Part shown: positions 1-64,000 of the stretch, one piece after another
Position numbering within the stretch: the first letter of the stretch is position 1
How the letters are laid out: the number at the start of each line of letters is the position of its first letter
Assembly (NCBI GenBank): GCA_004564215.1
Contig: CP024846.1
Coordinates: forward strand, 2,294,001 to 2,358,000
DNA length: 64,000 nt
Reading direction: 5' to 3'
Source of the DNA: Beijerinckiaceae bacterium
GTDB lineage: Bacteria > Pseudomonadota > Alphaproteobacteria > Rhizobiales > Beijerinckiaceae
Position numbers and translations under genes: made by a program
Notes under the pieces: generated by a model
Databases searched by the model: none
Seen by the model: the letters and a program-made list of their open reading frames with translations, nothing else
Told to the model about the DNA's origin: nothing

Positions 1-1
1 C

Positions 2-430
2 CCGGTGCGGGCCGTGCAATGCGGCGGACCGCTCGGGGCTTATTTTCCCCGCACACTGTTCGACACGCCCTATGATTACGAAGCGTTTGCGGCACGCGAC
101 GGCTTGATCGGCCACGGCGGTATCGTGATTTTCGACGATACGGTCGACATGGCGAAAATGGCCCGTTTCGCAATGGAGTTCTGCGCCATCGAGAGTTGCG
201 GCAAGTGCACCCCCTGCCGGATCGGCTCGACCCGGGGTGTCGAGGTCGTCGATCATGTGCTCAACGGTGTCAAGCCGGCGGAGAACATCGCGCTCCTCGA
301 AGACCTTTGCAACACGATGAAATTCGGTTCACTCTGCGCGCTCGGAGGGTTCGCTCCCTATCCTGTGACGAGCGCTATTCGGCATTTCAGGGAAGATTTC
401 GCGCCGCGCGTCCTCGCCGCCGCTGAATAA
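2..430 (+). CDS. fdsB: NAD-dependent formate dehydrogenase beta subunit, C-terminal part (partial)
   Basis: The gene is cut by the left window edge; about 142 C-terminal residues remain. The fragment carries the NuoF/FdsB iron-sulfur ligand pattern ESCGKCTPCRIG followed about 40 residues later by a Cys in FGSLCALGG, which binds the N3-type 4Fe-4S cluster. In this family the beta subunit holds FMN and the NAD site and passes electrons between FdsA and NAD+. It lies 11 bp before fdsA in the same direction, matching the fdsGBACD operon order, so fdsG should lie just left of the window. A NuoF of complex I would look similar, but the following genes decide for formate dehydrogenase. Confidence 0.93.
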   Translation, partial: PVRAVQCGGPLGAYFPRTLFDTPYDYEAFAARDGLIGHGGIVIFDDTVDMAKMARFAMEFCAIESCGKCTPCRIGSTRGVEVVDHVLNGVKPAENIALLEDLCNTMKFGSLCALGGFAPYPVTSAIRHFREDFAPRVLAAAE

Positions 431-441
431 GGAAGACTGCC

Positions 442-3288
442 ATGGCACTTGTCACCGAGATCGATTACGGAACTCCCGCGGCGCGGTCGGAAAAAACCGT
501 CACGCTGAGCATCGACGGCATCGAGGTGAGTGTGCCCGAAGGCACTTCCATCATGCGCGCGGCGATGGAAGTAGGCACGAAGATCCCGAAGCTCTGTGCG
601 ACCGACATGCTTGAGGCATTCGGCTCCTGCCGCCTCTGTCTGGTCGAAATCCAAGGCCGCGCCGGGACGCCCGCCTCCTGCACGACGCCGGTTGCGCCTG
701 GCATGGTCGTGCGCACCCAGACCGAGCGCCTGAAGTCTCTGCGCAAAGGCGTGATGGAACTTTACATTTCCGATCATCCGCTCGACTGCCTCACCTGCGC
801 CGCCAACGGCAATTGCGAATTGCAAACCGAGGCGGGGGCGGTTGGGCTTCGCGACGTCCGTTATGGATATGAAGGCGCCAATCATCTCGCCGACAAAAAG
901 GACGAATCCAACCCTTACTTCACCTATGATGCGTCAAAGTGCATTGTCTGTAATCGCTGCGTCCGTGCCTGCGAGGAAGTGCAGGGGACTTTTGCGCTGA
1001 CAATCGATGGCCGCGGCTTCGAGAGCCGGGTCTCGCCGGGTCAGGCGGAGCCTTTCTTGGAATCGGAATGCGTCTCGTGCGGCGCCTGCGTTCAGGCCTG
1101 CCCGACCGCGACACTGATCGAAAAATCGGTGATCGATATCGGCCAAGCCGAACATTCGCGCGTGACCACATGCGCTTATTGCGGCGTTGGCTGCACCTTC
1201 AAGGCGGAAATGCGCGGCGAGGAACTTGTCCGCATGGTTCCCTATAAGGACGGCAAGGCCAACCACGGCCATTCCTGCGTCAAGGGCCGTTTTGCCTGGG
1301 GCTATGCCACCCATCGGGACCGGATTCTAAAGCCCATGATCCGCGCCAAGGTCAGCGATCCTTGGAAGGAAGTGTCCTGGGATGAGGCCTTTGCCCATGC
1401 GGCTTCCGAATTCAAGCGCATCCAGGCGACCTACGGCAAGCAGTCCGTCGGCGGAATTACCTCCTCACGCTGCACCAATGAAGAGACTTATCTGATCCAG
1501 AAGCTGATCCGTGCCGGCTTCGGCAACAACAATGTCGATACTTGCGCGCGGGTCTGCCATTCCCCCACCGGCTATGGGCTGAAGACCGCCTTCGGGACCT
1601 CCGCCGGAACCCAGGATTTCGATTCGGTCGATGACTCCGATGTGATCCTGATCATCGGCGCCAATCCGACCGATGGCCATCCGGTCTTTGCGTCCCGGAT
1701 GAAAAAGCGACTGCGCGAAGGGGCAAAGCTGATCATTGTCGATCCCCGCCGCATCGATCTTGTCCGCACCCCGCATATTCAGGCCGATTATCATCTGCCT
1801 CTGCAACCTGGCACCAATGTCGCGGTCTTGACCGCGCTGGCCCATGTCATTGTGACCGAGGGGCTGGTCAATGAGGCGTTCGTGCGCGAGCGCTGCGATT
1901 GGTCGGAATTCCAGGATTGGGCGGAATTCGTTTCGGAACCGCGCCACAGCCCCGAGGCGGTCGAGAAATTCACCGGCGTTTCGGCGGATCTCATCCGCAA
2001 GGCCGCGCGGCTCTATGCGACCGGCGGCAATGCGGCGATCTATTACGGGCTCGGCGTCACCGAGCACAGCCAGGGTTCGACGACGGTGCTTGCCATCGCC
2101 AATCTCGCGCTCGCGACCGGAAATCTCGGCCGGCGCGGCGTCGGCGTCAATCCGCTGCGCGGCCAGAACAATGTGCAGGGCGCCTGCGACATGGGTTCGT
2201 TCCCGCATGAATTCGCCGGATATCGGCATGTGTCCGACGATGTGGCGCGTTCGATCTATGAAAAACTTTGGGGCGTCCCGCTCGACAAGGAGCCGGGCCT
2301 GCGCATTCCCAACATGCTCGACGCCGCGGTCGAGGGCACATTCAAGGGCATTTATATTCAGGGCGAGGATATCCTCCAATCCGACCCCGACACCCATCAT
2401 GTCGCCGCCGGTCTTGCCGCGATGGAATGCGTCATCGTCCAGGATCTCTTCCTCAACGAGACCGCGAACTACGCCCATATCTTCCTGCCCGGATCGACCT
2501 TCCTCGAAAAGGATGGAACGTTCACCAACGCCGAACGGCGCATCCAGCTTGTTCGCAAGGTGATGAGCCCGAAGAACGGCTATGCCGATTGGGAAATCAC
2601 GGTGAAGCTCGCCCAAGCCATGGGCGTGCCGATGAATTACAGCCATCCGAGCGAGATCATGGCCGAAATCGCGGCCACCACACCGAGCTTCGCGGGGGTC
2701 TCTTTTGCAAAGCTCGAAGAAGTCGGTTCCGTGCAATGGCCCTGCAATGAGGCGGCCCCTTCGGGAACACCGATCATGCATATCGGCGGGTTTGCGTCCG
2801 GCAAGGGCAAGTTCGTCGTGACCGAATATGTGCCGACCGACGAGCGGACCGGCCCACGCTATCCGCTGTTGCTCACGACGGGCCGCATCCTCAGTCATTA
2901 TAATGTCGGAGCGCAGACACGCCGCACCGCGAATGTGGCTTGGCATGCCGAGGATCGCCTGGAGATTCATCCGCATGATGCCGAGCAACGCGGCGTGAAA
3001 GACGGCGATTGGGTCAAACTGTCGAGCCGCGCCGGGGAGACCACGCTGCGCGCATTGGTGACCGATCGGGTTGCGCCGGGCGTCGTCTACACGACCTTTC
3101 ACCATCCCGATACGCAGGCCAATGTTGTAACGACGGAGTTCTCCGATTGGGCGACCAATTGCCCGGAATTCAAGGTTACGGCCGTGCAAATTTCGCCGTC
3201 CAATGGACCGACCGACTGGCAGGAACGCTACCGCGAACAGGCCGAGCAGAGCCGGCGGATTGCTGAGACCATCGAAGCCGCTGAATGA
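442..3288 (+). CDS. fdsA: NAD-dependent formate dehydrogenase alpha (molybdenum) subunit
   Basis: This 948-residue catalytic subunit oxidises formate to CO2 at a bis-MGD molybdenum centre in the cytoplasm. In order it shows an N-terminal 2Fe-2S ferredoxin domain (Cys52, 63, 66, 80), a His/Cys cluster motif (DHPLDCLTCAANGNC), two 4Fe-4S ferredoxin motifs (CIVCNRCVRAC and CVSCGACVQAC), the molybdopterin 4Fe-4S motif CAYCGVGC, and the Mo ligand Cys372 in ARVCHSPTG with the adjacent His373. The C-terminal part is a molybdopterin dinucleotide-binding fold. GGAAG precedes the ATG. It overlaps fdhD by 4 bp. The length matches FdsA of soluble NAD-linked enzymes, which serve energy generation in C1 metabolism. 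Confidence 0.97.
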   Translation: MALVTEIDYGTPAARSEKTVTLSIDGIEVSVPEGTSIMRAAMEVGTKIPKLCATDMLEAFGSCRLCLVEIQGRAGTPASCTTPVAPGMVVRTQTERLKSLRKGVMELYISDHPLDCLTCAANGNCELQTEAGAVGLRDVRYGYEGANHLADKKDESNPYFTYDASKCIVCNRCVRACEEVQGTFALTIDGRGFESRVSPGQAEPFLESECVSCGACVQACPTATLIEKSVIDIGQAEHSRVTTCAYCGVGCTFKAEMRGEELVRMVPYKDGKANHGHSCVKGRFAWGYATHRDRILKPMIRAKVSDPWKEVSWDEAFAHAASEFKRIQATYGKQSVGGITSSRCTNEETYLIQKLIRAGFGNNNVDTCARVCHSPTGYGLKTAFGTSAGTQDFDSVDDSDVILIIGANPTDGHPVFASRMKKRLREGAKLIIVDPRRIDLVRTPHIQADYHLPLQPGTNVAVLTALAHVIVTEGLVNEAFVRERCDWSEFQDWAEFVSEPRHSPEAVEKFTGVSADLIRKAARLYATGGNAAIYYGLGVTEHSQGSTTVLAIANLALATGNLGRRGVGVNPLRGQNNVQGACDMGSFPHEFAGYRHVSDDVARSIYEKLWGVPLDKEPGLRIPNMLDAAVEGTFKGIYIQGEDILQSDPDTHHVAAGLAAMECVIVQDLFLNETANYAHIFLPGSTFLEKDGTFTNAERRIQLVRKVMSPKNGYADWEITVKLAQAMGVPMNYSHPSEIMAEIAATTPSFAGVSFAKLEEVGSVQWPCNEAAPSGTPIMHIGGFASGKGKFVVTEYVPTDERTGPRYPLLLTTGRILSHYNVGAQTRRTANVAWHAEDRLEIHPHDAEQRGVKDGDWVKLSSRAGETTLRALVTDRVAPGVVYTTFHHPDTQANVVTTEFSDWATNCPEFKVTAVQISPSNGPTDWQERYREQAEQSRRIAETIEAAE

Positions 3289-4130
3289 CAGAAGACCTCG
3301 TCGGCGAAAATCAGCCGCCGCCATCCGTCGATGTCTCCTGCCTCGCTTGGTGCGGCGGCGGGATGACAGCCTCGGTTCGCGCGGTGCCGGAAGAGTGGGC
3401 GATCGCCTTTACCGTTAACGGCACGACGCATGCTGTCATGATGGCAACGCCTGCCGATCTCGATGATTTCGCCGTAGGCTTCGCCATGACCGAGGGTTTG
3501 ATCGACGCGCCCGATGAGATTGCGAGCGTCGAAATTGTCCCGACGCCCATCGGGATCGAGGTTAGACTCTGGCTGCCGGAGAATCGCGCAAAATCCTATG
3601 CCGCGCGCCGCCGCAGCATGGCGGGGCCGACCGGTTGTGGATTATGTGGCATCGAAAGTCTTGAAGAAGCCACCCGCCCGGCGCCGATGGTGACAAATGC
3701 GAGCCGCTTTAGCTCCGAGGCCATTGTGGAGGCGATGGGTTCGCTTTCTTCGGCGCAAGAGCTCAATAAGCGGACCCATGCCGTTCACGCGGCGGGCTTT
3801 TGGACCCAAGCGCGGGGCCTGCTCGCGCTACGAGAGGATGTCGGACGGCATAATGCGCTCGATAAGCTCATCGGTGCGCTCGCCCGCGCCGGTCTTCCAG
3901 CAGCGCATGGTCTCGTGCTTTTGACCAGCCGGGTCTCGATCGAACTCATTCAAAAGGCGGCACGGCTCGGAGCGCCGGTCGTCGCCGCCGTTTCGGCTCC
4001 AACCGCCGCCGGCGTCCGCTTGGCGGAAGCGTGTGGCATTACCCTTGTCGCCGTGGCCCGTGGCCAGGATTTCGAAGTTTTCACCCATCATGAACGCATT
4101 ATTGATCGAGCCCAGCATCATGTCGCATGA
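3285..4130 (+). CDS. fdhD: FdhD sulfurtransferase for formate dehydrogenase maturation
   Basis: The 281-residue protein belongs to the FdhD/FdsC family, which transfers sulfur to the molybdenum cofactor before insertion into formate dehydrogenase. The redox motif CGLCG (in PTGCGLCGIES) is the expected CxxC pair. The regions EEWAIAFTVNGTTHAVMM and REDVGRHNALDKLIGAL are typical of the family. Its start overlaps the fdsA stop by ATGA, indicating translational coupling. The reading continues 11 bp into fdsD. Confidence 0.95.
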   Translation: MTEDLVGENQPPPSVDVSCLAWCGGGMTASVRAVPEEWAIAFTVNGTTHAVMMATPADLDDFAVGFAMTEGLIDAPDEIASVEIVPTPIGIEVRLWLPENRAKSYAARRRSMAGPTGCGLCGIESLEEATRPAPMVTNASRFSSEAIVEAMGSLSSAQELNKRTHAVHAAGFWTQARGLLALREDVGRHNALDKLIGALARAGLPAAHGLVLLTSRVSIELIQKAARLGAPVVAAVSAPTAAGVRLAEACGITLVAVARGQDFEVFTHHERIIDRAQHHVA

Positions 4131-4371
4131 AACATCGCCCAAGAAGCTTGTCTATATGGCCAATCAGATTGGGAAATTCTTCGCGCCCCAGGAACATGGC
4201 AAGGCGGTGGCCGGGATCGCAAATCATATTTCCCATTTCTGGGCGCCCGCCATGCGCAAGAAGATCTACGATCACCTGACTCACGGCGGCGAGGGGCTCG
4301 ATCCCCTGGCCAAGGAAGCCCTCGAAAAATTGCGCCGCGAAGAGGCCAATCCAGCCGAATATTCCGCTTAA
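4120..4371 (+). CDS. fdsD: Formate dehydrogenase delta subunit
   Basis: This small soluble protein of 83 residues starts MSHETSPKKLVYMANQIGKF, the FdsD signature, and contains HISHFWAPAMRKKIYDHL. FdsD is a small accessory subunit of the FdsABG complex and helps assemble an active molybdenum enzyme; its exact role is not fixed by the sequence. The chosen ATG lies inside the end of fdhD (11 bp overlap). An upstream in-frame ATG would add 29 residues that read as the out-of-frame fdhD tail, so it was rejected. It is the last gene of the operon; no clear terminator hairpin was seen after it. Confidence 0.9.
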   Translation: MSHETSPKKLVYMANQIGKFFAPQEHGKAVAGIANHISHFWAPAMRKKIYDHLTHGGEGLDPLAKEALEKLRREEANPAEYSA

Positions 4372-4416
4372 GCCGGACTCATCCGCATAGAATCAGCGGA
4401 AACGGGCCGTGATTCA

Positions 4417-4611
4417 TCAATCCGGCTCGTCCTGACCGTTCGGATCATCGGATTCATCTCCCGGAGGATTATTATAGGGAGCGGTGTCCCGGTTTTCCGA
4501 CGCCGGCCCGACGGCCTTGTCCGAGCCGCGACCCGATTCGCCCGGATCTTGGGCGAAAGCGGCGGGCGCGATCAGGAGCATGGCCGCGGCAAGAGCGATG
4601 ACGAGTTTCAT
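4417..4611 (-). CDS. Small exported acidic protein, unknown function
   Basis: The 64-residue product starts with a signal peptide (MKLVIALAAAMLLIAPAAFA, cleavage likely after AFA). The short mature part is rich in Asp, Glu, Gly, Pro and Asn (ends GDESDDPNGQDEPD) and has no cysteine. A strong Shine-Dalgarno sequence (AGAGGAGC) lies upstream of the ATG. It is monocistronic and converges with fdsD. Low-complexity acidic periplasmic peptides like this are common in Hyphomicrobiales; no function can be assigned. Confidence 0.7.
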   Translation of the reverse strand: MKLVIALAAAMLLIAPAAFAQDPGESGRGSDKAVGPASENRDTAPYNNPPGDESDDPNGQDEPD

Positions 4612-4824
4612 GAAAAGCTCCTCTTTCGGGTTGGTTTTGAGCGGCGTACTGAATCATGAGATGGGAAGCCTCGGACTTTGTCGCGAGGTCCCTTCCTAAC
4701 GGGCGACCCGGGAAAAGGTTCGTGCTTCTCTGAGGAGCAAGTCAAATCTCAATTCCGTGCATAGCTGGCCGCAGAACAGAAACGGAACTTGATTTGGCCT
4801 TAGGGCTTCGCTACGCGTCCAGTC

Positions 4825-7071
4825 ATGGGAAAACACATCACGCCGCCGCCTCCGACCGGGGGCACTGAACAGGTCAACCTCCGCGACGCACTCGAGGAGC
4901 GCTATCTCGCCTACGCGCTCTCGACCATCATGGGCCGGGCCTTGCCCGACGCCCGCGACGGCCTGAAGCCGGTGCACCGGCGCATCCTTTACGGGATGCA
5001 TATTTTAAGGCTCGACCCCGGCTCCGCGTTTAAGAAATGCGCGAAAATCGTCGGCGATGTGATGGGCTCGTTCCATCCGCATGGCGATCAAGCGATCTAT
5101 GACGCCTTGGTGCGTCTCGCCCAGGATTTTTCGTCGCGCTATCCGCTGATCGACGGGCAGGGCAATTTCGGCAACATCGATGGCGATAGTGCCGCCGCCT
5201 ATCGCTACACCGAAGCCCGCATGACCGATGTCGCGCGGCTGCTGCTTGAGGGGATCGACGAGGACGCGATCGATTTTCGCGATAATTATTCGGGCGACCA
5301 AAAAGAGCCGATCGTTCTTCCGGCCGCTTTGCCGAACCTGCTCGCCAATGGCGCGCAAGGCATTGCCGTCGGTATGGCGACTTCGATCCCCCCGCATAAT
5401 CTTGCCGAACTCTGCGATGCGGCGCTGCATCTCATCGCCCATAAGAACGCGACGATCGATCAATTGCTGGCCTTCGTACCGGGGCCGGATTTCCCCACCG
5501 GCGGGATTCTGGTCGAGCCGAAGGCGGCGATTGCGGAAGCCTATCGGACCGGGCGCGGTTCGTTCCGCTTGCGGGCCCGCTGGTCGAAGGAGGAGGGCAG
5601 CCGTGGCGTCTGGGCCGTGGTTGTCACCGAAATCCCGTACATGGTGCAGAAGTCGAAGCTCATCGAAAAGATCGCCGAGCTTTTGAACGACAAGAAGCTG
5701 CCGCTCGTCGGCGACGTACGCGATGAATCCGCCGAGGATGTAAGGGTCGTCATTGAGCCACGTGCCCGCGCTGTCGATCCTGAAATGATGATGGAGCAGC
5801 TCTTCAAGCTCACCGAGCTGGAGAGCCGGTTCCCCATGAATATGAATCTGCTGGTCGATGGCGTGGTGCCGCGGGTTGTCTCTCTTAAGGAGGCCTTGCA
5901 GCAATGGCTCGACCATCGGCGCCAGGTTCTTCTGCGCCGCTCGCGCCACCGGCAAGCCGAGATCGAGTATCGCCTCGAAGTCGTCGCCGGCATGCTGATC
6001 GTTTTCCTCAATCTGGATGCGGTGATCCAGATCGTTCGCGAAGCGGAAGATCCGAAGCTGGAATTGAAGGCGGCCTTCGAGCTTTCTGATGTGCAGGCAA
6101 ACTATATCCTCGATACGCGGCTGCGCAGCCTGCGCAGGCTCGAGGAGCTGCAGTTGCGCCGCGAGCACGACGAACTCGGCAAGGAAAAACGCGAGATCGA
6201 ACGATTGCTTGGGGATGAGGCCAAGCAATGGAAGACCATCGCCGCGCAAATTCGCGAGCTCAAGAAAAAATATGGTTTGGACACAAAGCTCGGGGCAAGG
6301 CGTACAAGCTTCGGGCAGGCGCCGGAGATCGCAATTGCCGATTTCGCCGGAGCGATGATCGAGCGCGAGCCAGTCACTATCGTGGTGTCCGAAAAGGGCT
6401 GGATCCGTGCTCTTAAGGGCAATGTTGAAGATCTCTCAAGCTTGCAATTCAAAGGCGACGACCGGCTGGCCGTGTCTTTCTTCGCCGAGACCATCTCAAA
6501 AATTCTGGTCCTCGCCAGCGATGGAAAAATATTCACCCTCGAGGCGAGCAAGCTCCCCGGCGGGCGCAGCCAGGGGGAGCCGATCCGGCTGATGGCCGAC
6601 ATCGCCGAAGGCGAGACGATTGCCGCGGTCCTTCCCTATGCGGAAGGGATGAAAATGCTGGTTGCGTCGAGCGACGGGCGTGGCTTCCTTGTGAGCCAGG
6701 ATGAAATGGTGGGCGGCACGCGCAAAGGCAAACAGCTGCTCAATGTGGATAAGCCCGCGACGGCCGCGGTCATCGTTCCCGCCGTCGGAGATCATGTCGC
6801 GGTGATCGGAGATAATCGCAAGCTGCTCGTCTTTCCGCTGGTGCAGCTGCCGGAAATGGCGCGCGGCAAAGGCGTGCGGCTTCAAAAATACAGGGATGGC
6901 GGCATTGTTGATGCCAAGGTCTTTCGTATGGCCGAAGGCTTGAGCTGGAAGGATTCGGCGGGCCGGACATTTACTGTCGCGCGTGGCGATTTACGCGATT
7001 GGATTGGCAACCGCGCCGACGCCGGGCGCCTGCCGCCGAAAGGCTTTCCCAAAAACAATCGGTTTGGGTGA
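4825..7071 (+). CDS. parC: DNA topoisomerase IV subunit A
   Basis: The 748-residue protein is the DNA breakage-reunion subunit of topoisomerase IV, which decatenates daughter chromosomes. The winged-helix core carries the catalytic Tyr128 in AYRYTEARM; the quinolone-interaction region [19 protein letters not shown] precedes it. A coiled segment around residues 430-490 and a C-terminal beta-propeller follow. It lacks the canonical GyrA box, and its short C-terminal domain favours ParC over GyrA. The start [10 protein letters not shown] is supported by the family N-terminus ([35 protein letters not shown]). parE is not in the window. Confidence 0.95.
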
Positions 7072-7097
7072 GCCTTGGCGGCGAGGCGAACAGCCCA

Positions 7098-7391
7098 TCA
7101 GCAACCTCTCCGCTGCTCCCACATTTTAAGTTCGCCCACACGATCTTTTTCCCAGCCGTGCAATGCGCCATAGGGAGGGAAACACCCCTTGCCGAACGTT
7201 GCTTGCGCGCGGGCTGTTTGGAAGCAATAGCCATTTCGAGCGTAGATTTCGTTGCGTGCGTACCAGAGTTGCCCACAGGACATGGATGAGGCGTCCTGCG
7301 CTCTTGCGGACGATAAAGACCACGTCATGAGGAGTCCGCTCGCAACCGCTGCCGCCGCTAAGAATCTTGCAATCGTCTCACGCGTTTTCAT
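7098..7391 (-). CDS. Exported YARHG-domain protein
   Basis: This 97-residue protein has a signal peptide (about residues 1-31, ending SSARAQ) and then one YARHG-type domain: SCGQLWYARNEIYARNGYCF and a C-terminal GWEKDRVGEL..W..RRGC stretch. Four cysteines in the mature part may form two disulfides. YARHG domains are small extracytoplasmic modules of unknown biochemical role. GGAGGC lies at good spacing before the ATG. It converges with parC. Confidence 0.8.
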   Translation of the reverse strand: MKTRETIARFLAAAAVASGLLMTWSLSSARAQDASSMSCGQLWYARNEIYARNGYCFQTARAQATFGKGCFPPYGALHGWEKDRVGELKMWEQRRGC

Positions 7392-7471
7392 TTCTTCAGC
7401 CTCCGAGCTTGAGCTGACAATTTAGATTACCCTAATTTTAGCGAAATGACTCGTGTCAATATTGATCAAAT

Positions 7472-8224
7472 TTAATCCCGGAGAAGTTCCGGCCTGTATT
7501 CGAAATGCATCGTATCGAAATGGCCCCATTTTCCGCCCCAGATGAACCCATGCCTTTCAAATATCGCGACGATTTCGAAGGGAATGCGGTTGCGATACGC
7601 ATCTTTGCTCCACAGCCAGTAATCGGCGAATTTTGTATTCAGGTCGATCGCCGCCCCATAGGCGTGCATGCTGCGCTTGCCGGTGTCTTTCACCGTCCGG
7701 CAATTAAAGGTTCCGGCGCTGGGATATGCAAAACGCTTAATCTCAGGGGGCAGCCGCTCGATCTCTTCCGCGACAGCCCTCAGTTTATCAGCAACGCCGT
7801 TTACGGTTGTGACTTGAACGAGCTTACCGCCGGTGGCCGGCAGCCATTTGACGCCTGTCAAATGGCTGCGCGTTTCACCCTTCTCGCAATTCCCATACAT
7901 CTTGTCGAAGAACGCGGAATTGCGGAACCGGCCGGGATCATCCTGGGGGCCGGGGGGCGCTTTCAAGGGCCCTTTCGGATAGGGCAGGCTCAGCTGATCG
8001 AGGAGCGAAGCATTGCGCAGCTTCTCGTCAAAGCTCTTTTCGCCTTTGCCGTCGGAAATCTTCTGGCGCGTTCCATCGCGCCAGATCAGATCGGTTTGGT
8101 CGTGGCCCGCCAGCTGATCCGGATAGGCTTCCACGAGCGCGTCGATCGATGCCGCGCGGATTGGCGCCGCAGTTGCTGCCAATAAGACGGCCAAGGACGC
8201 AATTGCGATGATCCGTGCCATCAT
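7472..8224 (-). CDS. M15-family D-Ala-D-Ala carboxypeptidase-like periplasmic peptidase
   Basis: The zinc peptidase signature is complete: SMHAYGAAIDLN gives the first His and Asp ligands and HFDTMHFEYRPEL gives the last His. The protein is therefore an M15 (VanY/endolysin-like) enzyme acting on peptidoglycan peptides. The N-terminus MMARIIAIASLAVLLAATAA is a signal peptide. This start (GAGGG upstream) was preferred over an ATG 21 bp earlier, which would put charged residues in front of the signal. The domain sits in the last 110 residues; the N-terminal 100 residues are uncharacterised. It is a single gene, followed by the YARHG gene. Confidence 0.85.
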   Translation of the reverse strand: MMARIIAIASLAVLLAATAAPIRAASIDALVEAYPDQLAGHDQTDLIWRDGTRQKISDGKGEKSFDEKLRNASLLDQLSLPYPKGPLKAPPGPQDDPGRFRNSAFFDKMYGNCEKGETRSHLTGVKWLPATGGKLVQVTTVNGVADKLRAVAEEIERLPPEIKRFAYPSAGTFNCRTVKDTGKRSMHAYGAAIDLNTKFADYWLWSKDAYRNRIPFEIVAIFERHGFIWGGKWGHFDTMHFEYRPELLRD

Positions 8225-8439
8225 CCCGCTTTCCCTCAGGCGCATGGCGGTCCAACAACGCCGCTCCGTGCTTTATAATCTATTATCAGCGAGCTCGCCA
8301 TCGCCTCGAGCACCGGCCTACCAACTTTGGCTGCGGCAGCGCATGAGGCCTCAAGTTCAGCCATCGGTGCTGTCCCGTCGGCTCGCGTCGTGCAAGCGGT
8401 AACGATATTCGGCATGGGAGGAGGGGAGGGCTGTGCCGA

Positions 8440-9573
8440 TTAAGAAGCAGAGTCGCCTAAAGTGTCCTTGGGCCAGGCCGGGAGGATGAGGAAAAAGGTT
8501 GTCCCCTCGCCCGGCGCGGACTTCACCGAAATCTGCCATTCGTGCCGGTCGGCGATCGCCTTGCAGATCGCCAGTCCGATTCCGCAGCCGGGATATTCCG
8601 CCTTTGAATGGAGCCGCTTGAACGGCTCGAAAATGGCTTGCGCGTATTTCCCCTCGAAACCTATGCCGTCATCGGCAATCGCCAGGCATATCGACATGCC
8701 GTCGACCGCCGCCGCGGTGATGTCTATCGTCGCCCCTCGACCCGGTGTGTGATATTTGACTGCATTCGAGAGGATGTTCAGCATCAAACGCACGAATTGC
8801 GATTGGTCAGCGTGGATCGCAAGCTTCGGCAGATTGATATTGATCTTGGCATTTGTCTCGATGATCGATTCCGACAGGGTCGACAGCGAGAATTCGATGG
8901 CCTCGCGCAAGTCGAGCAGTCTTAATTGCTGTTCGCTATTGATCGTGCGGGCCAGGGTCAAGAGATCATCGACGAGTTCACGCGCATATAAAGCCGCAGT
9001 TCGTATCACCGTGTTGGCACGGACGAGTTCTTCCTGATTTGAATTTGCGATCGCGTCATCGATAATGTTCGAAAAGGCCGCGATTTTGCGCAGTGGCTCC
9101 TGCAGATCGTGCGAAGCCACATAGGCAAATTGCTCCAGGCGTTCATTGGCGCGTTCCAACTCGGCGGCCCGTCGCGCCAGAGCATTTTCAGTTTGCCTTC
9201 GCGCGGTGATATCGACGACAATGGCGAAGACGATGAGTTCAGTGCCGGAGTGGATCGGCGTCAGCCCGATTTCGAGCGGGAATTCGCTGCCGTCGCGGCG
9301 CACCCCCTTGAGGTCGCGACCCGCGCCCATCGACCTGTTACTTGGATTGGCCAAGAAGCCGCGGCGTAAAGAGGCGTGCGCCTGACGCAAATTGGCGGGA
9401 ACCAGGAGATCGATCGATTTGCCGGTGAGTTCATCTCGGGTGTAGCCGAACATACGTTCGGACTCGGCGTTGGCAAACCTAATGATGCCTTCACGGTCCG
9501 TCATGATCATGGCTGCGGGAGAAGACTCTACCGCCAAGCGAAAACGATCGTCTTCTATCCCGGCAGATTTCAT
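8440..9573 (-). CDS. PAS-domain sensor histidine kinase
   Basis: The protein has no membrane segment or signal peptide, so it is cytosolic. A PAS domain (about residues 8-125, with FANAESERMFGYTRDELTGKS) is followed by a PAC-like stretch, a short coiled coil and a HisKA domain whose phospho-acceptor is His155 (ASHDLQEPL). The ATPase domain shows the N box NILSNAVKYH and the G boxes DDGIGF and GCGIGLAICKAIADRH. This resembles Cph1-type kinases that act on small single-domain regulators. GGAG lies 6-7 bp before this ATG; an ATG 12 bp upstream is possible. It is divergent from the Rcp1-like regulator at 9746. Confidence 0.92.
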   Translation of the reverse strand: MKSAGIEDDRFRLAVESSPAAMIMTDREGIIRFANAESERMFGYTRDELTGKSIDLLVPANLRQAHASLRRGFLANPSNRSMGAGRDLKGVRRDGSEFPLEIGLTPIHSGTELIVFAIVVDITARRQTENALARRAAELERANERLEQFAYVASHDLQEPLRKIAAFSNIIDDAIANSNQEELVRANTVIRTAALYARELVDDLLTLARTINSEQQLRLLDLREAIEFSLSTLSESIIETNAKININLPKLAIHADQSQFVRLMLNILSNAVKYHTPGRGATIDITAAAVDGMSICLAIADDGIGFEGKYAQAIFEPFKRLHSKAEYPGCGIGLAICKAIADRHEWQISVKSAPGEGTTFFLILPAWPKDTLGDSAS

Positions 9574-9745
9574 CGCGCTCTCCATGTCACGCTGCGCATG
9601 CGGTCAACCGTCCAGGGCGTGCCGGCTTTGATCGGGACCGCTGCCGCAATGTAACCATTCCAAAGGAAGACAAAATCCTCTATACTTTAAAATCTTGGCC
9701 GCCAAGCGAAAGCAGCACGTCAAGTGGCGTGAGAATGGGAAAAAG

Positions 9746-10177
9746 ATGTTGACTGCAGAGACCAAGCAAACAGCGTGCAGGCTCTTGGTCGTCGAGGATG
9801 ATCCAGACGATTTCTTCCTTTTCAAGAGAGCGGCGCAACACGCGCAGCTGTCCTTGAACCGCGAGATCAAATGCGAGTATGTGAGCAATGGGCTCGATGC
9901 GGTCCTTTTGGTTTCACAAAAGGACATCATCGACAAACTTCCGGACGCGTTGGTTCTGGACCTCAATATGCCGCGCCTGAATGGGATCAAATTCCTGCGA
10001 TCTCTCCGAAACTCTCTGGCCTTGAAGGCTCTGCCCGTTTTCGTGCTGACCACCTCGACCGAAGCTGCCGTCCACGCAGAAGCCATTCAGGCGGGTGCCA
10101 ACAAAGTATTCGTCAAGCCGAATAATTCGGAGTCCTTGGTGAAGATCGCTACCGAAATCGTCACCGCCGCGGAGTAA
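9746..10177 (+). CDS. Single-domain response regulator (Rcp1/CheY-like)
   Basis: This 143-residue receiver-only protein shows the acidic pocket EDDPDD, the phospho-acceptor Asp72 (LVLDLNMP), the TTS switch motif and the invariant Lys in VFVKPN. The EDDPDD..LFKRA opening is typical of Rcp1-like regulators paired with phytochrome-type kinases. No output domain is present, so it acts through protein contacts or as a phosphorelay step. The ATG start is preferred to a TTG 51 bp upstream. It is divergently transcribed from the PAS kinase and is its likely partner (inference from proximity and family pairing). Confidence 0.9.
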   Translation: MLTAETKQTACRLLVVEDDPDDFFLFKRAAQHAQLSLNREIKCEYVSNGLDAVLLVSQKDIIDKLPDALVLDLNMPRLNGIKFLRSLRNSLALKALPVFVLTTSTEAAVHAEAIQAGANKVFVKPNNSESLVKIATEIVTAAE

Positions 10178-10215
10178 GAGGCGCTTAGGCTCGGCACCAG
10201 AGGTCATTGGCGGCT

Positions 10216-10965
10216 TCACGGGGTGATGGACTCGATCCGTTCCCAACCGTTCATTCCAAGCCGCTCCTGCGGCAGGAAGCGCGCCTTATAGGCCATTTTC
10301 CGCGAGCCCGCGACCCAGTAGCCGAGATAGACATGGGGCACGCCGAGGCGCTTCGCGCGCTCGATATGGTCAAGGATCATATAGGTGCCAAAAGAACGGC
10401 GCTGCTCGTCCGGCACGTAGAAGGAGTAGACCATGGATAGCCCGTCCGCCAGAAGGTCGGTCAGGCAGGCGGCCACCAGCGGCCCTTCGCTTTGGCCTTC
10501 CTTGTCGGGCGCCAGACGATATTCGACCAGCCTTGATTCGACATGGCTGTCCTCGATCATGGTCGTATAGTCCACGACGGTCATGTCGGCCATGCCTCCG
10601 TCGCCGTGCCGCGCATCGAGATAACGGCGGAACAGCGCATATTGCTCGGAGGTCGGTTCTGCGCGCGCCACCGTCCCCACAAGATCGTGATTGATTTCGA
10701 CAATACGTCGGAAATTGCGGGAGGGCTTGAATTCCTCGACCTTGATCCGGACCGACACGCAGGCGCGGCAATGTTCGCAAGCCGGACGATAGGCAATTGT
10801 CTGCGACCGCCGGAACCCCGATTGGGTCAGTTGGTCGTTGAGCGCAACGGCACGCCGGCCAATCAAATGGGTGAACACCTTGCGCTCTTGCCGATCCGGC
10901 AAATAGGGGCAAGCCGAAGGTGCCGTCAGATAAAACTGGGGTGCGTCACGCGGCTCTCGCGTCAA
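10216..10965 (-). CDS. bpt: Aspartate/glutamate leucyltransferase (N-end rule)
   Basis: The protein matches the Bpt family, which transfers Leu from Leu-tRNA to N-terminal Asp or Glu so that ClpS/ClpAP can degrade the substrate. Characteristic blocks are [35 protein letters not shown] with its cysteines, and [18 protein letters not shown]. The only start that fits the conserved N-terminus ([13 protein letters not shown]) is TTG, with AGGGGG upstream. The gene is single and converges with the response regulator. Confidence 0.92.
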
Positions 10966-11054
10966 TCTGGGCTGCCCCCTTGTTTCCCTGTTTGCGGCGG
11001 GCCTTCAAAGCGAAAGCTTTCCCGAGCTCTCCGAAACCTCGGCGGATGATCTCG

Positions 11055-11522
11055 TCATCCGATCCGCCGGATGACGATTACGTCTGCAAGCATATCATGC
11101 AAACATCTTTTGTTCGCGCTTAAAAGCGAGACCAGAAAAATCGGCGGGAACATCGTGCTCACATAAAAGAGCACGGCATGCACCGCGGCATTGAGAAAGG
11201 GCACGGGCGCGCCATCGGTCAGGCGCATTTCCAGATCCATGGCGCGCATGCCCGGCGTCGCCATTCTCCAACCCGACACGGTGAGCCCATTGTAGAAAAA
11301 CGCGACCAGTGGAAACAGGGGCGGCAGGATCAGGAGGGAAAGCCCGAGCGTCAGGACGGTGAGCCCAATCCACAGGATGCAGGACAGGATCGAGACGAGG
11401 ATCAGGTCCAGAAGGAGCGCCACGATCCGACGCGTGCGCACGCCTGCAAAAGCTTCCGCCGGAAGCTGGACGAACACCGGAACCGGGAAGCCCGACCGCT
11501 CATAACCGCTTCTGTCGCTCAT
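11055..11522 (-). CDS. RDD family membrane protein
   Basis: The 155-residue protein has the RDD pattern: RRIVALLLDLILVS (Arg and Asp in the first helix), a second hydrophobic stretch and a third segment ending NKRCLHDMLADVIVI. Two to three membrane helices are expected in the inner membrane. RDD proteins have no general established function. The start MSDRSGYERS has GGTGGAG before it; the frame stays open upstream, but those residues look non-coding. It is divergent from the VanX-like gene at 11837. Confidence 0.85.
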   Translation of the reverse strand: MSDRSGYERSGFPVPVFVQLPAEAFAGVRTRRIVALLLDLILVSILSCILWIGLTVLTLGLSLLILPPLFPLVAFFYNGLTVSGWRMATPGMRAMDLEMRLTDGAPVPFLNAAVHAVLFYVSTMFPPIFLVSLLSANKRCLHDMLADVIVIRRIG

Positions 11523-11836
11523 GTTCACACTCCACCTACGCCCGGCGGACCCACATGTTCCAACTGAAACACTGCCTACACATCCGTCGCTTAGCCGAGC
11601 AACATGTGGTCCCGGCAGGACAGCAAGACAAGAGCCACAGCCATAGCGGCGCCCCTTCACGGGGGAGCAGCTTTGGTAAACACCATGTTACGCGCAAATT
11701 CGCGAAAGGGAACAAGTGCTATTGAACGAAAATCAATTTTTTCTGATGCTCATGCAAATTTGCTGCAAAGCTTATGCGAATGGGCAATAGTTAGGATCGG
11801 ACTGCGAGTATCCAAGCCGTTTCAAAGGAGTGTTGC
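11523..11836. other. Divergent intergenic region
   Basis: About 314 bp lie between the RDD gene and the VanX-like dipeptidase gene, which are transcribed away from each other. The right half is AT-rich and presumably holds the promoters. The only element that can be pinned down is AAAGGAG at 11824-11830, the ribosome binding site of the dipeptidase. No coding frame, tRNA or repeat was recognised. Confidence 0.5.
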
Positions 11837-12505
11837 GTGCGCGAAGGCCGGTTTGCCGCGATCTCGCTGGTGACAATGTGGTCCATGTGCGGGACCGAAA
11901 TCGCCACCGCCAAGGAGCCGCCAAGGAATTTCGTCCAGCTTTCGGATGTCGCACCCACGATCCGGCAGGATATCCGCTATGCGGGCAGCCAGAATTTTAC
12001 CGGGCGGCCGGTGCCGGGCTATTCGGCGCCGCAGTGTTGGCTGCGCCAGGAAACAGCGGAAGCGCTTGCGGCCGCGCAACGAGAAGCCGCCGCCTCTGGC
12101 CTAAGCCTCGTCGTTTATGATTGTTATCGGCCGTTGCGGGCGACCGAGGCTTTCGTGGCCTGGGCGGGTGACGCCTCCGATCAGGCCATGAAGGCCGCCT
12201 ATTATCCAAGGGTCGACAAGAGCCTGCTTTTCGAACGCGGCTATATTTCCAAGGTCTCGATGCATTCGACGGGGGTCGCGGTTGATCTTGCCCTGATTGG
12301 CCTCGATTTTGGGACGACTTTCGATTTTTTCGACGAGGTTTCGGCGACCGATTATCCGAGCCTCGGTGCCGAGCCGACGCGGAACCGTGCCATGCTGGTC
12401 GTATTGATGCAACGGCACGGCTTTGAGAATTACCCCGGCGAATGGTGGCATTTTTCACTCAAAAGCGTCACAGACGCCGCGCCTTGCGATTTCGATCTCA
12501 AATAA
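11837..12505 (+). CDS. ddpX: VanX/DdpX-type D-Ala-D-Ala dipeptidase
   Basis: The 222-residue protein is an M15D zinc dipeptidase that hydrolyses free D-Ala-D-Ala. Visible motifs are the conserved Arg region YDCYRPLRA, the zinc site SMHSTGVAVDL and the C-terminal catalytic Glu and zinc His in GEWWHFSL. The N-terminal 25 residues look like a signal peptide (ISLVTMWSMCGTEIATA), so it probably acts in the periplasm on peptidoglycan fragments. GTG is the start, with AAAGGAG 6 bp upstream. There are no vanHA-like neighbours, so it is not evidence for glycopeptide resistance. Confidence 0.88.
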   Translation: MREGRFAAISLVTMWSMCGTEIATAKEPPRNFVQLSDVAPTIRQDIRYAGSQNFTGRPVPGYSAPQCWLRQETAEALAAAQREAAASGLSLVVYDCYRPLRATEAFVAWAGDASDQAMKAAYYPRVDKSLLFERGYISKVSMHSTGVAVDLALIGLDFGTTFDFFDEVSATDYPSLGAEPTRNRAMLVVLMQRHGFENYPGEWWHFSLKSVTDAAPCDFDLK

Positions 12506-12567
12506 GTGGATCAAGCGCGTACGCCCGCGCGATGTCCTGACGCCACCTATGATCGAGCCGACGAGAG

Positions 12568-12987
12568 ATGCGCCAAGCGCTTCATAGCCTCCATATCCAG
12601 ACCCGTCGCAAGGGCCTTGTCGAGATCACCGGAGACGTGGCCGGCTGGCTCAGCGCGCAAAAAATCGCGACCGGCCTGCTGACGATCTTTTGCCGTCACA
12701 CCTCGGCATCCCTGCTCATTCAAGAAAATGCCGACCCGGATGTGCGTGCCGATCTTGAGAGTTTTTTCGAAGCGATCGCACCGGAGGATCGCAACCGCTA
12801 CATCCATCAAACGGAAGGCCTCGACGATATGCCGGCCCACATCAGAACCGCTTTATCGCAAACGCAGCTTTCGATTCCGGTGGCGTCGGGCAGGATGGTG
12901 CTGGGGACTTGGCAGGGCATCTATTTGTTTGAGCACCGCCGGGCGCCCCACCGCCGTGAGATCGTGCTACACCTCTTGGGAGAATAG
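12568..12987 (+). CDS. YjbQ/UPF0047 family protein
   Basis: This 139-residue single-domain protein is a UPF0047 (YjbQ) member. The signature FCRHTSASLLIQENADPDV and the end motif LGTWQGIYLFEHR are present. Family members bind metal through conserved His residues and some show weak thiamine-phosphate synthase activity; the physiological role is open. No good Shine-Dalgarno sequence is seen, but the ATG gives the family N-terminus. Confidence 0.9.
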   Translation: MRQALHSLHIQTRRKGLVEITGDVAGWLSAQKIATGLLTIFCRHTSASLLIQENADPDVRADLESFFEAIAPEDRNRYIHQTEGLDDMPAHIRTALSQTQLSIPVASGRMVLGTWQGIYLFEHRRAPHRREIVLHLLGE

Positions 12988-13074
12988 CTGAGGTTCTTAA
13001 CGAAAAGCCATTTCAATTTGTCCGTCGATTGAGCCGAAACTTAAAGTTTGTTTATTCATCCTCAAGGAATGGAA

Positions 13075-13836
13075 ATGCCAGAATCATTGTCCCCGGTGGT
13101 TGTCGCGTCGATCATCTTCGCCTGTACCTTCGCCGCGGCCCTTTTCGGCATGGTCCTGCACCGGAAATTGCCGGATCATCATTTGAACGACGAATCAAAG
13201 GAGGTCGAGAAGCTCGTCATGGGGCTGATCGCAACCCTGGCGGCCTTGGTGCTTGGTTTGCTGGTCGCCTCGGCGAAGAGTTCCTTCGATAGGCAAAGTG
13301 CTGAATTGCGGCAGGTGTCAGCCACGGTTCTCGAGCTTGACGGCCTTCTGGCGCATTTTGGACCGGGCGCTAGCGAGGCGCGCCAGAGGTTCCATTCGGC
13401 GGTTTCAGTGGCCACTGCAAAAATCTGGTCGAACGATAACGTCCGGCTCGGTCTAGCCAACCATGTCGAGGCCAACGCTTTCTATGACAGCATCCAAAAT
13501 CTTTCGCCCAACACGGAAGCGCAACGCTTCATTCAGAAGAGGGCGCTTGAAATAAGCGCGGCCCTCCGCCAGACAAGCGCGCTCATGATCGAACGGGTCG
13601 GCAGTTCGATCCCCTGGCCGTTCCTGACTATCCTCGTATTTTGGCTTTCGGTTTTGTTCTTGGGATTTGGCCTTTTCGCAAGCGTCAACGCGACCGTCTT
13701 GGTTGCCCTCTTGATAGGAGCGCTCTCGGTCTCAAGTGGGATTTTCCTGATCTTGGAATTGGACCAGCCCTACCAGGGATTGATACGGGTCTCCGACGCG
13801 CCCCTGCGCAACGCCCTGGCTCAAATCAACCAATGA
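13075..13836 (+). CDS. DUF4239-like membrane protein
   Basis: The 253-residue protein has four likely membrane helices: one at the N-terminus (VVVASIIFACTFAAALFGMV), a second around residue 55 (LIATLAALVLGLLVASA) and two near the C-terminus (LTILVFWLSVLFLGFGLF; TVLVALLIGALSVSSGIFL). A soluble helical middle lies between them. The layout and the ELDQPYQGLIRVSDAPLRNAL ending fit DUF4239 (bestrophin-like). AAGGA lies 6 bp before this ATG; an ATG 6 bp upstream is too close to it. Function is unknown; a channel-like role is only suggested by the family. Confidence 0.85.
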   Translation: MPESLSPVVVASIIFACTFAAALFGMVLHRKLPDHHLNDESKEVEKLVMGLIATLAALVLGLLVASAKSSFDRQSAELRQVSATVLELDGLLAHFGPGASEARQRFHSAVSVATAKIWSNDNVRLGLANHVEANAFYDSIQNLSPNTEAQRFIQKRALEISAALRQTSALMIERVGSSIPWPFLTILVFWLSVLFLGFGLFASVNATVLVALLIGALSVSSGIFLILELDQPYQGLIRVSDAPLRNALAQINQ

Positions 13837-13889
13837 ACATGCGCAGAGGAACTGCGTCGGTCAGAAACCGTGCGATAAACCGATCCGGC

Positions 13890-14399
13890 TCAAGCGGCTG
13901 GGGGGGTGGCCTGGCTTACGCCGGCCAGCGCGGCGCGCAGCGCGTCTTCCTTGGTGTGGTCGAAGGAGGTCCGTAAAACCGTCCCGCCGACGCCCTTGAG
14001 ATCCTCCAGCACCTTGTCGGTGGTCAATTTGCGGATCAACAAAAACAAAGCCGCATTGCCTGATTGCAAGGTTTGCCCGATCTCTTTCATGAATGCGTCG
14101 TTGACGCCAACATCGGAGAGCGCGCCGCCGATTGCGCCGGAGGCAGCCCCAAGCGCGGCGCCGGCGAGCGGCATGAGGAAGATCAAACCGATCAACGTCC
14201 CCCAGAAGGTGCCGGAAACCGCTCCAAGCGCGGTCGTATTCACCAGCTGGTTGAGCTTGACGCTGCCGTTGGGCTCCTTGACGGCGATGGCCGCGTCGCC
14301 AAGTTCGATCAGATATTCCTTCTGCAAGTCCAATATCTTTTGCCGGACTTCCTCGGCCTTGGCTTCGGAAGGAAATGCGATAACGACAAGGTCGCTCAT
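13890..14399 (-). CDS. DUF1269 family membrane protein
   Basis: The 169-residue product starts MSDLVVIAFPSEAKAEEVR, the DUF1269 opening. It has a glycine-rich double-hydrophobic segment (GTFWGTLIGLIFLMPLAGAALG), then a C-terminal domain that reads like a small alpha/beta module (GNAALFLLIRKLTTDKVLEDL). Such proteins are often stress-induced in Proteobacteria; function is not established. The frame is open 57 bp further upstream, but the start given matches the family. Confidence 0.85.
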   Translation of the reverse strand: MSDLVVIAFPSEAKAEEVRQKILDLQKEYLIELGDAAIAVKEPNGSVKLNQLVNTTALGAVSGTFWGTLIGLIFLMPLAGAALGAASGAIGGALSDVGVNDAFMKEIGQTLQSGNAALFLLIRKLTTDKVLEDLKGVGGTVLRTSFDHTKEDALRAALAGVSQATPPAA

Positions 14400-14585
14400 A
14401 GTCTGCCTTTCTTTCTTTGCGGCGTCTCTATCATACTGATCGCGCCCCCGGCCCATCCTTGCGCCACGGCCCCGAGGCGGGCGAACAAATGCGACAATCG
14501 CAAGCAGTTGCGCAACTAATGTGAAGCAATATCATAAATTTGAACGTCGTTAGGTCAAAACTTTCGACCCGCGCCGGGGACTTGG

Positions 14586-14774
14586 CTAAAGCCCCTCGAA
14601 AAGCACGCCCGCGAGCAATACCCCATAGGCTGCCCCCAACACCCAAAAGCGATGCACCGCTACATAATGCCCGACGACGGGAATATGCGTGTAGAGCGAA
14701 GCGACCGCGAGAACCGCAAGCACGAGGGAGACGAGGAAAACAAGCAGTGTAGGCGGGGTCAGGTTGAAGCGCAT
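14586..14774 (-). CDS. Small two-helix membrane protein
   Basis: A 62-residue hydrophobic protein begins MRFNLTPPTLLVFLVSLVLA and has a second helix around VLGAAYGVLLAGVLF. The N-terminal pattern MRFNLTPPT recurs in short conserved hypothetical proteins of Hyphomicrobiales. It is a single gene on the minus strand between a DUF1269 gene and the divergent manganese catalase. No function is known. Confidence 0.65.
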   Translation of the reverse strand: MRFNLTPPTLLVFLVSLVLAVLAVASLYTHIPVVGHYVAVHRFWVLGAAYGVLLAGVLFEGL

Positions 14775-14998
14775 GGCAAAGTCCCGAATCAGTGGTTCCT
14801 AAGCCCAAGCTTTTACAGCGAACCCCAGGTCGGCTGGCAAATTTAATCGACTCTCCCGCGAACTCCTTCGCGCCCTTGCCGTTCGAGGGGTGCATGCCCT
14901 CACTCGCGCGTGCGGCGCCCTCGCCGTGAAGGTCGAGGCGATCCCTTCAAACCCTTCGCTCCTCACGAAAACGATCCTCTCTCAGAAGGATTCTTGCG

Positions 14999-15736
14999 AT
15001 GTTCTCACACGTCAAGGAAACCATTCAGCCGGTTACGGTCAACACGCCGGATCCGCGATTTGGACAGTATCTTCTCGAACAATTCGGCGGCGCCACCGGG
15101 GAATTGACAGCCGCGCTGCAATATTGGGTGCAATCGTTCCATGTCGAGGATGCCAGCATCCGGGATATGTTGCAGGATATTGCCCTGGAAGAATTCAGCC
15201 ATCTGGAGATGGTCGGCAAGCTGATTGCGCAGCACACGCGAAATATCGATCAGAGCGATGTCTATGCAGCGCCGCTGTTTGCCGTAAAAGGCATGGGACC
15301 CCATTTCCTCGACAGTCAGGGAGCGGCCTGGACGGCCTCCTACATCAACGAGGGCGGCAATGTGGTGCGCGACCTCCGCGCCGATATCGCCGCCGAAGCT
15401 GGGGCTCGGCAGACCTACGAAGCGCTGATCAAGCATTGCACCGACGAAGGCACGAAAAAGGTGCTCGTCCATTTGCTGACCCGCGAGATTACCCACGCGC
15501 AAATGTTCATGAAGGCATTGGATGCGATGGGCAAATTGACCGATCCCTTCTTCGGCAATGTGCAGCCGGACGACACCGTGGATGTGGTTTTCAATCTATC
15601 TCACGGCGAAGACTATCGGGGACCCTGGAACGAAGGTCAGTTCCGCTATGTGGCGGATCCGAAACCGCAAGGCGGATTTCCGCCCGCTCCCGTCAATCCC
15701 GACGACGAGAAGCTCGACCGTCGCGCCGCCGAATAA
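14999..15736 (+). CDS. Manganese-containing catalase
   Basis: The 245-residue protein belongs to the non-haem dimanganese catalases, which split H2O2. Helix-bundle metal ligands are visible in GGATGELTAALQYW, LQDIALEEFSHLEM (Glu and His) and HLLTREITHAQMFM (Glu and His). The C-terminal tail is Pro-rich and lies outside the bundle. It has no signal peptide, so it is cytosolic. AAGGA precedes the ATG. It ends 38 bp before a strong intrinsic terminator, so it is probably monocistronic. Confidence 0.93.
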   Translation: MFSHVKETIQPVTVNTPDPRFGQYLLEQFGGATGELTAALQYWVQSFHVEDASIRDMLQDIALEEFSHLEMVGKLIAQHTRNIDQSDVYAAPLFAVKGMGPHFLDSQGAAWTASYINEGGNVVRDLRADIAAEAGARQTYEALIKHCTDEGTKKVLVHLLTREITHAQMFMKALDAMGKLTDPFFGNVQPDDTVDVVFNLSHGEDYRGPWNEGQFRYVADPKPQGGFPPAPVNPDDEKLDRRAAE

Positions 15737-15774
15737 GGCGCGGCTGATGCCCGAAGCATCGTCAAAAAAAAATT

Positions 15775-15805
15775 GGGGCCGCGTGGTTGGCGCGGCCCCT
15801 TTTTT
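15775..15805 (+). terminator. Intrinsic terminator after the manganese catalase gene
   Basis: A perfect 9-bp GC-rich stem (GGGGCCGCG at 15775-15783 with CGCGGCCCC at 15791-15799), a 7-nt loop and six T follow the catalase stop codon by 38 bp. An A-run precedes the stem, so it may also stop transcription arriving from the right. Confidence 0.93.
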
Positions 15806-15853
15806 ACGGACTCCCCCGAGGGCCCAAGGGAGGGCGTAAATCGATTTGCGAGG

Positions 15854-16093
15854 TCAGCCCCTGATCCCGAATATGGTTTTCGGGAAGCCGAGCTGTCCGG
15901 TTTTAATGTTCGTCGATTTTTCGACGGTGGTCGGTCGGTCGAATTGCACCAACACACCGAGGGCGCCGGCCGCCAAGGCCAGAACGACGATCAGAATAAG
16001 GGAAACTCTAAACTGTCTGCGGGCCGAGCGCGCGTCATAGGCGCGGACAAAACCGGCATCGGCCTTATGGTCAGAATGGTCCGTAATCGACAT
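15854..16093 (-). CDS. Small single-pass membrane protein
   Basis: The 79-residue product starts MSITDHSDHKADAGFVRAYD and has one membrane helix (VSLILIVVLALAAGALGVLV). A short C-terminal part follows (STNIKTGQLGFPKTIFGIRG). GGAG lies 7 bp before the ATG. The gene is alone and converges with the catalase. No family was recognised, but codon use resembles the neighbours. Confidence 0.65.
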   Translation of the reverse strand: MSITDHSDHKADAGFVRAYDARSARRQFRVSLILIVVLALAAGALGVLVQFDRPTTVEKSTNIKTGQLGFPKTIFGIRG

Positions 16094-17653
<1,560 letters not shown>

Positions 17654-17654
<1 letters not shown>

Positions 17655-17693
17655 TCGCACCAAAATGTTTCACGTGAAACATTTTGGTGCGAT
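17654..17693. repeat. 40-bp perfect palindrome enclosing parS
   Basis: Every base from 17654 to 17693 pairs with its mirror around 17673/17674, giving a perfect 40-bp palindrome. Its central 16 bp are parS. The outer arms (ATCGCACCAAAA and its complement) are well beyond what ParB recognition needs. The left half recurs with two changes at the second parS (52490 region). It starts on the last base of the aminotransferase stop codon, so it could also form a transcript-end hairpin, although there is no T tract. Confidence 0.9.
17666..17681. promoter_or_regulatory. parS site, ParB centromere-like binding site
   Basis: The 16 bp TGTTTCACGTGAAACA are identical to the bacterial parS consensus bound by ParB/Spo0J. 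parS sites cluster near the chromosome origin and nucleate ParB spreading for segregation. parA and parB are not in the window, so they are expected nearby. Confidence 0.9.
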
Positions 17694-18236
17694 CGGCGCG
17701 GCATCAGGCAGCAAACTCATCTAAATCAATATTGCAGAAAATAGGGTTTCTGGCCACGCTTTGTTCAACAAAGCATGGGCGGGTCTGTTTGAACCTTAAA
17801 TTGTCCACGCCCTTCGCCCGAAGTGCGATGAACTAGAGCGCATATCGGCCTCTTACGAGATGCGCGCGAGCTGGCGTCAACTGTTAGTCGCGCCAAAGCC
17901 TGGATCAAAATGATACAGTCTTGCGCAAGGCTACCGGCTTTAAAATCATCTAAGCCAGTTGAGGCAAGCAATGCGGGGCGGAAACGAAAGGGCTAAAGGT
18001 GCGGGTTGCAAAGTAGCCGATGAAAGTAAGTTTGAGCAATTTATTCAACTATTTATCGCACATGTTTATGCCATGGTTATGTTGCATCAATAGCGCGATC
18101 AAAGAATTTTTTAACAATTAGCCTATCTGCAGGATGGACAAAAGATTTGGCGAATCTATATACTCTCCTCTGGCAGGTCGCGTTCAGAAGTTTTTTGATT
18201 TGTCAAGCCGCAAGCTAAAAGGCCCTGGAGATTTCA
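17694..18236. other. AT-richer non-coding gap, start of the accessory patch
   Basis: About 540 bp between parS and the HicB-like gene contain no credible gene. Base composition shifts clearly towards AT from about 18000 onward, unlike the flanking chromosome. CTGGAG, the probable ribosome binding site of the next gene, lies near 18224-18229. One short minus-strand frame (17765-17971) has no recognisable features. Confidence 0.5.
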
Positions 18237-18527
18237 ATGCAAACATTGCAAAGCGTCCGTGTTGTCATCCTTAATGATGGCGGCCAATGGATTGCGCAGT
18301 GCCTTGAACATGACATTTGCGCAATGGCTAACAATTTAGATACTTTGCAGTCCCGTCTCGAAGTTGCAATCGAGGCGGAGCTAGAGCTTTGTAAGTCGGA
18401 AGGTCGTGACCTGAGTTCTTTACCTCAAGCACCGGCACATTTTTTTACCCTATGGGATAAGCGTTCTAACTTTGATAAGAGCGAGATGATAGACGGCGTT
18501 GGATACCAAATGGCTCTTTGCGCATAG
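18237..18527 (+). CDS. HicB-like small protein, first gene of a two-gene cassette
   Basis: The 96-residue protein opens VRVVILNDGGQWIAQCLEHDI, followed by a helix (LDTLQSRLEVAIEAELEL). This strand-strand-strand-helix reading resembles the partial RNase H fold of HicB-type antitoxins (V.I..D.G.W...C.E.D with an amphipathic helix). The C-terminus lacks an obvious HTH or ribbon-helix-helix. A second small gene starts 9 bp downstream. It lies in an AT-rich patch, suggesting transfer. HicB similarity is a pattern judgement, not a confirmed family match; it may be an unrelated conserved hypothetical protein. Confidence 0.6.
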   Translation: MQTLQSVRVVILNDGGQWIAQCLEHDICAMANNLDTLQSRLEVAIEAELELCKSEGRDLSSLPQAPAHFFTLWDKRSNFDKSEMIDGVGYQMALCA

Positions 18528-18536
18528 GGAAAATTC

Positions 18537-18794
18537 GTGGCCTCGCCCTTTGGCGGACACCCGACATTAGCTCAATATATGCAATGGATCAGAGAATGTG
18601 GCGGTCATTGTCAATGCGGATACCGCAATGACAAACAGGGCCAACCAGTTTCGCTGGTGAAGATTGTTGCCGATAATGGAAAGTCAGTAATCATCTCTGG
18701 CCTAGATCAGGCTGAACATATGGTGCCAACATATGTGGCTTATCTTGATCGAAGACTTGGGGTAAATTCTCCCTGGTTTAAGTTGCCGGAATAA
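18537..18794 (+). CDS. Small protein paired with the HicB-like gene
   Basis: This 85-residue protein (GTG start, AGGGAAAA upstream) reads HPTLAQYMQWIRECGGHCQ, then a strand-rich middle (VSLVKIVADNGKSVIISGL) and a final helix (PTYVAYLDRRLGV). A helix-strand-strand-strand-helix order of this size would fit a dsRBD-like HicA-type toxin fold, but the HicA catalytic pattern (G-S-H-x-x-x near the first strand) is not present. It is coupled to the gene before it by 9 bp. Function is not known. Confidence 0.55.
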   Translation: MASPFGGHPTLAQYMQWIRECGGHCQCGYRNDKQGQPVSLVKIVADNGKSVIISGLDQAEHMVPTYVAYLDRRLGVNSPWFKLPE

Positions 18795-18940
18795 CCAAAT
18801 ATTTTTTGGCCCATATCCTTTCCAATGGTGCGAAACTTGATGCTGTGCTGGAGGGAGCCAGGATTCAATTGTTTTCGCCGATTCAAGCGCCGCCATCGAG
18901 ATTTCCTTTACGAAATCGACAGATCAGCATACATAAAATA

Positions 18941-19016
18941 GGTGGAGGCGGGGGGTGTCGAACCCCAAGGGGAGACGCTGCAAATCGTTCCTTGGCACCG
19001 GCCTATAACCGCCCCC
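18941..19016 (-). other. tRNA/tmRNA 3'-end-like fragment, possible attachment-site relic
   Basis: On the minus strand the 3' end reads as a T arm (GGGG-TTCGACA-CCCC) followed by CGCCTCC and ACC, as at the end of a tRNA or tmRNA. Seventy-six bases upstream GGGGGCG can pair with CGCCTCC over 7 bp (one G-U). The middle does not form standard D and anticodon arms, and the final A of CCA is T here. Alphaproteobacterial tmRNA genes commonly end in CCGCCTCCACCA. An att relic left by an element that targets such a gene is the best reading; no integrase is present. Confidence refers to the tRNA-like end, not to a working RNA. Confidence 0.35.
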
Positions 19017-19023
19017 ACACAGG

Positions 19024-19051
19024 AAACCCGGTCGGGTATGCGTCCGGGTTT
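19024..19051. terminator. Hairpin, possible terminator between convergent accessory genes
   Basis: An 8-bp stem AAACCCGG (19024-19031) and CCGGGTTT (19044-19051) with a 12-nt loop lies directly after the stop codon of the minus-strand gene at 19058. The arms end in A and T runs, so it may act in both directions, but the T tract is short. Confidence 0.45.
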
Positions 19052-19057
19052 TCTGGT

Positions 19058-19543
19058 TTAGGCGGTTGTATAGATACCCTTTTTGCCCTCAATTGATCTG
19101 ATAAGCCCTTGCTTGTTCAGCCGATAGAGCCTGTTTGAAATGATATTGCGAGCCCCGATTTCTTTGTATTTCCGAAAGAGATCAATCAGAATTTCGTCGA
19201 GGGTGGCCGTTCCACCACGGTCATTAATAATCAGGACGAGCTGATCGGTTTGTCCTTTTTTTGCACGGTCGCTCAACTGCGCCAGCAATTCGTCGGGAAG
19301 GTCTGAAAGGTCATCTTCTTCGACGGAAGGCGGTTCGACTAGTTTTTGCTGGGGCGTCCCCTTCTCCGGGCGATTTTCTTGATTTTCAAGATATTTGAGA
19401 AGATCTTCGTGCTGATCGAGCAATCGTCTATACATTTCGACCTGACCAGGCCGATAGTTTGGGTGATTCGGAGGGAACCGATCTAGTAGGCTCTCGTAAT
19501 GAGCAACTTGGCCCTTGACTAATGCTATGTGTTTATCTAACAT
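19058..19543 (-). CDS. Unknown protein with a C-terminal winged-helix-like segment
   Basis: The 161-residue product has a helical N-terminal half (LVKGQVAHYESLLDRFPP... YRRLLDQHEDLLKYLENQE), an acidic linker and a C-terminal segment that reads like a winged helix (TATLDEILIDLFRKYKEIGARNIISNRLYRLNKQGLIRSIEGKKGIYTT). The start MLDKHIALVKG has AAGGGC upstream. It follows a 62-codon gene by 10 bp in the same direction. Composition is AT-richer than the neighbours. No family was recognised; a DNA-binding role is inference from the C-terminus. Confidence 0.65.
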   Translation of the reverse strand: MLDKHIALVKGQVAHYESLLDRFPPNHPNYRPGQVEMYRRLLDQHEDLLKYLENQENRPEKGTPQQKLVEPPSVEEDDLSDLPDELLAQLSDRAKKGQTDQLVLIINDRGGTATLDEILIDLFRKYKEIGARNIISNRLYRLNKQGLIRSIEGKKGIYTTA

Positions 19544-19553
19544 AATAAAGCCC

Positions 19554-19742
19554 TTACACGGCAAACGGGCGGCGTTCGCGCTCATTGGCCCGTTTCGATT
19601 TGGATGACGGAGTCGGTTTTCCTTCCACGGGGACCGGCTCCGTTTTCATATCTGGCATAGTCTTAATCATATCACAAGCAATTTTTCGCGATTTCGTCGA
19701 TTCCGCGCCATTTTTTTGAGTCGCAGTCCCTGTTTCCACCAT
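19554..19742 (-). CDS. Very small Lys/Arg-rich protein, uncertain
   Basis: The 62-codon frame (MVETGTATQKNGAESTKSRK...) lies 10 bp upstream of the winged-helix-like gene and could share its transcript. The product is polar, probably disordered, and basic at the end (KSKRANERERR). No Shine-Dalgarno sequence is convincing. It is reported as possible only. Confidence 0.35.
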   Translation of the reverse strand: MVETGTATQKNGAESTKSRKIACDMIKTMPDMKTEPVPVEGKPTPSSKSKRANERERRPFAV

Positions 19743-19848
19743 CGCATCACGCCATTTTGCCTTGAATGCGCGATTTTTAGCTTATAAAAGCAATATAAAA
19801 GCAACAGCACATCATAATCTCTGCCAATTTCTGTTCTCGAAAACAAAA

Positions 19849-19892
19849 TGCACAAGAATGCATATTTTTGTGCGCAAGAATGCATATTTTTG
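19849..19892. repeat. Two tandem 22-bp direct repeats
   Basis: Two adjacent 22-bp units (19849-19870 and 19871-19892) differ at one base; each contains CAAGAATGCATATTTTTG with the palindromic ATGCAT. They sit about 110-150 bp upstream of the minus-strand accessory genes and 70 bp beyond the end of bioA. A 22-bp period places both on nearly the same DNA face, as in operator or iteron arrays. Their role is unknown. Confidence 0.8.
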
Positions 19893-19964
19893 ATATGTCT
19901 ATCGCCAGATATTAATATATAGATATCTTTATGTGAATGTGGCGACCGAGCCCCCTCTCGGCGA

Positions 19965-21242
19965 TCACCCTCGCGTCCAATCTTTTAGCACCGAGACGAC
20001 GGCACTTGTGAGACGCGCGAGATCGTCTTCCCCAATCGTGAAGGCCGGGGTGAGATAGACGATCCTGCCGAAGGGGCGCACGAACACACCGGCCTCGATG
20101 AACCGTCGTTTCAATTCGCCCATATTGTCGATGCGATCGAGTTCGACCACGCCGATCGCGCCCTTGACCCGCACATCGCGGACATGTGGAAGACTTCGCG
20201 CGGGTTCAAAACCCCGCGCGAGTGCCGCTTCTATGGCCGCCACTTGCGCCAGACGCGGCTCGCTCGCGAAGAGATCGAGCGAGGCATTGGCCGCGGCGCA
20301 GGCGAGCGGATTGGCCATGAAGGTCGGTCCATGCATCAGCGCGTGGCGCGGCTCCTCGGACAGAAACGCATCGAATATTTTTGCCGTGGCGATGGTCGCG
20401 GCGAGCGCCATCGTGCCGCCGGTCAACGCCTTCGAGAGCGTTATAATGTCCGGCGTGACGCCCGCCGCCTCGCAGGCAAACATGGTTCCGGTCCGGCCGA
20501 GGCCGGTAAAGATTTCGTCAAAAATCAGCAGAAGACCATGCCGATCTGCTGTGCGTCTTACGTGCTGCAAAGTGGCCGCATCGTGAAACAACATGCCGCC
20601 GGCGCCCTGCACCAAGGGCTCGACCAGAATGCCGGCAATCTCATCTGCGTGGGCCTCAAGCAATGTGTCGAAAGCTTTGGCCCGAATGCCATCAGTAGGA
20701 AGCTCGGCGATGATCTGCTGCGGCAGGACCTTGGCGAAGAGGGTATGCATCCCTTCCTCGGGATCGCAGACCGACATGGTTGCGAATGTGTCGCCATGAT
20801 AGCCGCCCTTGAACGCGACAAAGCGGCTGCGCTGGTTTTGTCCCTGGTTCAGCCAGAATTGCACCGCCATCTTCATGGCGACCTCGACGGCGACCGAGCC
20901 GCTGTCGGAGAAAAACACCCGATCGAGTTCGCCGGGAAGCAGCGCCGTCAATCGCCGCGCCAAATTGAGCGCGGGCTCGTGCACGAGACCTCCGAACATG
21001 ATGTGAGGCATAAGGCCCAGCTGATCCAGGACGGCCGCGCTGATCTTTGGGTGGTTATAGCCGTGGCAGCCGGTCCACCAGCTCGCGATCCCGTCGATGA
21101 GTTCGCGGCCATCGGCGAGAAAAATGCGGCTTCCCTCGGTGCGAACCACGGGAAGCGGCGGCGCCGTCGTCTTCATCTGGGTGTAAGGCAGCCAGATATG
21201 CTCCATCCCGCGCGTAAACCACTCCGGCGGTGCAGTTTTCAT
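19965..21242 (-). CDS. bioA: Adenosylmethionine-8-amino-7-oxononanoate aminotransferase
   Basis: The 425-residue PLP enzyme converts KAPA to DAPA in biotin synthesis, using S-adenosylmethionine as amino donor. Signatures are HIWLPYTQMK, DGIASWWTGCHGYNHP, DEIFTGLGRTG and the PLP lysine in TLSKALTGG. The start at MKTAPPEWFTRGMEHIW has GGAGGC upstream; the longer frame upstream is rejected. It stands alone here; bioB lies about 34 kb away at 53836, and bioF and bioD are outside the window. It is divergent from the zinc-finger gene at 21365. Confidence 0.95.
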   Translation of the reverse strand: MKTAPPEWFTRGMEHIWLPYTQMKTTAPPLPVVRTEGSRIFLADGRELIDGIASWWTGCHGYNHPKISAAVLDQLGLMPHIMFGGLVHEPALNLARRLTALLPGELDRVFFSDSGSVAVEVAMKMAVQFWLNQGQNQRSRFVAFKGGYHGDTFATMSVCDPEEGMHTLFAKVLPQQIIAELPTDGIRAKAFDTLLEAHADEIAGILVEPLVQGAGGMLFHDAATLQHVRRTADRHGLLLIFDEIFTGLGRTGTMFACEAAGVTPDIITLSKALTGGTMALAATIATAKIFDAFLSEEPRHALMHGPTFMANPLACAAANASLDLFASEPRLAQVAAIEAALARGFEPARSLPHVRDVRVKGAIGVVELDRIDNMGELKRRFIEAGVFVRPFGRIVYLTPAFTIGEDDLARLTSAVVSVLKDWTRG

Positions 21243-21364
21243 TCGTTTTTGCCTCCGGCCTCGCCGATTTGTCCCTTCCAGCCGCGCTTCCACCGGTCGG
21301 GGCTACCCAAACGGTTCGGGCTCGCCTATGTTGCCCGCGTTTTCCACCCACCTGGGACATTATC

Positions 21365-21637
21365 ATGGCCGCGCATAGCATTCCGCATTTCCACAATCAG
21401 CCGGGCGTCCCGGTGGTGCGCGTCGGCGCCAGGGAATTCATGTGTGTTGGCGCTCTGCCGCCCTTGGATCATCCGCATATCTTTATCGACATGGGCGAGA
21501 GCCTCGACGCCATCTGCCCCTATTGCTCGACGCATTATGTCTATGACGACCGGCTGCATGGCACCTGCGAACCGCCCGAATGCATGTTCAAGCCTGAGGC
21601 CGAGTCCCTGACGGAATCGTCGATTGAGCACGCCTGA
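21365..21637 (+). CDS. Small zinc-finger protein (NDUFS6-like domain)
   Basis: The 90-residue protein contains CPYCSTHYVYDD and a preceding HIFIDM segment, matching the short zinc-finger domain shared with mitochondrial complex I subunit NDUFS6. Bacterial members are widespread in Alphaproteobacteria and associate with NADH dehydrogenase in some species. Ligands would be CxxC plus a His and a further Cys (CEPPEC). The longer open frame upstream is not coding-like. It lies 6 bp before the monooxygenase gene and is likely co-transcribed with it. Confidence 0.88.
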   Translation: MAAHSIPHFHNQPGVPVVRVGAREFMCVGALPPLDHPHIFIDMGESLDAICPYCSTHYVYDDRLHGTCEPPECMFKPEAESLTESSIEHA

Positions 21638-21643
21638 TCTCCG

Positions 21644-22888
21644 ATGAAAGGGCCTCATGCACTAATAGCTGGCGCCGGGATCGGCGGTCTTTGCGCGGCC
21701 TTGTGCCTGGCGCGCGCGGGCTGGCGGGTCACCGTCTACGACAAAGCCAAGGTTCTCGAAGAAGTCGGCGCGGGCCTTCAGCTCTCGCCCAATGCCAGTG
21801 TCGTTTTGGGCCGGCTCGATGTCATTCAGCGCCTAAAACCCTTCAGCCTTTCCCCGCGCGCCATCAAGATTCGCCGCAGCCGGGATGGCGCCGTACTCGC
21901 GGAGATGTCGCTCGAAAACGCCGAACAACGCTGGGGGGCGCCTTACCTTGTCGCGCACCGCGGCGATCTCCAGCGTGTTCTGCTTGAGGCGATCGCAGGC
22001 GAGGGCCGCATAAGTCTCCATACCGGGGCGGCCGTCGTCGGATTTACCTCTTGCGTCAACCGGGTTGAAGTTGTTGTCGAGCACGGCGACTACCGGGTGA
22101 CAACGACGGGGGATTGTCTGATCGGAGCGGATGGATCGCGCTCGCTCATTCGCGAGCGGATGGTCCGCGAACGAGAGGGGCCGCCCGGAACAGCTCATGC
22201 GCAGATTGTGCATCCGACCGATCGGCCAATATATTCCGGTCGTACCGCCTGGCGCACCCTTGTCGATGCAGGCAAGGTCCCTGACGACCTGCGCAAGGAA
22301 GAGACCACGCTCTGGCTCGGGCGCAGAGCCCATCTCGTTCATTATCCCTTGCGCAAGGGGACGATCGTCAACGTCGTGGCGATCGTGGATGAGGATTTCC
22401 GCGTCGCGGATGAAGCGGAATTCTGGTCCAGCATAGGTGCGCCGAAGGATCTCGAAGCGCGGTTTGCGGACTGGCACGCAAGCGCTAAAGATTTGCTGCG
22501 CGCGGCTCCGCAGTGGCGCAAATGGCCGCTCTTCGATCGCGAACCGATCGCCAGCTGGACAGCCGGCCGGGTGGCGCTATTGGGCGATGCGGCGCATCCC
22601 ATGCTGCCGTTCCTCGCGCAAGGCGCGGCGCAGGCGATCGAGGATGCAAGCGCGCTTGGCGAAGCCTTGGCGGGTCATCGCAATGTCGAAGAAGGCCTCC
22701 TTGCTTACCAGGTGGCGCGGCATGCCCGCGCGACGCGGGTGCAGTGGGAATCGCGACGGCAGGCCCAGATCTATCATTTCGGCGGTCCCGCGGCCTTGGT
22801 TCGCGACTTTGCGCTTCGCGGCCTTGGCGGCGAGAAGATGCTCTCCCGCTACGATTGGCTTTACGACGCGCATACGCCGCGAGCCTGA
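21644..22888 (+). CDS. FAD-dependent monooxygenase (salicylate hydroxylase-like)
   Basis: The 414-residue flavoprotein has the dinucleotide-binding motif GAGIGGLCAALCLARAG, a DG-type motif (CLIGADGSRSLIRERM) and the second FAD motif GDAAHPMLPFLAQGAAQAIEDA. These define class A aromatic monooxygenases such as salicylate hydroxylase. The substrate is not predictable; no catabolic genes are nearby. It follows the zinc-finger gene and converges with nasA (7 bp between stops), so the nitrate operon ends here without room for a separate terminator. Confidence 0.9.
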   Translation: MKGPHALIAGAGIGGLCAALCLARAGWRVTVYDKAKVLEEVGAGLQLSPNASVVLGRLDVIQRLKPFSLSPRAIKIRRSRDGAVLAEMSLENAEQRWGAPYLVAHRGDLQRVLLEAIAGEGRISLHTGAAVVGFTSCVNRVEVVVEHGDYRVTTTGDCLIGADGSRSLIRERMVREREGPPGTAHAQIVHPTDRPIYSGRTAWRTLVDAGKVPDDLRKEETTLWLGRRAHLVHYPLRKGTIVNVVAIVDEDFRVADEAEFWSSIGAPKDLEARFADWHASAKDLLRAAPQWRKWPLFDREPIASWTAGRVALLGDAAHPMLPFLAQGAAQAIEDASALGEALAGHRNVEEGLLAYQVARHARATRVQWESRRQAQIYHFGGPAALVRDFALRGLGGEKMLSRYDWLYDAHTPRA

Positions 22889-22895
22889 TCGAAGT

Positions 22896-25580
22896 TCAGC
22901 CCGTAACGGTTTCCGGTTGAACCTTGGTGTCCGAAAGGGCGATCATGCGGCGCAGTTCAGGCAGGCAGGATCCGCAATTCGTGCCGGCGTTGAGCCGCGC
23001 GCCGATCGCTTCGGTAGAACACGCGCCCGCGGCGATGGCCCGTTCGATCGCGCCCGCCTTGACGCCGAAACAGGCGCAGATCGTTGGGCTGGCATCGAAG
23101 TCGGCGGCGGCGCTTCGGCCAGCCAGCAGGAAGCGGCGTGCGGGTCCCTCAAGGCGCTCCAGCCGCCAGATTTCGGAAAGGGCGCTCCAAGCGGGGATTT
23201 CGCCATCGCGCCCCATGAAGATCACGGCATCGAGCCTTCCAGCCGTGATCAGCGCGGCCCGGAAAATGCCCCTTGCCCGATCGTGAAACTTGGCCTGCTC
23301 GGCCTTGCCGGCGGCGTTGCAGACCGCCTCGAATAGGGGTTGAAAAGCCTCGTTCGTCGCAAATCGCGCCGCATAGCCGTCCTCGATGGCGGTCCATGCC
23401 CAGACGCTGTCTCCCGGGAGCCTGAAACGACGGCGCGACAGCACAAACCCCTGCGCCGAGAATTCGACGGGGGCGAGCGCCGCTGGAATGGCCTTGGCAT
23501 CCGGCTGCCCGGAATAGGGGTCGACGATGCTATGGACCAGCGCGCCCGTGCGGGCACCTCCGGCGGTCTCGTCGCTCCAATGGATCGGGACGAAGATCCG
23601 GCCGGCAATTTGGGCATCTGTCACGACAACGCGCAGCACGGCGCTGCCATGTGCCGTGTTCACGCGCGCAAATCCGCCCTCGGCTACGCGCAATCTTCGG
23701 GCATCCTGCGGGTTCACCTCGACGAAGGGCTCGGGAATATGGCTGGCGAGTCTTGGCGAGAGGCCGGTTCGCGTCATCGTGTGCCATTGGTCGCGCACGC
23801 GTCCGGTGTTGAGAAGAAATGGATATTGCCCATCCGGCGCCTCCGCGAGCGCGGGTTCGGCAATGGCACTAAAGCGCGCGCGGCCCGAGGGCGTGAAAAA
23901 ACGCCCGTCCGCAAACATTCGTTGGGTCCCGCGCGGCGCATTTTCGGAAGCCGGCCATTGCACCGGTGAAAGCGCGGCATAGGCGGCGTCGCTGATCCCG
24001 GCTAGCGCACCGAGATCGAAATCGCGCGCGCCATGGTTTTCGAAGGCCGACAGGGCCGCGTGTTCCCGGAAAATAGCGGCTGGATGCTGATAGTCGAAGG
24101 CGGCGCTGAAGCCCATGCGCTTGGCGACCTGCGAGACGCTCCACCAATCGGGTTTCGCTTCGCCAGCGCAGGGCATGAATGCACGCTGCCGCGAAATCCG
24201 CCGCTCCGAATTGGTCACGGTCCCGTCTTTTTCGCCCCAGGCGGCGGCGGGCAGCAGCACATGCGCGCCGGCACCGATCGTGTCTGTCGAGCACACATTG
24301 TCCGAGATGACCAGAAGGTCGAGTTCAGCCATCGCCGCGCGGAAATGATCGGCGCGCGGCAGGCTGACGGCCGGGTTGGTGCCCATGATCCAGAGGGCCT
24401 TGATTTGGCCTCGCGCGATGGCGTCGAACATCGCGACCGCCTTGAGGCCCTCGCCCGAGGCCATGTGCGGCGCGTCCCAGAAGCGGGCGACCCGGTCCAT
24501 GTCGGGCGGCGAAAAGTCCATATGCGCGGCAAGCTGATTGGCGAGACCGCCGACTTCCCGCCCGCCCATGGCATTCGGCTGCCCGGTCAAGGAGAATGGT
24601 CCCGTCCCCGGCTTTCCAATACGCCCGGTGGCGAGATGGCAATTGATGATCGCAGCGACCTTGTCGGTTCCCTGCCAGGACTGGTTGACCCCTTGGCTGT
24701 AGAGTGTGACGACGCGGCTTGTCGCCGACCAGAGATCGAAGAACGCCATGATTTCTTGCGTCGAAATCCCGCATTTGGCGGCAATCGTTGCCAGATCCGG
24801 TGCGATCTGGCGCGCTTGCGCGAGTGCGGTCTCGAAATCTTCCGTGTGCACGGCGATGTAGGCGTGATCGATATGCTCGTGCTCGGCGAGGTGAACGAGA
24901 AGGCCGCAGAATAACACCCCGTCCATGCCGGGCTTGATCGTCAAGGCGAGATCGGCACTTTCCGTCGTGGCGGTGCCCCGGACGTCGATGCTGACGATGC
25001 GCGCGCCGCGCTGTTCGCGTGCCCGCACCATCCGCTGGTAGAGGATCGGATGGCACCAGGCGGCATTCGATCCCACCAGCACAAGAAGGTCGGCCTCATC
25101 GAGGTCTTCATAGCAGCACGGCACCGTATCCGAGCCGAAGGCCCGGCGATGGCCGGACACGGAGGAGGACATGCAGAGGCGCGAATTGGTATCGACATTG
25201 GCGGAGCCAATGAAGCCCTTCATCAATTTATTGGCAACGTAATAGTCTTCCGTGAGCAATTGCCCGGAAAGATAAAATGCCACCGCCTCAGGGCCATAAG
25301 TCTCGATTGTGCGCGAAAACCCGTCGGCGATGCGATCGAGGGCCGCATCCCATGTCGCGCGCTCGCCATCGACCATCGGATGCAAGAGCCGCGTCTCGGA
25401 TGCCAAGGTCTCGCCGAGCGCCGAGCCTTTGGAACAAAGCCGGCCCAAATTGGCGGGGTGGCTCGCATCACCGGCGATCGCTGCGCCTCCTGCGCCGTCC
25501 GGCGTTGCGACAACTCCGCAGCCAACGCCGCAATAGGGACAGGTCGTACGAACGCTTAAGGCTGCCGCATGGGCATTCAT
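22896..25580 (-). CDS. nasA: Assimilatory nitrate reductase catalytic subunit
   Basis: The 894-residue cytosolic molybdoenzyme reduces nitrate to nitrite. The N-terminal 4Fe-4S ligands are Cys14, 17, 21 and 49 (TCPYCGVGC...LCSKG). The Mo ligand is Cys136 in SRLCMSSSV. The C-terminus carries a BFD-like 2Fe-2S domain (ICACFGVKAGAIERAI... TNCGSCLPELRRMIAL), as in NasA of Klebsiella, which receives electrons. It overlaps the upstream flavoreductase gene by 1 bp (TGATG), so translation is coupled. It is the last gene of the nitrate operon. Confidence 0.95.
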   Translation of the reverse strand: MNAHAAALSVRTTCPYCGVGCGVVATPDGAGGAAIAGDASHPANLGRLCSKGSALGETLASETRLLHPMVDGERATWDAALDRIADGFSRTIETYGPEAVAFYLSGQLLTEDYYVANKLMKGFIGSANVDTNSRLCMSSSVSGHRRAFGSDTVPCCYEDLDEADLLVLVGSNAAWCHPILYQRMVRAREQRGARIVSIDVRGTATTESADLALTIKPGMDGVLFCGLLVHLAEHEHIDHAYIAVHTEDFETALAQARQIAPDLATIAAKCGISTQEIMAFFDLWSATSRVVTLYSQGVNQSWQGTDKVAAIINCHLATGRIGKPGTGPFSLTGQPNAMGGREVGGLANQLAAHMDFSPPDMDRVARFWDAPHMASGEGLKAVAMFDAIARGQIKALWIMGTNPAVSLPRADHFRAAMAELDLLVISDNVCSTDTIGAGAHVLLPAAAWGEKDGTVTNSERRISRQRAFMPCAGEAKPDWWSVSQVAKRMGFSAAFDYQHPAAIFREHAALSAFENHGARDFDLGALAGISDAAYAALSPVQWPASENAPRGTQRMFADGRFFTPSGRARFSAIAEPALAEAPDGQYPFLLNTGRVRDQWHTMTRTGLSPRLASHIPEPFVEVNPQDARRLRVAEGGFARVNTAHGSAVLRVVVTDAQIAGRIFVPIHWSDETAGGARTGALVHSIVDPYSGQPDAKAIPAALAPVEFSAQGFVLSRRRFRLPGDSVWAWTAIEDGYAARFATNEAFQPLFEAVCNAAGKAEQAKFHDRARGIFRAALITAGRLDAVIFMGRDGEIPAWSALSEIWRLERLEGPARRFLLAGRSAAADFDASPTICACFGVKAGAIERAIAAGACSTEAIGARLNAGTNCGSCLPELRRMIALSDTKVQPETVTG

Positions 25581-27223
25581 CAGTAAACGTCCGTCTGATA
25601 CCGGTGTTGTCCGCGAAGGTCTTTCAGGAACACCTTCGCGGCGGCGACGTCCATCTTCCCATGCTCCCTGCAGACATCGACGAGCGCCGCCTCGACATCG
25701 ACGGCCATGCTTTTGGCATCGCCGCAGACGTAAAAATGGGCGCCCTTGCTAAGCCATGACCAAAGTTCGGCAGCTTCCTCTCGCAATTTGTCTTGGACAT
25801 AGACCTTGCGTTCGCTTTCGCGTGACCATGCAAGCGACAGCTTGGTGAGCGTCCCAGCGGCGGCAAATCCCGACAGCTCCTCCTCGTAGAAAAAATCCGT
25901 CTCACGCCGCTGATGGCCGAAAAAGAGCCAGGCCGGTCCTTGGGCCTTGGCCGCCATGCGTTCCTGCAGAAACGCCCGGAAGGGTGCGATGCCGGTTCCG
26001 GGGCCGACCATGATGATCGGCGTGTCGCCATCGGCCGGCAACGCGAAGTCATGGGCGCGCTGAATATAGACTTTTACCTTGTCGCCGGGCTGCAAGCCCG
26101 TGCCTGCGAATGTCGAGGCGACGCCGAAGCGCTCGCGCCCGCCTATTGCATAGCGGACATGATCGATGGTGAGAGACACCCGTCCTTTGCCTGCGCGGTG
26201 CGAGGAGGCGATCGAATAGAGTCGGGGCTGCAAGGGTTCGAGGGCCTCGACGAAAGCTTCCGGATCGGGCCGCAACCGGGGGAATTTTTCAAGCGCCGCC
26301 AGAACATCGAGTGTCGCGGCATCGCCGTCGGGGTCACCCCCCTTGGCCAAGGCTTTTGCCTTCGCGCGGGATGTGCCGCCCGTGATGTAAGAAATCAGCT
26401 CGAACAGAACGTCGGGCGCCAATCCCAATGAGACGTCTTCCCGAAGGATCTGACGCAGGGTCTTGTCGGCAATCGGGAAATCGTGGGGCGCATCGATCGC
26501 CGCGATGACCGCATCGACCAGCCGCTCGTCATTGACCGGAAAAATGCCAAAGCTGTCGCCGGGCTCATAGTCGAGGCCGGCTTCCGAAATATCGAAGTCG
26601 ACATGATAAGTCGCCTTTGCGCTGCCCTCGCGATTCAGTCTTTTGCGCCCCAGAAAGGTCGCTTCGGCGGGCGTGTTTCTTGAACGGCCGGGACGGGTGT
26701 CGGCGTCCCTAGCCTTGCCAATCGCGGCGGCTTCGGCTTTGGCCTTGGCTTCGTCCGGATCGCTCGCGCCGCCTCCCATTTCCTCGATCAGAATTTTCAG
26801 CGTGCGCGCGGTTTCCTTGGCGCCCGGCACGCAGAGGTTCAAGCGCTCCTCGGCCTGGGTCGCGATGGCCGTTGCATAGTCCTCGCAATTGTAGCCGCAT
26901 TGCCCGCAGTCTTGTTGGGCCATTGCCGCCATCATGCGGCGGGCGAGCGGACGGCCTTCGGCGAGCTTCATCCGCTCGCCGAGCGGCAAGGTCTGATCAT
27001 GCCAAGGCGCGCCATCATCTGCGATATCGAGCGTAACGGCTTGTGGGCCGGACAGGGCGGCATAGACCGCGAGGTCCTGCGGGGGGAGGGCGACGCCGGA
27101 TTGCGGCTCCGGCGCGAGAAGCCCTGCGAAAAAGCCGTTGAGCCATGCACGCTGCTCGGGGGAGAAGGGCGCGGTCTCCGGAATGATCGGTGCCGGCGCC
27201 GGTGGGCGGTGAAAAGCGTTCAT
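25580..27223 (-). CDS. CysJ-like FAD/NAD(P)H reductase with a 4Fe-4S domain in place of flavodoxin
   Basis: The C-terminal 350 residues are a CysJ/ferredoxin-NADP-reductase unit (RLYSIASS FAD motif, GTGIAPFRAFLQER, and the VYVQ, YVCGD and final VY stretches). The N-terminus carries the short CysJ-type helix FSPEQRAWLNGFFAGL (residues 20-35). Instead of the flavodoxin domain of CysJ, residues 95-150 hold CGQCGYNC...C (Cys106, 109, 113, 131), an RnfB/PF04060-type 4Fe-4S domain. In this operon it is the likely electron donor for NasA and/or the sirohaem nitrite reductase (inference). The start overlaps the nirA stop (ATGA). A true sulfite reductase role is possible but less likely here. Confidence 0.85.
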   Translation of the reverse strand: MNAFHRPPAPAPIIPETAPFSPEQRAWLNGFFAGLLAPEPQSGVALPPQDLAVYAALSGPQAVTLDIADDGAPWHDQTLPLGERMKLAEGRPLARRMMAAMAQQDCGQCGYNCEDYATAIATQAEERLNLCVPGAKETARTLKILIEEMGGGASDPDEAKAKAEAAAIGKARDADTRPGRSRNTPAEATFLGRKRLNREGSAKATYHVDFDISEAGLDYEPGDSFGIFPVNDERLVDAVIAAIDAPHDFPIADKTLRQILREDVSLGLAPDVLFELISYITGGTSRAKAKALAKGGDPDGDAATLDVLAALEKFPRLRPDPEAFVEALEPLQPRLYSIASSHRAGKGRVSLTIDHVRYAIGGRERFGVASTFAGTGLQPGDKVKVYIQRAHDFALPADGDTPIIMVGPGTGIAPFRAFLQERMAAKAQGPAWLFFGHQRRETDFFYEEELSGFAAAGTLTKLSLAWSRESERKVYVQDKLREEAAELWSWLSKGAHFYVCGDAKSMAVDVEAALVDVCREHGKMDVAAAKVFLKDLRGQHRYQTDVY

Positions 27224-29010
27224 CCGTCTTGTCCTTCGGCGAAATTCTTAAGCGCGGCATTCTCATGCCGCGTCGTAAAGGCCTGAAAGCTTTCCGAAGG
27301 CGCGGCGCGATGTGCGAGATAGGCCTTGAGCAGGTTCTCCACCCGCAAGGGCGCATCCTCGGCTTTCACATCGCGCAAAATCTCCCGCCCGATCGCGCCT
27401 GTGGGTCCAAAGCCGCCACCGGCAACGATGTGGTAGCCATCGGTTGTATCGCCCTCGGCATTGAGCGCGACTCGGGCGGCGATGAGACCGATGTCGCCAA
27501 TGTAATGCTGCGCGCAGGAATGATGACAGCCGGTGAGATGGATGTTGACCGGCTGATCGAGATTGACGCGCGGTTCGCACCAGTTGGCGATCTGCTCGGC
27601 GTGGGCTTTGGTATCGGCGGCGGAAAACCGGCACCCGCGCGAGCCCGTGCAGGCGACGAGGCCGGCGCGGATGGAGGAGGCCCGCCAATCGAGTCCGGCC
27701 GTTTCCACCGCCGCCTTGGCATCTGCGAGACGGGCTTCGGGGATCCCCGAAATCAAAAGATTCTGCCAGACCGTGAGGCGCAAGTCTCCGTCGCCGAAGT
27801 CCCGCGCGATCGCGGCAAGCGCGCGCATTTGCGCACAATCCATTTTCCCGACCGGCAGAACAACACCAAGATAGAAGAGACCTTCCTGCTTTTGCGGATG
27901 CGCGCCGATATGCGCTTGGCGATCCTGCATTGGCCGGGAGAGAATATGCCTCTCGTCGACGCGGGAAATTTTTCGCCCGAGCTGCTCTTCGACCTTGGCA
28001 AGAAAACCGTCGAGACCCCGGCCCTCGGCGACGTAACGGTCGAGCACATATTTCAGCCGTGCCTTCGCCCGGTTGGTGCGGTCGCCTTCGGCAATGAAAA
28101 CCCGCACGATGGCATCCGCGACGTCCGTTGCCTCAGTGGGCCGGACAATGGCGCCCGTCTCCCGCGCAAGGTCCCGATGCCCGGTAATGCCGCCGACGAT
28201 CAGTTTGAACCACACGCCGGGATCAACGCCCGCACCTTCAGCGATTTCGACGGCTTGAAAGCCGATGTCATTGGTATCCTCAAGCGTCGGAACCGAACCG
28301 CCTCCATCGAAGGCAACATTGAATTTGCGGGGCAGCCCGGAAAGCGTGCGCTGGTTGAGAATGTGAAAGTGCCACGCGCGGGCAAACGGCCGCGTGTCGA
28401 TAAGTTCATTCACGCCGATCCCGGCGGTGGCGTCGCCCGTTACGTTTCGGATGTTATCGGCGCCGGCACCGCGCGAGGTCAGGCCCAAATCCTGCAGCCC
28501 TTCCACGACATTCAGGGAGTCGTGCGCGGCGATTTCGCGGATTTGCAGATTGGCGCGGGTCGTCACATGGGCATAGCCGCCAGCGAATTTTTCGGCGAGA
28601 TCGGCGACGCCGGCAAATTGCCAATGCGAGAGAATGCCGTTGGGGATGCGCAGCCGGCACATATAGCTGTCCTGGGCCGGCGCGACATAAAAGAGACCAT
28701 AATAACGCCAGCGGAAATTATCGGCGGCTTTCGGATATTCCTTGCGGTCGGCCTGGTCGCGCAGCCGATGATAGGCATCGAAGGGGTGTTCTTCGCGTTT
28801 CCATTTCTCCTGGTCGGCAAGTTTTTTGCCGCCTCTGATGAACTCGTCCTGGGCCAGCAGATGCGGGGCGTCGGGACCCGATGGCTTCGGCTCCAAAGCC
28901 GTCGGGGCGGGGCTGGCTGGAGGCAATAAACCTTTGCCCCCGCGCGCCTGGATGCCGGAGACAAATCCTTCGAGATAGCGTTTTTGTTCGGGAGTAAAAT
29001 CGCCTGACAT
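27220..29010 (-). CDS. nirA: NirA-type sirohaem nitrite/sulfite reductase
   Basis: The 596-residue protein is a one-chain sirohaem/4Fe-4S reductase that takes nitrite to ammonium with six electrons. The two cluster/haem motifs are VACTGSRGCRFS and LTGCHHSCAQHYIGD. Two ferredoxin-like sirohaem domains repeat in tandem. Its N-terminus has FTPEQKRYLEGFVSGI (residues 5-20), which closely matches the N-terminus of the neighbouring flavoreductase. This ATG has GAGG upstream; a GTG 12 bp earlier would overlap the previous gene by 4 bp. Nitrite is preferred over sulfite from operon context. Confidence 0.9.
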   Translation of the reverse strand: MSGDFTPEQKRYLEGFVSGIQARGGKGLLPPASPAPTALEPKPSGPDAPHLLAQDEFIRGGKKLADQEKWKREEHPFDAYHRLRDQADRKEYPKAADNFRWRYYGLFYVAPAQDSYMCRLRIPNGILSHWQFAGVADLAEKFAGGYAHVTTRANLQIREIAAHDSLNVVEGLQDLGLTSRGAGADNIRNVTGDATAGIGVNELIDTRPFARAWHFHILNQRTLSGLPRKFNVAFDGGGSVPTLEDTNDIGFQAVEIAEGAGVDPGVWFKLIVGGITGHRDLARETGAIVRPTEATDVADAIVRVFIAEGDRTNRAKARLKYVLDRYVAEGRGLDGFLAKVEEQLGRKISRVDERHILSRPMQDRQAHIGAHPQKQEGLFYLGVVLPVGKMDCAQMRALAAIARDFGDGDLRLTVWQNLLISGIPEARLADAKAAVETAGLDWRASSIRAGLVACTGSRGCRFSAADTKAHAEQIANWCEPRVNLDQPVNIHLTGCHHSCAQHYIGDIGLIAARVALNAEGDTTDGYHIVAGGGFGPTGAIGREILRDVKAEDAPLRVENLLKAYLAHRAAPSESFQAFTTRHENAALKNFAEGQDG

Positions 29011-29018
29011 CGACAGCC

Positions 29019-30236
29019 TCACGCGGCTTGAGGCAGCGCGAGCGCCGGCCCGAAGGCAAGCAGATCGCGCATTTGGGAGACGTCGGCATGCGAGCGGATC
29101 AGATCGAGGTACCAGAGCCCGTCGGCGCTATCGCCAAACAGTACAACGCCCTTCAGCCGGTGGTCTTCGATGACGAACTTTTTATAAAAGCCTGCGCCAT
29201 CATCCTCGATCATGACGACTTCGCTCGTCGGGCCTTCCATGAAGTCCCCGGCGGAAAACAGATTGACACCCGATACTTTTAGATTGGTTGCGAGTGTCGA
29301 GCCGGCATAGGTGGCGGTGGTCTCCCCGGCGAGGCGGCGGGCCAGGATTTTTGCCTGTTCATAGGCCGGCTCAACGAGGCCATAGACGTTGCTGCGATGC
29401 TCCGCGCATTCGCCAAGCGCGAAGATGTTGGCATCGCTAGTGGCGAGACCATCGTCAACGACGATGCCGCGACCAACCGCGAGCCCGGCCCGGCGCGCGA
29501 GCTCCACATGAGGCTTTATGCCGACCGCGCAGACCACGAAATCAGCGGGGAGAATACGCCCATCGGACAATTCGAGCGCCTTCGCACGGGCCTCTCCGAC
29601 AACCCTCGCCGTGTCGGCCCCGAGCAGAACCTCGACCCCCTTGGCCTCGATCGCGCTTTTCAAAAGGGCGGCCGCATGGGGATCAAGCTGACGCTCCATC
29701 AGGCGGTCCATCAAATGCACGAGTGTCACCTCGACCCCGGCCTTGGCGAGGCCATAGGCCGCCTCTATGCCGAGCAAGCCGCCGCCGATCACAGCCGCGC
29801 GGGCGCCCGGCCGCATCAGGGCGCGCATCGCGCCAACGTCGGCGAGATCGCGGAACGTCAAGACATTTTCCAGATCCATGCCGGGCTTCGGCAGCTTGAT
29901 CGGTTGCGAGCCGGTCGCCAGCACGAGCTTGGAATAGGAAAAGCATTGGCCGCTCGCCAGATTGACCGTTCGGCGATCCCGGTCGATTGAGGCAACTGCC
30001 TGTCCATCGAGGGTCGTCACGCCGCGCCCGCTCCACCAGTGCCGCGGCTTGAGTTCGAGCGAACCTTCGTCGACCTCTCCGGCGAGCAACGACGACAACA
30101 AAACGCGATTGTAGGAGAGCCGGGGTTCGGCGCCGATCACGATCACGCTGTAGCGGCCGAGAGCACGCCGAGTCAGCTCGTCGACGAAGCGGGTGGCAGC
30201 CATGCCGTTGCCGACAACAACCAATGGTTCGCTCAT
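29019..30236 (-). CDS. NirB N-terminal-type FAD-dependent NAD(P)H reductase
   Basis: The 405-residue protein resembles the FAD/NAD half of NADH-dependent nitrite reductase NirB (VVVGNGMAATRFVDEL, VIGGGLLGIEAAYGLAKAG, FALGECAEHR). It stops before the BFD 2Fe-2S and sirohaem parts, so it is a stand-alone reductase of pyridine nucleotide-disulfide type. It probably feeds electrons from NAD(P)H towards NasA or NirA (inference). The start MSEPLVVVGNG is used; a longer version would overlap the nrtD end by 32 bp. Confidence 0.88.
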   Translation of the reverse strand: MSEPLVVVGNGMAATRFVDELTRRALGRYSVIVIGAEPRLSYNRVLLSSLLAGEVDEGSLELKPRHWWSGRGVTTLDGQAVASIDRDRRTVNLASGQCFSYSKLVLATGSQPIKLPKPGMDLENVLTFRDLADVGAMRALMRPGARAAVIGGGLLGIEAAYGLAKAGVEVTLVHLMDRLMERQLDPHAAALLKSAIEAKGVEVLLGADTARVVGEARAKALELSDGRILPADFVVCAVGIKPHVELARRAGLAVGRGIVVDDGLATSDANIFALGECAEHRSNVYGLVEPAYEQAKILARRLAGETTATYAGSTLATNLKVSGVNLFSAGDFMEGPTSEVVMIEDDGAGFYKKFVIEDHRLKGVVLFGDSADGLWYLDLIRSHADVSQMRDLLAFGPALALPQAA

Positions 30237-30243
30237 GGCTATC

Positions 30244-31041
30244 TCACGCCGCCTCGACATAGCTGTGTCGTTCATAGAGGAATTTCAGCACCCTTTCGCG
30301 CAGGTGGATGTAGGTCTCGTCGACGGCGAGTTCGAGCCGCTGGCGCGGTCGCGCGAGCGGCACGTCGAGCACTTCGCCGATGCGCGCGGAGGGGCCATTC
30401 GTCATCATCACGATGCGGTCCGAGAGAAGCACCGCCTCGTCGACATCATGGGTGATCATGATGACCGTGTTGTTGAGCGTCGAATGGATGCGCATGACGC
30501 TGTCTTGCAAATGGGCACGGGTCAGCGCATCGAGCGCGCCGAAGGGCTCGTCGAGAAGGAGCACTTTTGGCTCCATGGCGAGGGCGCGGGCGATTCCGAC
30601 GCGCTGTTTCATCCCGCCGGAGATTTCCGAGACATGCTTGTCCTTGGCATGCGTCATCTGCACGAGATCGAGGTTATGCAGGCACCATTGATGCCGCTCG
30701 GCCCGCGATTTGACGCCCCCGAAAACCTTGTCGACGGCGAGCTTCACATTTCCATAGACCGTGAGCCAGGGCAGAAGACTGTGGTTTTGGAAGACGATCG
30801 CCCGATCGGGGCCGGGACTGTCGACTTGGCGGTCCTCCAGAAGGATCGCTCCGGTCGTCACGTCGGTCAGGCCCGCCAGAAGATTGAGGACAGTCGACTT
30901 GCCGCATCCGGAATGGCCAATGATGGAGACAAATTGGCCTCTTTCGATCGAGAGGTCGATGTCCTTCAACACTTCTGTCGTCGAGTTGCCGCGTGAAAAA
31001 CTTTTCGTGACATGATCAATTCTGAGATAGGGACGAGCCAT
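30244..31041 (-). CDS. nrtD: Nitrate ABC transporter ATP-binding protein
   Basis: The 265-residue ATPase has the Walker A motif GHSGCGKST, the signature SEISGGMKQRVGIARAL, Walker B VLLLDEPFGALDA and the switch His. It lacks the C-terminal NrtA-like sensor domain of cyanobacterial NrtC, so it is the NrtD/NasD type. It powers uptake of nitrate or nitrite with NrtA and NrtB. It lies 10 bp downstream of nrtB. AAGGG precedes the ATG. Confidence 0.92.
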   Translation of the reverse strand: MARPYLRIDHVTKSFSRGNSTTEVLKDIDLSIERGQFVSIIGHSGCGKSTVLNLLAGLTDVTTGAILLEDRQVDSPGPDRAIVFQNHSLLPWLTVYGNVKLAVDKVFGGVKSRAERHQWCLHNLDLVQMTHAKDKHVSEISGGMKQRVGIARALAMEPKVLLLDEPFGALDALTRAHLQDSVMRIHSTLNNTVIMITHDVDEAVLLSDRIVMMTNGPSARIGEVLDVPLARPRQRLELAVDETYIHLRERVLKFLYERHSYVEAA

Positions 31042-31051
31042 GGGGGCACCC

Positions 31052-31963
31052 TTAATTTGCAACTGTGCCACGGGTGACGAACGCGCCGATCGCGCCGACT
31101 AGGCGGTCAAGCACGAAGCCGGTGAGGCCAATGTAGCCGAGAGCAACGATGATGTCGGGCAGGCGCGAGGAATTCCAGGCATCCCAGATGAAGAACCCGA
31201 TGCCGACGCCGCCGGTCAGCATTTCCGCCGCGACAATGGCGAGCCACGCAAGGCCGATGCCGATCCGCAAGCCGGTGAAGATGTAGGGCGCCGCGGATGG
31301 GACCATGATCTTGGTAAAAAATTCAAAGGGATTGAGCCGGAGGACCCGCGCGACGTTACGATAATCATTCGGGATATTGCGAATGCCGACGGCGGTGTTG
31401 ATGATGATCGGCCAAATGCTCGTGATGAAAATCACAAAGATTGCCGAGGGATTGCTGTCGCGGAAAGCCGCGAGCGCAAGCGGCAGCCAGGCAAGCGGTG
31501 GCACGGTGCGCAGCACCTGGAAGATCGGGTCGAGCCCGCGCATCGCCCAAACCGATTGGCCGACCAGCGTTCCCAAAAGAATTCCGACGATGGACGCGAG
31601 ACCGAAACCGACCATGACGCGCTCGACGGAAACCAGGACACGAAAGCCAAGGCCGATGTCCTGCGGTCCATTGTTGAAGAAAGGATGCCGGATGAGATCG
31701 CCCGCTTCCGCCCAAACGACGGAAGGGGATGGCAGAGTGGCGCCCGACCGTGAACAAAGAATCTGCCAGATGAACAGGATGACGGCGAGCATCACCAGCG
31801 GCGGCAGAAGGTTCCCCATCACGCCCCGCGCCAGCGCCCGAGCGCCAAGGCCGGCGCTCTTCAGCAGCGAAACTTTGCGGGGCATCGAGGATAGCGGTTT
31901 TCGCTTTGGCGCAAGTCCATCCTGCGCGGCCGCAGTTTCTTGCTGCAAGGCGGAAAGGGACAT
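31052..31963 (-). CDS. nrtB: Nitrate ABC transporter permease
   Basis: The 303-residue inner membrane permease shows about six hydrophobic helices and the EAA-type loop (RNIPNDYRNVARVLRLNPFEFF). Family features such as FQVLRTVPPLAWLPLAL and FFIWDAWNSSRLPDI fit NrtB. The N-terminal 40 residues are polar and cytosolic. GGAG lies 7 bp before the chosen ATG; an earlier ATG overlapping the nrtA stop by 4 bp is also possible. It pairs with NrtA and NrtD. Confidence 0.92.
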   Translation of the reverse strand: MSLSALQQETAAAQDGLAPKRKPLSSMPRKVSLLKSAGLGARALARGVMGNLLPPLVMLAVILFIWQILCSRSGATLPSPSVVWAEAGDLIRHPFFNNGPQDIGLGFRVLVSVERVMVGFGLASIVGILLGTLVGQSVWAMRGLDPIFQVLRTVPPLAWLPLALAAFRDSNPSAIFVIFITSIWPIIINTAVGIRNIPNDYRNVARVLRLNPFEFFTKIMVPSAAPYIFTGLRIGIGLAWLAIVAAEMLTGGVGIGFFIWDAWNSSRLPDIIVALGYIGLTGFVLDRLVGAIGAFVTRGTVAN

Positions 31964-32007
31964 CAAAATCTCCGTCTGTGGGGGACGCTCGCTTGAAGCG
32001 TGTCGGG

Positions 32008-33327
32008 TCATGCGATGCGCTTGATCGCTAGGCTTTTGAGATAGGCGGATGTGTTCGCGGGATCGAAGACCTTGCCGTCGAAGAAGGTTTCCTTGCCGCG
32101 TGAAGAGGATTTCGGCACGTCGGCCGCGGCAACGCCAAGCGTTTTGGCGGCCTCGCGCCACAGATCCTCGCGGTTGACCTTGTCAACCAGCGCGGTGATG
32201 TCGGTTGAAGGATCGAACTTGCCCCAGCGAATATCTTCGGCCACGAACCAAGCATCATGGCTCTTGAACGGATAGGATACGCCGCCGGCCCAGAATTTCA
32301 TCGCGAGATCGGTGCCGTTGGCGACGCGTCCATTGCCGTAGTTGATGTCCCCCTTCAGCCGGCCGAGCACGTCGGCAACGGGCACGTTGAACCACTGCCG
32401 CTTGCCGAGAATGGCCGCCATCTCTTCTTTATTCTCGGGCTTGTCGCACCATTGCTGGGCCTCCATCACAGCCATCAGCAGCGCCTTCGCGGCCTTTGGA
32501 TTTTTGTCGACCCATGCCGCGCGCAGACCCAGCGCTTTTTCGGGATGCCGCTTCCAGATTTCGCCGGTCGTGCAGGCCGTAAATCCGATCCCCTGGTTGA
32601 CGAGTTGCTCGTTCCAGGGCTCGCCGACGCAGAAGGCGTCCATATTGCCGACCTTCATATTGGCGACCATTTGGGGCGGCGGCACAACGATGGTCGAAAC
32701 ATCCTTGTCCGGGTCGATTCCGCCGGCGGCCAGCCAGTAGCGGATCCACAGATCATGGGTGCCGCCCGGAAAGGTCATCGCAATCTTGACGTCCTTGCCG
32801 TCGGCTTTCTTCTTGGCGAAGATTTCCTTCAGCGGCGTGGAATCGAGCCCGACTTTCGACTCCTTATATTCGTTCGAGACCGAGATCCCCTGGCTGTCGT
32901 AATTGAGCCGCGCGAGGAGATAGATCGGCACCGGGACATTGTTTTGGGTGACCTTGCCGGTCGAGATCAGATAGGGCATTGGCGAAAGCATATGCGCGCC
33001 GTCTATGCCGTTCGATTCGGAACCGAGCACGAGATTGTCGCGCGTCGCGCCCCAGGACGCCTGCTTGGCGACCGACACGTCGGTCAGCCCGTATTTATCG
33101 AAGAGGCTTTTTTCCTTGGCGATGATGAGTGGCGCCGCATCGGTCAGTGCGATGAAGCCGAGCACCAGTTTTGTCACCTCCGGTCCCGCGGTCTCCGCGA
33201 ATACGCCGGCCGGAAAGGCGCTCTGCGCGGCGGCCATCAGCGCGGTGGTCCCGGCAAGGCTCGCGCTCGACGCGAGGAGCGACCGGCGTGTCAATCCGCC
33301 TGAGCCGCGCGAAGTTTTGGATTGCAT
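32008..33327 (-). CDS. nrtA: Nitrate ABC transporter substrate-binding protein (Tat-exported)
   Basis: The 439-residue periplasmic binding protein starts with a Tat signal (GGLTRRSLLASSASLAGTTALM) and matches NrtA: LVLGFIALTDAAPLIIAKEKSLFDKYGL, AYKES-type lobes and GNMDAFCVGEPWNEQ. It delivers nitrate to NrtB. GGAG 6 bp before the ATG decides the start over an ATG 12 bp earlier. It is the first gene of the operon, directly behind a sigma-54 promoter, leader hairpins and an intrinsic terminator. Confidence 0.94.
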   Translation of the reverse strand: MQSKTSRGSGGLTRRSLLASSASLAGTTALMAAAQSAFPAGVFAETAGPEVTKLVLGFIALTDAAPLIIAKEKSLFDKYGLTDVSVAKQASWGATRDNLVLGSESNGIDGAHMLSPMPYLISTGKVTQNNVPVPIYLLARLNYDSQGISVSNEYKESKVGLDSTPLKEIFAKKKADGKDVKIAMTFPGGTHDLWIRYWLAAGGIDPDKDVSTIVVPPPQMVANMKVGNMDAFCVGEPWNEQLVNQGIGFTACTTGEIWKRHPEKALGLRAAWVDKNPKAAKALLMAVMEAQQWCDKPENKEEMAAILGKRQWFNVPVADVLGRLKGDINYGNGRVANGTDLAMKFWAGGVSYPFKSHDAWFVAEDIRWGKFDPSTDITALVDKVNREDLWREAAKTLGVAAADVPKSSSRGKETFFDGKVFDPANTSAYLKSLAIKRIA

Positions 33328-33346
33328 GTAGAGCTCCATCACGAAC

Positions 33347-33398
33347 AAAAAAAAGCCGCTGGCAGACCGCAGCACGAATGCGATGGTCAGTCAGCGGC
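33347..33398 (-). terminator. Intrinsic terminator (attenuator) in the nrtA leader
   Basis: On the minus strand a 7-bp stem GCCGCTG/CAGCGGC (33392-33398 with 33355-33361), extended by an inner GACC/GGTC pairing, is followed by eight U (33347-33354). It ends only 19 bp before the nrtA ATG, so by default it would cut off the operon. This is the hallmark of antitermination control. Confidence 0.88.
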
Positions 33399-33410
33399 GT
33401 TGCTGGTTGT

Positions 33411-33454
33411 CGGGCCCGCCATTGGACCCGGCAGGGATCGTAGGGAGCCGATCC
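33411..33454 (-). promoter_or_regulatory. Two leader hairpins, candidate ANTAR (NasT) RNA target
   Basis: Two stems lie in tandem with a 4-nt linker. The first is GGAUCG/CGAUCC (33454-33435) with an 8-nt loop. The second is a 7-bp stem (33430-33411) with the hexaloop AAUGGC, which has A1 and G4 as known for ANTAR protein targets. Both come before the attenuator, and the region starts at the predicted transcription start. The first loop departs from the hexaloop rule. Confidence 0.6.
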
Positions 33455-33465
33455 GCAATGCACGT

Positions 33466-33481
33466 CGCAAGTCTTATGCCA
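33466..33481 (-). promoter_or_regulatory. Sigma-54 promoter of the nrtA operon
   Basis: TGGCATAAGACTTGCG on the minus strand matches TGGCAC-N5-TTGCA with GG and GC exactly 10 bp apart. The predicted start is about 33455, directly before the first leader hairpin. It suggests NtrC-type nitrogen control in addition to NasST. No NtrC site was identified. Confidence 0.75.
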
Positions 33482-33632
33482 GCCCGAACGATGCGGGGTT
33501 TCTCCTCTGCACGACCGCAGGCGAGTCTCAGCTCTTTGATGGGACCGATGGGCGTTGGTGCGGCATTCCGCACTTATGCTGCACATGCTGCGTACTTACT
33601 GTGCAACGCACCTTTGTTTGATCAGTCGTTGG

Positions 33633-34763
33633 TCAGGATCCGCCCTCGGCCTTCAGGGCAGCAAGGTAGGCAGGAATGTCGTCCGGCGAAAATGCCGGGC
33701 CGTCAAACGCAACCGGCATTTCCGTGGCGCCGGTCATCGAAGGCCCCAAACCCGGCGCATAGACGGCCGCGGCGGTCTTGGCGTTCGTCTCCGAATAGGC
33801 GGTTTGCCCGGCCGCCACCATCTGGGCGTAAAGCCAAAGCGCGCGCGCCGGATCCGCTTTGATCGCCCCCTCGTCGAGCCGCAGCCCGGTGGCGACCCGC
33901 GCGGGGCCGGAGGCAGGCGCATCGGCGCCGAGCACTTGATCAATGGTCTCGGCGCTCACGCCGGGCTCGGTCATGTTTGTCAGCAGGGTCACCAGGGCGC
34001 TCCGGTTGCTGGCGCTTCCCGCCCAGCGCGAGGCCTCGGCGATGGACTGCGCCAGCGAACGGACCTCTTCGGGGTGCGTCTGTGCCCAGTCCGCCCGGAG
34101 CGCCAGCACTTTTTCCGGACAGTCGCGGACAATGTCCGTCCCGGAATGGAGGATGATCCCGACGCCCGCCGAGACCGCCAGCGCGTTCCATGGCGCGCCG
34201 ACACAAAAGCCGTCCAACTGCCCCTTGCGCAGCGTTTCGACCATGAACGGCGGCGGCACGACGACGAGCCTTACATCCTGGTCGGGGTCGAGATTGCCCG
34301 CCCGCAACCACAGCCGCAATTGATAATGATGGCTGGAGAAAGGGAAGACATGGCCGAACGTGAGCGGCGGCTCCCCTTTCGCGAGGCGCGCCGCGGCGAT
34401 CCGGGCGAGCGCCTTGGCGGTGACTCGCGGGTCCCTCATGTCGCCCTGCGCTTCCTGGCGCAAAGCCTCGAACAAAACCTTCGAAACCGTAAACGCATTG
34501 CCGTTGAGCCCGAGTGCGACCGGCGCGACAAGCGGCATTTGCAGCTGGCCGATGCCGAGCGTGACGGCGATGGCGGCTGGCGCCAGCATATGGGCGGCCT
34601 CAAAATGACCGGCGACCAGTCGGTCGCGAATATTTGCCCATGAGGTTTCGCGCACGAGCTCGATGTCGAGGCCCCCGGCGCGCGCGAAGTCCCGCGCTTT
34701 CGCGACGTGGAGCAAGGCCGCATCGGTCAGCGGCACATATCCGATACGGAGCCGTGTCGTCAT
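33633..34763 (-). CDS. nasS: Nitrate/nitrite sensor NasS
   Basis: The 376-residue protein is NrtA-like (RIGYVPLTDAALLHVAKARDF, DGFCVGAPWNALAVSAG) but has no signal peptide, so it is cytosolic. In the NasST system NasS binds nitrate or nitrite and otherwise holds NasT inactive. It overlaps nasT by 4 bp (ATGA) and precedes the nrtA leader. Cytosolic NrtA paralogues next to an ANTAR protein are diagnostic of NasS. Confidence 0.93.
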   Translation of the reverse strand: MTTRLRIGYVPLTDAALLHVAKARDFARAGGLDIELVRETSWANIRDRLVAGHFEAAHMLAPAAIAVTLGIGQLQMPLVAPVALGLNGNAFTVSKVLFEALRQEAQGDMRDPRVTAKALARIAAARLAKGEPPLTFGHVFPFSSHHYQLRLWLRAGNLDPDQDVRLVVVPPPFMVETLRKGQLDGFCVGAPWNALAVSAGVGIILHSGTDIVRDCPEKVLALRADWAQTHPEEVRSLAQSIAEASRWAGSASNRSALVTLLTNMTEPGVSAETIDQVLGADAPASGPARVATGLRLDEGAIKADPARALWLYAQMVAAGQTAYSETNAKTAAAVYAPGLGPSMTGATEMPVAFDGPAFSPDDIPAYLAALKAEGGS

Positions 34764-35344
34764 CGCAAAAGCTCCGCAGCGGTGATGATGGATCGGGCAA
34801 TGTCGGCGATTTTCTTGTTTTCGTTCATCGCCGTCTGACGCATGAGGGCATAGGCTTGCTCTTCGGGTATGGACTTGGCCCGCATGATCAAGGCTTTCGC
34901 CCGGTCGATCGCCTTGCGGTCCTCGATCTGCGACTTCGCCTGTTCGAGTTCGCCCTTGAGCTTGGCGAAAACATTGAAGCGGCTGATTGTCGTGTCGAGA
35001 ATGGGCTTCACGCGGTCCTTGCGAAGACCATCGACGATATAGGCCGAAACGCCGGCGTCCATCGCCGCATTGATCATCGCGGTATCGGAATGATCGACGA
35101 ACATCGCCACGGGCCGCGCCACGGAGCGGCTCACGACGAACATTTGTTCGAGAACGTCGCGGCTCGGGCTTTCGAGATCGATCAGAATGACGTCCGGGTC
35201 GATTACCCGCAGGCGATCGAGCAACTCGGCGGTGTCGTCGATGCGCACCACGCTCATGTGTCCAGCCTCGCGCAAGCCTTCTTCGAGAACGGCCGCCCGC
35301 AACGGGTTTTTGTCGATGACGGCGATGCGCAGGTCCCGTTTCAA
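34760..35344 (-). CDS. nasT: ANTAR-domain transcription antiterminator NasT
   Basis: The protein has a receiver-like domain (RIAVIDKNPLRAAVLEEGL, DPDVILIDLESPSRD) and a C-terminal ANTAR helical domain (AKSQIEDRKAIDRAKALIM...ALMRQTAMNENKKIADIA). It binds hairpin pairs in leader RNA to prevent termination. No ATG fits: the start is probably TTG at 35344 with GGAG 5 bp upstream; another TTG lies at 35365. The expected target is the leader before nrtA. NasS controls it by protein contact. Confidence 0.93.
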   Translation of the reverse strand: MKRDLRIAVIDKNPLRAAVLEEGLREAGHMSVVRIDDTAELLDRLRVIDPDVILIDLESPSRDVLEQMFVVSRSVARPVAMFVDHSDTAMINAAMDAGVSAYIVDGLRKDRVKPILDTTISRFNVFAKLKGELEQAKSQIEDRKAIDRAKALIMRAKSIPEEQAYALMRQTAMNENKKIADIARSIITAAELLR

Positions 35345-35376
35345 AGAAACTCCATGAGCTTGCAAAAGCGCTCTAT

Positions 35377-35392
35377 AGCATGCGGCACGCCA
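35377..35392 (-). promoter_or_regulatory. Possible sigma-54 promoter of nasT-nasS
   Basis: TGGCGTGCCGCATGCT on the minus strand has GG and GC with the correct 10-bp spacing but three departures from TGGCAC-N5-TTGC. It would start transcription near 35365, compatible with the TTG at 35344. It is weaker than the site in front of nrtA. Confidence 0.35.
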
Positions 35393-35450
35393 TGCCGGGT
35401 TTTCCGCCGAAGCCGGGTGGGGGCCGGCGTTTTGGCCGGATTCCTCCGAA

Positions 35451-35480
35451 TTGACTTGCTTCGCGGGTTGCCTCTATAAG
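35451..35480 (+). promoter_or_regulatory. Housekeeping promoter upstream of rpmH
   Basis: TTGACT (35451-35456) and TATAAG (35475-35480) are separated by 18 bp. This is a good sigma-70-type promoter, and the start would be near 35487. It leaves a leader of about 170 nt before rpmH, which also contains short GC-rich inverted segments. It probably drives rpmH-rnpA-yidC-engB. Confidence 0.7.
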
Positions 35481-35656
35481 AAGCCCGATTTTCGGTCCTG
35501 ATGAAAACGTGCCTTTCCCCGTGAAGGGAGGGCGGTTTTTTGATGGGCTGCGTCGCCGCTAGGTGATAACACGCGCGTGCCGGCTGGACCTGAGGAATTC
35601 GGGTTTTGCCGCAGGGGCGGGTATTGCTTTTTTGTGACGGAATTTGGAGCGGAACG

Positions 35657-35791
35657 GTGAAGCGGACGTATCAACCAAGTAAGCTTGTGCGCAAGCGGCG
35701 GCACGGGTTTAGGGCAAGGATGGCAACAGTCGGTGGCCGCAAGGTCATCGCGGCGCGGCGCGCGCGCGGTCGGAAGCGGCTGTCGGCGTGA
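35657..35791 (+). CDS. rpmH: 50S ribosomal protein L34
   Basis: This 44-residue basic protein ([20 protein letters not shown]...) is ribosomal protein L34, which sits deep in 23S rRNA. GTG is the start, with GGAG 7 bp upstream; the longer reading frame would add 17 non-L34 residues. It begins the rpmH-rnpA-yidC cluster, which is often near the chromosome origin. Confidence 0.97.
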
Positions 35792-35860
35792 TTTCTTTGC
35801 GCAGTTTTTTCTCTCGCGGGGCGGGGATTTTATCGTCTCGCTTCGGCTGGATTCAACTCG

Positions 35861-36436
35861 ATGCGAAAGCCTCGCGCCAAGCGCGGCGTGCAAGACCTGA
35901 GTGCCCAATCAACTGAGCGCTCCGAAGAAGCGAGGAACGCCCAGCATGGATGTGCTTTGGGGGCGCCCGAACGTCTAAGGCGGAGAGCGGATTTTTTGAA
36001 TGCCGCGAAGGGGAAGCGTTTTCATGCGCGCGGCTTGACTTTACAGGTAGCGCCGCGCCGGACCAGCCCGGTGCCCACCGCTTTGCAAGCGGGTTTGCCG
36101 GCTAACTCTGCCGCGTCCGACATTTCCATGATGGCGCCGAGCGGGCAAGGCGAAAGGCTGGGCGATGTCCCGGCCACGCCGCCGCGTTTCGGCTTCACTG
36201 TAACCAAAAAATGCGGGGGCGCGGTTCAGCGCAACCGGATCCGCCGCCGCTTAAAGGAAGCGGTGCGGCTCCTACAACCTCTTCCGGGCCGGCCGGCCAA
36301 TGATTATGTAATCCTCGCTCGACCCGAAGCGCTCGGCATGTCTTTCCTGGCTTTGCAGGCGGAAATTTCTCGCGCCCTCGGTAAAATCGATACCCGAAAA
36401 AACCTCCCGCCAACCCGCCACGACCGTGATCCCTAA
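35861..36436 (+). CDS. rnpA: Ribonuclease P protein component
   Basis: The protein subunit of RNase P matures tRNA 5' ends. The RNR motif VQRNRIRRRLKEAVR and the opening LRRRADFLNAAKGKRFHARGLTLQ are clear. At 191 residues it is longer than the usual 110-130: about 37 extra residues precede the core, and about 45 residues (PRRTSPVPTALQAGLP...) are inserted before RFGFTVTKK. A TTG at codon 35 could be the true start. It follows rpmH by 69 bp. Confidence 0.92.
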   Translation: MRKPRAKRGVQDLSAQSTERSEEARNAQHGCALGAPERLRRRADFLNAAKGKRFHARGLTLQVAPRRTSPVPTALQAGLPANSAASDISMMAPSGQGERLGDVPATPPRFGFTVTKKCGGAVQRNRIRRRLKEAVRLLQPLPGRPANDYVILARPEALGMSFLALQAEISRALGKIDTRKNLPPTRHDRDP

Positions 36437-36499
36437 GGATCTCGCCGGCGGTTCCCAACGATGCGTGGCAAAGAGACAAATAGGCAGGACACCCAAGGG

Positions 36500-38314
36500 A
36501 TGACCAAGGAAACCAAGAACCTCTTTTTGGCGATCGGCCTGTCGATGCTCGTCGTCTTGGGCTGGGAGGCATATTACGAAAAAGACCGCCAGATCCAAGC
36601 CCAGAAGCAAGCCCAGCTCGCGCAAACCCCTGGGGCGCAGACCCCTGGGTCTCCGGCATCCACCTCGCAAGCCAACCCGCCGGTTGCAGGCAGCTCCCTG
36701 ACGAAGCCGGCGGAAACGCAAAAGACCCGTGCCGAGGTTTTGGCGGAGACTCCGAGAGTGAAGCTCGACACCCCGGCGCTCTATGGATCCATCTCGCTGA
36801 AGGGCGCCCGCCTCGACGATGTATCGTTCAAGGCCTATCGGGAAACCACCGATCCCAACAGCCCGCACATCATTTTGCTATCGCCGGCCGGCGCGCCGGG
36901 GGCCTATTACGCCGAGGCCGGTTTCCTCGCCGACCCGGGCGAAACAGTGGTGCTCCCCGGAGCCGATACCGTCTGGCAGGCCGATCGTGACACATTGACC
37001 GAAACGTCGCCGGTGACGCTCAGCTATGACAATGGGCAGGGTATTGTCTTTCACCGCCAGATAGCGGTCGACGATCACTACATGTTCACCCTGACCGACA
37101 GCGTCGAGAATAAATCCGCCCACGCCGTGTCGCTGCATCCCTATGCCCGCGTCGCGCGGCACGGGAAGCCGGTCTCCGCGAACTACTCGATTTTGCATGA
37201 AGGCTTCGTCGGCGTCATCGGCGACTCCGGCGTTCAGCAGATCAAATATGACAAAATCGAAAAGGAAGATCGGGCCACCAAGGTCTTCAAGGGCACCGGC
37301 GGCTGGCTGGGCCTGACCGACAAATATTGGGGCACCACGGTCATTCCGGACCAGTCAGTCCCTGTCGTGGCGAGTTTTAACCAGCCCCCCGGTCCGACCA
37401 GCGTTTATCAATCTGGTTTTGTCGACGAAAATCCGAAAACTCTCGCGCCGGGCGCTTCGAGCGTCGTCACCACGCGGGTTTTCGCCGGTGCCAAGGAGAC
37501 GGACACCCTCGAAAAATACCAGGCCAATTTGGGGATCGAGAAATTCGATCTGTTGATCGACTGGGGCTGGTTCTATTTCATCACCAAGCCGATGTTCTGG
37601 CTGATCGATCTGATTTACAAATTTGTCGGCAATTTCGGCGTCGCGATCTTGTTCATCACCGTTCTGGTCAAGGCAGTCTTCTTTCCGCTCGCCAATAAAA
37701 GCTATGTCGCGATGGCAAAGATGAAGGCGGTGCAGCCGCAGATCACCTCAATCCGCGATCGCTTCCCCGATGACAAGCATAAGCAGCAAATGGAAATCAT
37801 GGCGCTTTACAAGCGCGAGAAGGTCAACCCCGTGTCGGGCTGCCTTCCGGTGTTGATCCAGCTTCCGGTCTTCTTTGCCCTCTACAAGGTGCTGGTCATC
37901 ACCATCGAAATGCGGCAGGCGCCGTTTTTCGGGTGGATCAAGGACCTGTCGGCGCCCGATCCGACCAATCTCTTCAATTTGTTCGGCCTGCTGCCCTTCG
38001 ATCCGACCCAGATCCCCGTGTTTGGTCCCTATCTCGCGATTGGCGTCTGGCCTTTGATCATGGGCATCACCATGTTCATTCAGATGAAGGTGAACCCTGA
38101 GCCGGCCGATCCGATGCAAAAGCAGGTGTTTACCTGGATGCCGGTCCTTTTCACGTTCACCCTCGGGAGCTTTGCTTCGGGTCTGGTGATCTACTGGAGT
38201 TGGAACAATACTTTGTCGGTCATCCAGCAGACGATGATCATGAAGCGCGCCGGCGTCAAGGTTGAGCTTTGGGACAATCTCGTGGGCATGTTCCGCAAAA
38301 AGGCGACAACTTAA
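36500..38314 (+). CDS. yidC: Membrane protein insertase YidC
   Basis: The 604-residue insertase has an N-terminal membrane anchor ([21 protein letters not shown]), a large periplasmic beta domain (residues 90-340) and the conserved insertase core with five helices ([45 protein letters not shown]). It folds and inserts inner membrane proteins alone or with SecYEG. The start [13 protein letters not shown] is the family start. Pro/Gln-rich sequence around residues 30-70 is a linker. Confidence 0.97.
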
Positions 38315-38338
38315 GTTGGCCGCTCGGCGAGGCAGGCC

Positions 38339-39007
38339 GTGACCGAATCGTTGCAGGCCAAGCCCGATTTTGTCGAATTGGGCCGGAAGCTTTTTGCGGG
38401 AGAGTGCACGTTCATCTGGGGGGCGGTCGACGCCGCCCAACTGCCGCCGCCGGGGCCGTCCGAAATCGCTTTCGCGGGGCGTTCCAACGTGGGGAAATCC
38501 TCGCTTCTGAACGCGCTGACCCATCGCAAAACATTGGCCCGGACCTCGCACACGCCGGGCCGGACGCGGGAGCTCAATTTTTTCGCGCTGGGCGGCGAGG
38601 CGGACAATGCCAAGCTTCGCTTGGTCGATATGCCCGGCTATGGCTATGCGGCAGCCTCAAAGGAAAAGATCGCATCCTGGACGCGCCTGATGCAGGATTT
38701 CTTGCGAGGTCGCGCGCCCCTGCTGCGGGTGTTTGTCCTGGTTGACGGCCGCCACGGTGTTAAGCCGATCGACATCGAAATGATGGATCTGCTCGATAAA
38801 TCCGCGATGTCCTATCAAATCGTTTTGACAAAGCAGGACGAGGTGGCGCCAGCCGAGCGGGACGCCCGCGTTTCCGCGACGCTGGCCTTGATCGACAAAC
38901 GTCCGGCCGCCTTTCCGGACGTGATTTTCACCTCGTCGGAGACCGGCGACGGAATTGCCGATCTTCGCGCGGCCGTCGCCAAATTATTGGCCGAGCGCGG
39001 GTTTTGA
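38339..39007 (+). CDS. engB: Ribosome biogenesis GTP-binding protein EngB/YsxC
   Basis: This 222-residue GTPase has G1 GRSNVGKSSLLNAL, G2/G3 THTPGRT and DMPGYG, and G4 TKQDE. EngB helps late assembly of the large ribosomal subunit. GTG start with AGGCAGG upstream, 24 bp after yidC. The N-terminus is longer by about 20 residues than minimal YsxC, as is common in Alphaproteobacteria. Confidence 0.95.
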   Translation: MTESLQAKPDFVELGRKLFAGECTFIWGAVDAAQLPPPGPSEIAFAGRSNVGKSSLLNALTHRKTLARTSHTPGRTRELNFFALGGEADNAKLRLVDMPGYGYAAASKEKIASWTRLMQDFLRGRAPLLRVFVLVDGRHGVKPIDIEMMDLLDKSAMSYQIVLTKQDEVAPAERDARVSATLALIDKRPAAFPDVIFTSSETGDGIADLRAAVAKLLAERGF

Positions 39008-39099
39008 CGAGGCGTCTTGCATTTACTGAAAGTTCCGGCCGCGTTGAGCTTGTCACAACAAGCGGTTAAGAACAGATTCGGTGTACGGAACGAGGCCTT

Positions 39100-39996
39100 A
39101 TGAACGACGCGACCAAAGCCAACCAGCAAGATCAGGGGCAGGCCGAGGCTCAAAAACAGGCCTCCATCTTAATGCAGGCCCTGCCGCACATGTTGCGCTA
39201 CGACGACGCGATCGTCGTGGTCAAATATGGCGGTCATGCCATGGGTGACGATAAGGTGGCGCGGGATTTCGCGCGCGACATGGTGTTGCTGGAGCAGTCC
39301 GGGGTCAATCCGGTCGTCGTTCACGGCGGCGGACCGCAAATCGGCGCGATGCTGGCCAAGCTTGGCCTTAAATCGGCATTCTCCGACGGTCTGAGGGTGA
39401 CCGACCGGGCGACCGTGGAAATCGTCGAGATGGTGCTGGCCGGCTCGATCAATAAGCAGATCGTCGGTTTCATCAATGCCGAGGGAGGCCGAGCGATCGG
39501 CCTTTGCGGCAAGGACGGCAATATGGTGATCGCCAACAAGGCCCCCAATACCAGCGAGGAAGTCGACCTCGGTTTTGTCGGGGAACCGGCGAAGGTGGAT
39601 AAAACCGTGCTCGACCAGGTGCTCGGGCGCGAACTCATTCCGGTCCTGGCCCCGATCGCGCAAGGCACCGACGGCGAGACCTATAATGTGAACGCCGACA
39701 CGTTTGCCGGGGCCATCGCCGGCGCTCTCAAGGCGAAGCGGCTGCTCTTATTGACCGACGTACCGGGGGTGCTCGACCGCAACAAGCAACTGATCAAGCA
39801 ATTGCGCGTTGACGACATCCATGCCCTCATAGCCGACGGCACGATCACCGGCGGCATGATCCCGAAGGTGGAAACCTGCATCTATGCGCTTGAGCAAGGT
39901 GTCGAAGGTGTCGTGATACTTGATGGAAAAATGCCTCATGCCGTCCTGATCGAATTATTGACCGATCACGGCGCTGGAACTTTGATTAAACGGTGA
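39100..39996 (+). CDS. argB: Acetylglutamate kinase
   Basis: The 298-residue enzyme phosphorylates N-acetylglutamate in arginine synthesis. Family motifs are [28 protein letters not shown] and TDVPGVLD, plus a C-terminal [10 protein letters not shown]...[10 protein letters not shown]. The N-terminal helix ([19 protein letters not shown]) is of the type that mediates hexamer formation and arginine feedback in many bacteria. It overlaps the next gene by 4 bp (GTGA). Confidence 0.97.
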
Positions 39997-40796
39997 ATGA
40001 TACGAAACATGTTCTGAACGATTCCTCCGAGATCCTGCAGGCCGCAGCCGATGGCGTGGTCGCGCCCGATGCGGAGAAAATCGATGGTGCGGGCTTCGGC
40101 GCCTTAACCAGAATCGATACCTGGGTCTTCGATCTCGACAATACGCTCTATCCGGCCGATTGCGATCTATGGCCCAAGATCGACGCGCGGATCACCCTGT
40201 TCATGGCGGATCTTTTCGGACTCGACGGCATGTCGTCGCGGGCTTTGCAAAAATATTACTATCAGCGCTATGGCACGACCTTGCGCGGGCTGATGGAAGA
40301 GCACGACATCGGCCCCGAGGATTTTCTCAAATTCACGCATGACATCGACCGATCTTCGCTGCTTCCCAATCTTTCTCTCGCGACGGCCATCACGGCCTTG
40401 CCCGGGCGCAAGCTGATTTTGACGAACGGCTCGCGCGATCATGCGCAGCGCACCGCCGCGGCGCTTGGTCTCGACGCGATGTTTGAAGATATTTTCGATA
40501 TTGTGGCCGCCGATTTTGTGCCGAAGCCCGCAGCGGCAGCCTATGAGCGTTTCTTCGACCGGCACGCTGTCGATCCGACGCGGGCGGTCATGTTCGAGGA
40601 TCTCGCGCGAAATCTCATCGTTCCGCACGAGCGCGGCATGGCGACCGTGCTTGTCGTGCCCAAGCCGGGACAAATGGACCATCGCGATGCTTTCGAGATC
40701 ACCAGCGAAGAAGCGCCGCCCCATATCGATTTCGTGACCAGCGATCTCGAGCGATTTCTGATCGATCTGGTCCTCGACGCGCCATCGTCAAGTTAA
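39993..40796 (+). CDS. HAD-family pyrimidine 5'-nucleotidase
   Basis: The 267-residue HAD hydrolase has motif [10 protein letters not shown], motif II ILTNGS and motif [10 protein letters not shown]. This matches the SDT1/Phm8-like pyrimidine 5'-nucleotidase group, which often follows argB or dapD in Hyphomicrobiales. It likely dephosphorylates UMP/CMP or related phosphates. GTG start inside the argB stop indicates coupling. About 45 N-terminal residues precede the domain. Confidence 0.9.
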
Positions 40797-40956
40797 TCGG
40801 GGCGCGGCCGTAAAGACGCGGTTTTTCCCGATTTCGGCGCTGTCCGGCCGGCTCCCACCCAAAAATCAGTCCTTTCCAGTCGGCGGCCCTGCGCAAACGG
40901 CCGGGTATGCGTCTTGCAAAGAGTTTCACTCTCACTCGCATTTAGAGAGAGGATGT

Positions 40957-41922
40957 ATGATAGACGACACTCTCCGCCCGGTCATCGTGGCTAAGAAGAC
41001 CGATGAGGCCCATAATATGGTCTCGTTTGAATTGGTCGATCCGAACGGTGCGGACCTTCCCGCATTCTCCGCGGGGTCTCATATCGATGTGACGATTCCC
41101 GGCGGGTTGGTGCGCCAATACTCTTTGTGCAACAGCTCCTTCGAACGCAATCGCTATGTGATTGGCGTGTGGAACGATCCCAATAGCCGGGGTGGGTCCA
41201 AGGCGCTGTATGGACAGGTGCAGGTGGGCGACACCTTGCAAGTCGGCTTGCCGCGCAACCGCTTCCGGGTTCCCCGGAGTACAAAGCGGGCCATTTTGTT
41301 GGCGCGGGGCATCGGTGTGACGCCGATTTTGAGCATCGCCGACTATTTGAAATCCCAAAATATTCCCTTCGATCTCCATTATGTTTACGCCATGATGTCC
41401 CCCGGATCGTTTCAAGGGATGATCAAGGACTCGAACTTCGCCGAAAACACAAAGTTCTATTATGAGGCGAGCGAACTGAATCAATTGCTGGACCCAAAGA
41501 GTATTCTCACGGATCAGCCGGAAGACATGCAGCTTTTCATCTGCGGTGTCGATTGGTGGCAAGATCCGATCATCAATACGGCCAAGCAAAAGGGCTGGGC
41601 CGAAGAACGCATCCATGTCGAACGTTTCACGGCCAAGGTGCCTGCGGCCATCCTCGACAAAGTCTTCGACGTGAAGATCGCAAGCACCGGGATTGTTTAT
41701 AAAATCCCTGGCGATAAGACCGTGACGGCATTCCTGGAAGAAAAGGGTGTGAAAATTCCGACATCTTGCGAACAAGGCATGTGTGGGACGTGTCAGATCA
41801 AGGTTCTTGAAGGTGAAGTGGATCACCGCGACAAACGTCTAAGTCCGCAACAGAAGGAAGAGGGATTCTTTATCGCATGCGTCTCTCGCGCCAAAAGTGA
41901 CCTTCTGGTGCTGGATTTGTAG
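40957..41922 (+). CDS. PDR/VanB-type 2Fe-2S flavoprotein oxidoreductase
   Basis: The 321-residue reductase has the order flavin domain (RQYSLCNSS), NAD-binding domain (LLARGIGVTPILSI) and C-terminal plant-type 2Fe-2S domain (CEQGMCGTCQIKVLEG). This is the class IA phthalate dioxygenase reductase/VanB family, which supplies electrons to Rieske oxygenases. No oxygenase gene is adjacent, so its partner is elsewhere. An upstream gap of 160 bp suggests its own promoter; GAGAGAGG precedes the ATG. Confidence 0.92.
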   Translation: MIDDTLRPVIVAKKTDEAHNMVSFELVDPNGADLPAFSAGSHIDVTIPGGLVRQYSLCNSSFERNRYVIGVWNDPNSRGGSKALYGQVQVGDTLQVGLPRNRFRVPRSTKRAILLARGIGVTPILSIADYLKSQNIPFDLHYVYAMMSPGSFQGMIKDSNFAENTKFYYEASELNQLLDPKSILTDQPEDMQLFICGVDWWQDPIINTAKQKGWAEERIHVERFTAKVPAAILDKVFDVKIASTGIVYKIPGDKTVTAFLEEKGVKIPTSCEQGMCGTCQIKVLEGEVDHRDKRLSPQQKEEGFFIACVSRAKSDLLVLDL

Positions 41923-41998
41923 GACGCCGCAAATCCTGCGCCATTTGCGTCAGCGGAAAATCCTAATAGAGCGCTGCATTTTGCTTGAGGGGTATCAA

Positions 41999-42208
41999 TT
42001 ATTCCGCTGGCGGGCAGGTGATTTCCTTCACGACTGCGGCGGCGAAGGCTTTGACGCCCGTATTGATGCGCAATGAAAGCTTTTTGGCATCCGTGGTCCA
42101 GCTTTTATAAGTCACGATGCCGCGATTTATATCGACGACCGTATATTTTTCCTTGCTGCGCGTCACATAGCATTTTCCTGCGTGGATCTCGCTTACGTCC
42201 ATAGGCAT
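41999..42208 (-). CDS. Small unknown protein
   Basis: The 69-residue protein reads MPMDVSEIHAGKCYVTRSKEKYTVVDINRGIVTYKSW and looks like a compact beta-rich domain (HAGKCYVT..KEKYTVVDI..GIVTYKSW). GGAG 6 bp before this ATG decides the start; an ATG 18 bp upstream overlaps that ribosome site. No family was recognised. It converges with the reductase gene. It is probably cytosolic. Confidence 0.6.
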   Translation of the reverse strand: MPMDVSEIHAGKCYVTRSKEKYTVVDINRGIVTYKSWTTDAKKLSLRINTGVKAFAAAVVKEITCPPAE

Positions 42209-42497
42209 GTAACGCTCCTTCTCCATTCGACCCCGTCCGCCCTAACTGTTCCTCGATGCTCGCTCGAAGGGGTCGGTCGCACGGTGGTGATTGAACACGT
42301 CAGCAAAACCCATGCCGTCTTTGCCTCTTGCGGGCGCCGTTAAGCTGATATGATTGCGGACTTGAAGTGCGATTTTCCGGGCATCGGCGCCGTTGCGCGA
42401 GCCGGTCTTCGGCGGCACGGCATTGACATCGGCGCGCGGTCCATCAAAACCTCTGGCGCACTGCCAATTTTTCTGACCTGCCGGAGATTCTGTACAA

Positions 42498-43355
42498 ATG
42501 CGTGAGCCCGACCTGGAAAAGATCGTCGTGGCGGCCTTCGAGAACCGCGCCAATATCGATGCGAAGACACAAGGCGAGGTGAGGGAAGCCGTCGAAGCGG
42601 TCCTGGCCCTGCTTGATACGGGAAAACTCCGCGTTGCGGAAAAGATCGAAGGTGCCACAGGACCTGCCTCCTGGAAGGTCAATCAATGGCTGAAGAAAGC
42701 GGTGCTTTTGTCGTTTCGCCTGAACGACATGACGGCGATCGCGGGCGGCCCCGGCGGTTCGAGCTGGTGGGATAAGGTTCCTTCCAAATTCGCCGGCTGG
42801 GGCCCGGAACACCATGCGGCAGCCGGGTTTCGCTCGGTCCCCAATTGCGTGGTGCGGCGCTCCGCCTATATTGCGCCGGGCGTCGTCCTCATGCCCTCGT
42901 TTGTCAATCTCGGTGCCTATGTCGATAGCGGCACCATGGTCGACACGTGGTCGACTGTCGGTTCCTGCGCGCAAATCGGCAAGAATGTGCATCTTTCGGG
43001 CGGGGTCGGCATCGGCGGTGTGCTCGAACCATTGCAGGCCAATCCGACGATCATCGAGGACGATTGCTTTATCGGCGCCCGCTCGGAAATCGTGGAAGGG
43101 GTGATCGTCGGCGAGGGGTCGGTCATCTCGATGGGGACGTTCATTTCTGCTTCGACGAAGATTGTCGACCGCACGACCGGCGAGGTCCATCTCGGCTTTG
43201 TACCTCCCTATTCGGTCGTGGTCTCCGGCAATTTGCCCGGAAAGCCTTTGCCCGACGGCTCGCCTGGTCCTTCCCTCTATTGCGCCGTGATCGTGAAAAC
43301 CGTCGATGCTCGGACCCGCTCCAAGACCTCCATCAATGAATTATTGAGGGATTGA
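42498..43355 (+). CDS. dapD: Tetrahydrodipicolinate N-succinyltransferase
   Basis: The 285-residue acyltransferase makes N-succinyl-2-amino-6-oxopimelate in the succinylase branch of lysine/DAP synthesis. The left-handed beta-helix hexapeptide region runs from about residue 110 to 225 ([55 protein letters not shown]). The N-terminal helical domain is typical. It overlaps the next gene by one base (TGATG). Confidence 0.97.
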
Positions 43356-43837
43356 TGGCGACGGCGTCACTCTCGGAGCTTGTCGCGGGGTTCGGGTTTC
43401 GCACCGATCAAGGCCGGATCGACGCGAAAACCTGGTGGCAGGGCACCGCGCTTCTGGGCGCGCTGCTGGTCATCCTCACCGGAGGCTGGTTCCTGCTCGC
43501 GCCCTTTGCGCACCGTGACCTTGCCAACACACCCTTTCTGGCCTGGGCCACGCTCGCCGCTTTCGTCTATCTGCTTTTCTATGCGTTTGCGGTCCTGCTC
43601 ATCGCGATCAGCCATTACAATCTCAGCGCCAAGCGGTGGCGCGACCGGGGCTGGCCGGGTTCGCTTGCCGGTCTTTTGCCCCTGACCGCGCTGATCAGCG
43701 GCGCGGCTCACTGGCTGCAGCCGCGCGTCGCCGAGGTCTTGCCCTTCGCCTATGTGGCCATGGCGGACGCCGTTTTGCTGGCGGTCATCGCCTGGAACAT
43801 TGTCGAATTGGGCTTTTTGAAAGGCCGAAGCCGTTGA
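43355..43837 (+). CDS. DUF805-like membrane protein
   Basis: The 160-residue protein has four hydrophobic segments and a central NLSAKRWRDRGWPGSLAGL, the R.HD.G.sG-like loop found in DUF805 proteins. It sits in the inner membrane; function is unknown. Its ATG overlaps the dapD stop by one base, so it is translationally coupled, although no metabolic link to lysine synthesis is obvious. Confidence 0.82.
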   Translation: MATASLSELVAGFGFRTDQGRIDAKTWWQGTALLGALLVILTGGWFLLAPFAHRDLANTPFLAWATLAAFVYLLFYAFAVLLIAISHYNLSAKRWRDRGWPGSLAGLLPLTALISGAAHWLQPRVAEVLPFAYVAMADAVLLAVIAWNIVELGFLKGRSR

Positions 43838-43946
43838 GCCTGGGCTGATTTAGCCGCGGGAGTGATCGACAGGGTGAAGATCCGAGCCCAGACTTGACCT
43901 TGAGTGGATGAGTGGTCAACAAGGTCGCATTGGGAAGGCGAGGGGC

Positions 43947-44420
43947 ATGGCGGAAAAAACTTCGGGCCAGTTTGTCGGTACCGCGCTTTTGCTGACAATT
44001 GGGGTCGCCGCGGGCTATATTTATTTCGTCCATGATTGGTATTGGAATCACGCCGCCCTTATTTGCACGCCCGACCTAAAGCTTACAGCACAGCCATCGG
44101 ACTATTGTTACGTTGCTGATCCCCCGCCGGAGCATTATGAAACCTATGCTGGGGCCCATAGCTTCTGGGGCGATGACATAATCAGCAATTTCTTTGCAAA
44201 TATATTCCAACTCATCCTACGATGGACCAATGAAACAATAGTCCCAAGCTTTTACGATTACATCGCGCCCCTTTGGAACACCTATGCCGCGGACGAGAAC
44301 CACCGCAAAGCCCTTGCGGCAATCATTGGAATTCTTTACGCAGCGGGCGCAACCAAGGTTGTTTCGCTCGCGGTCGAGTGGGCGCATGAGAAAGCCGTCG
44401 GCGGCGGTTCGAAAACCTGA
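43947..44420 (+). CDS. Unknown membrane protein
   Basis: The 157-residue protein has a membrane segment near the N-terminus (FVGTALLLTIGVAAGYIYFV), a presumably periplasmic middle with two Cys (CTPDLKLTAQPSDYC) and a helical segment near the end (ALAAIIGILYAAGATKVVSLAV). GAGGGG precedes the chosen ATG; another ATG lies 39 bp upstream. No family was recognised. It is preceded by a gap of about 110 bp. Confidence 0.65.
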   Translation: MAEKTSGQFVGTALLLTIGVAAGYIYFVHDWYWNHAALICTPDLKLTAQPSDYCYVADPPPEHYETYAGAHSFWGDDIISNFFANIFQLILRWTNETIVPSFYDYIAPLWNTYAADENHRKALAAIIGILYAAGATKVVSLAVEWAHEKAVGGGSKT

Positions 44421-44471
44421 TCATTGTGGCGGACTTTTATTCGCGCGCCTGTGTGCGAATTCAATCGGTGA

Positions 44472-45359
44472 ATGCCAAACCGGGAAACACCACGAACCGA
44501 TGCGAAAATGATGGATCCATCTTGCCTTGAGACTCTCGCCGATCTCAGAATCGAAATCGATCGCATCGACGCGTCGCTGCATCGGCTGTTGATCGAGCGC
44601 GGCGAGATCATTCACAGGCTGATCGAAGCCAAGGCGCAGCAAGGCGGGGGCTCGGCGTTCCGGCCGGGACGCGAGGCCGATATGATGCGCCGCCTCGTGT
44701 CCCGCCATCAGGGGCTGTTGCCGCTCGACACGGTCGAAAGTATCTGGCGGATCATCATCTCGACCTTCACCTTCGTCCAGGCCAACTACAGCGTGCATGC
44801 GGATATTTCCGGGGGCGATGCCCCGATGCGCGATTGCTGTCGGTTCCATTTCGGTTTCACGGTTCCCTATGTGGTGCATAAAGACGCGGCGGGGGTGATC
44901 GAGGCGGTCGCGAAGTCGAGCGGCGATCTCGGGATGGTGCCGGTCGAGGCCCCTCCCACGGCCGGTCCCTGGTGGCGCGCTCTCGTTGAGCCGCAGTCCC
45001 CCAAGATCATCGCGCGGCTGCCGTTCGTGGAACGTCCGGATCATCCGGCCGGAATGCCGCTGTTCGTCATCGCCCAGCCGCTTGTCGAGGCGGCGGTGCG
45101 CGATGTCGTCCTCTATGCGGTCGCGCTCGAGCAGGCCCATGATCATCCAGCCGTTGGCTTGCCGGGTGTCGAGGTTCTCGGCCGTTTTTCCGATCGATCC
45201 GAGGTCTCGCTGATGATTGCGGCAACCGGGGCCTGCAGCGGGGAAGACGTGCGTGAAAGCCTTCTGCGGGCCGGCGCGAAAAAGCTGCGGATCGCGGAAA
45301 TCGGCAGCCACGCGGCACGGTTCGATCTGGCCGGGATCCAAAACGAGGCGGCGCAATGA
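44472..45359 (+). CDS. Chorismate mutase with a degenerate C-terminal domain
   Basis: The N-terminal 95 residues are an AroQ-type chorismate mutase ([33 protein letters not shown]...[10 protein letters not shown]). The remaining 190 residues resemble the layout of a PheA prephenate dehydratase plus ACT region, but the dehydratase signatures (GPxGTFSxxA and TRF) are missing. It could still act as chorismate mutase feeding tyrosine and phenylalanine synthesis. It is followed at 16 bp by hisC and then tyrA. The start is uncertain; an ATG 36 bp later is an alternative. Confidence 0.82.
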
Positions 45360-45375
45360 TTTCGGAGTGCCTTGG

Positions 45376-46506
45376 ATGATTAAAATAGCCACGGCCGATG
45401 TCGAGGCTGGTCCTCGCCCGCGCCCTTCGGTGCTCGCGATCGACCCTTATGTTCCGGGCAAGAGCTCGGCGCCCGGGGCGGCCAAAATTTTCAAGCTCTC
45501 CGCCAACGAGACTCCGCTGGGACCGTCCCCCCGTGCCAAGGAAGCCATTCGCGCCTTCGCGGATCGTCTCGAAGACTATCCCGACGGAAACGCCACGCTC
45601 CTGCGCGAGGCGATCGGAGCCCGCCATGGGATCGATCCGGCCACGATCGTTTGCGGCACCGGCTCGGATGAAATCATCCACCTCCTCGCGTCCGCCTATA
45701 TGGGACCGGGCGACGAAGGAATTTTCACCGAGCATGGCTTTCTCGTCTATCGCATTGCGATTCTCGCGGCAGGTGGGGTCCCTATTGTCGCGCCCGAAAC
45801 AAGGCTTACCGCGGACGTCGATGCCATTTTGGCCAGGGTCGGCCCTAAAACCAAAATGGTTTTTCTCGCCAATCCGAACAATCCGACTGGAACCTATCTG
45901 CCCATCGCCGAGGTCGAGCGGCTGGCCGCGGCCTTGCCGTCCAGCGTCCTCCTTGTGCTCGATGCCGCCTATGCGGAATATGTGACGCGCGCCGATTATT
46001 CGGCCGGACTTGAACTTGTTTCAGTGGCCCGGAACGTGGTGATGACGCGCACCTTCTCCAAAATTTACGGTCTTGCCGGGATCAGGCTTGGATGGTGTCA
46101 CGCGCCGGCCGAGGTATGCGATGCGATCAATCGCATTCGCGGTCCTTTCAATACCAATGGCGCGGCCATTGCGGCAGGGGTCGCGGCGATCGCCGATCGC
46201 GACCATGTCGGCAAAGCCGTTGCGCATAATGCGACATGGCTGCCTTGGCTCGCGCAGGAGATTGGCGAACTTGGGATCGAGGTGACGCCGAGCGTCGGCA
46301 ATTTCCTGCTTTTGCATTTCATCGATGAGCTGCAGGCACGTTCGGCGGATCGCTTCTTGTCGAGCCGAGGCTTGATCCTGCGCGCGGTCGGCGCCTATGG
46401 CTTGCCGCGCTGCCTGCGCCTCACGGTCGGAACCGACGAAGCAAACCGCCTTGTCGTTGCAAACCTCAAGGAATTTCTGACGTTTGAGAGACGCGCGCGT
46501 GCCTGA
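45376..46506 (+). CDS. hisC: Histidinol-phosphate aminotransferase
   Basis: The 376-residue PLP enzyme has the PLP lysine Lys229 in [15 protein letters not shown], the [12 protein letters not shown] motif, and [12 protein letters not shown] at the N-terminus. HisC works in histidine synthesis; in this genomic position, between chorismate mutase and tyrA, homologues often also transaminate aromatic keto acids or prephenate (known for the cluster, not visible in sequence). GGAG lies 8 bp before the ATG; it overlaps tyrA by 8 bp. Confidence 0.94.
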
Positions 46507-47446
46507 TGGTCTCGGGGCTCCGTTGCGCGAGCCTTTGTTTCAGCGCCTCGCCTTGATTGGAATGGGTCTGATTGGCTCTTCACTGGCACGAGTTGCGAGG
46601 CGGAAGGGCCTCGTTCAGAGCATCGCGGCCGCGGACAGTTCCGCGGAAGTCCGCGAAACGCTCGGCGAACTGGGGATCGTCGATGACATCTTCGAGACAG
46701 CCAAGGCTGCCGTCGAGGGCGCCGACCTGGTCATTCTTTGCGTGCCGGTCGGTGCGATGGGCAACGTCGCGCAGGCGATTGCGCCCAATCTCGCACCGGG
46801 CACGATTTTGTCCGATGTCGGTTCGGTCAAATCCTCGATTATCGCCGCCGTCGTGCCGCATCTGCCGGCGGGCGTGCATTTCATTCCGGGGCACCCCGTC
46901 GCGGGCACCGAGCAATCGGGTCCGACGGCGGGATTTGCGACGCTTTTCCTCAACCGCTGGAACATTCTGACGCCGCCGGAGGACGCCGATCCGAAGGCCA
47001 TCGCACAACTGACGGCGTTTTGGACAGCGGCCGGCGCCAATGTCGAAACCATGGCTCCCGCCCATCATGATCTGGTACTCGCGATCACCAGCCATGTTCC
47101 GCATCTGATCGCCTACAATATCGTCGGCACCGCCGCCGATCTGGAAGAAGTGACCCAATCCGAGGTCATCAAATTTTCGGCCGGAGGGTTCCGCGATTTT
47201 ACCCGCATTGCCGCCTCGGATCCGACCATGTGGCGGGATGTTTTTCTCAACAACAAGGAAGCGGTTTTGGAGATGCTTGGCCGTTTCAACGAGGATTTGA
47301 CCGCGCTTCAGCGCATGATCCGCCGCGACGACGGCCAGGGCCTATTCGAGCTTTTTACCCGCACCAGGGCGATCCGGCGCGGCATCATCGATCAAGGCCA
47401 GGAAACGGCCGCGCCTGACTTCGGCCGTCGGGCACTCGAAGGTTGA
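46499..47446 (+). CDS. tyrA: Prephenate/arogenate dehydrogenase
   Basis: The 315-residue NAD(P)-dependent dehydrogenase has the Rossmann motif [21 protein letters not shown] and the family motifs DVGSVKSSI and [16 protein letters not shown]. It oxidatively decarboxylates prephenate and/or arogenate for tyrosine synthesis. GTG within the hisC end is chosen as start (8-bp overlap); a TTG 15 bp upstream is less likely. No C-terminal ACT domain is present. Confidence 0.94.
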
Positions 47447-47588
47447 GATCACGCTCGAAATCGAATGCCGGACCGAGACGATTCGCTGCAGCGGTTGTCC
47501 AATGGACCCAAATCTGCTTTGATAATAAGCGCAAATTTCGACGGACGCAGAATGAACCTGCGGCCAAGATTCCAACAATGGGAAGCTC

Positions 47589-48560
47589 ATGGCTGCGCCT
47601 CTTTTTGCGGATTACCTTGCCGAGCGCCGACTTCTGAGGCGCAAACTGTCGTTTTGGCGGATTGCGGCTTTCGCTGTGTTTGTTCTCGCTGTCACCGCCG
47701 CGGGTTTGCGCATGCTCGGCTCCGATACGCCGTCGGAATTCACGCCGCATATTGCTCGGCTCGCCATCGAGGGTGTGATTACCGGCGATCGGGAAACCTT
47801 GAAGCTCATAAAAAAGATCGAGGATTCCAAAACCGCCCAGGCGGTTCTGATTTCCATCGAAAGTCCCGGCGGCACAACCTCCGGGGCGGAGCGGCTTTAC
47901 GATGCGATCCGTCGCTTGTCGGCCAAGAAACCGACGGTCGCCGTGGTCGGCTCGATGGCGGCCTCGGGCGGCTATGTAGCCGCCCTTGGGGCCGATAAGA
48001 TCGTCGCGCTTGGCAATGCTCTGGTCGGCTCGATCGGTGTCCTGGTGCAATATCCGAATTTCGGCAAATTGCTCGAGACGGTCGGCGTGAAGATCGAGGA
48101 CGTCAAATCCTCGCCGCTCAAGGCCGTCCCCAACGGATATGAACCGACGACTCCGGAAGCGCGTGCCGCACTGGCTTCGCTGGTCGGCGATAGCTTCACC
48201 TGGTTCAAATCGCTGGTGAAGGAACGTCGCGGGATGTCCGACGATCAGCTTCAGCTTGTCGCTGACGGCCGGGTCTTCACGGGCCGGCAGGGAATGGAGC
48301 TGCGTCTCGTCGACCGCCTGGGTGGCGAGCGCGAGGCGGTCGATTGGCTTGAGCAGGAAAAGAATATTTCTAAAGATTTACCTGTCCGGGATTGGAAACG
48401 GTCACGTACCCTTGAGCGTTTAGGTATTTTAAGCATGTCCGCGCGGGCCGCGGAGTTTTTGGGGCTTGGTGGATTGAGTGTCTTGCTCGATCGTGCCGCA
48501 AACGTCGCCGAGGAGCGAATGCTTGACGGTCTAGTGTCGATTTGGCAGGTTGACGGCTAG
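47589..48560 (+). CDS. sppA: Signal peptide peptidase SppA (S49)
   Basis: The 323-residue protein has one N-terminal membrane helix (FWRIAAFAVFVLAVTAAGLRML) and an S49 protease domain of the short SppA type. The catalytic Ser126 lies in MAASGGYVAALGAD and the general base Lys178 in SSPLKAVPN. It degrades leftover signal peptides in the membrane. GGGAAG precedes the ATG. It is followed by ihfB at 57 bp, as in many Alphaproteobacteria. Confidence 0.95.
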   Translation: MAAPLFADYLAERRLLRRKLSFWRIAAFAVFVLAVTAAGLRMLGSDTPSEFTPHIARLAIEGVITGDRETLKLIKKIEDSKTAQAVLISIESPGGTTSGAERLYDAIRRLSAKKPTVAVVGSMAASGGYVAALGADKIVALGNALVGSIGVLVQYPNFGKLLETVGVKIEDVKSSPLKAVPNGYEPTTPEARAALASLVGDSFTWFKSLVKERRGMSDDQLQLVADGRVFTGRQGMELRLVDRLGGEREAVDWLEQEKNISKDLPVRDWKRSRTLERLGILSMSARAAEFLGLGGLSVLLDRAANVAEERMLDGLVSIWQVDG

Positions 48561-48617
48561 CTGAAGCGCGGCGGGGCGCCAAGTCATTGTTTGGAAAGAA
48601 GAAATTTTGGGGGGTCA

Positions 48618-48908
48618 ATGATTAAATCTGAGCTCGTCCAGCGGATCGCGAACCGCAACCCACACCTCTACGTTCGCGATGTAGAAAAGATCGTCAATGC
48701 CATCCTAGATGAAATCACCGCAGCGTTGTCTCGAGGCGATCGGGTCGAATTGCGTGGCTTCGGGGCTTTTTCCGTCAAGCATCGCGATGCGCGGGTTGGC
48801 CGCAACCCTCGGACGGGAGCGCATGTTCCGGTGAGCGAAAAGACGGTTCCTTTTTTCAAGACCGGCAAGGAAATGCGCGAACGCTTGAACGAAGAAAATA
48901 GCGTCTGA
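48618..48908 (+). CDS. ihfB: Integration host factor beta subunit
   Basis: The 96-residue nucleoid protein starts [18 protein letters not shown] and includes the DNA-intercalating loop region ([24 protein letters not shown]). IhfB pairs with IhfA to bend DNA sharply at specific sites, which helps sigma-54 promoters and replication control. The chosen ATG gives the conserved N-terminus. A short gap and a LapA-like gene follow. Confidence 0.96.
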
Positions 48909-49113
48909 CGCCATTCGATTGCCATCACCTAGATATGATCTAAGGCGGTTGCCGGGCGTCTAAATCGGCCGCACATGGCGCCGCGCGTCCCCATAAACTT
49001 GAATCGGGCCTCAAACCTTTCAATTTGCTGGGATCCGGCCACGAAACCCTGTTCCCCTTTTGCGGTTCATGTTCTAGAAGCGCGGTGTCGGGCGCAAATC
49101 ATCGGCGGGCGCA

Positions 49114-49440
49114 ATGAAACGATTTCTGGGACTGCTTTTCTTAATTCCGCTCGCGCTTGTCGCCGTCGCGTTGGCGGTCGCCAATCGGCATGAGGTGACC
49201 ATCTTCCTCGACCCCTTTGCCGGCCCGGCGCCGGAGGGCACGCAAATCGACGTTCCGCTGTTTGTCGTCATGTTTGTCGCGGTCATGGTGGGCGTTGTGG
49301 CCGGCAGCGTTGCAACTTGGTTCGAACTCGGCAAACACCGTCGTGCGGCTCGAAGGGCCAGGGCCGAAGCCGCCTCGTTGCGGGCCGAAAATGCGCGCCT
49401 CGCCGTGTCGAGGCCTGCCGAAACCAGGAAACCCACCTGA
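49114..49440 (+). CDS. LapA domain-containing membrane protein
   Basis: The 108-residue protein has two membrane helices (LLFLIPLALVAVALAVANRHEV and VPLFVVMFVAVMVGVVAGSVATWFELGKHR) and a basic coiled C-terminus (RRAARRARAEAASLRAENARL). This matches LapA (DUF1049), which is linked to lipopolysaccharide assembly. It stands between ihfB and trpF in many Hyphomicrobiales. Confidence 0.9.
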   Translation: MKRFLGLLFLIPLALVAVALAVANRHEVTIFLDPFAGPAPEGTQIDVPLFVVMFVAVMVGVVAGSVATWFELGKHRRAARRARAEAASLRAENARLAVSRPAETRKPT

Positions 49441-49527
49441 CCCTTTCGGCTCCTTCGGCGTCGCCGCAGGGCCGAGGTTGGCCGAAGAGCTCCTGAATGC
49501 CCGGAAGGGCATGGTATAAGCAAAACC

Positions 49528-50238
49528 ATGAGCGTCATTGTCAAAATCTGCGGCCTTGCCACCCAAGCCGCGCTCGATGCCGCGCTGGCCGGCGGCGCGG
49601 ACATGGTCGGCTTCGTGTTCTTCGATAAGAGTCCACGGCACGTGTCCTTGGCGATGGCCGCGAATCTGGGCGCCCGCGTCGAAGGACGTGCGCAAAAGGT
49701 CCTGTTGACGGTCGATGCCGATGACGCCTCGCTGGCAGCCGCCATTGCCGCGCTCGACCCCGCCTTGCTTCAACTGCATGGAAGCGAAACCCCCGAACGT
49801 GTCGCCTCTGTGCGCGCCCGGTTTGGGCTTCCGGTCATGAAGGCGATTGCGGTGGAGACGGCCTCTGACCTAGTGGCCGTGCCAGGCTTCGACGCAGCGG
49901 CAGATTTTCTCCTGTTCGATGCAAAGCCGCGCCCGACCGATGCGCGCCCCGGCGGCAATGGATTGGCCTTTGACTGGAGCCTGCTCAGCACGCTCGAAAC
50001 CAAGAAGCCCTGGCTGCTAGCGGGGGGCCTTCATGCTGGCAATGTCGCGGATGCGCTGGCTCGTACCGGCGCACGCGGGGTCGATGTATCGTCCGGGGTG
50101 GAAAGCGCGACCGGCGTCAAGGACAACGCAAAGATCGCGGCTTTCATTGCAGAGGTTCGTGCATTGCATGAAAATCCCGGCGGGACATCCACTGTCGCGG
50201 CGAAGCCCGGAAAATTTCGCCCCGCGCGCAGAAGCTGA
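49528..50238 (+). CDS. trpF: Phosphoribosylanthranilate isomerase
   Basis: The 236-residue TIM barrel isomerises PRA to CdRP in tryptophan synthesis. Visible motifs are VKICGLATQAALDAALAGGADMVGFVFF with the catalytic Cys, LLQLHGSETPE, FLLFDAKP with the catalytic Asp, and LLAGGLHAGNV...GVDVSSGVES. It is followed by trpB at 27 bp. The C-terminal 30 residues extend past the barrel. Confidence 0.96.
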   Translation: MSVIVKICGLATQAALDAALAGGADMVGFVFFDKSPRHVSLAMAANLGARVEGRAQKVLLTVDADDASLAAAIAALDPALLQLHGSETPERVASVRARFGLPVMKAIAVETASDLVAVPGFDAAADFLLFDAKPRPTDARPGGNGLAFDWSLLSTLETKKPWLLAGGLHAGNVADALARTGARGVDVSSGVESATGVKDNAKIAAFIAEVRALHENPGGTSTVAAKPGKFRPARRS

Positions 50239-50265
50239 TAACGATGAGCCAGAAAGGTAGATGCG

Positions 50266-51513
50266 GTGCCACTAGCCCTCAATTCGTTTCGCACCGGCCC
50301 TGACGAACGCGGCCACTTCGGCCTGTTCGGCGGGAGGTTTGTCGCCGAAACCTTGATGCCGCTGATCCTCGATCTCGAAAAACATTATATGGCGGCCAAA
50401 GAGGATCCGGCCTTCAAGGCCGAACTCGACGGACTGCTGACCCATTATGTGGGGCGGCCAAGTCCGCTTTATTACGCCGAGCGTCTCACCGAATATTGCC
50501 GTCAAATGGCGGGTTCCGCCAACGGTGCTAAAATCTATTTCAAACGCGAAGAGCTGAACCATACCGGCGCGCATAAGATCAACAATGTGCTGGGCCAAAT
50601 CCTGCTGGCTCGCCGCATGGGCAAGACTAGGATCATCGCCGAGACTGGAGCCGGGCAGCATGGCGTCGCGACCGCGACGGCCTGCGCGAGGTTTGGGCTC
50701 GAATGCATCGTCTATATGGGCTCGGTCGATGTCGAACGGCAAAAGCCAAATGTCTTTCGCATGAATTTGCTGGGTGCCAAGGTGGTGCCGGTCGAGTCGG
50801 GCGCGAAGACCCTGAAGGATGCAATGAACGAGGCCTTGCGCGATTGGGTCACCAATGTCGCCGACACGTTTTATTGCATCGGCACTGCGGCCGGCCCGCA
50901 TCCCTATCCGGCGATGGTGCGGGATTTCCAATGCGTGATCGGCGAGGAAACCAGGGTGCAGATGCAGGCCGCCGAGGGGCGACTTCCCGACTCGCTGTTT
51001 GCCTGTATCGGCGGCGGCTCCAACGCCATCGGATTGTTTCATCCGTTTCTCGACGAGCCTTCGGTGGAAATCTATGGCGTCGAGGCGGCGGGCTTCGGCC
51101 TCGACAAAAAACACGCGGCTTCGCTCGCAGGTGGCCGCCCCGGCGTGCTGCATGGCAACCGCACCTATCTTTTGATGGATGCCGACGGGCAGATCGAGGA
51201 GGGTCACTCGATCTCGGCCGGCCTCGACTATCCCGGCATCGGCCCGGAACATGCGTGGCTCAAGGAGAATGGGCGCGTGACCTATCTCTCCGCGACTGAC
51301 GACGAGGCGCTCAACGCATTCCAGCTCTGTGCGCAACTGGAGGGCATCATACCGGCGCTCGAGCCGGCGCATGCGCTTGCGAAGGTCTTGGACATCGCGC
51401 CGACGAAGCCCAAGGATCATTTATTGGTGGTGAATATTTCCGGGCGCGGCGACAAGGATATTTTTACGGTCGCCGATCATTTGGGCGGCATGGCTGCGCC
51501 GCGCCAGCAATGA
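50266..51513 (+). CDS. trpB: Tryptophan synthase beta subunit
   Basis: The 415-residue PLP enzyme condenses indole and serine to tryptophan. PLP is held by Lys104 in [10 protein letters not shown], and the phosphate loop GGGSNAIG is present. The start is GTG. TrpB normally works with TrpA, but trpA does not follow here; a toxin-antitoxin pair does. TrpA must be encoded elsewhere, outside the window. Confidence 0.96.
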
Positions 51514-51535
51514 ACCGGACGAGACGAGGCCCGGA

Positions 51536-51574
51536 TTGAAAATCGCGCATGTGTATGCTATTGTCATACACATG
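51536..51574 (+). promoter_or_regulatory. Promoter and palindromic operator of the toxin-antitoxin pair
   Basis: TTGAAA (51536-51541) and TATTGT (51559-51564) are 17 bp apart and put the transcription start near 51571-51572, at the antitoxin ATG, so the mRNA may be leaderless. A perfect 10-bp inverted repeat, CATGTGTATG (51548-51557) and CATACACATG (51565-51574), spans the -10 box and the start codon. It is a natural binding site for the ribbon-helix-helix antitoxin. Confidence 0.7.
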
Positions 51575-51850
51575 ACAAACCCATCACCCACGACCTCGGT
51601 TCTGAGTGTTCGAGTCAGCCCCGACGAGCGGGCCATCCTCGAAGCGGCGGCGGAACAGGCCCACACCAGTCTCAGCGACTTCGTGCGCCGCAAGGCCCTG
51701 GAATCCGCCGAGGCCGAAGTGCTCAACCGAACCATCGTCCCCATTCCGGCCAAGGACTGGGAAGCCTTCGAAGCTTGGATCAATCGCCCTCCCGAAGCGA
51801 TCCTCGCGCTCGCCGAACTCGCACGCCGAATCCCGTCTTGGGAAAAGTGA
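51572..51850 (+). CDS. DUF1778 (TacA-like) ribbon-helix-helix antitoxin
   Basis: The 92-residue protein has the RHH DNA-binding segment SVLSVRVSPDERAILEAAAEQAHTSLSDFVRRKALESAE and a C-terminal tail (IPAKDWEAFEAWINRPPEAI) that in this family blocks the toxin. It represses its own promoter together with the toxin; the palindrome at its ATG fits this. It ends 1 bp before the GNAT gene. It was probably inserted downstream of trpB. Confidence 0.9.
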   Translation: MTNPSPTTSVLSVRVSPDERAILEAAAEQAHTSLSDFVRRKALESAEAEVLNRTIVPIPAKDWEAFEAWINRPPEAILALAELARRIPSWEK

Positions 51851-51851
51851 C

Positions 51852-52403
51852 ATGGCGGCGGTGACGCCGCCGCGTCCGCTCGCCGAGGAGGACGACCGGA
51901 CTCTTTTTGATTGCGGGCGCGAGTCGCTCAACATCTGGTTCCGACGGCACGCTTGGGCCAACCAGACAAGCGGGGCCTCGCGCGTCAACGTCATCACCGA
52001 CGCCGAGTCGGGACGGATTGTCGGATACGTCACTTTGAGCGCCGCGCAAATCGAGCGCGCGTTTCTCCCCAAGCCGCAGCAACGCAATCGTCCTGATTTC
52101 GTGCCCGTCACGCTCCTCGGTCAACTCGCGGTGGACAAGGCCTATCAGGGTCAAGGGCACGCCGTGTCGCTCCTGCTGTTCGCGCTCAAAACGGCGTTAC
52201 GCGCAGCCGAAAGCATCGGCAGCATGGGCGTCGTCACGCATCCGCTCGACGACAACATCCGCCGCTTCTACGCGAGATGGGGATTCCAAGATCTACCGTT
52301 CGACCCGCGCCGCGCCATGATCGTGCGCATGATCGATGTGCAGCAAAGTTTCGGAAGGGGGATCGAACCAAATCGCGTCCGGTCGCGCGACGTTGAACGC
52401 TGA
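51852..52403 (+). CDS. GNAT-family toxin (TacT-like)
   Basis: The 183-residue protein is an N-acetyltransferase with the acetyl-CoA loop region QLAVDKAYQGQGHAVSLL and the final Tyr region RRFYARWGFQDLP. TacT-type toxins acetylate aminoacyl-tRNAs and stop translation. Strong support comes from the DUF1778 gene 1 bp upstream. The opening PRPLAEEDDRTLFDCGRESLNIW is typical of this toxin family. It has no signal peptide. Confidence 0.9.
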   Translation: MAAVTPPRPLAEEDDRTLFDCGRESLNIWFRRHAWANQTSGASRVNVITDAESGRIVGYVTLSAAQIERAFLPKPQQRNRPDFVPVTLLGQLAVDKAYQGQGHAVSLLLFALKTALRAAESIGSMGVVTHPLDDNIRRFYARWGFQDLPFDPRRAMIVRMIDVQQSFGRGIEPNRVRSRDVER

Positions 52404-52493
52404 TTGGCCGCGTCCTTGTGGGATGCTTTTGCATTCGGCAAAGGCAAGCGGCCTGGTTGCATAAAATACTCAGAGCCCAGAATCGTACCAAAA

Positions 52494-52509
52494 CGTTTCA
52501 CGTGAAACA
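52494..52509. promoter_or_regulatory. Second parS site
   Basis: CGTTTCACGTGAAACA differs from the parS consensus by one outer base and keeps the 14-bp core GTTTCACGTGAAAC intact. It lies in the 190-bp gap between the toxin gene and the PQQ dehydrogenase gene, 34.8 kb from the first site. The left flank (ATCGTACCAAAA) matches the left arm of the first palindrome. Confidence 0.85.
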
Positions 52510-52593
52510 TTTCTATCCGATTGGCCGCGGTAATAGGACACTTCGCCTGGATCATTTGGCTGATGCGGCATGCCGGCGAGTTGAGCGGCGCGC

Positions 52594-53814
52594 TCATCTG
52601 CCCTCGAAAGTGATCCGATAGAGCGCGCCGGCAAAATCATCCGAGACCAGCACCGATCCATCTTGAAGTTCGGCCACATCGACAGGCCGGCCGTCATAGG
52701 TGCCCTTGGCGTTGAGCCAGCCTTCGGCGAAGACTTGGGTCTTGTCGGCCGTGCCATCCGGTTTTAGCGATGTGAACATGACCCGCGCGCCAATCGGCAC
52801 GCTGCGGTTCCATGATCCGTGTTGCGCCGAAAAAATCCCGCCTCGGTAGTCCGCTGGAAATTGGGTGCCCGTATAAAAAGTCATGCCGAGATCGGCGGCA
52901 TGGGCGACCATTTCAATCTCTGGAAACACGAGGCCCTCGGGCGGCGTCTCGTATTTATATTCAACGGTACGGGTATGGCCGCCGCCATACCATGGGAAAC
53001 CGAAATTAAGGCCGGCTTTGGTGGCGCGGTTCAATTCGCCGGGCGGGATATCGTCGCCCATCCCATCGACCTGATTATCGGTGAACCACAGCGTCCCGTC
53101 GCGCGGATTGAAATCCATCCCGACGGAATTGCGCAGTCCGCGCGCAAAGACCTCTCGGCCGGAACCATCGGGATTCAGTCTGATCAGGCCGCCGATCCCC
53201 CATTTATCGAATTCGGCCATCTTGCTTTTGGGCGGCACATTGTAGGGCTGGCCGAGCGCGACATAGAGCTTCTCATCCGGTCCAATGCGGCAGACCCTCG
53301 CATTATGAGCTGTGCCCTCGTCCCGCGGCGGGATTAGCTCGCCTTGCCCCACAATAATCTTCGGCTTGATTGCAGGATGTTTATAATCGGCCTCGGCCTT
53401 CGCGAACGACAAAATGCGATTGTTTTCGGCGACGTAGAGCGTGCCGTGCTTGTCGAAGCAAACCCCATTCGGAACTTGCATTCCGGTTGCAGCGGCAAAT
53501 TCCGAGACTTCGCTGGCCGTTCCCGTGTGCGGATCGTAAGCGACCGCGTAAACCCTCGTTTCCTGCGTGCCAACAAAAACCACCCCGCCTTGCGCACCGA
53601 CCGCCATGTGCCGCGCGCCAGGAACGAGCGCAAATAGGGAGATTTTAAATCCCGGAGGCAGCTTGATCCGCGCGAGCGTTCGCATGATCGCTTCGGCCTT
53701 GGGCCCCGCTTGCGCCGCTTGCGCGACGCCGCGTTCCGTCTGGCGGGGCCAAGCGTTCGCGCCACTCAGGGCCGAACTGGCCAAAACCAAAATTGCTATT
53801 TTGGCTAGCCGCAT
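52594..53814 (-). CDS. PQQ-dependent sugar dehydrogenase-like protein (exported)
   Basis: The 406-residue protein has a signal peptide (MRLAKIAILVLASSALSGANA) and a six-bladed beta-propeller of the soluble glucose/sorbosone dehydrogenase type (GVVFVGTQETRVYAV, GRPVDVAELQDGSVLVSDD). Family members bind PQQ and Ca2+ and oxidise sugars or aldoses in the periplasm. Substrate and PQQ use are not certain. It lies 21 bp after bioB on the same strand, so co-transcription is possible. Confidence 0.88.
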   Translation of the reverse strand: MRLAKIAILVLASSALSGANAWPRQTERGVAQAAQAGPKAEAIMRTLARIKLPPGFKISLFALVPGARHMAVGAQGGVVFVGTQETRVYAVAYDPHTGTASEVSEFAAATGMQVPNGVCFDKHGTLYVAENNRILSFAKAEADYKHPAIKPKIIVGQGELIPPRDEGTAHNARVCRIGPDEKLYVALGQPYNVPPKSKMAEFDKWGIGGLIRLNPDGSGREVFARGLRNSVGMDFNPRDGTLWFTDNQVDGMGDDIPPGELNRATKAGLNFGFPWYGGGHTRTVEYKYETPPEGLVFPEIEMVAHAADLGMTFYTGTQFPADYRGGIFSAQHGSWNRSVPIGARVMFTSLKPDGTADKTQVFAEGWLNAKGTYDGRPVDVAELQDGSVLVSDDFAGALYRITFEGR

Positions 53815-53835
53815 GTCCTCTCCCCGAAATTGTTC

Positions 53836-54834
53836 CTATGACGATTCGGAATGAACCGACGTTGCCCCGCGTTGCGGCGCGGCGAGCGCGGCAAACAACG
53901 CATCGTCCTCGTTCTCGGAGGCATTCGGCGTTGTCAGCAGCGCTTCTCCATAGAAGATCGAATTCGCGCCGGCCACCATGCACAAGATCTGCGCCTCGCG
54001 GCTCAGCACCGAGCGCCCGGCTGAGAGGCGGACCCTGGATGCCGGCAGAACGATCCGCGTGGTCGCGATCATCCGCACGAAATCGAGCGGATCGATTCTG
54101 GCGCTGTTCTCCAGCGGCGTTCCGGCCACCGGCACAAGCGCATTGATCGGCACGCTTTCGGGATGCGGATCGAACTGCGTCAAAACCTGCAGCATGGAGG
54201 CGCGGTCTCTGACCGTTTCACCCATGCCGATGATGCCGCCGCAGCACATTTCGATGCCGGCGGCGCGGACCGCCCGTAAGGTCGCCAGCCGGTCGTCATA
54301 GCTCCGTGTCGTAATGATGTTCGGATAGAAATCGCGGCTGGTGTCGAGATTGTGATTATAGGCGGTCAGTCCCGCCTCTTTGAGTCGCTGCGCTTGAACT
54401 TCGTTCAGCATGCCGAGCGTGACGCAGGCCTCCATCCCGAGCGCGCGGACTCCGCGGACCATCTCGATGACCGCGTCGAACTGGGCACCGTCGCGTACAT
54501 TGCGCCAGGCCGCGCCCATGCAGAAACGGTCTGCCCCCGCGGATTTGGCGCGCGCGGCGAGCGTGAGCACGGCCTCGCTGCCCATCATGTCGATCTTGTC
54601 GAGATGAACCTCGCGATGATGCGCGGATTGCGGACAATAGGCGCAATCTTCGGGGCAGGCGCCGGTCTTGATGCTGAGCAGGCTTGCCTTTTGAACATCG
54701 TCCACATCGTGAAATTGGCGATGGACGCGATTTGCCCACGCAATCAGATCCAGCAAAGGCAGATCGTGGATGGCGACGATCTCGTCTGTGGTCCAATCAT
54801 GCCGGAGAAGCCGGTCGCCGTCTGAATCTTTCAT
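53836..54834 (-). CDS. bioB: Biotin synthase
   Basis: The 332-residue radical SAM enzyme inserts sulfur into dethiobiotin. The radical SAM 4Fe-4S ligands are Cys60, Cys64 and Cys67 ([11 protein letters not shown]). Other conserved parts are [25 protein letters not shown] and [11 protein letters not shown]. It is separate from bioA at 19965. The divergent upstream gap of about 230 bp carries an AT-rich stretch as promoter; no exact BioR box was recognised. Confidence 0.97.
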
Positions 54835-55065
54835 TTGTCCGCTCTCGAGGGTTCGGATGCGCTTATATTATTGTTTTGCCGTTCGTTTTGTAAAATCTCA
54901 GTTCATTTTGACCGATCCTGCCCTTATGTCCAATTCATGAACCCTGGCTTGGCTTTTTGCAATCGCCCCTGGTCTCGTTAGAGGCCGCGTTTCGGGGGAG
55001 GTTGTTGTCTCGGCAAAATTAACCTGTCAAAATGGCGGGATAATATGGCTGCAGGAAGTGATGAC

Positions 55066-55254
55066 ATGCGTCTCTTGATCGCGATTTTCTTGCCTTGGCT
55101 GCTGTTCTTTACGATCGGGAGGCCGATTGCGGGGATCATATGTTTGATCCTGCAGATCACGCTGATCGGTTGGATTCCAGCCGCGCTCTGGTCGGTCTAT
55201 GCCTTGAGCCAATACACGACCGACCAAAAGATCAGGGAAGAGTATCGGCGGTAG
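55066..55254 (+). CDS. YqaE/Pmp3-family small membrane protein
   Basis: The 62-residue protein starts MRLLIAIFLPWLLFFTIGRP and has a second helix (GIICLILQITLIGWIPAALWSVYAL), the Pmp3/UPF0057 pattern. Such proteins influence membrane potential and are often stress-induced. AGGA lies about 9 bp before the chosen ATG; an ATG 21 bp upstream is possible. It is followed by an EI24-like gene. Confidence 0.85.
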   Translation: MRLLIAIFLPWLLFFTIGRPIAGIICLILQITLIGWIPAALWSVYALSQYTTDQKIREEYRR

Positions 55255-55311
55255 CGGCGCCTCAGCCAAGCTACTCCGACCTTACGACCCCCATCGGAAA
55301 AGGATTCTGGC

Positions 55312-56013
55312 ATGTTCGATGCCGCGCTCGCTGCTGCGAGCCAAATATTTTCGCCGCCGTTTCGGAAGGTTCTTTGGAAGACACTCGCGCTGACGCTGGC
55401 CTTGCTGGCCCTAACGTGGATCGGCCTCCACCAGCTGATCGTGGCGGCGCTCGTGCTTCCCTATCCTTGGCTGACGACGGTTTTATCCTATGTGAGCGGG
55501 GCAGGGCTCGTCGTCGGCCTTGCGTTTCTGGTGACGCCCGTCTCATTTCTCGTCGCGGGCTTTTTCTTCGACGAACTCGCCGACGTGGTCGAGCGGGACG
55601 TCGCGCCGGGCGAACCTCCGGGGCGCGCCCTTTCGCTGAACGATGCGATATGGGTCGGGCTGAAATTTTCCGCGGTCGCGCTTATCGTGAATTTGATCGC
55701 GCTGTTGCTGTTGCTTGTGCCTGGGGTGAATGCCGTCGCGTTTTTCGGCGCCAACGCCTATCTGTTCGGGCGCGGCTATTTCGAACTTGCGGCGCTGCGA
55801 TATCTTCCGCTGGCCGAAGTCGATAAATTGCGCAGCATGAATGAGCTGCGGATTTTCCTCGCCGGCCTCGTCGTCGCGGGGATGCTGGCGGTTCCGTTTC
55901 TCAATCTGCTAACGCCGCTGTTTGCGACCGCCTTTCTGGTGCGTGTCGCGCGCCCCATCCTGCGCACGTTCCAGGCGCCGGGACCGTATCCGAGAAAGCC
56001 GATCTCTCGCTAA
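55312..56013 (+). CDS. EI24/CysZ-like membrane protein
   Basis: The 233-residue protein has four to six membrane helices (LTLALLALTWIGLHQLIVAALVL; LVVGLAFLVTPVSFLVAGFFFDELADVVE; ALIVNLIALLLLLVPGVNAVAFFGANAYLFGRGYFEL). The motif NAYLFGRGYFELAALR is the EI24/CysZ signature. CysZ members transport sulfate; this branch in Alphaproteobacteria is not characterised. AAGGA precedes the ATG. Confidence 0.85.
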   Translation: MFDAALAAASQIFSPPFRKVLWKTLALTLALLALTWIGLHQLIVAALVLPYPWLTTVLSYVSGAGLVVGLAFLVTPVSFLVAGFFFDELADVVERDVAPGEPPGRALSLNDAIWVGLKFSAVALIVNLIALLLLLVPGVNAVAFFGANAYLFGRGYFELAALRYLPLAEVDKLRSMNELRIFLAGLVVAGMLAVPFLNLLTPLFATAFLVRVARPILRTFQAPGPYPRKPISR

Positions 56014-56023
56014 GGATCGCGCC

Positions 56024-57034
56024 TCAGTCCAAATGATGCTCGTCCGCAAATTGCCCGGTCTTTCGGTAGCGATAGAGGTAGGTCGGCGCGATGGTCTCGA
56101 AGGGTTCGGGCGCGATGCCGAGACCCTGCAAAGTCCGCCCTTCGTCGATCGCCGCCTTCGAGACGACGTTGTCGTGGCGTAACAGTTCGACCTGGTCGGA
56201 GGTGATGGCAAGGATCTCCGGGAAAAGACCGAGCGACAATTTGCGCGCCGTTTCGATCACAAGGGCGAGGCTTTTGGCGCGGCTGAAGGAGACCGGCACG
56301 AGCCAGCGCTTGCGTTCGGTGACCTTCAGCACGAACTCGATGATCTGCCGGAGGGTTGCGATCTCGGGACCGCCCAATTCATAGGTGGTGCCGGGCTTGG
56401 CCTGACCCGCGGCGGCCAACGCGATGGCCGTTCCGACATCCCCGACGAACACAGGTTGCAGCTTGGTTTCGCCGCCGCCAATCAAGGGAAGTGCCGGCAT
56501 GAAGCGGGCCATGGTGGCAAAGCGATTGAAGAATTGATCCTCCGGGCCGAATACGACGGACGGCCGCATGATCACCGATTCGGGTTGAAAGATTCGGACC
56601 GCCTGCTCACCGAAAGCCTTGGTGTTCGCATAAAGGGATGCGCTCGCCGCGTCAGCTCCGATCGCGGACATTTGCACCAAAGTTCGGATGCCTGCTTCCG
56701 CGGCCGCCTTGGCGACATTCTGGGCCCCCAAATTATGCACGACTTCGAATTTCTGGGCGCCGGATTCTTCCAGAATGCCGACAAGATTGATGACGGCCTC
56801 CGCATCTCGCAAGGCGCGGGCGATCGAGTCCGGATAGCGCACATTCGCCTGCACAGCATGGATTTGGCCAACCTTGCCGAGCGGCTGCAGATGAAAGGCA
56901 AGGTCGGGACGGCGGACGGCGACGCGAATTCGCCAGCCGCGCTGCGCCAAAGCGCGCACCACATGCCGGCCGACAAAGCCCGAACCGCCGAACACTGTTA
57001 CGATTCGGCCCGTCTTTACCAATTCGTCCGCCAT
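56024..57034 (-). CDS. NDUFA9-like NAD(P)-binding protein (extended SDR)
   Basis: The 336-residue atypical short-chain dehydrogenase has the Rossmann motif VTVFGGSGFVGRHVVRALAQRGW and lacks a clean YxxxK catalytic pair. It matches the complex I NDUFA9-like family, which in Alphaproteobacteria acts around respiratory complex assembly or as an uncharacterised NAD(P)-binding protein. It converges with the EI24-like gene and ends 11 bp from it. Confidence 0.88.
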   Translation of the reverse strand: MADELVKTGRIVTVFGGSGFVGRHVVRALAQRGWRIRVAVRRPDLAFHLQPLGKVGQIHAVQANVRYPDSIARALRDAEAVINLVGILEESGAQKFEVVHNLGAQNVAKAAAEAGIRTLVQMSAIGADAASASLYANTKAFGEQAVRIFQPESVIMRPSVVFGPEDQFFNRFATMARFMPALPLIGGGETKLQPVFVGDVGTAIALAAAGQAKPGTTYELGGPEIATLRQIIEFVLKVTERKRWLVPVSFSRAKSLALVIETARKLSLGLFPEILAITSDQVELLRHDNVVSKAAIDEGRTLQGLGIAPEPFETIAPTYLYRYRKTGQFADEHHLD

Positions 57035-57181
57035 AGTGCTGATCCCGGTTGCAAAGCTGCGTCGTTTTAGAGGGGTTTGGCCCGAATTGGAATCTCGAAA
57101 GCAGGGGCCGGATTGATTTTGTGCCTGGGGGCCGGGGAGGGGGGCCGAACGAGCGGCAAAAACTCATTCTTTGCTTTGACG

Positions 57182-57211
57182 TTGACAAAGGCGAGAACCG
57201 GCCTCTATCAG
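57182..57211 (+). promoter_or_regulatory. Promoter of tRNA-Leu
   Basis: A consensus -35 TTGACA (57182-57187) and TATCAG (57206-57211) with an 18-bp spacer place the start about 57218, three bases before the tRNA 5' end. Confidence 0.7.
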
Positions 57212-57220
57212 AGCATCGTT

Positions 57221-57305
57221 GCCCAGGTGGCGGAATTGGTAGACGCGCTGGTTTCAGGTACCAGTGGTGAAAGCCGTGGAGGTTCGAGTCCTCTCCTGGG
57301 CACCA
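57221..57305 (+). tRNA. tRNA-Leu (anticodon CAG)
   Basis: The 85-nt gene folds as a class II tRNA. The acceptor stem is GCCCAGG/CCTGGGC, the D arm contains GAATTGGTAGACGC, and the anticodon arm is CTGGT-TTCAGGT-ACCAG with anticodon CAG (reads CUG). A long variable arm, TTCGAGT in the T loop and an encoded CCA end complete it. It is intact and has its own promoter. Confidence 0.97.
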
Positions 57306-57572
57306 AAAGTTTTCGGGCGGATCATCCAATCAAAACAGTCATTTAGGGCCGGTCTCGCTTTGATCGGGTCAAGCCGTTCGTTGGGGCTGGCATCAAAACA
57401 AGATATATCCATTGGGCGACCACGCGGCTGGCCTATGGTTTGACGGTAAACGAAACACGCCTTTCGGCGTTTATTCTCCGGTCAGGACGAGCCGCGAGAT
57501 TTTTCGGGGCCTTGGAGTTTGGAAATCGCGCTGCCCGCGCGAGCGAGACGGCAGCATAAGGAAGGAAGCAGC

Positions 57573-57860
57573 ATGTTCCGTATCAAGATGGCGTCCGCGG
57601 CGTCCCTTGGGGGCCTTCTCGCAATGCTGACAATGGCCGGATCGGTCGTGCAAGCCGCGGATTATGGGCCGGTGGTCAGGCCGTCCAGGGCCTATTTCAT
57701 CGCCTCTCCGATGATCGGCCCGCCGGAATATTATCCCTATCCTTGGCGCGCCCCAATGTATGGCGAGGTCGAGCCTTATGCCTATGGTTCTTACGATCCC
57801 TACGGCCCTTATGTGCCGCCAGAGACACCCTATGGCTACGTCCCTGCGTTCCCGCGTTAG
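57573..57860 (+). CDS. Small exported Pro/Tyr-rich protein
   Basis: The 95-residue product has a signal peptide (MASAASLGGLLAMLTMAGSVVQA in the first 30 residues) and a mature part rich in Tyr, Pro and Gly (PPEYYPYPWRAPMYG, YGSYDPYGPYVPPETPYGY). AAGGAAG precedes the ATG. Similar proline/tyrosine-rich secreted proteins occur in Hyphomicrobiales and are of unknown function. It has no cysteine. Confidence 0.7.
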   Translation: MFRIKMASAASLGGLLAMLTMAGSVVQAADYGPVVRPSRAYFIASPMIGPPEYYPYPWRAPMYGEVEPYAYGSYDPYGPYVPPETPYGYVPAFPR

Positions 57861-58070
57861 GCCGCATTGCAGGGCGATGCCACAAGTTTAGGCGGCATTG
57901 CCCCAGAGGTCTTCAATAAGGATCGGGCGATGTTTCGCCGAATTTCTAATTGCCGACCGGCGCACCGCGCTATTGACTGGTGAAATCCAACAACGCCTAT
58001 GCAATGCATCCGACACCGCAATTTTCTGGGTCGGCCATAAAGTTGTGAGGTTGCCCAAAGGGAGAGTTGA

Positions 58071-58361
58071 ATGAAGATACTTCCGCTTATTTTCGTCACC
58101 TGCGTCCTATGGACGGCGCCAGCGGTGTCGGGCGAAATTCTGGATTTGAACACAGTGAAATGCAAGGAGTGGATCGATAGCGGCTCTGAAAACATCAAAT
58201 ACACGATGGCTTGGCTGGACGGATATTATATGGACGAAGATGCGTCCCCGATCATCAACTTCGACACAATGAAGGAAAAAGCCGAAAAGCTCGGGGGCTA
58301 TTGCGCCGCCAATCCGAACGTTGGGCTGGGGACCGCGGCCGAAGAATTGTTTGGCAAATAA
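58071..58361 (+). CDS. HdeA/HdeB-like periplasmic protein
   Basis: The 96-residue protein has a signal peptide (MKILPLIFVTCVLWTAPAVS) and a mature part of about 75 residues with two Cys (VKCKEWIDSG and LGGYCAANP) that would form the single disulfide of the HdeA/HdeB family. The helical pattern TMAWLDGYYMDEDA fits too. HdeA/B are acid-stress chaperones in enterics; the role here is inference. GGGAGAG precedes the ATG. Confidence 0.8.
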   Translation: MKILPLIFVTCVLWTAPAVSGEILDLNTVKCKEWIDSGSENIKYTMAWLDGYYMDEDASPIINFDTMKEKAEKLGGYCAANPNVGLGTAAEELFGK

Positions 58362-58417
58362 ATAATCAAAAAGGAATGCAAACGCCGGAAACTGTCGCCG
58401 CGTCGCGGGGCGGTTGT

Positions 58418-58493
58418 TGGCCGGCGCGGCAGGACTCGAACCTGCAACCTGCCGAGTCGAAGTCGGCTGATCTATCCATTGATCTACGCGCCG
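58418..58493 (-). tRNA. tRNA-Arg (anticodon TCG)
   Basis: The 76-nt gene on the minus strand has acceptor stem CGGCGCG/CGCGCCG, D arm GATC-AATGGATA-GATC, anticodon arm GCCGA-CTTCGAC-TCGGC with anticodon TCG, a T arm with TTCGAGT, and an encoded CCA. All stems pair. It reads CGA. It lies between the HdeA-like gene and the glycosyltransferase gene. Confidence 0.96.
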
Positions 58494-58564
58494 GAACAAA
58501 GTCCGCGAATTTTTCCCTATAAATCAAAAATGGAATTCATGCCCACATCTTTTTGGTGCGGCCC

Positions 58565-59722
58565 TCACCGTCGGCGTTTGTAAAGATGGGTTTGAAGTTC
58601 GTCCCGGATCCGCCGGTTGTAGGAAAACAACCAGCTCGGATCGAGAGGCATGCGGTCGACGATGTGATTGCGTCCAAATTCGACGAGTTCCGGCCGCCAG
58701 CCATAGCGCGCCGCCGTGACCATCAGCGATCGTCCGGCATCGAGGTAGCGATGCCTGTCCAGAAGCATTTGCGTGATCAGGCTGAAATAATGCTCGAAGC
58801 GCACCGGAATGCGTGAGTCATAGGCGTCGATGGCGGCCGAGATCCCATCGGTGCACGCGGCCGCGATGCAGGCGGCGATTCGGCCCGGATCCTCAACGGT
58901 CAATTCCAGAATCTGGCGATCCTTGATTTTGAAATAGTCGAAGTCATGCGCGAAGGAGGCGAAGACCGAAGTTGAGGCCGACAAAAGCTGGACCATCGGC
59001 AAGGGCTTCGCGGCGGTAGAAGAGGCCACGACGCTTCCGCCGCTTCCCGCGCCCACGAAGAGGTGGCAATAATGGGTGAGGTGCGCCACCTCACGCAAGG
59101 AGACCGGCCCTGCGAAAACGGAATGCTTGTCCTCGATCTCCATCGGCAGATGGGTCGAAAAGAGGACCCGCGCTTGGGGAAGTATCTCGTAAAGATGGCG
59201 GGCGACTTCGACGGCGAGATCCGGCGTCACGAAGGATTGGCCACTCTTCGAAGAACATTCGAACAGAATATTGGGGCCGGACTCCTTCAAACGGTGCTTT
59301 CGGACAAAGGTTTCGACCCGCCCGATTTCTTCCTGCGTCAGATCGATGACGTTCTCGATCGGGACGGTGATCGGCCGGCCATAGCTGCGCAAAATGCTTG
59401 GCCTTACCGTGCCATCGAAATTGCGGAAGTTGTTCGGCCAAATCTGTGACAAGAGCATGTGATCGAATTCGCGCCTGACGTAGCGAGCCAAGGCTTCCCG
59501 CTCGAACACGCGCCACATCGTCTCGTGGTGATCCCAGCCCAGGATGGGGATCGTCCAAACCTCGTCGACATAGGGATTATTAGCAAGCAGCCCGGCACAT
59601 TGGCTGGAGATCGCCCAGACGATGCAGGCGCCCGGGTGGTCCTTCCGCAATTGCCGCGCAAGAATGGTCGCATAGAGGCAGTCGCCGTTGGCTCCCAATT
59701 GGCCGAGCAGGATCCGCTCCAC
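58565..59722 (-). CDS. Glycosyltransferase family 9-like protein
   Basis: The 385-residue protein starts ERILLGQLGANGDCLYATILARQLRKDHP and reads like the GT9 heptosyltransferase group (two Rossmann halves; LFVGAGSGGSVVASSTAAKPLPMVQLL as the nucleotide-sugar region). It probably adds a sugar to a cell-surface polysaccharide. GTG start with GGGAGC 6 bp upstream. It lies 9 bp downstream of the epimerase gene, with the methyltransferase gene before that, in one operon. Confidence 0.82.
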   Translation of the reverse strand: MERILLGQLGANGDCLYATILARQLRKDHPGACIVWAISSQCAGLLANNPYVDEVWTIPILGWDHHETMWRVFEREALARYVRREFDHMLLSQIWPNNFRNFDGTVRPSILRSYGRPITVPIENVIDLTQEEIGRVETFVRKHRLKESGPNILFECSSKSGQSFVTPDLAVEVARHLYEILPQARVLFSTHLPMEIEDKHSVFAGPVSLREVAHLTHYCHLFVGAGSGGSVVASSTAAKPLPMVQLLSASTSVFASFAHDFDYFKIKDRQILELTVEDPGRIAACIAAACTDGISAAIDAYDSRIPVRFEHYFSLITQMLLDRHRYLDAGRSLMVTAARYGWRPELVEFGRNHIVDRMPLDPSWLFSYNRRIRDELQTHLYKRRR

Positions 59723-59731
59723 GATCGCTCC

Positions 59732-60691
59732 CTAATGCCGGCCGGCGGCCAGCGTGTGGCCGGCGATCGCCTCAATCATTTGATCGACCATTTCGCCCAG
59801 CTGCTGTTTGGGCCGCCGCCCCGTAGCCTTGATAAGACATCCGATATCGACGTGGAACTCGGGCCCAGGATCCGACCGCGGGAGCATTTCAACGATATGC
59901 GCGCGAAAATCGAGATCGTGTCGGGCGAACAATTCCTCGATGGCGCTTCTGCCGTACCAGGTCTTGCCGGAGGCAAGGATGACCTCCGCGAGATTGCAGC
60001 GCTCGGCGACGTCGACCACGATATCCATAACTTCCTCGGCGGCACTCCAGTCAATCCAAAAATCAAGTGTCTTCAAGCTTGAGCGAAAGGATGGATCGGA
60101 TTTTGCCGAATGAATTGTTTTCGCCACCGTCGGCAAAAAAAAGGCCGGCGAGCGGCGTATCGACTCGTGATTGAACAGCACCAGATTGGTTGCCGCAACA
60201 GAATGCTTCGCGCGATACTGGAAGATAAGATCGCGGCTTGCCATCTTGCCGATGCCGTAGAGGCAGGTCGCCCGCGCCGGTGTCGTTTCATCGATCCTGC
60301 CGATCAGAGGCGGCGGATAGATTTTCATGGATCCGGCATAAAGGACGCGCATCACCGGAGCTTTGAGTCGTGCATGCTCAAGAAGAACATGGAGCGACAA
60401 GACGTTTACGGTCATCATATCGCGCCAGAGGGCTTCATATTCGAAGCCGGCGGCGCCATGGACGGCGGCAAAGTGAAAAGCCGTATCCGGCTCCCAGCGG
60501 TTCAGCAATGCAGACAGGGACTCGAGATCGCGAAGGTCGAGCTTTTCATAGGTAAAGGCCGCCGTTGGCTTGACATAGCGGCTGGCGTCTCCGCGTCCGC
60601 AGCCAATCACCTCATGGCCGCGTTTCAGAAGCGCTTCCGCAAGGTAGCTTCCATCCTGCCCGTTGACGCCAATCACCAGCGATCGCGGCAT
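59732..60691 (-). CDS. NAD-dependent epimerase/dehydratase (GDP-mannose dehydratase-like)
   Basis: The 319-residue extended SDR has the glycine-rich motif GVNGQDGSYLAEALLKRGHEV, typical of GDP-mannose 4,6-dehydratases, and the catalytic YxxxK in YGIGKMAS. The NHES motif FNHESIRRSPAFF also matches GMD. Product could be a GDP-deoxyhexose for the surface glycan. It is 9 bp from both neighbours in a three-gene minus-strand operon. Confidence 0.87.
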   Translation of the reverse strand: MPRSLVIGVNGQDGSYLAEALLKRGHEVIGCGRGDASRYVKPTAAFTYEKLDLRDLESLSALLNRWEPDTAFHFAAVHGAAGFEYEALWRDMMTVNVLSLHVLLEHARLKAPVMRVLYAGSMKIYPPPLIGRIDETTPARATCLYGIGKMASRDLIFQYRAKHSVAATNLVLFNHESIRRSPAFFLPTVAKTIHSAKSDPSFRSSLKTLDFWIDWSAAEEVMDIVVDVAERCNLAEVILASGKTWYGRSAIEELFARHDLDFRAHIVEMLPRSDPGPEFHVDIGCLIKATGRRPKQQLGEMVDQMIEAIAGHTLAAGRH

Positions 60692-60700
60692 CGGCCGAAC

Positions 60701-62020
60701 CTAAGCGAACAGCTGATCGGCTATATTTTGATGGGTCGCCGCCAGACTGGAATCGTAATTGTCCTTCGAGACCACTTTGATTTCGGGGAGTGGAAAGATC
60801 ATCTTGGTCCCCGCGAAAATCGTCTCGCGTTCACGCTCAAGGAACTCCCTTTTGAAGTGCCAGGGGAGAACGAGATAATAATCCGGCTTGGCCTTGCGGG
60901 AGTCTTCCTCGGAAATGATCGGAATGTCGGTGCCAAGCGTTTTCGATCCGACTTTTTGCGGGTTCCGGTCTGCGGCGCAATCGACCAAAACGCGGTTGAT
61001 GGCATACCATTGCAGCAACACATTGCCCTTGGTCGATGCGCCATAGATGTGAATCCGTTCGCCGCGCGCGCGTATCTTGAAAAGCAGGCTATTCAATTCT
61101 TCCTTCAGGCGATCGATGCGGGTCTGAAACTCCTTATAGGGCCGGTCGGTGTCCAGCTCCATTTCAAACTCGCGAATGCGCAGGCGATGCATCAAGGCGC
61201 GGTCGGCCGGGCTGCCATATTCATTGTTTGAGGCGTGACAGGCGTAGCAGCGTATGCTGCCGCCGTTGATGTCATTGATTTCGACCTTGAAGATACGCAT
61301 ATCGGCGCGCATTGCGATCGATTCCAGCACCGCGAGGCTATAATATTCGAGGTGCTCGTGACAAATCGTGTCGAATGAATTCTGCAACAGCATCAGCGGC
61401 AGATAGGAAATTTCAAAGATCCAGATGCCGTTCTTGTTCAGCAGCCGGGCGACATTGGCCGCGAAATCGACGGGCGACTCCAAATCATAGAACATGGCGA
61501 TCGAGGTCACGACATCGAGCTTTCCCGCCGGGAGAACCGCCAAGGCGCGCTCGGAGGGGAAAACCGTATTGATCACCGTCGCCTTGTTGCCGATCTCCAA
61601 CGCAATGTCAGAGGGATCCACGCCATAGAGCGTCGACCCCGGCGGATAAAACGACAGCAGAGTGCCGTCATTGCATCCGATATCCAAAGCCGTTGGCGAG
61701 GTGGTCGGCAGAAGTTTCATGGTATTCTCGACGATGCCGCGGAGATGGTCGCGCATGGTCGCATTGGTGCCGGACCTATACCAATAGTTCGCATAAAGGA
61801 TTTCCGGCGGAAAAGTATGGGCAAGCTGAAGCAAGCCGCAGCCATTCTCGTCGCGGGCAACATCGCATCTGACCAATTCGGTCGGCAATTTGCGCATCGG
61901 CGGCATGATGACGTCCGGCTTTACAAACGAGCCCTGCAAATATTGCGCGCCAAGATCAATCACGGGGGTCAAGGCGGAAGACCCGCAAATGCGGCAAGTC
62001 TGACGGTAGCGTGGATGCAT
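60701..62020 (-). CDS. SAM-dependent C-methyltransferase for NDP-hexoses (putative)
   Basis: The 439-residue protein has an N-terminal zinc-binding region (CRICGSSALTPVIDLG with further Cys), a SAM domain (ALDIGCNDGTLLSFY) and a C-terminal domain (IHIYGASTKGNVLLQWY) in the order Methyltransf_13/_11/_14. Family members methylate deoxy-sugars such as dTDP-hexoses. Presence next to a GMD-like dehydratase suggests a methylated deoxyhexose. It is the first gene of the operon. Confidence 0.85.
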   Translation of the reverse strand: MHPRYRQTCRICGSSALTPVIDLGAQYLQGSFVKPDVIMPPMRKLPTELVRCDVARDENGCGLLQLAHTFPPEILYANYWYRSGTNATMRDHLRGIVENTMKLLPTTSPTALDIGCNDGTLLSFYPPGSTLYGVDPSDIALEIGNKATVINTVFPSERALAVLPAGKLDVVTSIAMFYDLESPVDFAANVARLLNKNGIWIFEISYLPLMLLQNSFDTICHEHLEYYSLAVLESIAMRADMRIFKVEINDINGGSIRCYACHASNNEYGSPADRALMHRLRIREFEMELDTDRPYKEFQTRIDRLKEELNSLLFKIRARGERIHIYGASTKGNVLLQWYAINRVLVDCAADRNPQKVGSKTLGTDIPIISEEDSRKAKPDYYLVLPWHFKREFLERERETIFAGTKMIFPLPEIKVVSKDNYDSSLAATHQNIADQLFA

Positions 62021-62318
62021 TGAGACTTACCTCGATAAGGAATTATACTGCCATAAACTGCTTTTCGGCATCGCCGAGGGGATACGGCAAACTTTTGCTC
62101 AATTGACTAGACATTTTCGTCAAGCGTGACGATAAAATGCCGAACGCCAGTCAAATATCTTGTTTACACACCTAGCACAAGCTGAGCAAGGAGCGTAAAC
62201 CAACCCTAAATTTCGGTTTGTCGGTCCTTACTAAATGTGCCGATGTGTGGAAGCGTGATTTACAGCAACCAGGCGAATGTGACAGTTCGCCGCGGACATT
62301 CCATAGCTTACAAAGGCT
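62021..62318. other. AT-rich divergent intergenic region
   Basis: Just under 300 bp separate the minus-strand sugar operon from the plus-strand GT2 gene. It is AT-richer than the genes around it and should hold both promoters. No exact promoter, terminator or repeat was pinned down. AAAGG at 62312-62316 may be the ribosome site of the GT2 gene. Confidence 0.45.
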
Positions 62319-63872
62319 TTGATTTTGCACCGCAATGAAGCATTTCTTCAACAATTTAAAATTCGATCGATCGAGAACTGCGACGCCGCGGAGGTTCGCA
62401 TTCCGCTCGATTTTTTGCGGCGGGCCAAGACGATCTGTGCCGAGGAAATCGGGCTGATCGACGTCGAAATTGCAGCGCGTAATATCCCTTTCCCGAAAGC
62501 TATTCCAAAGACACGCCAAGCCGTTTGTTTCACCGCGGAGCTGTTGCAGTGTGCCGACGCTGTCCCCGCACCGGGCGCCCAGAAAAACTGTTCGTTGACG
62601 GGGCGGATTGCTGGGAAAGACAAAGACAGCGCGCGTGGCTGGCAACGCCTCTTTCCCCGAAAATTATTGATATTTCTTGCCCGGATACGCCTCTCCAAGC
62701 TCGCTCAAAAGGTTTTGGAGCAAGCTCGTTTCGGGTCGATCATGATTGTCGGTCAAGGACTCTATCCCTGCGCCCTGGCCGAAAATCTCCGCCGGCTCGG
62801 AAGAGACGCGGTGGTTCTATCGGGAGGGAGCGGCGCGGGGGCGATGATTTCGCCTGGCTATCTGATGCGCCCTGAAAAAGGTTCGCTGATCGATTGGATT
62901 TTGGCGGATCCGGCGAGTCTTGAGACGGCGGGCGCAATCGTTTTCCTTGGCGAGGAAGATTTCACCTTGGAGATTGATGCCTTGCGCGCTGCCGCCAACA
63001 AGCCGCCGGTTGTTTTCGCAAGCGGCCAGCGGCTGTGGTGGCACGAGCTTGTGTCGGTCCATCCGGGAGGCTTGCCGGGAGAGGATGCTGTTGCAGACGG
63101 CAAGAAGTGGCCTTGCATCTCGATCGTGATCGTCAGCTTCAACCAAGCGGCTTTTCTTGAAGCCACCATCCGTTCGGTGATCGATCAGGCCTACCCTAAT
63201 CTTGATTTGATTATCGTCGATGGCGGGTCCACCGATGGTTCAGTGGCAATTATTGAGCGGTATCGAGCTCATTTTGCCCATGTGGTCATCGGGCCCGACA
63301 AAGGACAATCCGATGCCCTCAACAAGGGCTTTGCGCTGGCCAAGGGCGAGGTGTTGAACTGGCTGTGCAGCGATGACTTGCTCGAACCGGATGCCCTGCG
63401 CCATATTGCGGACGCCTATGCTTCCACGGGGGCGGATTTGATTGTTGGTGGCTGTGTCCGTTTCGGAGAGACCCGATCAGATGAACTTTATCGGCATCAC
63501 ACGGCTCTCGTCATTGGCCGCAAAATGCCATTCGATGCCGAGGACGTTTTAAATTACACGCGCTCATGGCTCAAGGCGAATTACTTCTTTCAGCCGGAAG
63601 TCTTCTTTTCACGGAGGATCTGGAATGCCTCCGGCGGGCATATCAAGCGGCATCTCTACTATCTTATGGATTATGACTTGTGGCTGCGCATGGCTTTGGC
63701 TGGAGCCAGCATTTACCATGTGCCCGTGTTTCTCGGATGCAGTCGCGTCCATGCCGAACAGAAAACCATGAATCTCATCGAGGTGCATCAAGCGCGACAG
63801 ATCATGGCGGAATATCAAGACTTCTTTTGCGCTCTTGAAACGGCCTCCGCGCTCGCGAAAGAGACAACATGA
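62319..63872 (+). CDS. Glycosyltransferase family 2 with an unusual N-terminal region
   Basis: Residues about 265-390 form a GT2 (GT-A) domain: CISIVIVSFNQAAFLEATIRS, DLIIVDGGSTDGS and the acidic motif WLCSDDLLEPD. The C-terminus (LYYLMDYDLWLRMALAGA) is typical of polysaccharide GT2. The first 260 residues hold an unassigned Rossmann-like stretch (IMIVGQGLYPCALAENLRRLG). The only early start in frame is TTG; the N-terminus may be misplaced or the remains of a fused domain. It lies opposite to the sugar operon. Confidence 0.78.
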   Translation: MILHRNEAFLQQFKIRSIENCDAAEVRIPLDFLRRAKTICAEEIGLIDVEIAARNIPFPKAIPKTRQAVCFTAELLQCADAVPAPGAQKNCSLTGRIAGKDKDSARGWQRLFPRKLLIFLARIRLSKLAQKVLEQARFGSIMIVGQGLYPCALAENLRRLGRDAVVLSGGSGAGAMISPGYLMRPEKGSLIDWILADPASLETAGAIVFLGEEDFTLEIDALRAAANKPPVVFASGQRLWWHELVSVHPGGLPGEDAVADGKKWPCISIVIVSFNQAAFLEATIRSVIDQAYPNLDLIIVDGGSTDGSVAIIERYRAHFAHVVIGPDKGQSDALNKGFALAKGEVLNWLCSDDLLEPDALRHIADAYASTGADLIVGGCVRFGETRSDELYRHHTALVIGRKMPFDAEDVLNYTRSWLKANYFFQPEVFFSRRIWNASGGHIKRHLYYLMDYDLWLRMALAGASIYHVPVFLGCSRVHAEQKTMNLIEVHQARQIMAEYQDFFCALETASALAKETT

Positions 63873-63899
63873 AGCGGAATGCCCAAGGATAGAGAGTCG

Positions 63900-64000
63900 A
63901 TGCAAAAGCAAGAAGAAGCAGAGGTTCGGAATGGGAGTGTCGAAAAGACTCCCTCCGAACACCGCGCCGCAAACGATGGACGCAAGATTGGCTGGACTCG
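63900..64000 (+). CDS. Unknown protein, N-terminus only (partial)
   Basis: From ATG at 63900 (AAGGA about 9 bp upstream) an open frame runs off the window: MQKQEEAEVRNGSVEKTPSE and on. Thirty-three residues are seen, polar and charged. It starts 28 bp after the GT2 stop, so it is probably the next gene of the polysaccharide locus. No function can be assigned. Confidence 0.5.
   Translation, partial: MQKQEEAEVRNGSVEKTPSEHRAANDGRKIGWT

Follow-up and report, generated by a model that had tools for sequence, protein, structure and literature searches.

A probable NasS-NasT-controlled transcription attenuator precedes the nitrate-assimilation operon of a bacterium related to Methylocapsa

Introduction

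Between the genes of a NasS-like nitrate sensor and an NrtA-like transporter protein, the 64,000-nucleotide stretch of DNA analysed here (the window) carries a leader with several hairpins and an intrinsic terminator. This raises the question whether the leader is a nitrate-responsive antitermination switch and which of its hairpins NasT would recognise. A first-pass annotation had proposed that the nitrate operon, beside nasT-nasS, is preceded by a sigma-54-type element, an attenuator and an antitermination target of the NasT type; the analysis below supports this reading. The NasT target itself is now placed on a different pair of hairpins.

Results

Locus and predicted proteins

All features of the switch and of the operon lie on the minus strand, with the leader between nasT-nasS and nrtA (Table 1). 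On the 3' side of the leader, the genes follow in the order nrtA, nrtB, nrtC, the NirB-like FAD protein, nirA, the FAD/NAD reductase and the molybdopterin oxidoreductase; nrtA has an ATG at 33327 and a second in-frame ATG at 33339. Upstream of the nitrate genes, the receiver-ANTAR protein adjoins the NrtA-like sensor, which is the NasS-NasT arrangement, and the nasS product is related in sequence to PDB nitrate/bicarbonate transport chains, including NrtA. A perfect inverted repeat, GTGCGG-AATG-CCGCAC (33573-33558), stands between nasS and the nrtA promoter.

Table 1. Coordinates of the promoter, leader and operon features in the window.
Feature	Position	Strand	Basis
-24/-12 (sigma-54 type) promoter element TGGCATAAGACTTGC	33467..33481	-	perfect match
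Predicted transcription start (+1)	near 33455	-	inferred from distance to -12 element
H0, 5' hairpin GGATCG[GCTCCCTA]CGATCC, 8-base loop	33435..33454	-	6-pair stem
H1 (putative ANTAR P1) CGGGTCC[AATGGC]GGGCCCG, A1/G4 hexaloop, 7 pairs	33411..33430	-	covariance model match
H2 (putative ANTAR P2, antiterminator hairpin) CAGC[AACGCC]GCTG, A1/G4 hexaloop, 4 pairs	33392..33405	-	covariance model match
Intrinsic terminator hairpin	33355..33398	-	5' arm GCCGCTG 33398-33392, 3' arm CAGCGGC 33361-33355
Terminator run of eight U	33347..33354	-	sequence
Shine-Dalgarno GGAG of nrtA	33334..33337	-	sequence; GGAGC invariant in 5 genus leaders
nasT, receiver-ANTAR antiterminator	34760..35365	-	PF03861 4.9e-16 and PF00072
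nasS-like nitrate sensor	33633..34763	-	PF13379 7.7e-71
nrtA-like nitrate ABC transporter binding protein	32008..33327	-	PF13379 2.8e-109 for 32008-33339
nrtB-like nitrate ABC permease	31052..32161 (open frame; real start probably further in)	-	TIGR01183 9.9e-90, above cut-off
nrtC/D-like nitrate ABC ATPase	30244..31071	-	TIGR01184 1.7e-100, above cut-off
NirB-N-terminal-like FAD/NAD oxidoreductase	29019..30275	-	TIGR02374 3.5e-118, below full-length cut-off of that model
NirA-family nitrite reductase	27220..29022	-	NF007126 3.4e-292, above cut-off
FAD/NAD-binding reductase	25580..27223	-	PF00667, PF00175
Molybdopterin oxidoreductase, probable assimilatory nitrate reductase	22896..25580	-	PF00384, PF01568, PF04879, PF04324

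NasT carries the sole ANTAR domain detected in the genome (30 of 30 candidates scored), and its closest solved relative by sequence is the response regulator 6wsh, which we take to be EutV. In the alignment, the EutV contacts R142, K143, K149, E160, Y164 and M172 are kept in NasT as R150, K151, K157, E168, Y172 and M180, and K147 is replaced by Arg155; the EutV numbering is that of PMC8934654, and the alignment offset of two is our own reading. Since NasT has the canonical hexaloop contacts, a canonical target fits.

Hairpins of the leader and their match to the ANTAR target

The -24/-12 element, a start just before a hairpin, hairpins of which one has an A1/G4 loop, and a terminator with eight U had all been annotated before; the elements are in place, and the start is predicted from its distance to the promoter. 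Both of the tandem hairpins reported then (H0 and H1) exist, but a third one, H2, had been overlooked. H1 and H2, joined by the 5-nt linker ACAAC, have the properties of an ANTAR dual hexaloop, namely stems of at least three pairs, six-base loops, and A1 and G4 in both loops. They also share the further properties of such targets: the linker is short, H2 excludes the terminator, whose 5' arm consists of H2 loop positions 4-6 and the H2 3' arm, and an ANTAR protein is encoded in the genome. An inner stem returned by a simple terminator scan was rejected as a wrong terminator call. Rfam scans at gathering and E-value thresholds returned no relevant family.

We built a covariance model (R1) from 25 leaders, leaving out all five genus members, the window's included. 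The model matches H1 and H2 at 33429-33391 with 47.6 bits (E 1.2e-8), the next match in the window having E 0.84; in the genome search, the same site has E 6.3e-7 and the next one E 0.54 (150 of 3999 first-look candidates scored). Across the 25 leaders, 96.9% of the cells are paired, and 12 cells are changed on both sides compared with 2.1 in shuffles, a count that none of 500 shuffles reached. Four of five measures indicate covariation of the H1 and H2 base pairs. The remaining measure counts pairs with changes on both sides; its value of 3 was matched or exceeded in 43 of 500 shuffles. The genome yielded a single ANTAR protein and, among the 150 of 3999 candidates scored, a single strong RNA target, so that a second target may exist.

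Conservation in nrtA leaders of the order

For comparison, 170 nrtA leaders were assembled, consisting of that of the window, 80 from named genomes (the best 80 of 503 confirmed matches), and 30 and 59 from family genomes, where the nrtA search matched 168 of 397 genomes. Some of these leaders repeat one another: judged by the last 220 nt, there are 161 different ones, and L082 comes from the same genome as the window, with other cut points. Conservation of the stems had been set beforehand as the refutation test, and the stems of H1 and H2 are kept in relatives. Under a strict rule, a hexaloop H2 overlapping the terminator is present in 144 of the 170 leaders and absent in 26 (an earlier rule, at a score of at least 21, gave 149 of 170); among the 144, an upstream A1/G4 partner is found in 117 and none in 27. 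This rule misses the H1 and H2 of L004, L025, L033, L062 and L081, which become visible when one terminator mismatch is allowed, and it counts the middle hairpin of L065 as a partner. As the rule itself demands A1/G4, the letters at these positions are no evidence, and a separate letter control was used: among hexaloop hairpins within 75 nt upstream of H2 (stem of at least five pairs; the set included some wrong H2 choices), A1/G4 loops occur in 85 of 141 leaders, compared with one to eight leaders for each of the 15 other letter pairs.

More than one upstream A1/G4 hexaloop is seen in six leaders under the strict rule. Three A1/G4 hexaloop hairpins stand in a row in L013, L019, L020, L022 and L051 (Ancylobacter, Xanthobacter), and the four Ancylobacter leaders among them have few T after the candidate terminator. 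Conceivably, three A1/G4 hexaloops were the ancestral state and lineages later exchanged partners, a speculative reading.

Of 15 genomes of the genus, five have nrtA and ten give no match to it at E 1e-100, so that this gene of ABC nitrate uptake is patchily distributed in the genus. In all five genus members with nrtA, the -24 GG, the H1 core, H2 and the terminator arm CAGCGGC are kept, and H2 is invariant. H0 with its octaloop is restricted, among these five, to the window and L083, where the stem has two compensatory pair changes. L084, which is the Methylocapsa aurea leader (L002) by its last 220 nt, has a different hairpin at this place; the identity of these two leaders suggests that the genus of the window may be Methylocapsa. 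In L085 and L089, H1 follows immediately on a -24/-12-like element, with no H0-like hairpin seen by eye in between. Although their surroundings differ, the window and L083 have exactly the same octaloop and closing bases. Genus-wide, the 12-base sequence made up of the H0 loop and its closing pairs shows no enrichment, with 10 occurrences in 15 genomes compared with 12 for the reversed pattern.

Promoter

The element TGGCATAAGACTTGC is the sole perfect TGGCAY-N5-TTGC match in the 64-kb window. The -24/-12 pattern is weak by itself, with 16 window matches at up to one mismatch versus 10.4 expected. Among 161 leaders, TGGC-N7-TTG lies within 150 nt upstream of H2 in 108 and is absent in 53; spacings of 3-6 and 8-10 gave counts of 0-4. 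The -12 motif reads TTGT (22) or TTGA (18) rather than TTGC in 40 of the 161, with the TGGC spacing unchanged, and these may be variant -12 motifs in this order. The genome encodes one RpoN DNA-binding domain, and a search for an NtrC site gave no convincing candidate, the best agreeing with the consensus in 12 of 17 positions. By analogy with relatives, the leader promoter would be used by sigma-54.

Folding and chance controls

When folded without the terminator 3' arm, the leader forms H0, H1 and H2; in the fold of the whole leader, the terminator replaces H2. The two predicted folds are mutually exclusive, with -47.6 kcal/mol for the terminator versus -39.3 kcal/mol for H2, a difference of 8.3 kcal/mol. 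Stepwise folding from +1 at eleven lengths gave H2 at nt 64, 68, 75, 85 and 95, and the terminator instead at nt 101. The whole leader RNA is more stable than its shuffles (z -3.27; 2 of 200 as good), and once the 3' arm of the terminator is left off, its stability no longer stands out (z -1.61; 11 of 200 as good).

Tandem A1/G4 hexaloops alone are not rare, with one in the window versus a mean of 1.6 per random window. The window has one tandem A1/G4 pair in which the second hairpin overlaps a terminator; 60 random 64-kb windows have none. The H0 stem alone is likewise weak, its six pairs being reached by 658 of 5000 shuffles. Single elements are therefore weak by themselves; their combination is not chance, because the overlap of tandem pair and terminator is absent from the random windows and the covariance model matches the site.

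Linker architecture across leaders

The linkers between hairpins of the H1-H2 type fall into two groups: among the 117 leaders, 50 have a linker of at most 14 nt (0-4 nt long in 35 of these), and the other 67 have one of 18-36 nt. A hairpin of at least four pairs lies in the linker of 57 of the 67 long-linker leaders; counting distinct leaders only, there are 45 short linkers, 57 long ones with a hairpin and 8 long ones without. In Rhizobiaceae-type leaders (L008, L012, L014, L015, L017, L018 and others), a hairpin separates the two hexaloops, which stand at a distance of about 46-51 nt. In 18 such leaders, picked for a similar middle hairpin, this hairpin covaries, three of its seven pairs being changed on both sides; the H2 stem is invariant in this set and therefore uninformative on covariation. 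In the EutV experiments, antitermination was lost when 20 nt were added to the linker (PMC8934654) and was weaker when the linker measured 3 or 14 nt (PMC3369931). From these experiments, EutV would be expected to fail at the Rhizobiaceae-type hexaloop spacing. The portions of the open-access literature searched contained no description of structured linkers between ANTAR hexaloops.

Discussion

Proposed mechanism

The analysis shows conserved and covarying sequence elements, predicted folds that exclude each other, a single ANTAR domain and a single strong target found, and we consider it very probable that the leader is a NasS-NasT-controlled transcription attenuator before the nitrate-assimilation operon. 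NasT binding and its release by nitrate are modelled on relatives, namely the EutV model and the P. denitrificans NasT data. RNA polymerase with sigma-54 would start near 33455, and in the emerging leader H0, H1 and then H2 would fold, H2 being complete at about nt 64. When nitrate is absent, NasT would be held by NasS; the terminator 3' arm, emerging by nt 101, would take the 5' arm from H2, and the eight U would end transcription. Nitrate or nitrite would free NasT, which would then bind the A1/G4 hexaloop of H1 and then that of H2. NasT-bound H2 would stay shut, and the polymerase would read on into nrtA.

Alternative readings of the leader

The first-pass annotation had paired H0 with H1, and so the 8-base loop of H0 was read as a variant NasT target. 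That assignment fails, the hexaloop pair being H1 and H2 by the model match; these two hairpins form the putative ANTAR (NasT) target, as judged from sequence. A NasT that recognises H0 and H1 through a variant octaloop could point to H0 as a clean 6-pair hairpin just before H1 and to the same octaloop in L083 above a compensated stem. It is nevertheless extremely improbable, given the canonical second hexaloop 3' of H1 that overlaps the terminator, the lack of A1/G4 in H0 and its place outside the terminator overlap, the absence of such a hairpin from the promoter-H1 interval of L085 and L089, the different hairpin in L084, and the canonical contact residues kept in NasT. H0 was also tried as the hexaloop partner of H2 and rejected, as it has no A1/G4 and is missing from two of the five genus members. 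Because genus members differ at this place (two without H0, one with a different hairpin), H0 is an optional 5' hairpin outside the ANTAR pair and not a NasT target; it is perhaps a stabiliser of the 5' end. We give very little credence to a second control layer in which the H0 loop and closing base (GGCUCC) pair with the nrtA Shine-Dalgarno GGAGC(U/C) and slow translation: six such pairs, one of them G-U in the window, are possible in both octaloop species, but six pairs are also reached by 2867 of 20000 shuffled loops, which is not significant, and GGAGC is invariant also in genus members without the octaloop.

A simple attenuator, or a terminator that acts constitutively and in part, located in the nasS-nrtA interval and not in need of NasT, would agree with the stable terminator formed in the full-length fold and with loci where the RNA is kept without nasT in the upstream stretch. 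Among the loci of the best 80 of 503 matches, 16 have no nasT within that stretch (at least 2.4 kb in 75 of the 80), and the RNA pair is still present in 12 of these 16; L009, L016 and L050 lack both. A terminator alone, however, would need neither A1/G4 hexaloops at fixed places nor a nasT-nasS neighbour, and 64 of the 80 loci have both genes on the upstream side of nrtA, so that we regard this explanation, too, as very improbable compared with NasT-dependent antitermination through H1 and H2.

Implications

Naming H1 and H2 as the target hairpins matters in that bench tests would change the right loops, and a complete NasT switch is hereby described in a bacterium related to Methylocapsa. 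The leader comparison also raises a testable question, namely how far apart, and with what between them, ANTAR hexaloops may stand. Tentatively, and with the balance leaning against it, the nrtA leader of this order may be a modular array in which an extra hairpin is placed either before the first hexaloop (H0) or between the two (Rhizobiaceae, linkers of about 25-36 nt), NasT working across a structured spacer with a hand-over unlike that of EutV.

Comparison with known systems

The closest parallels are as follows. In Paracoccus denitrificans, NasT binds RNA of the nasA leader, and expression depends on hairpin HI (PMC3795266, PMC5424462). The arrangement of the window is similar, with nasT-nasS directly upstream and a hairpin leader before the nitrate operon; its operon, in contrast, begins with the ABC nitrate transporter nrtABC. 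The P. denitrificans authors place an NtrC site at nasT and had identified none at nasA, whereas the window has a -24/-12 element at nrtA.

The E. faecalis eut (EutV) RNA likewise has two short A1/G4-hexaloop hairpins, the second overlapping an intrinsic terminator (PMC3369931, PMC8934654). The linker is 5 nt in the window versus 5-12 nt in eut, and the window's H2 (AGCAACGCCGCUG) agrees in 10 of 13 positions with the shared E. faecalis AGCAANGRRGCUY. Unlike in eut, where a sensor kinase signals, nitrate would act through NasS in the window; its leader also has an additional 5' hairpin (H0), and H2 loop positions 5-6 are CC.

The Klebsiella NasR/nasF leader, as described in PMC3369931, is also a case of nitrate-responsive ANTAR antitermination of an assimilatory operon; NasR is one protein, with a NIT sensor domain fused to ANTAR, whereas sensor and antiterminator are separate proteins in the window. 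Bradyrhizobium diazoefficiens/japonicum shares the alphaproteobacterial NasS-NasT pair and predicted hairpins in nitrate-gene leaders (PMC6759348, PMC4724949). Several operons (nos, nap, narK, nirA) are under the action of NasT in Bradyrhizobium, whereas the genome of the window has one strong target among the 150 of 3999 candidates scored. Set beside these systems, the leader is well supported as a complete and ordinary NasT antitermination leader of an already known type.
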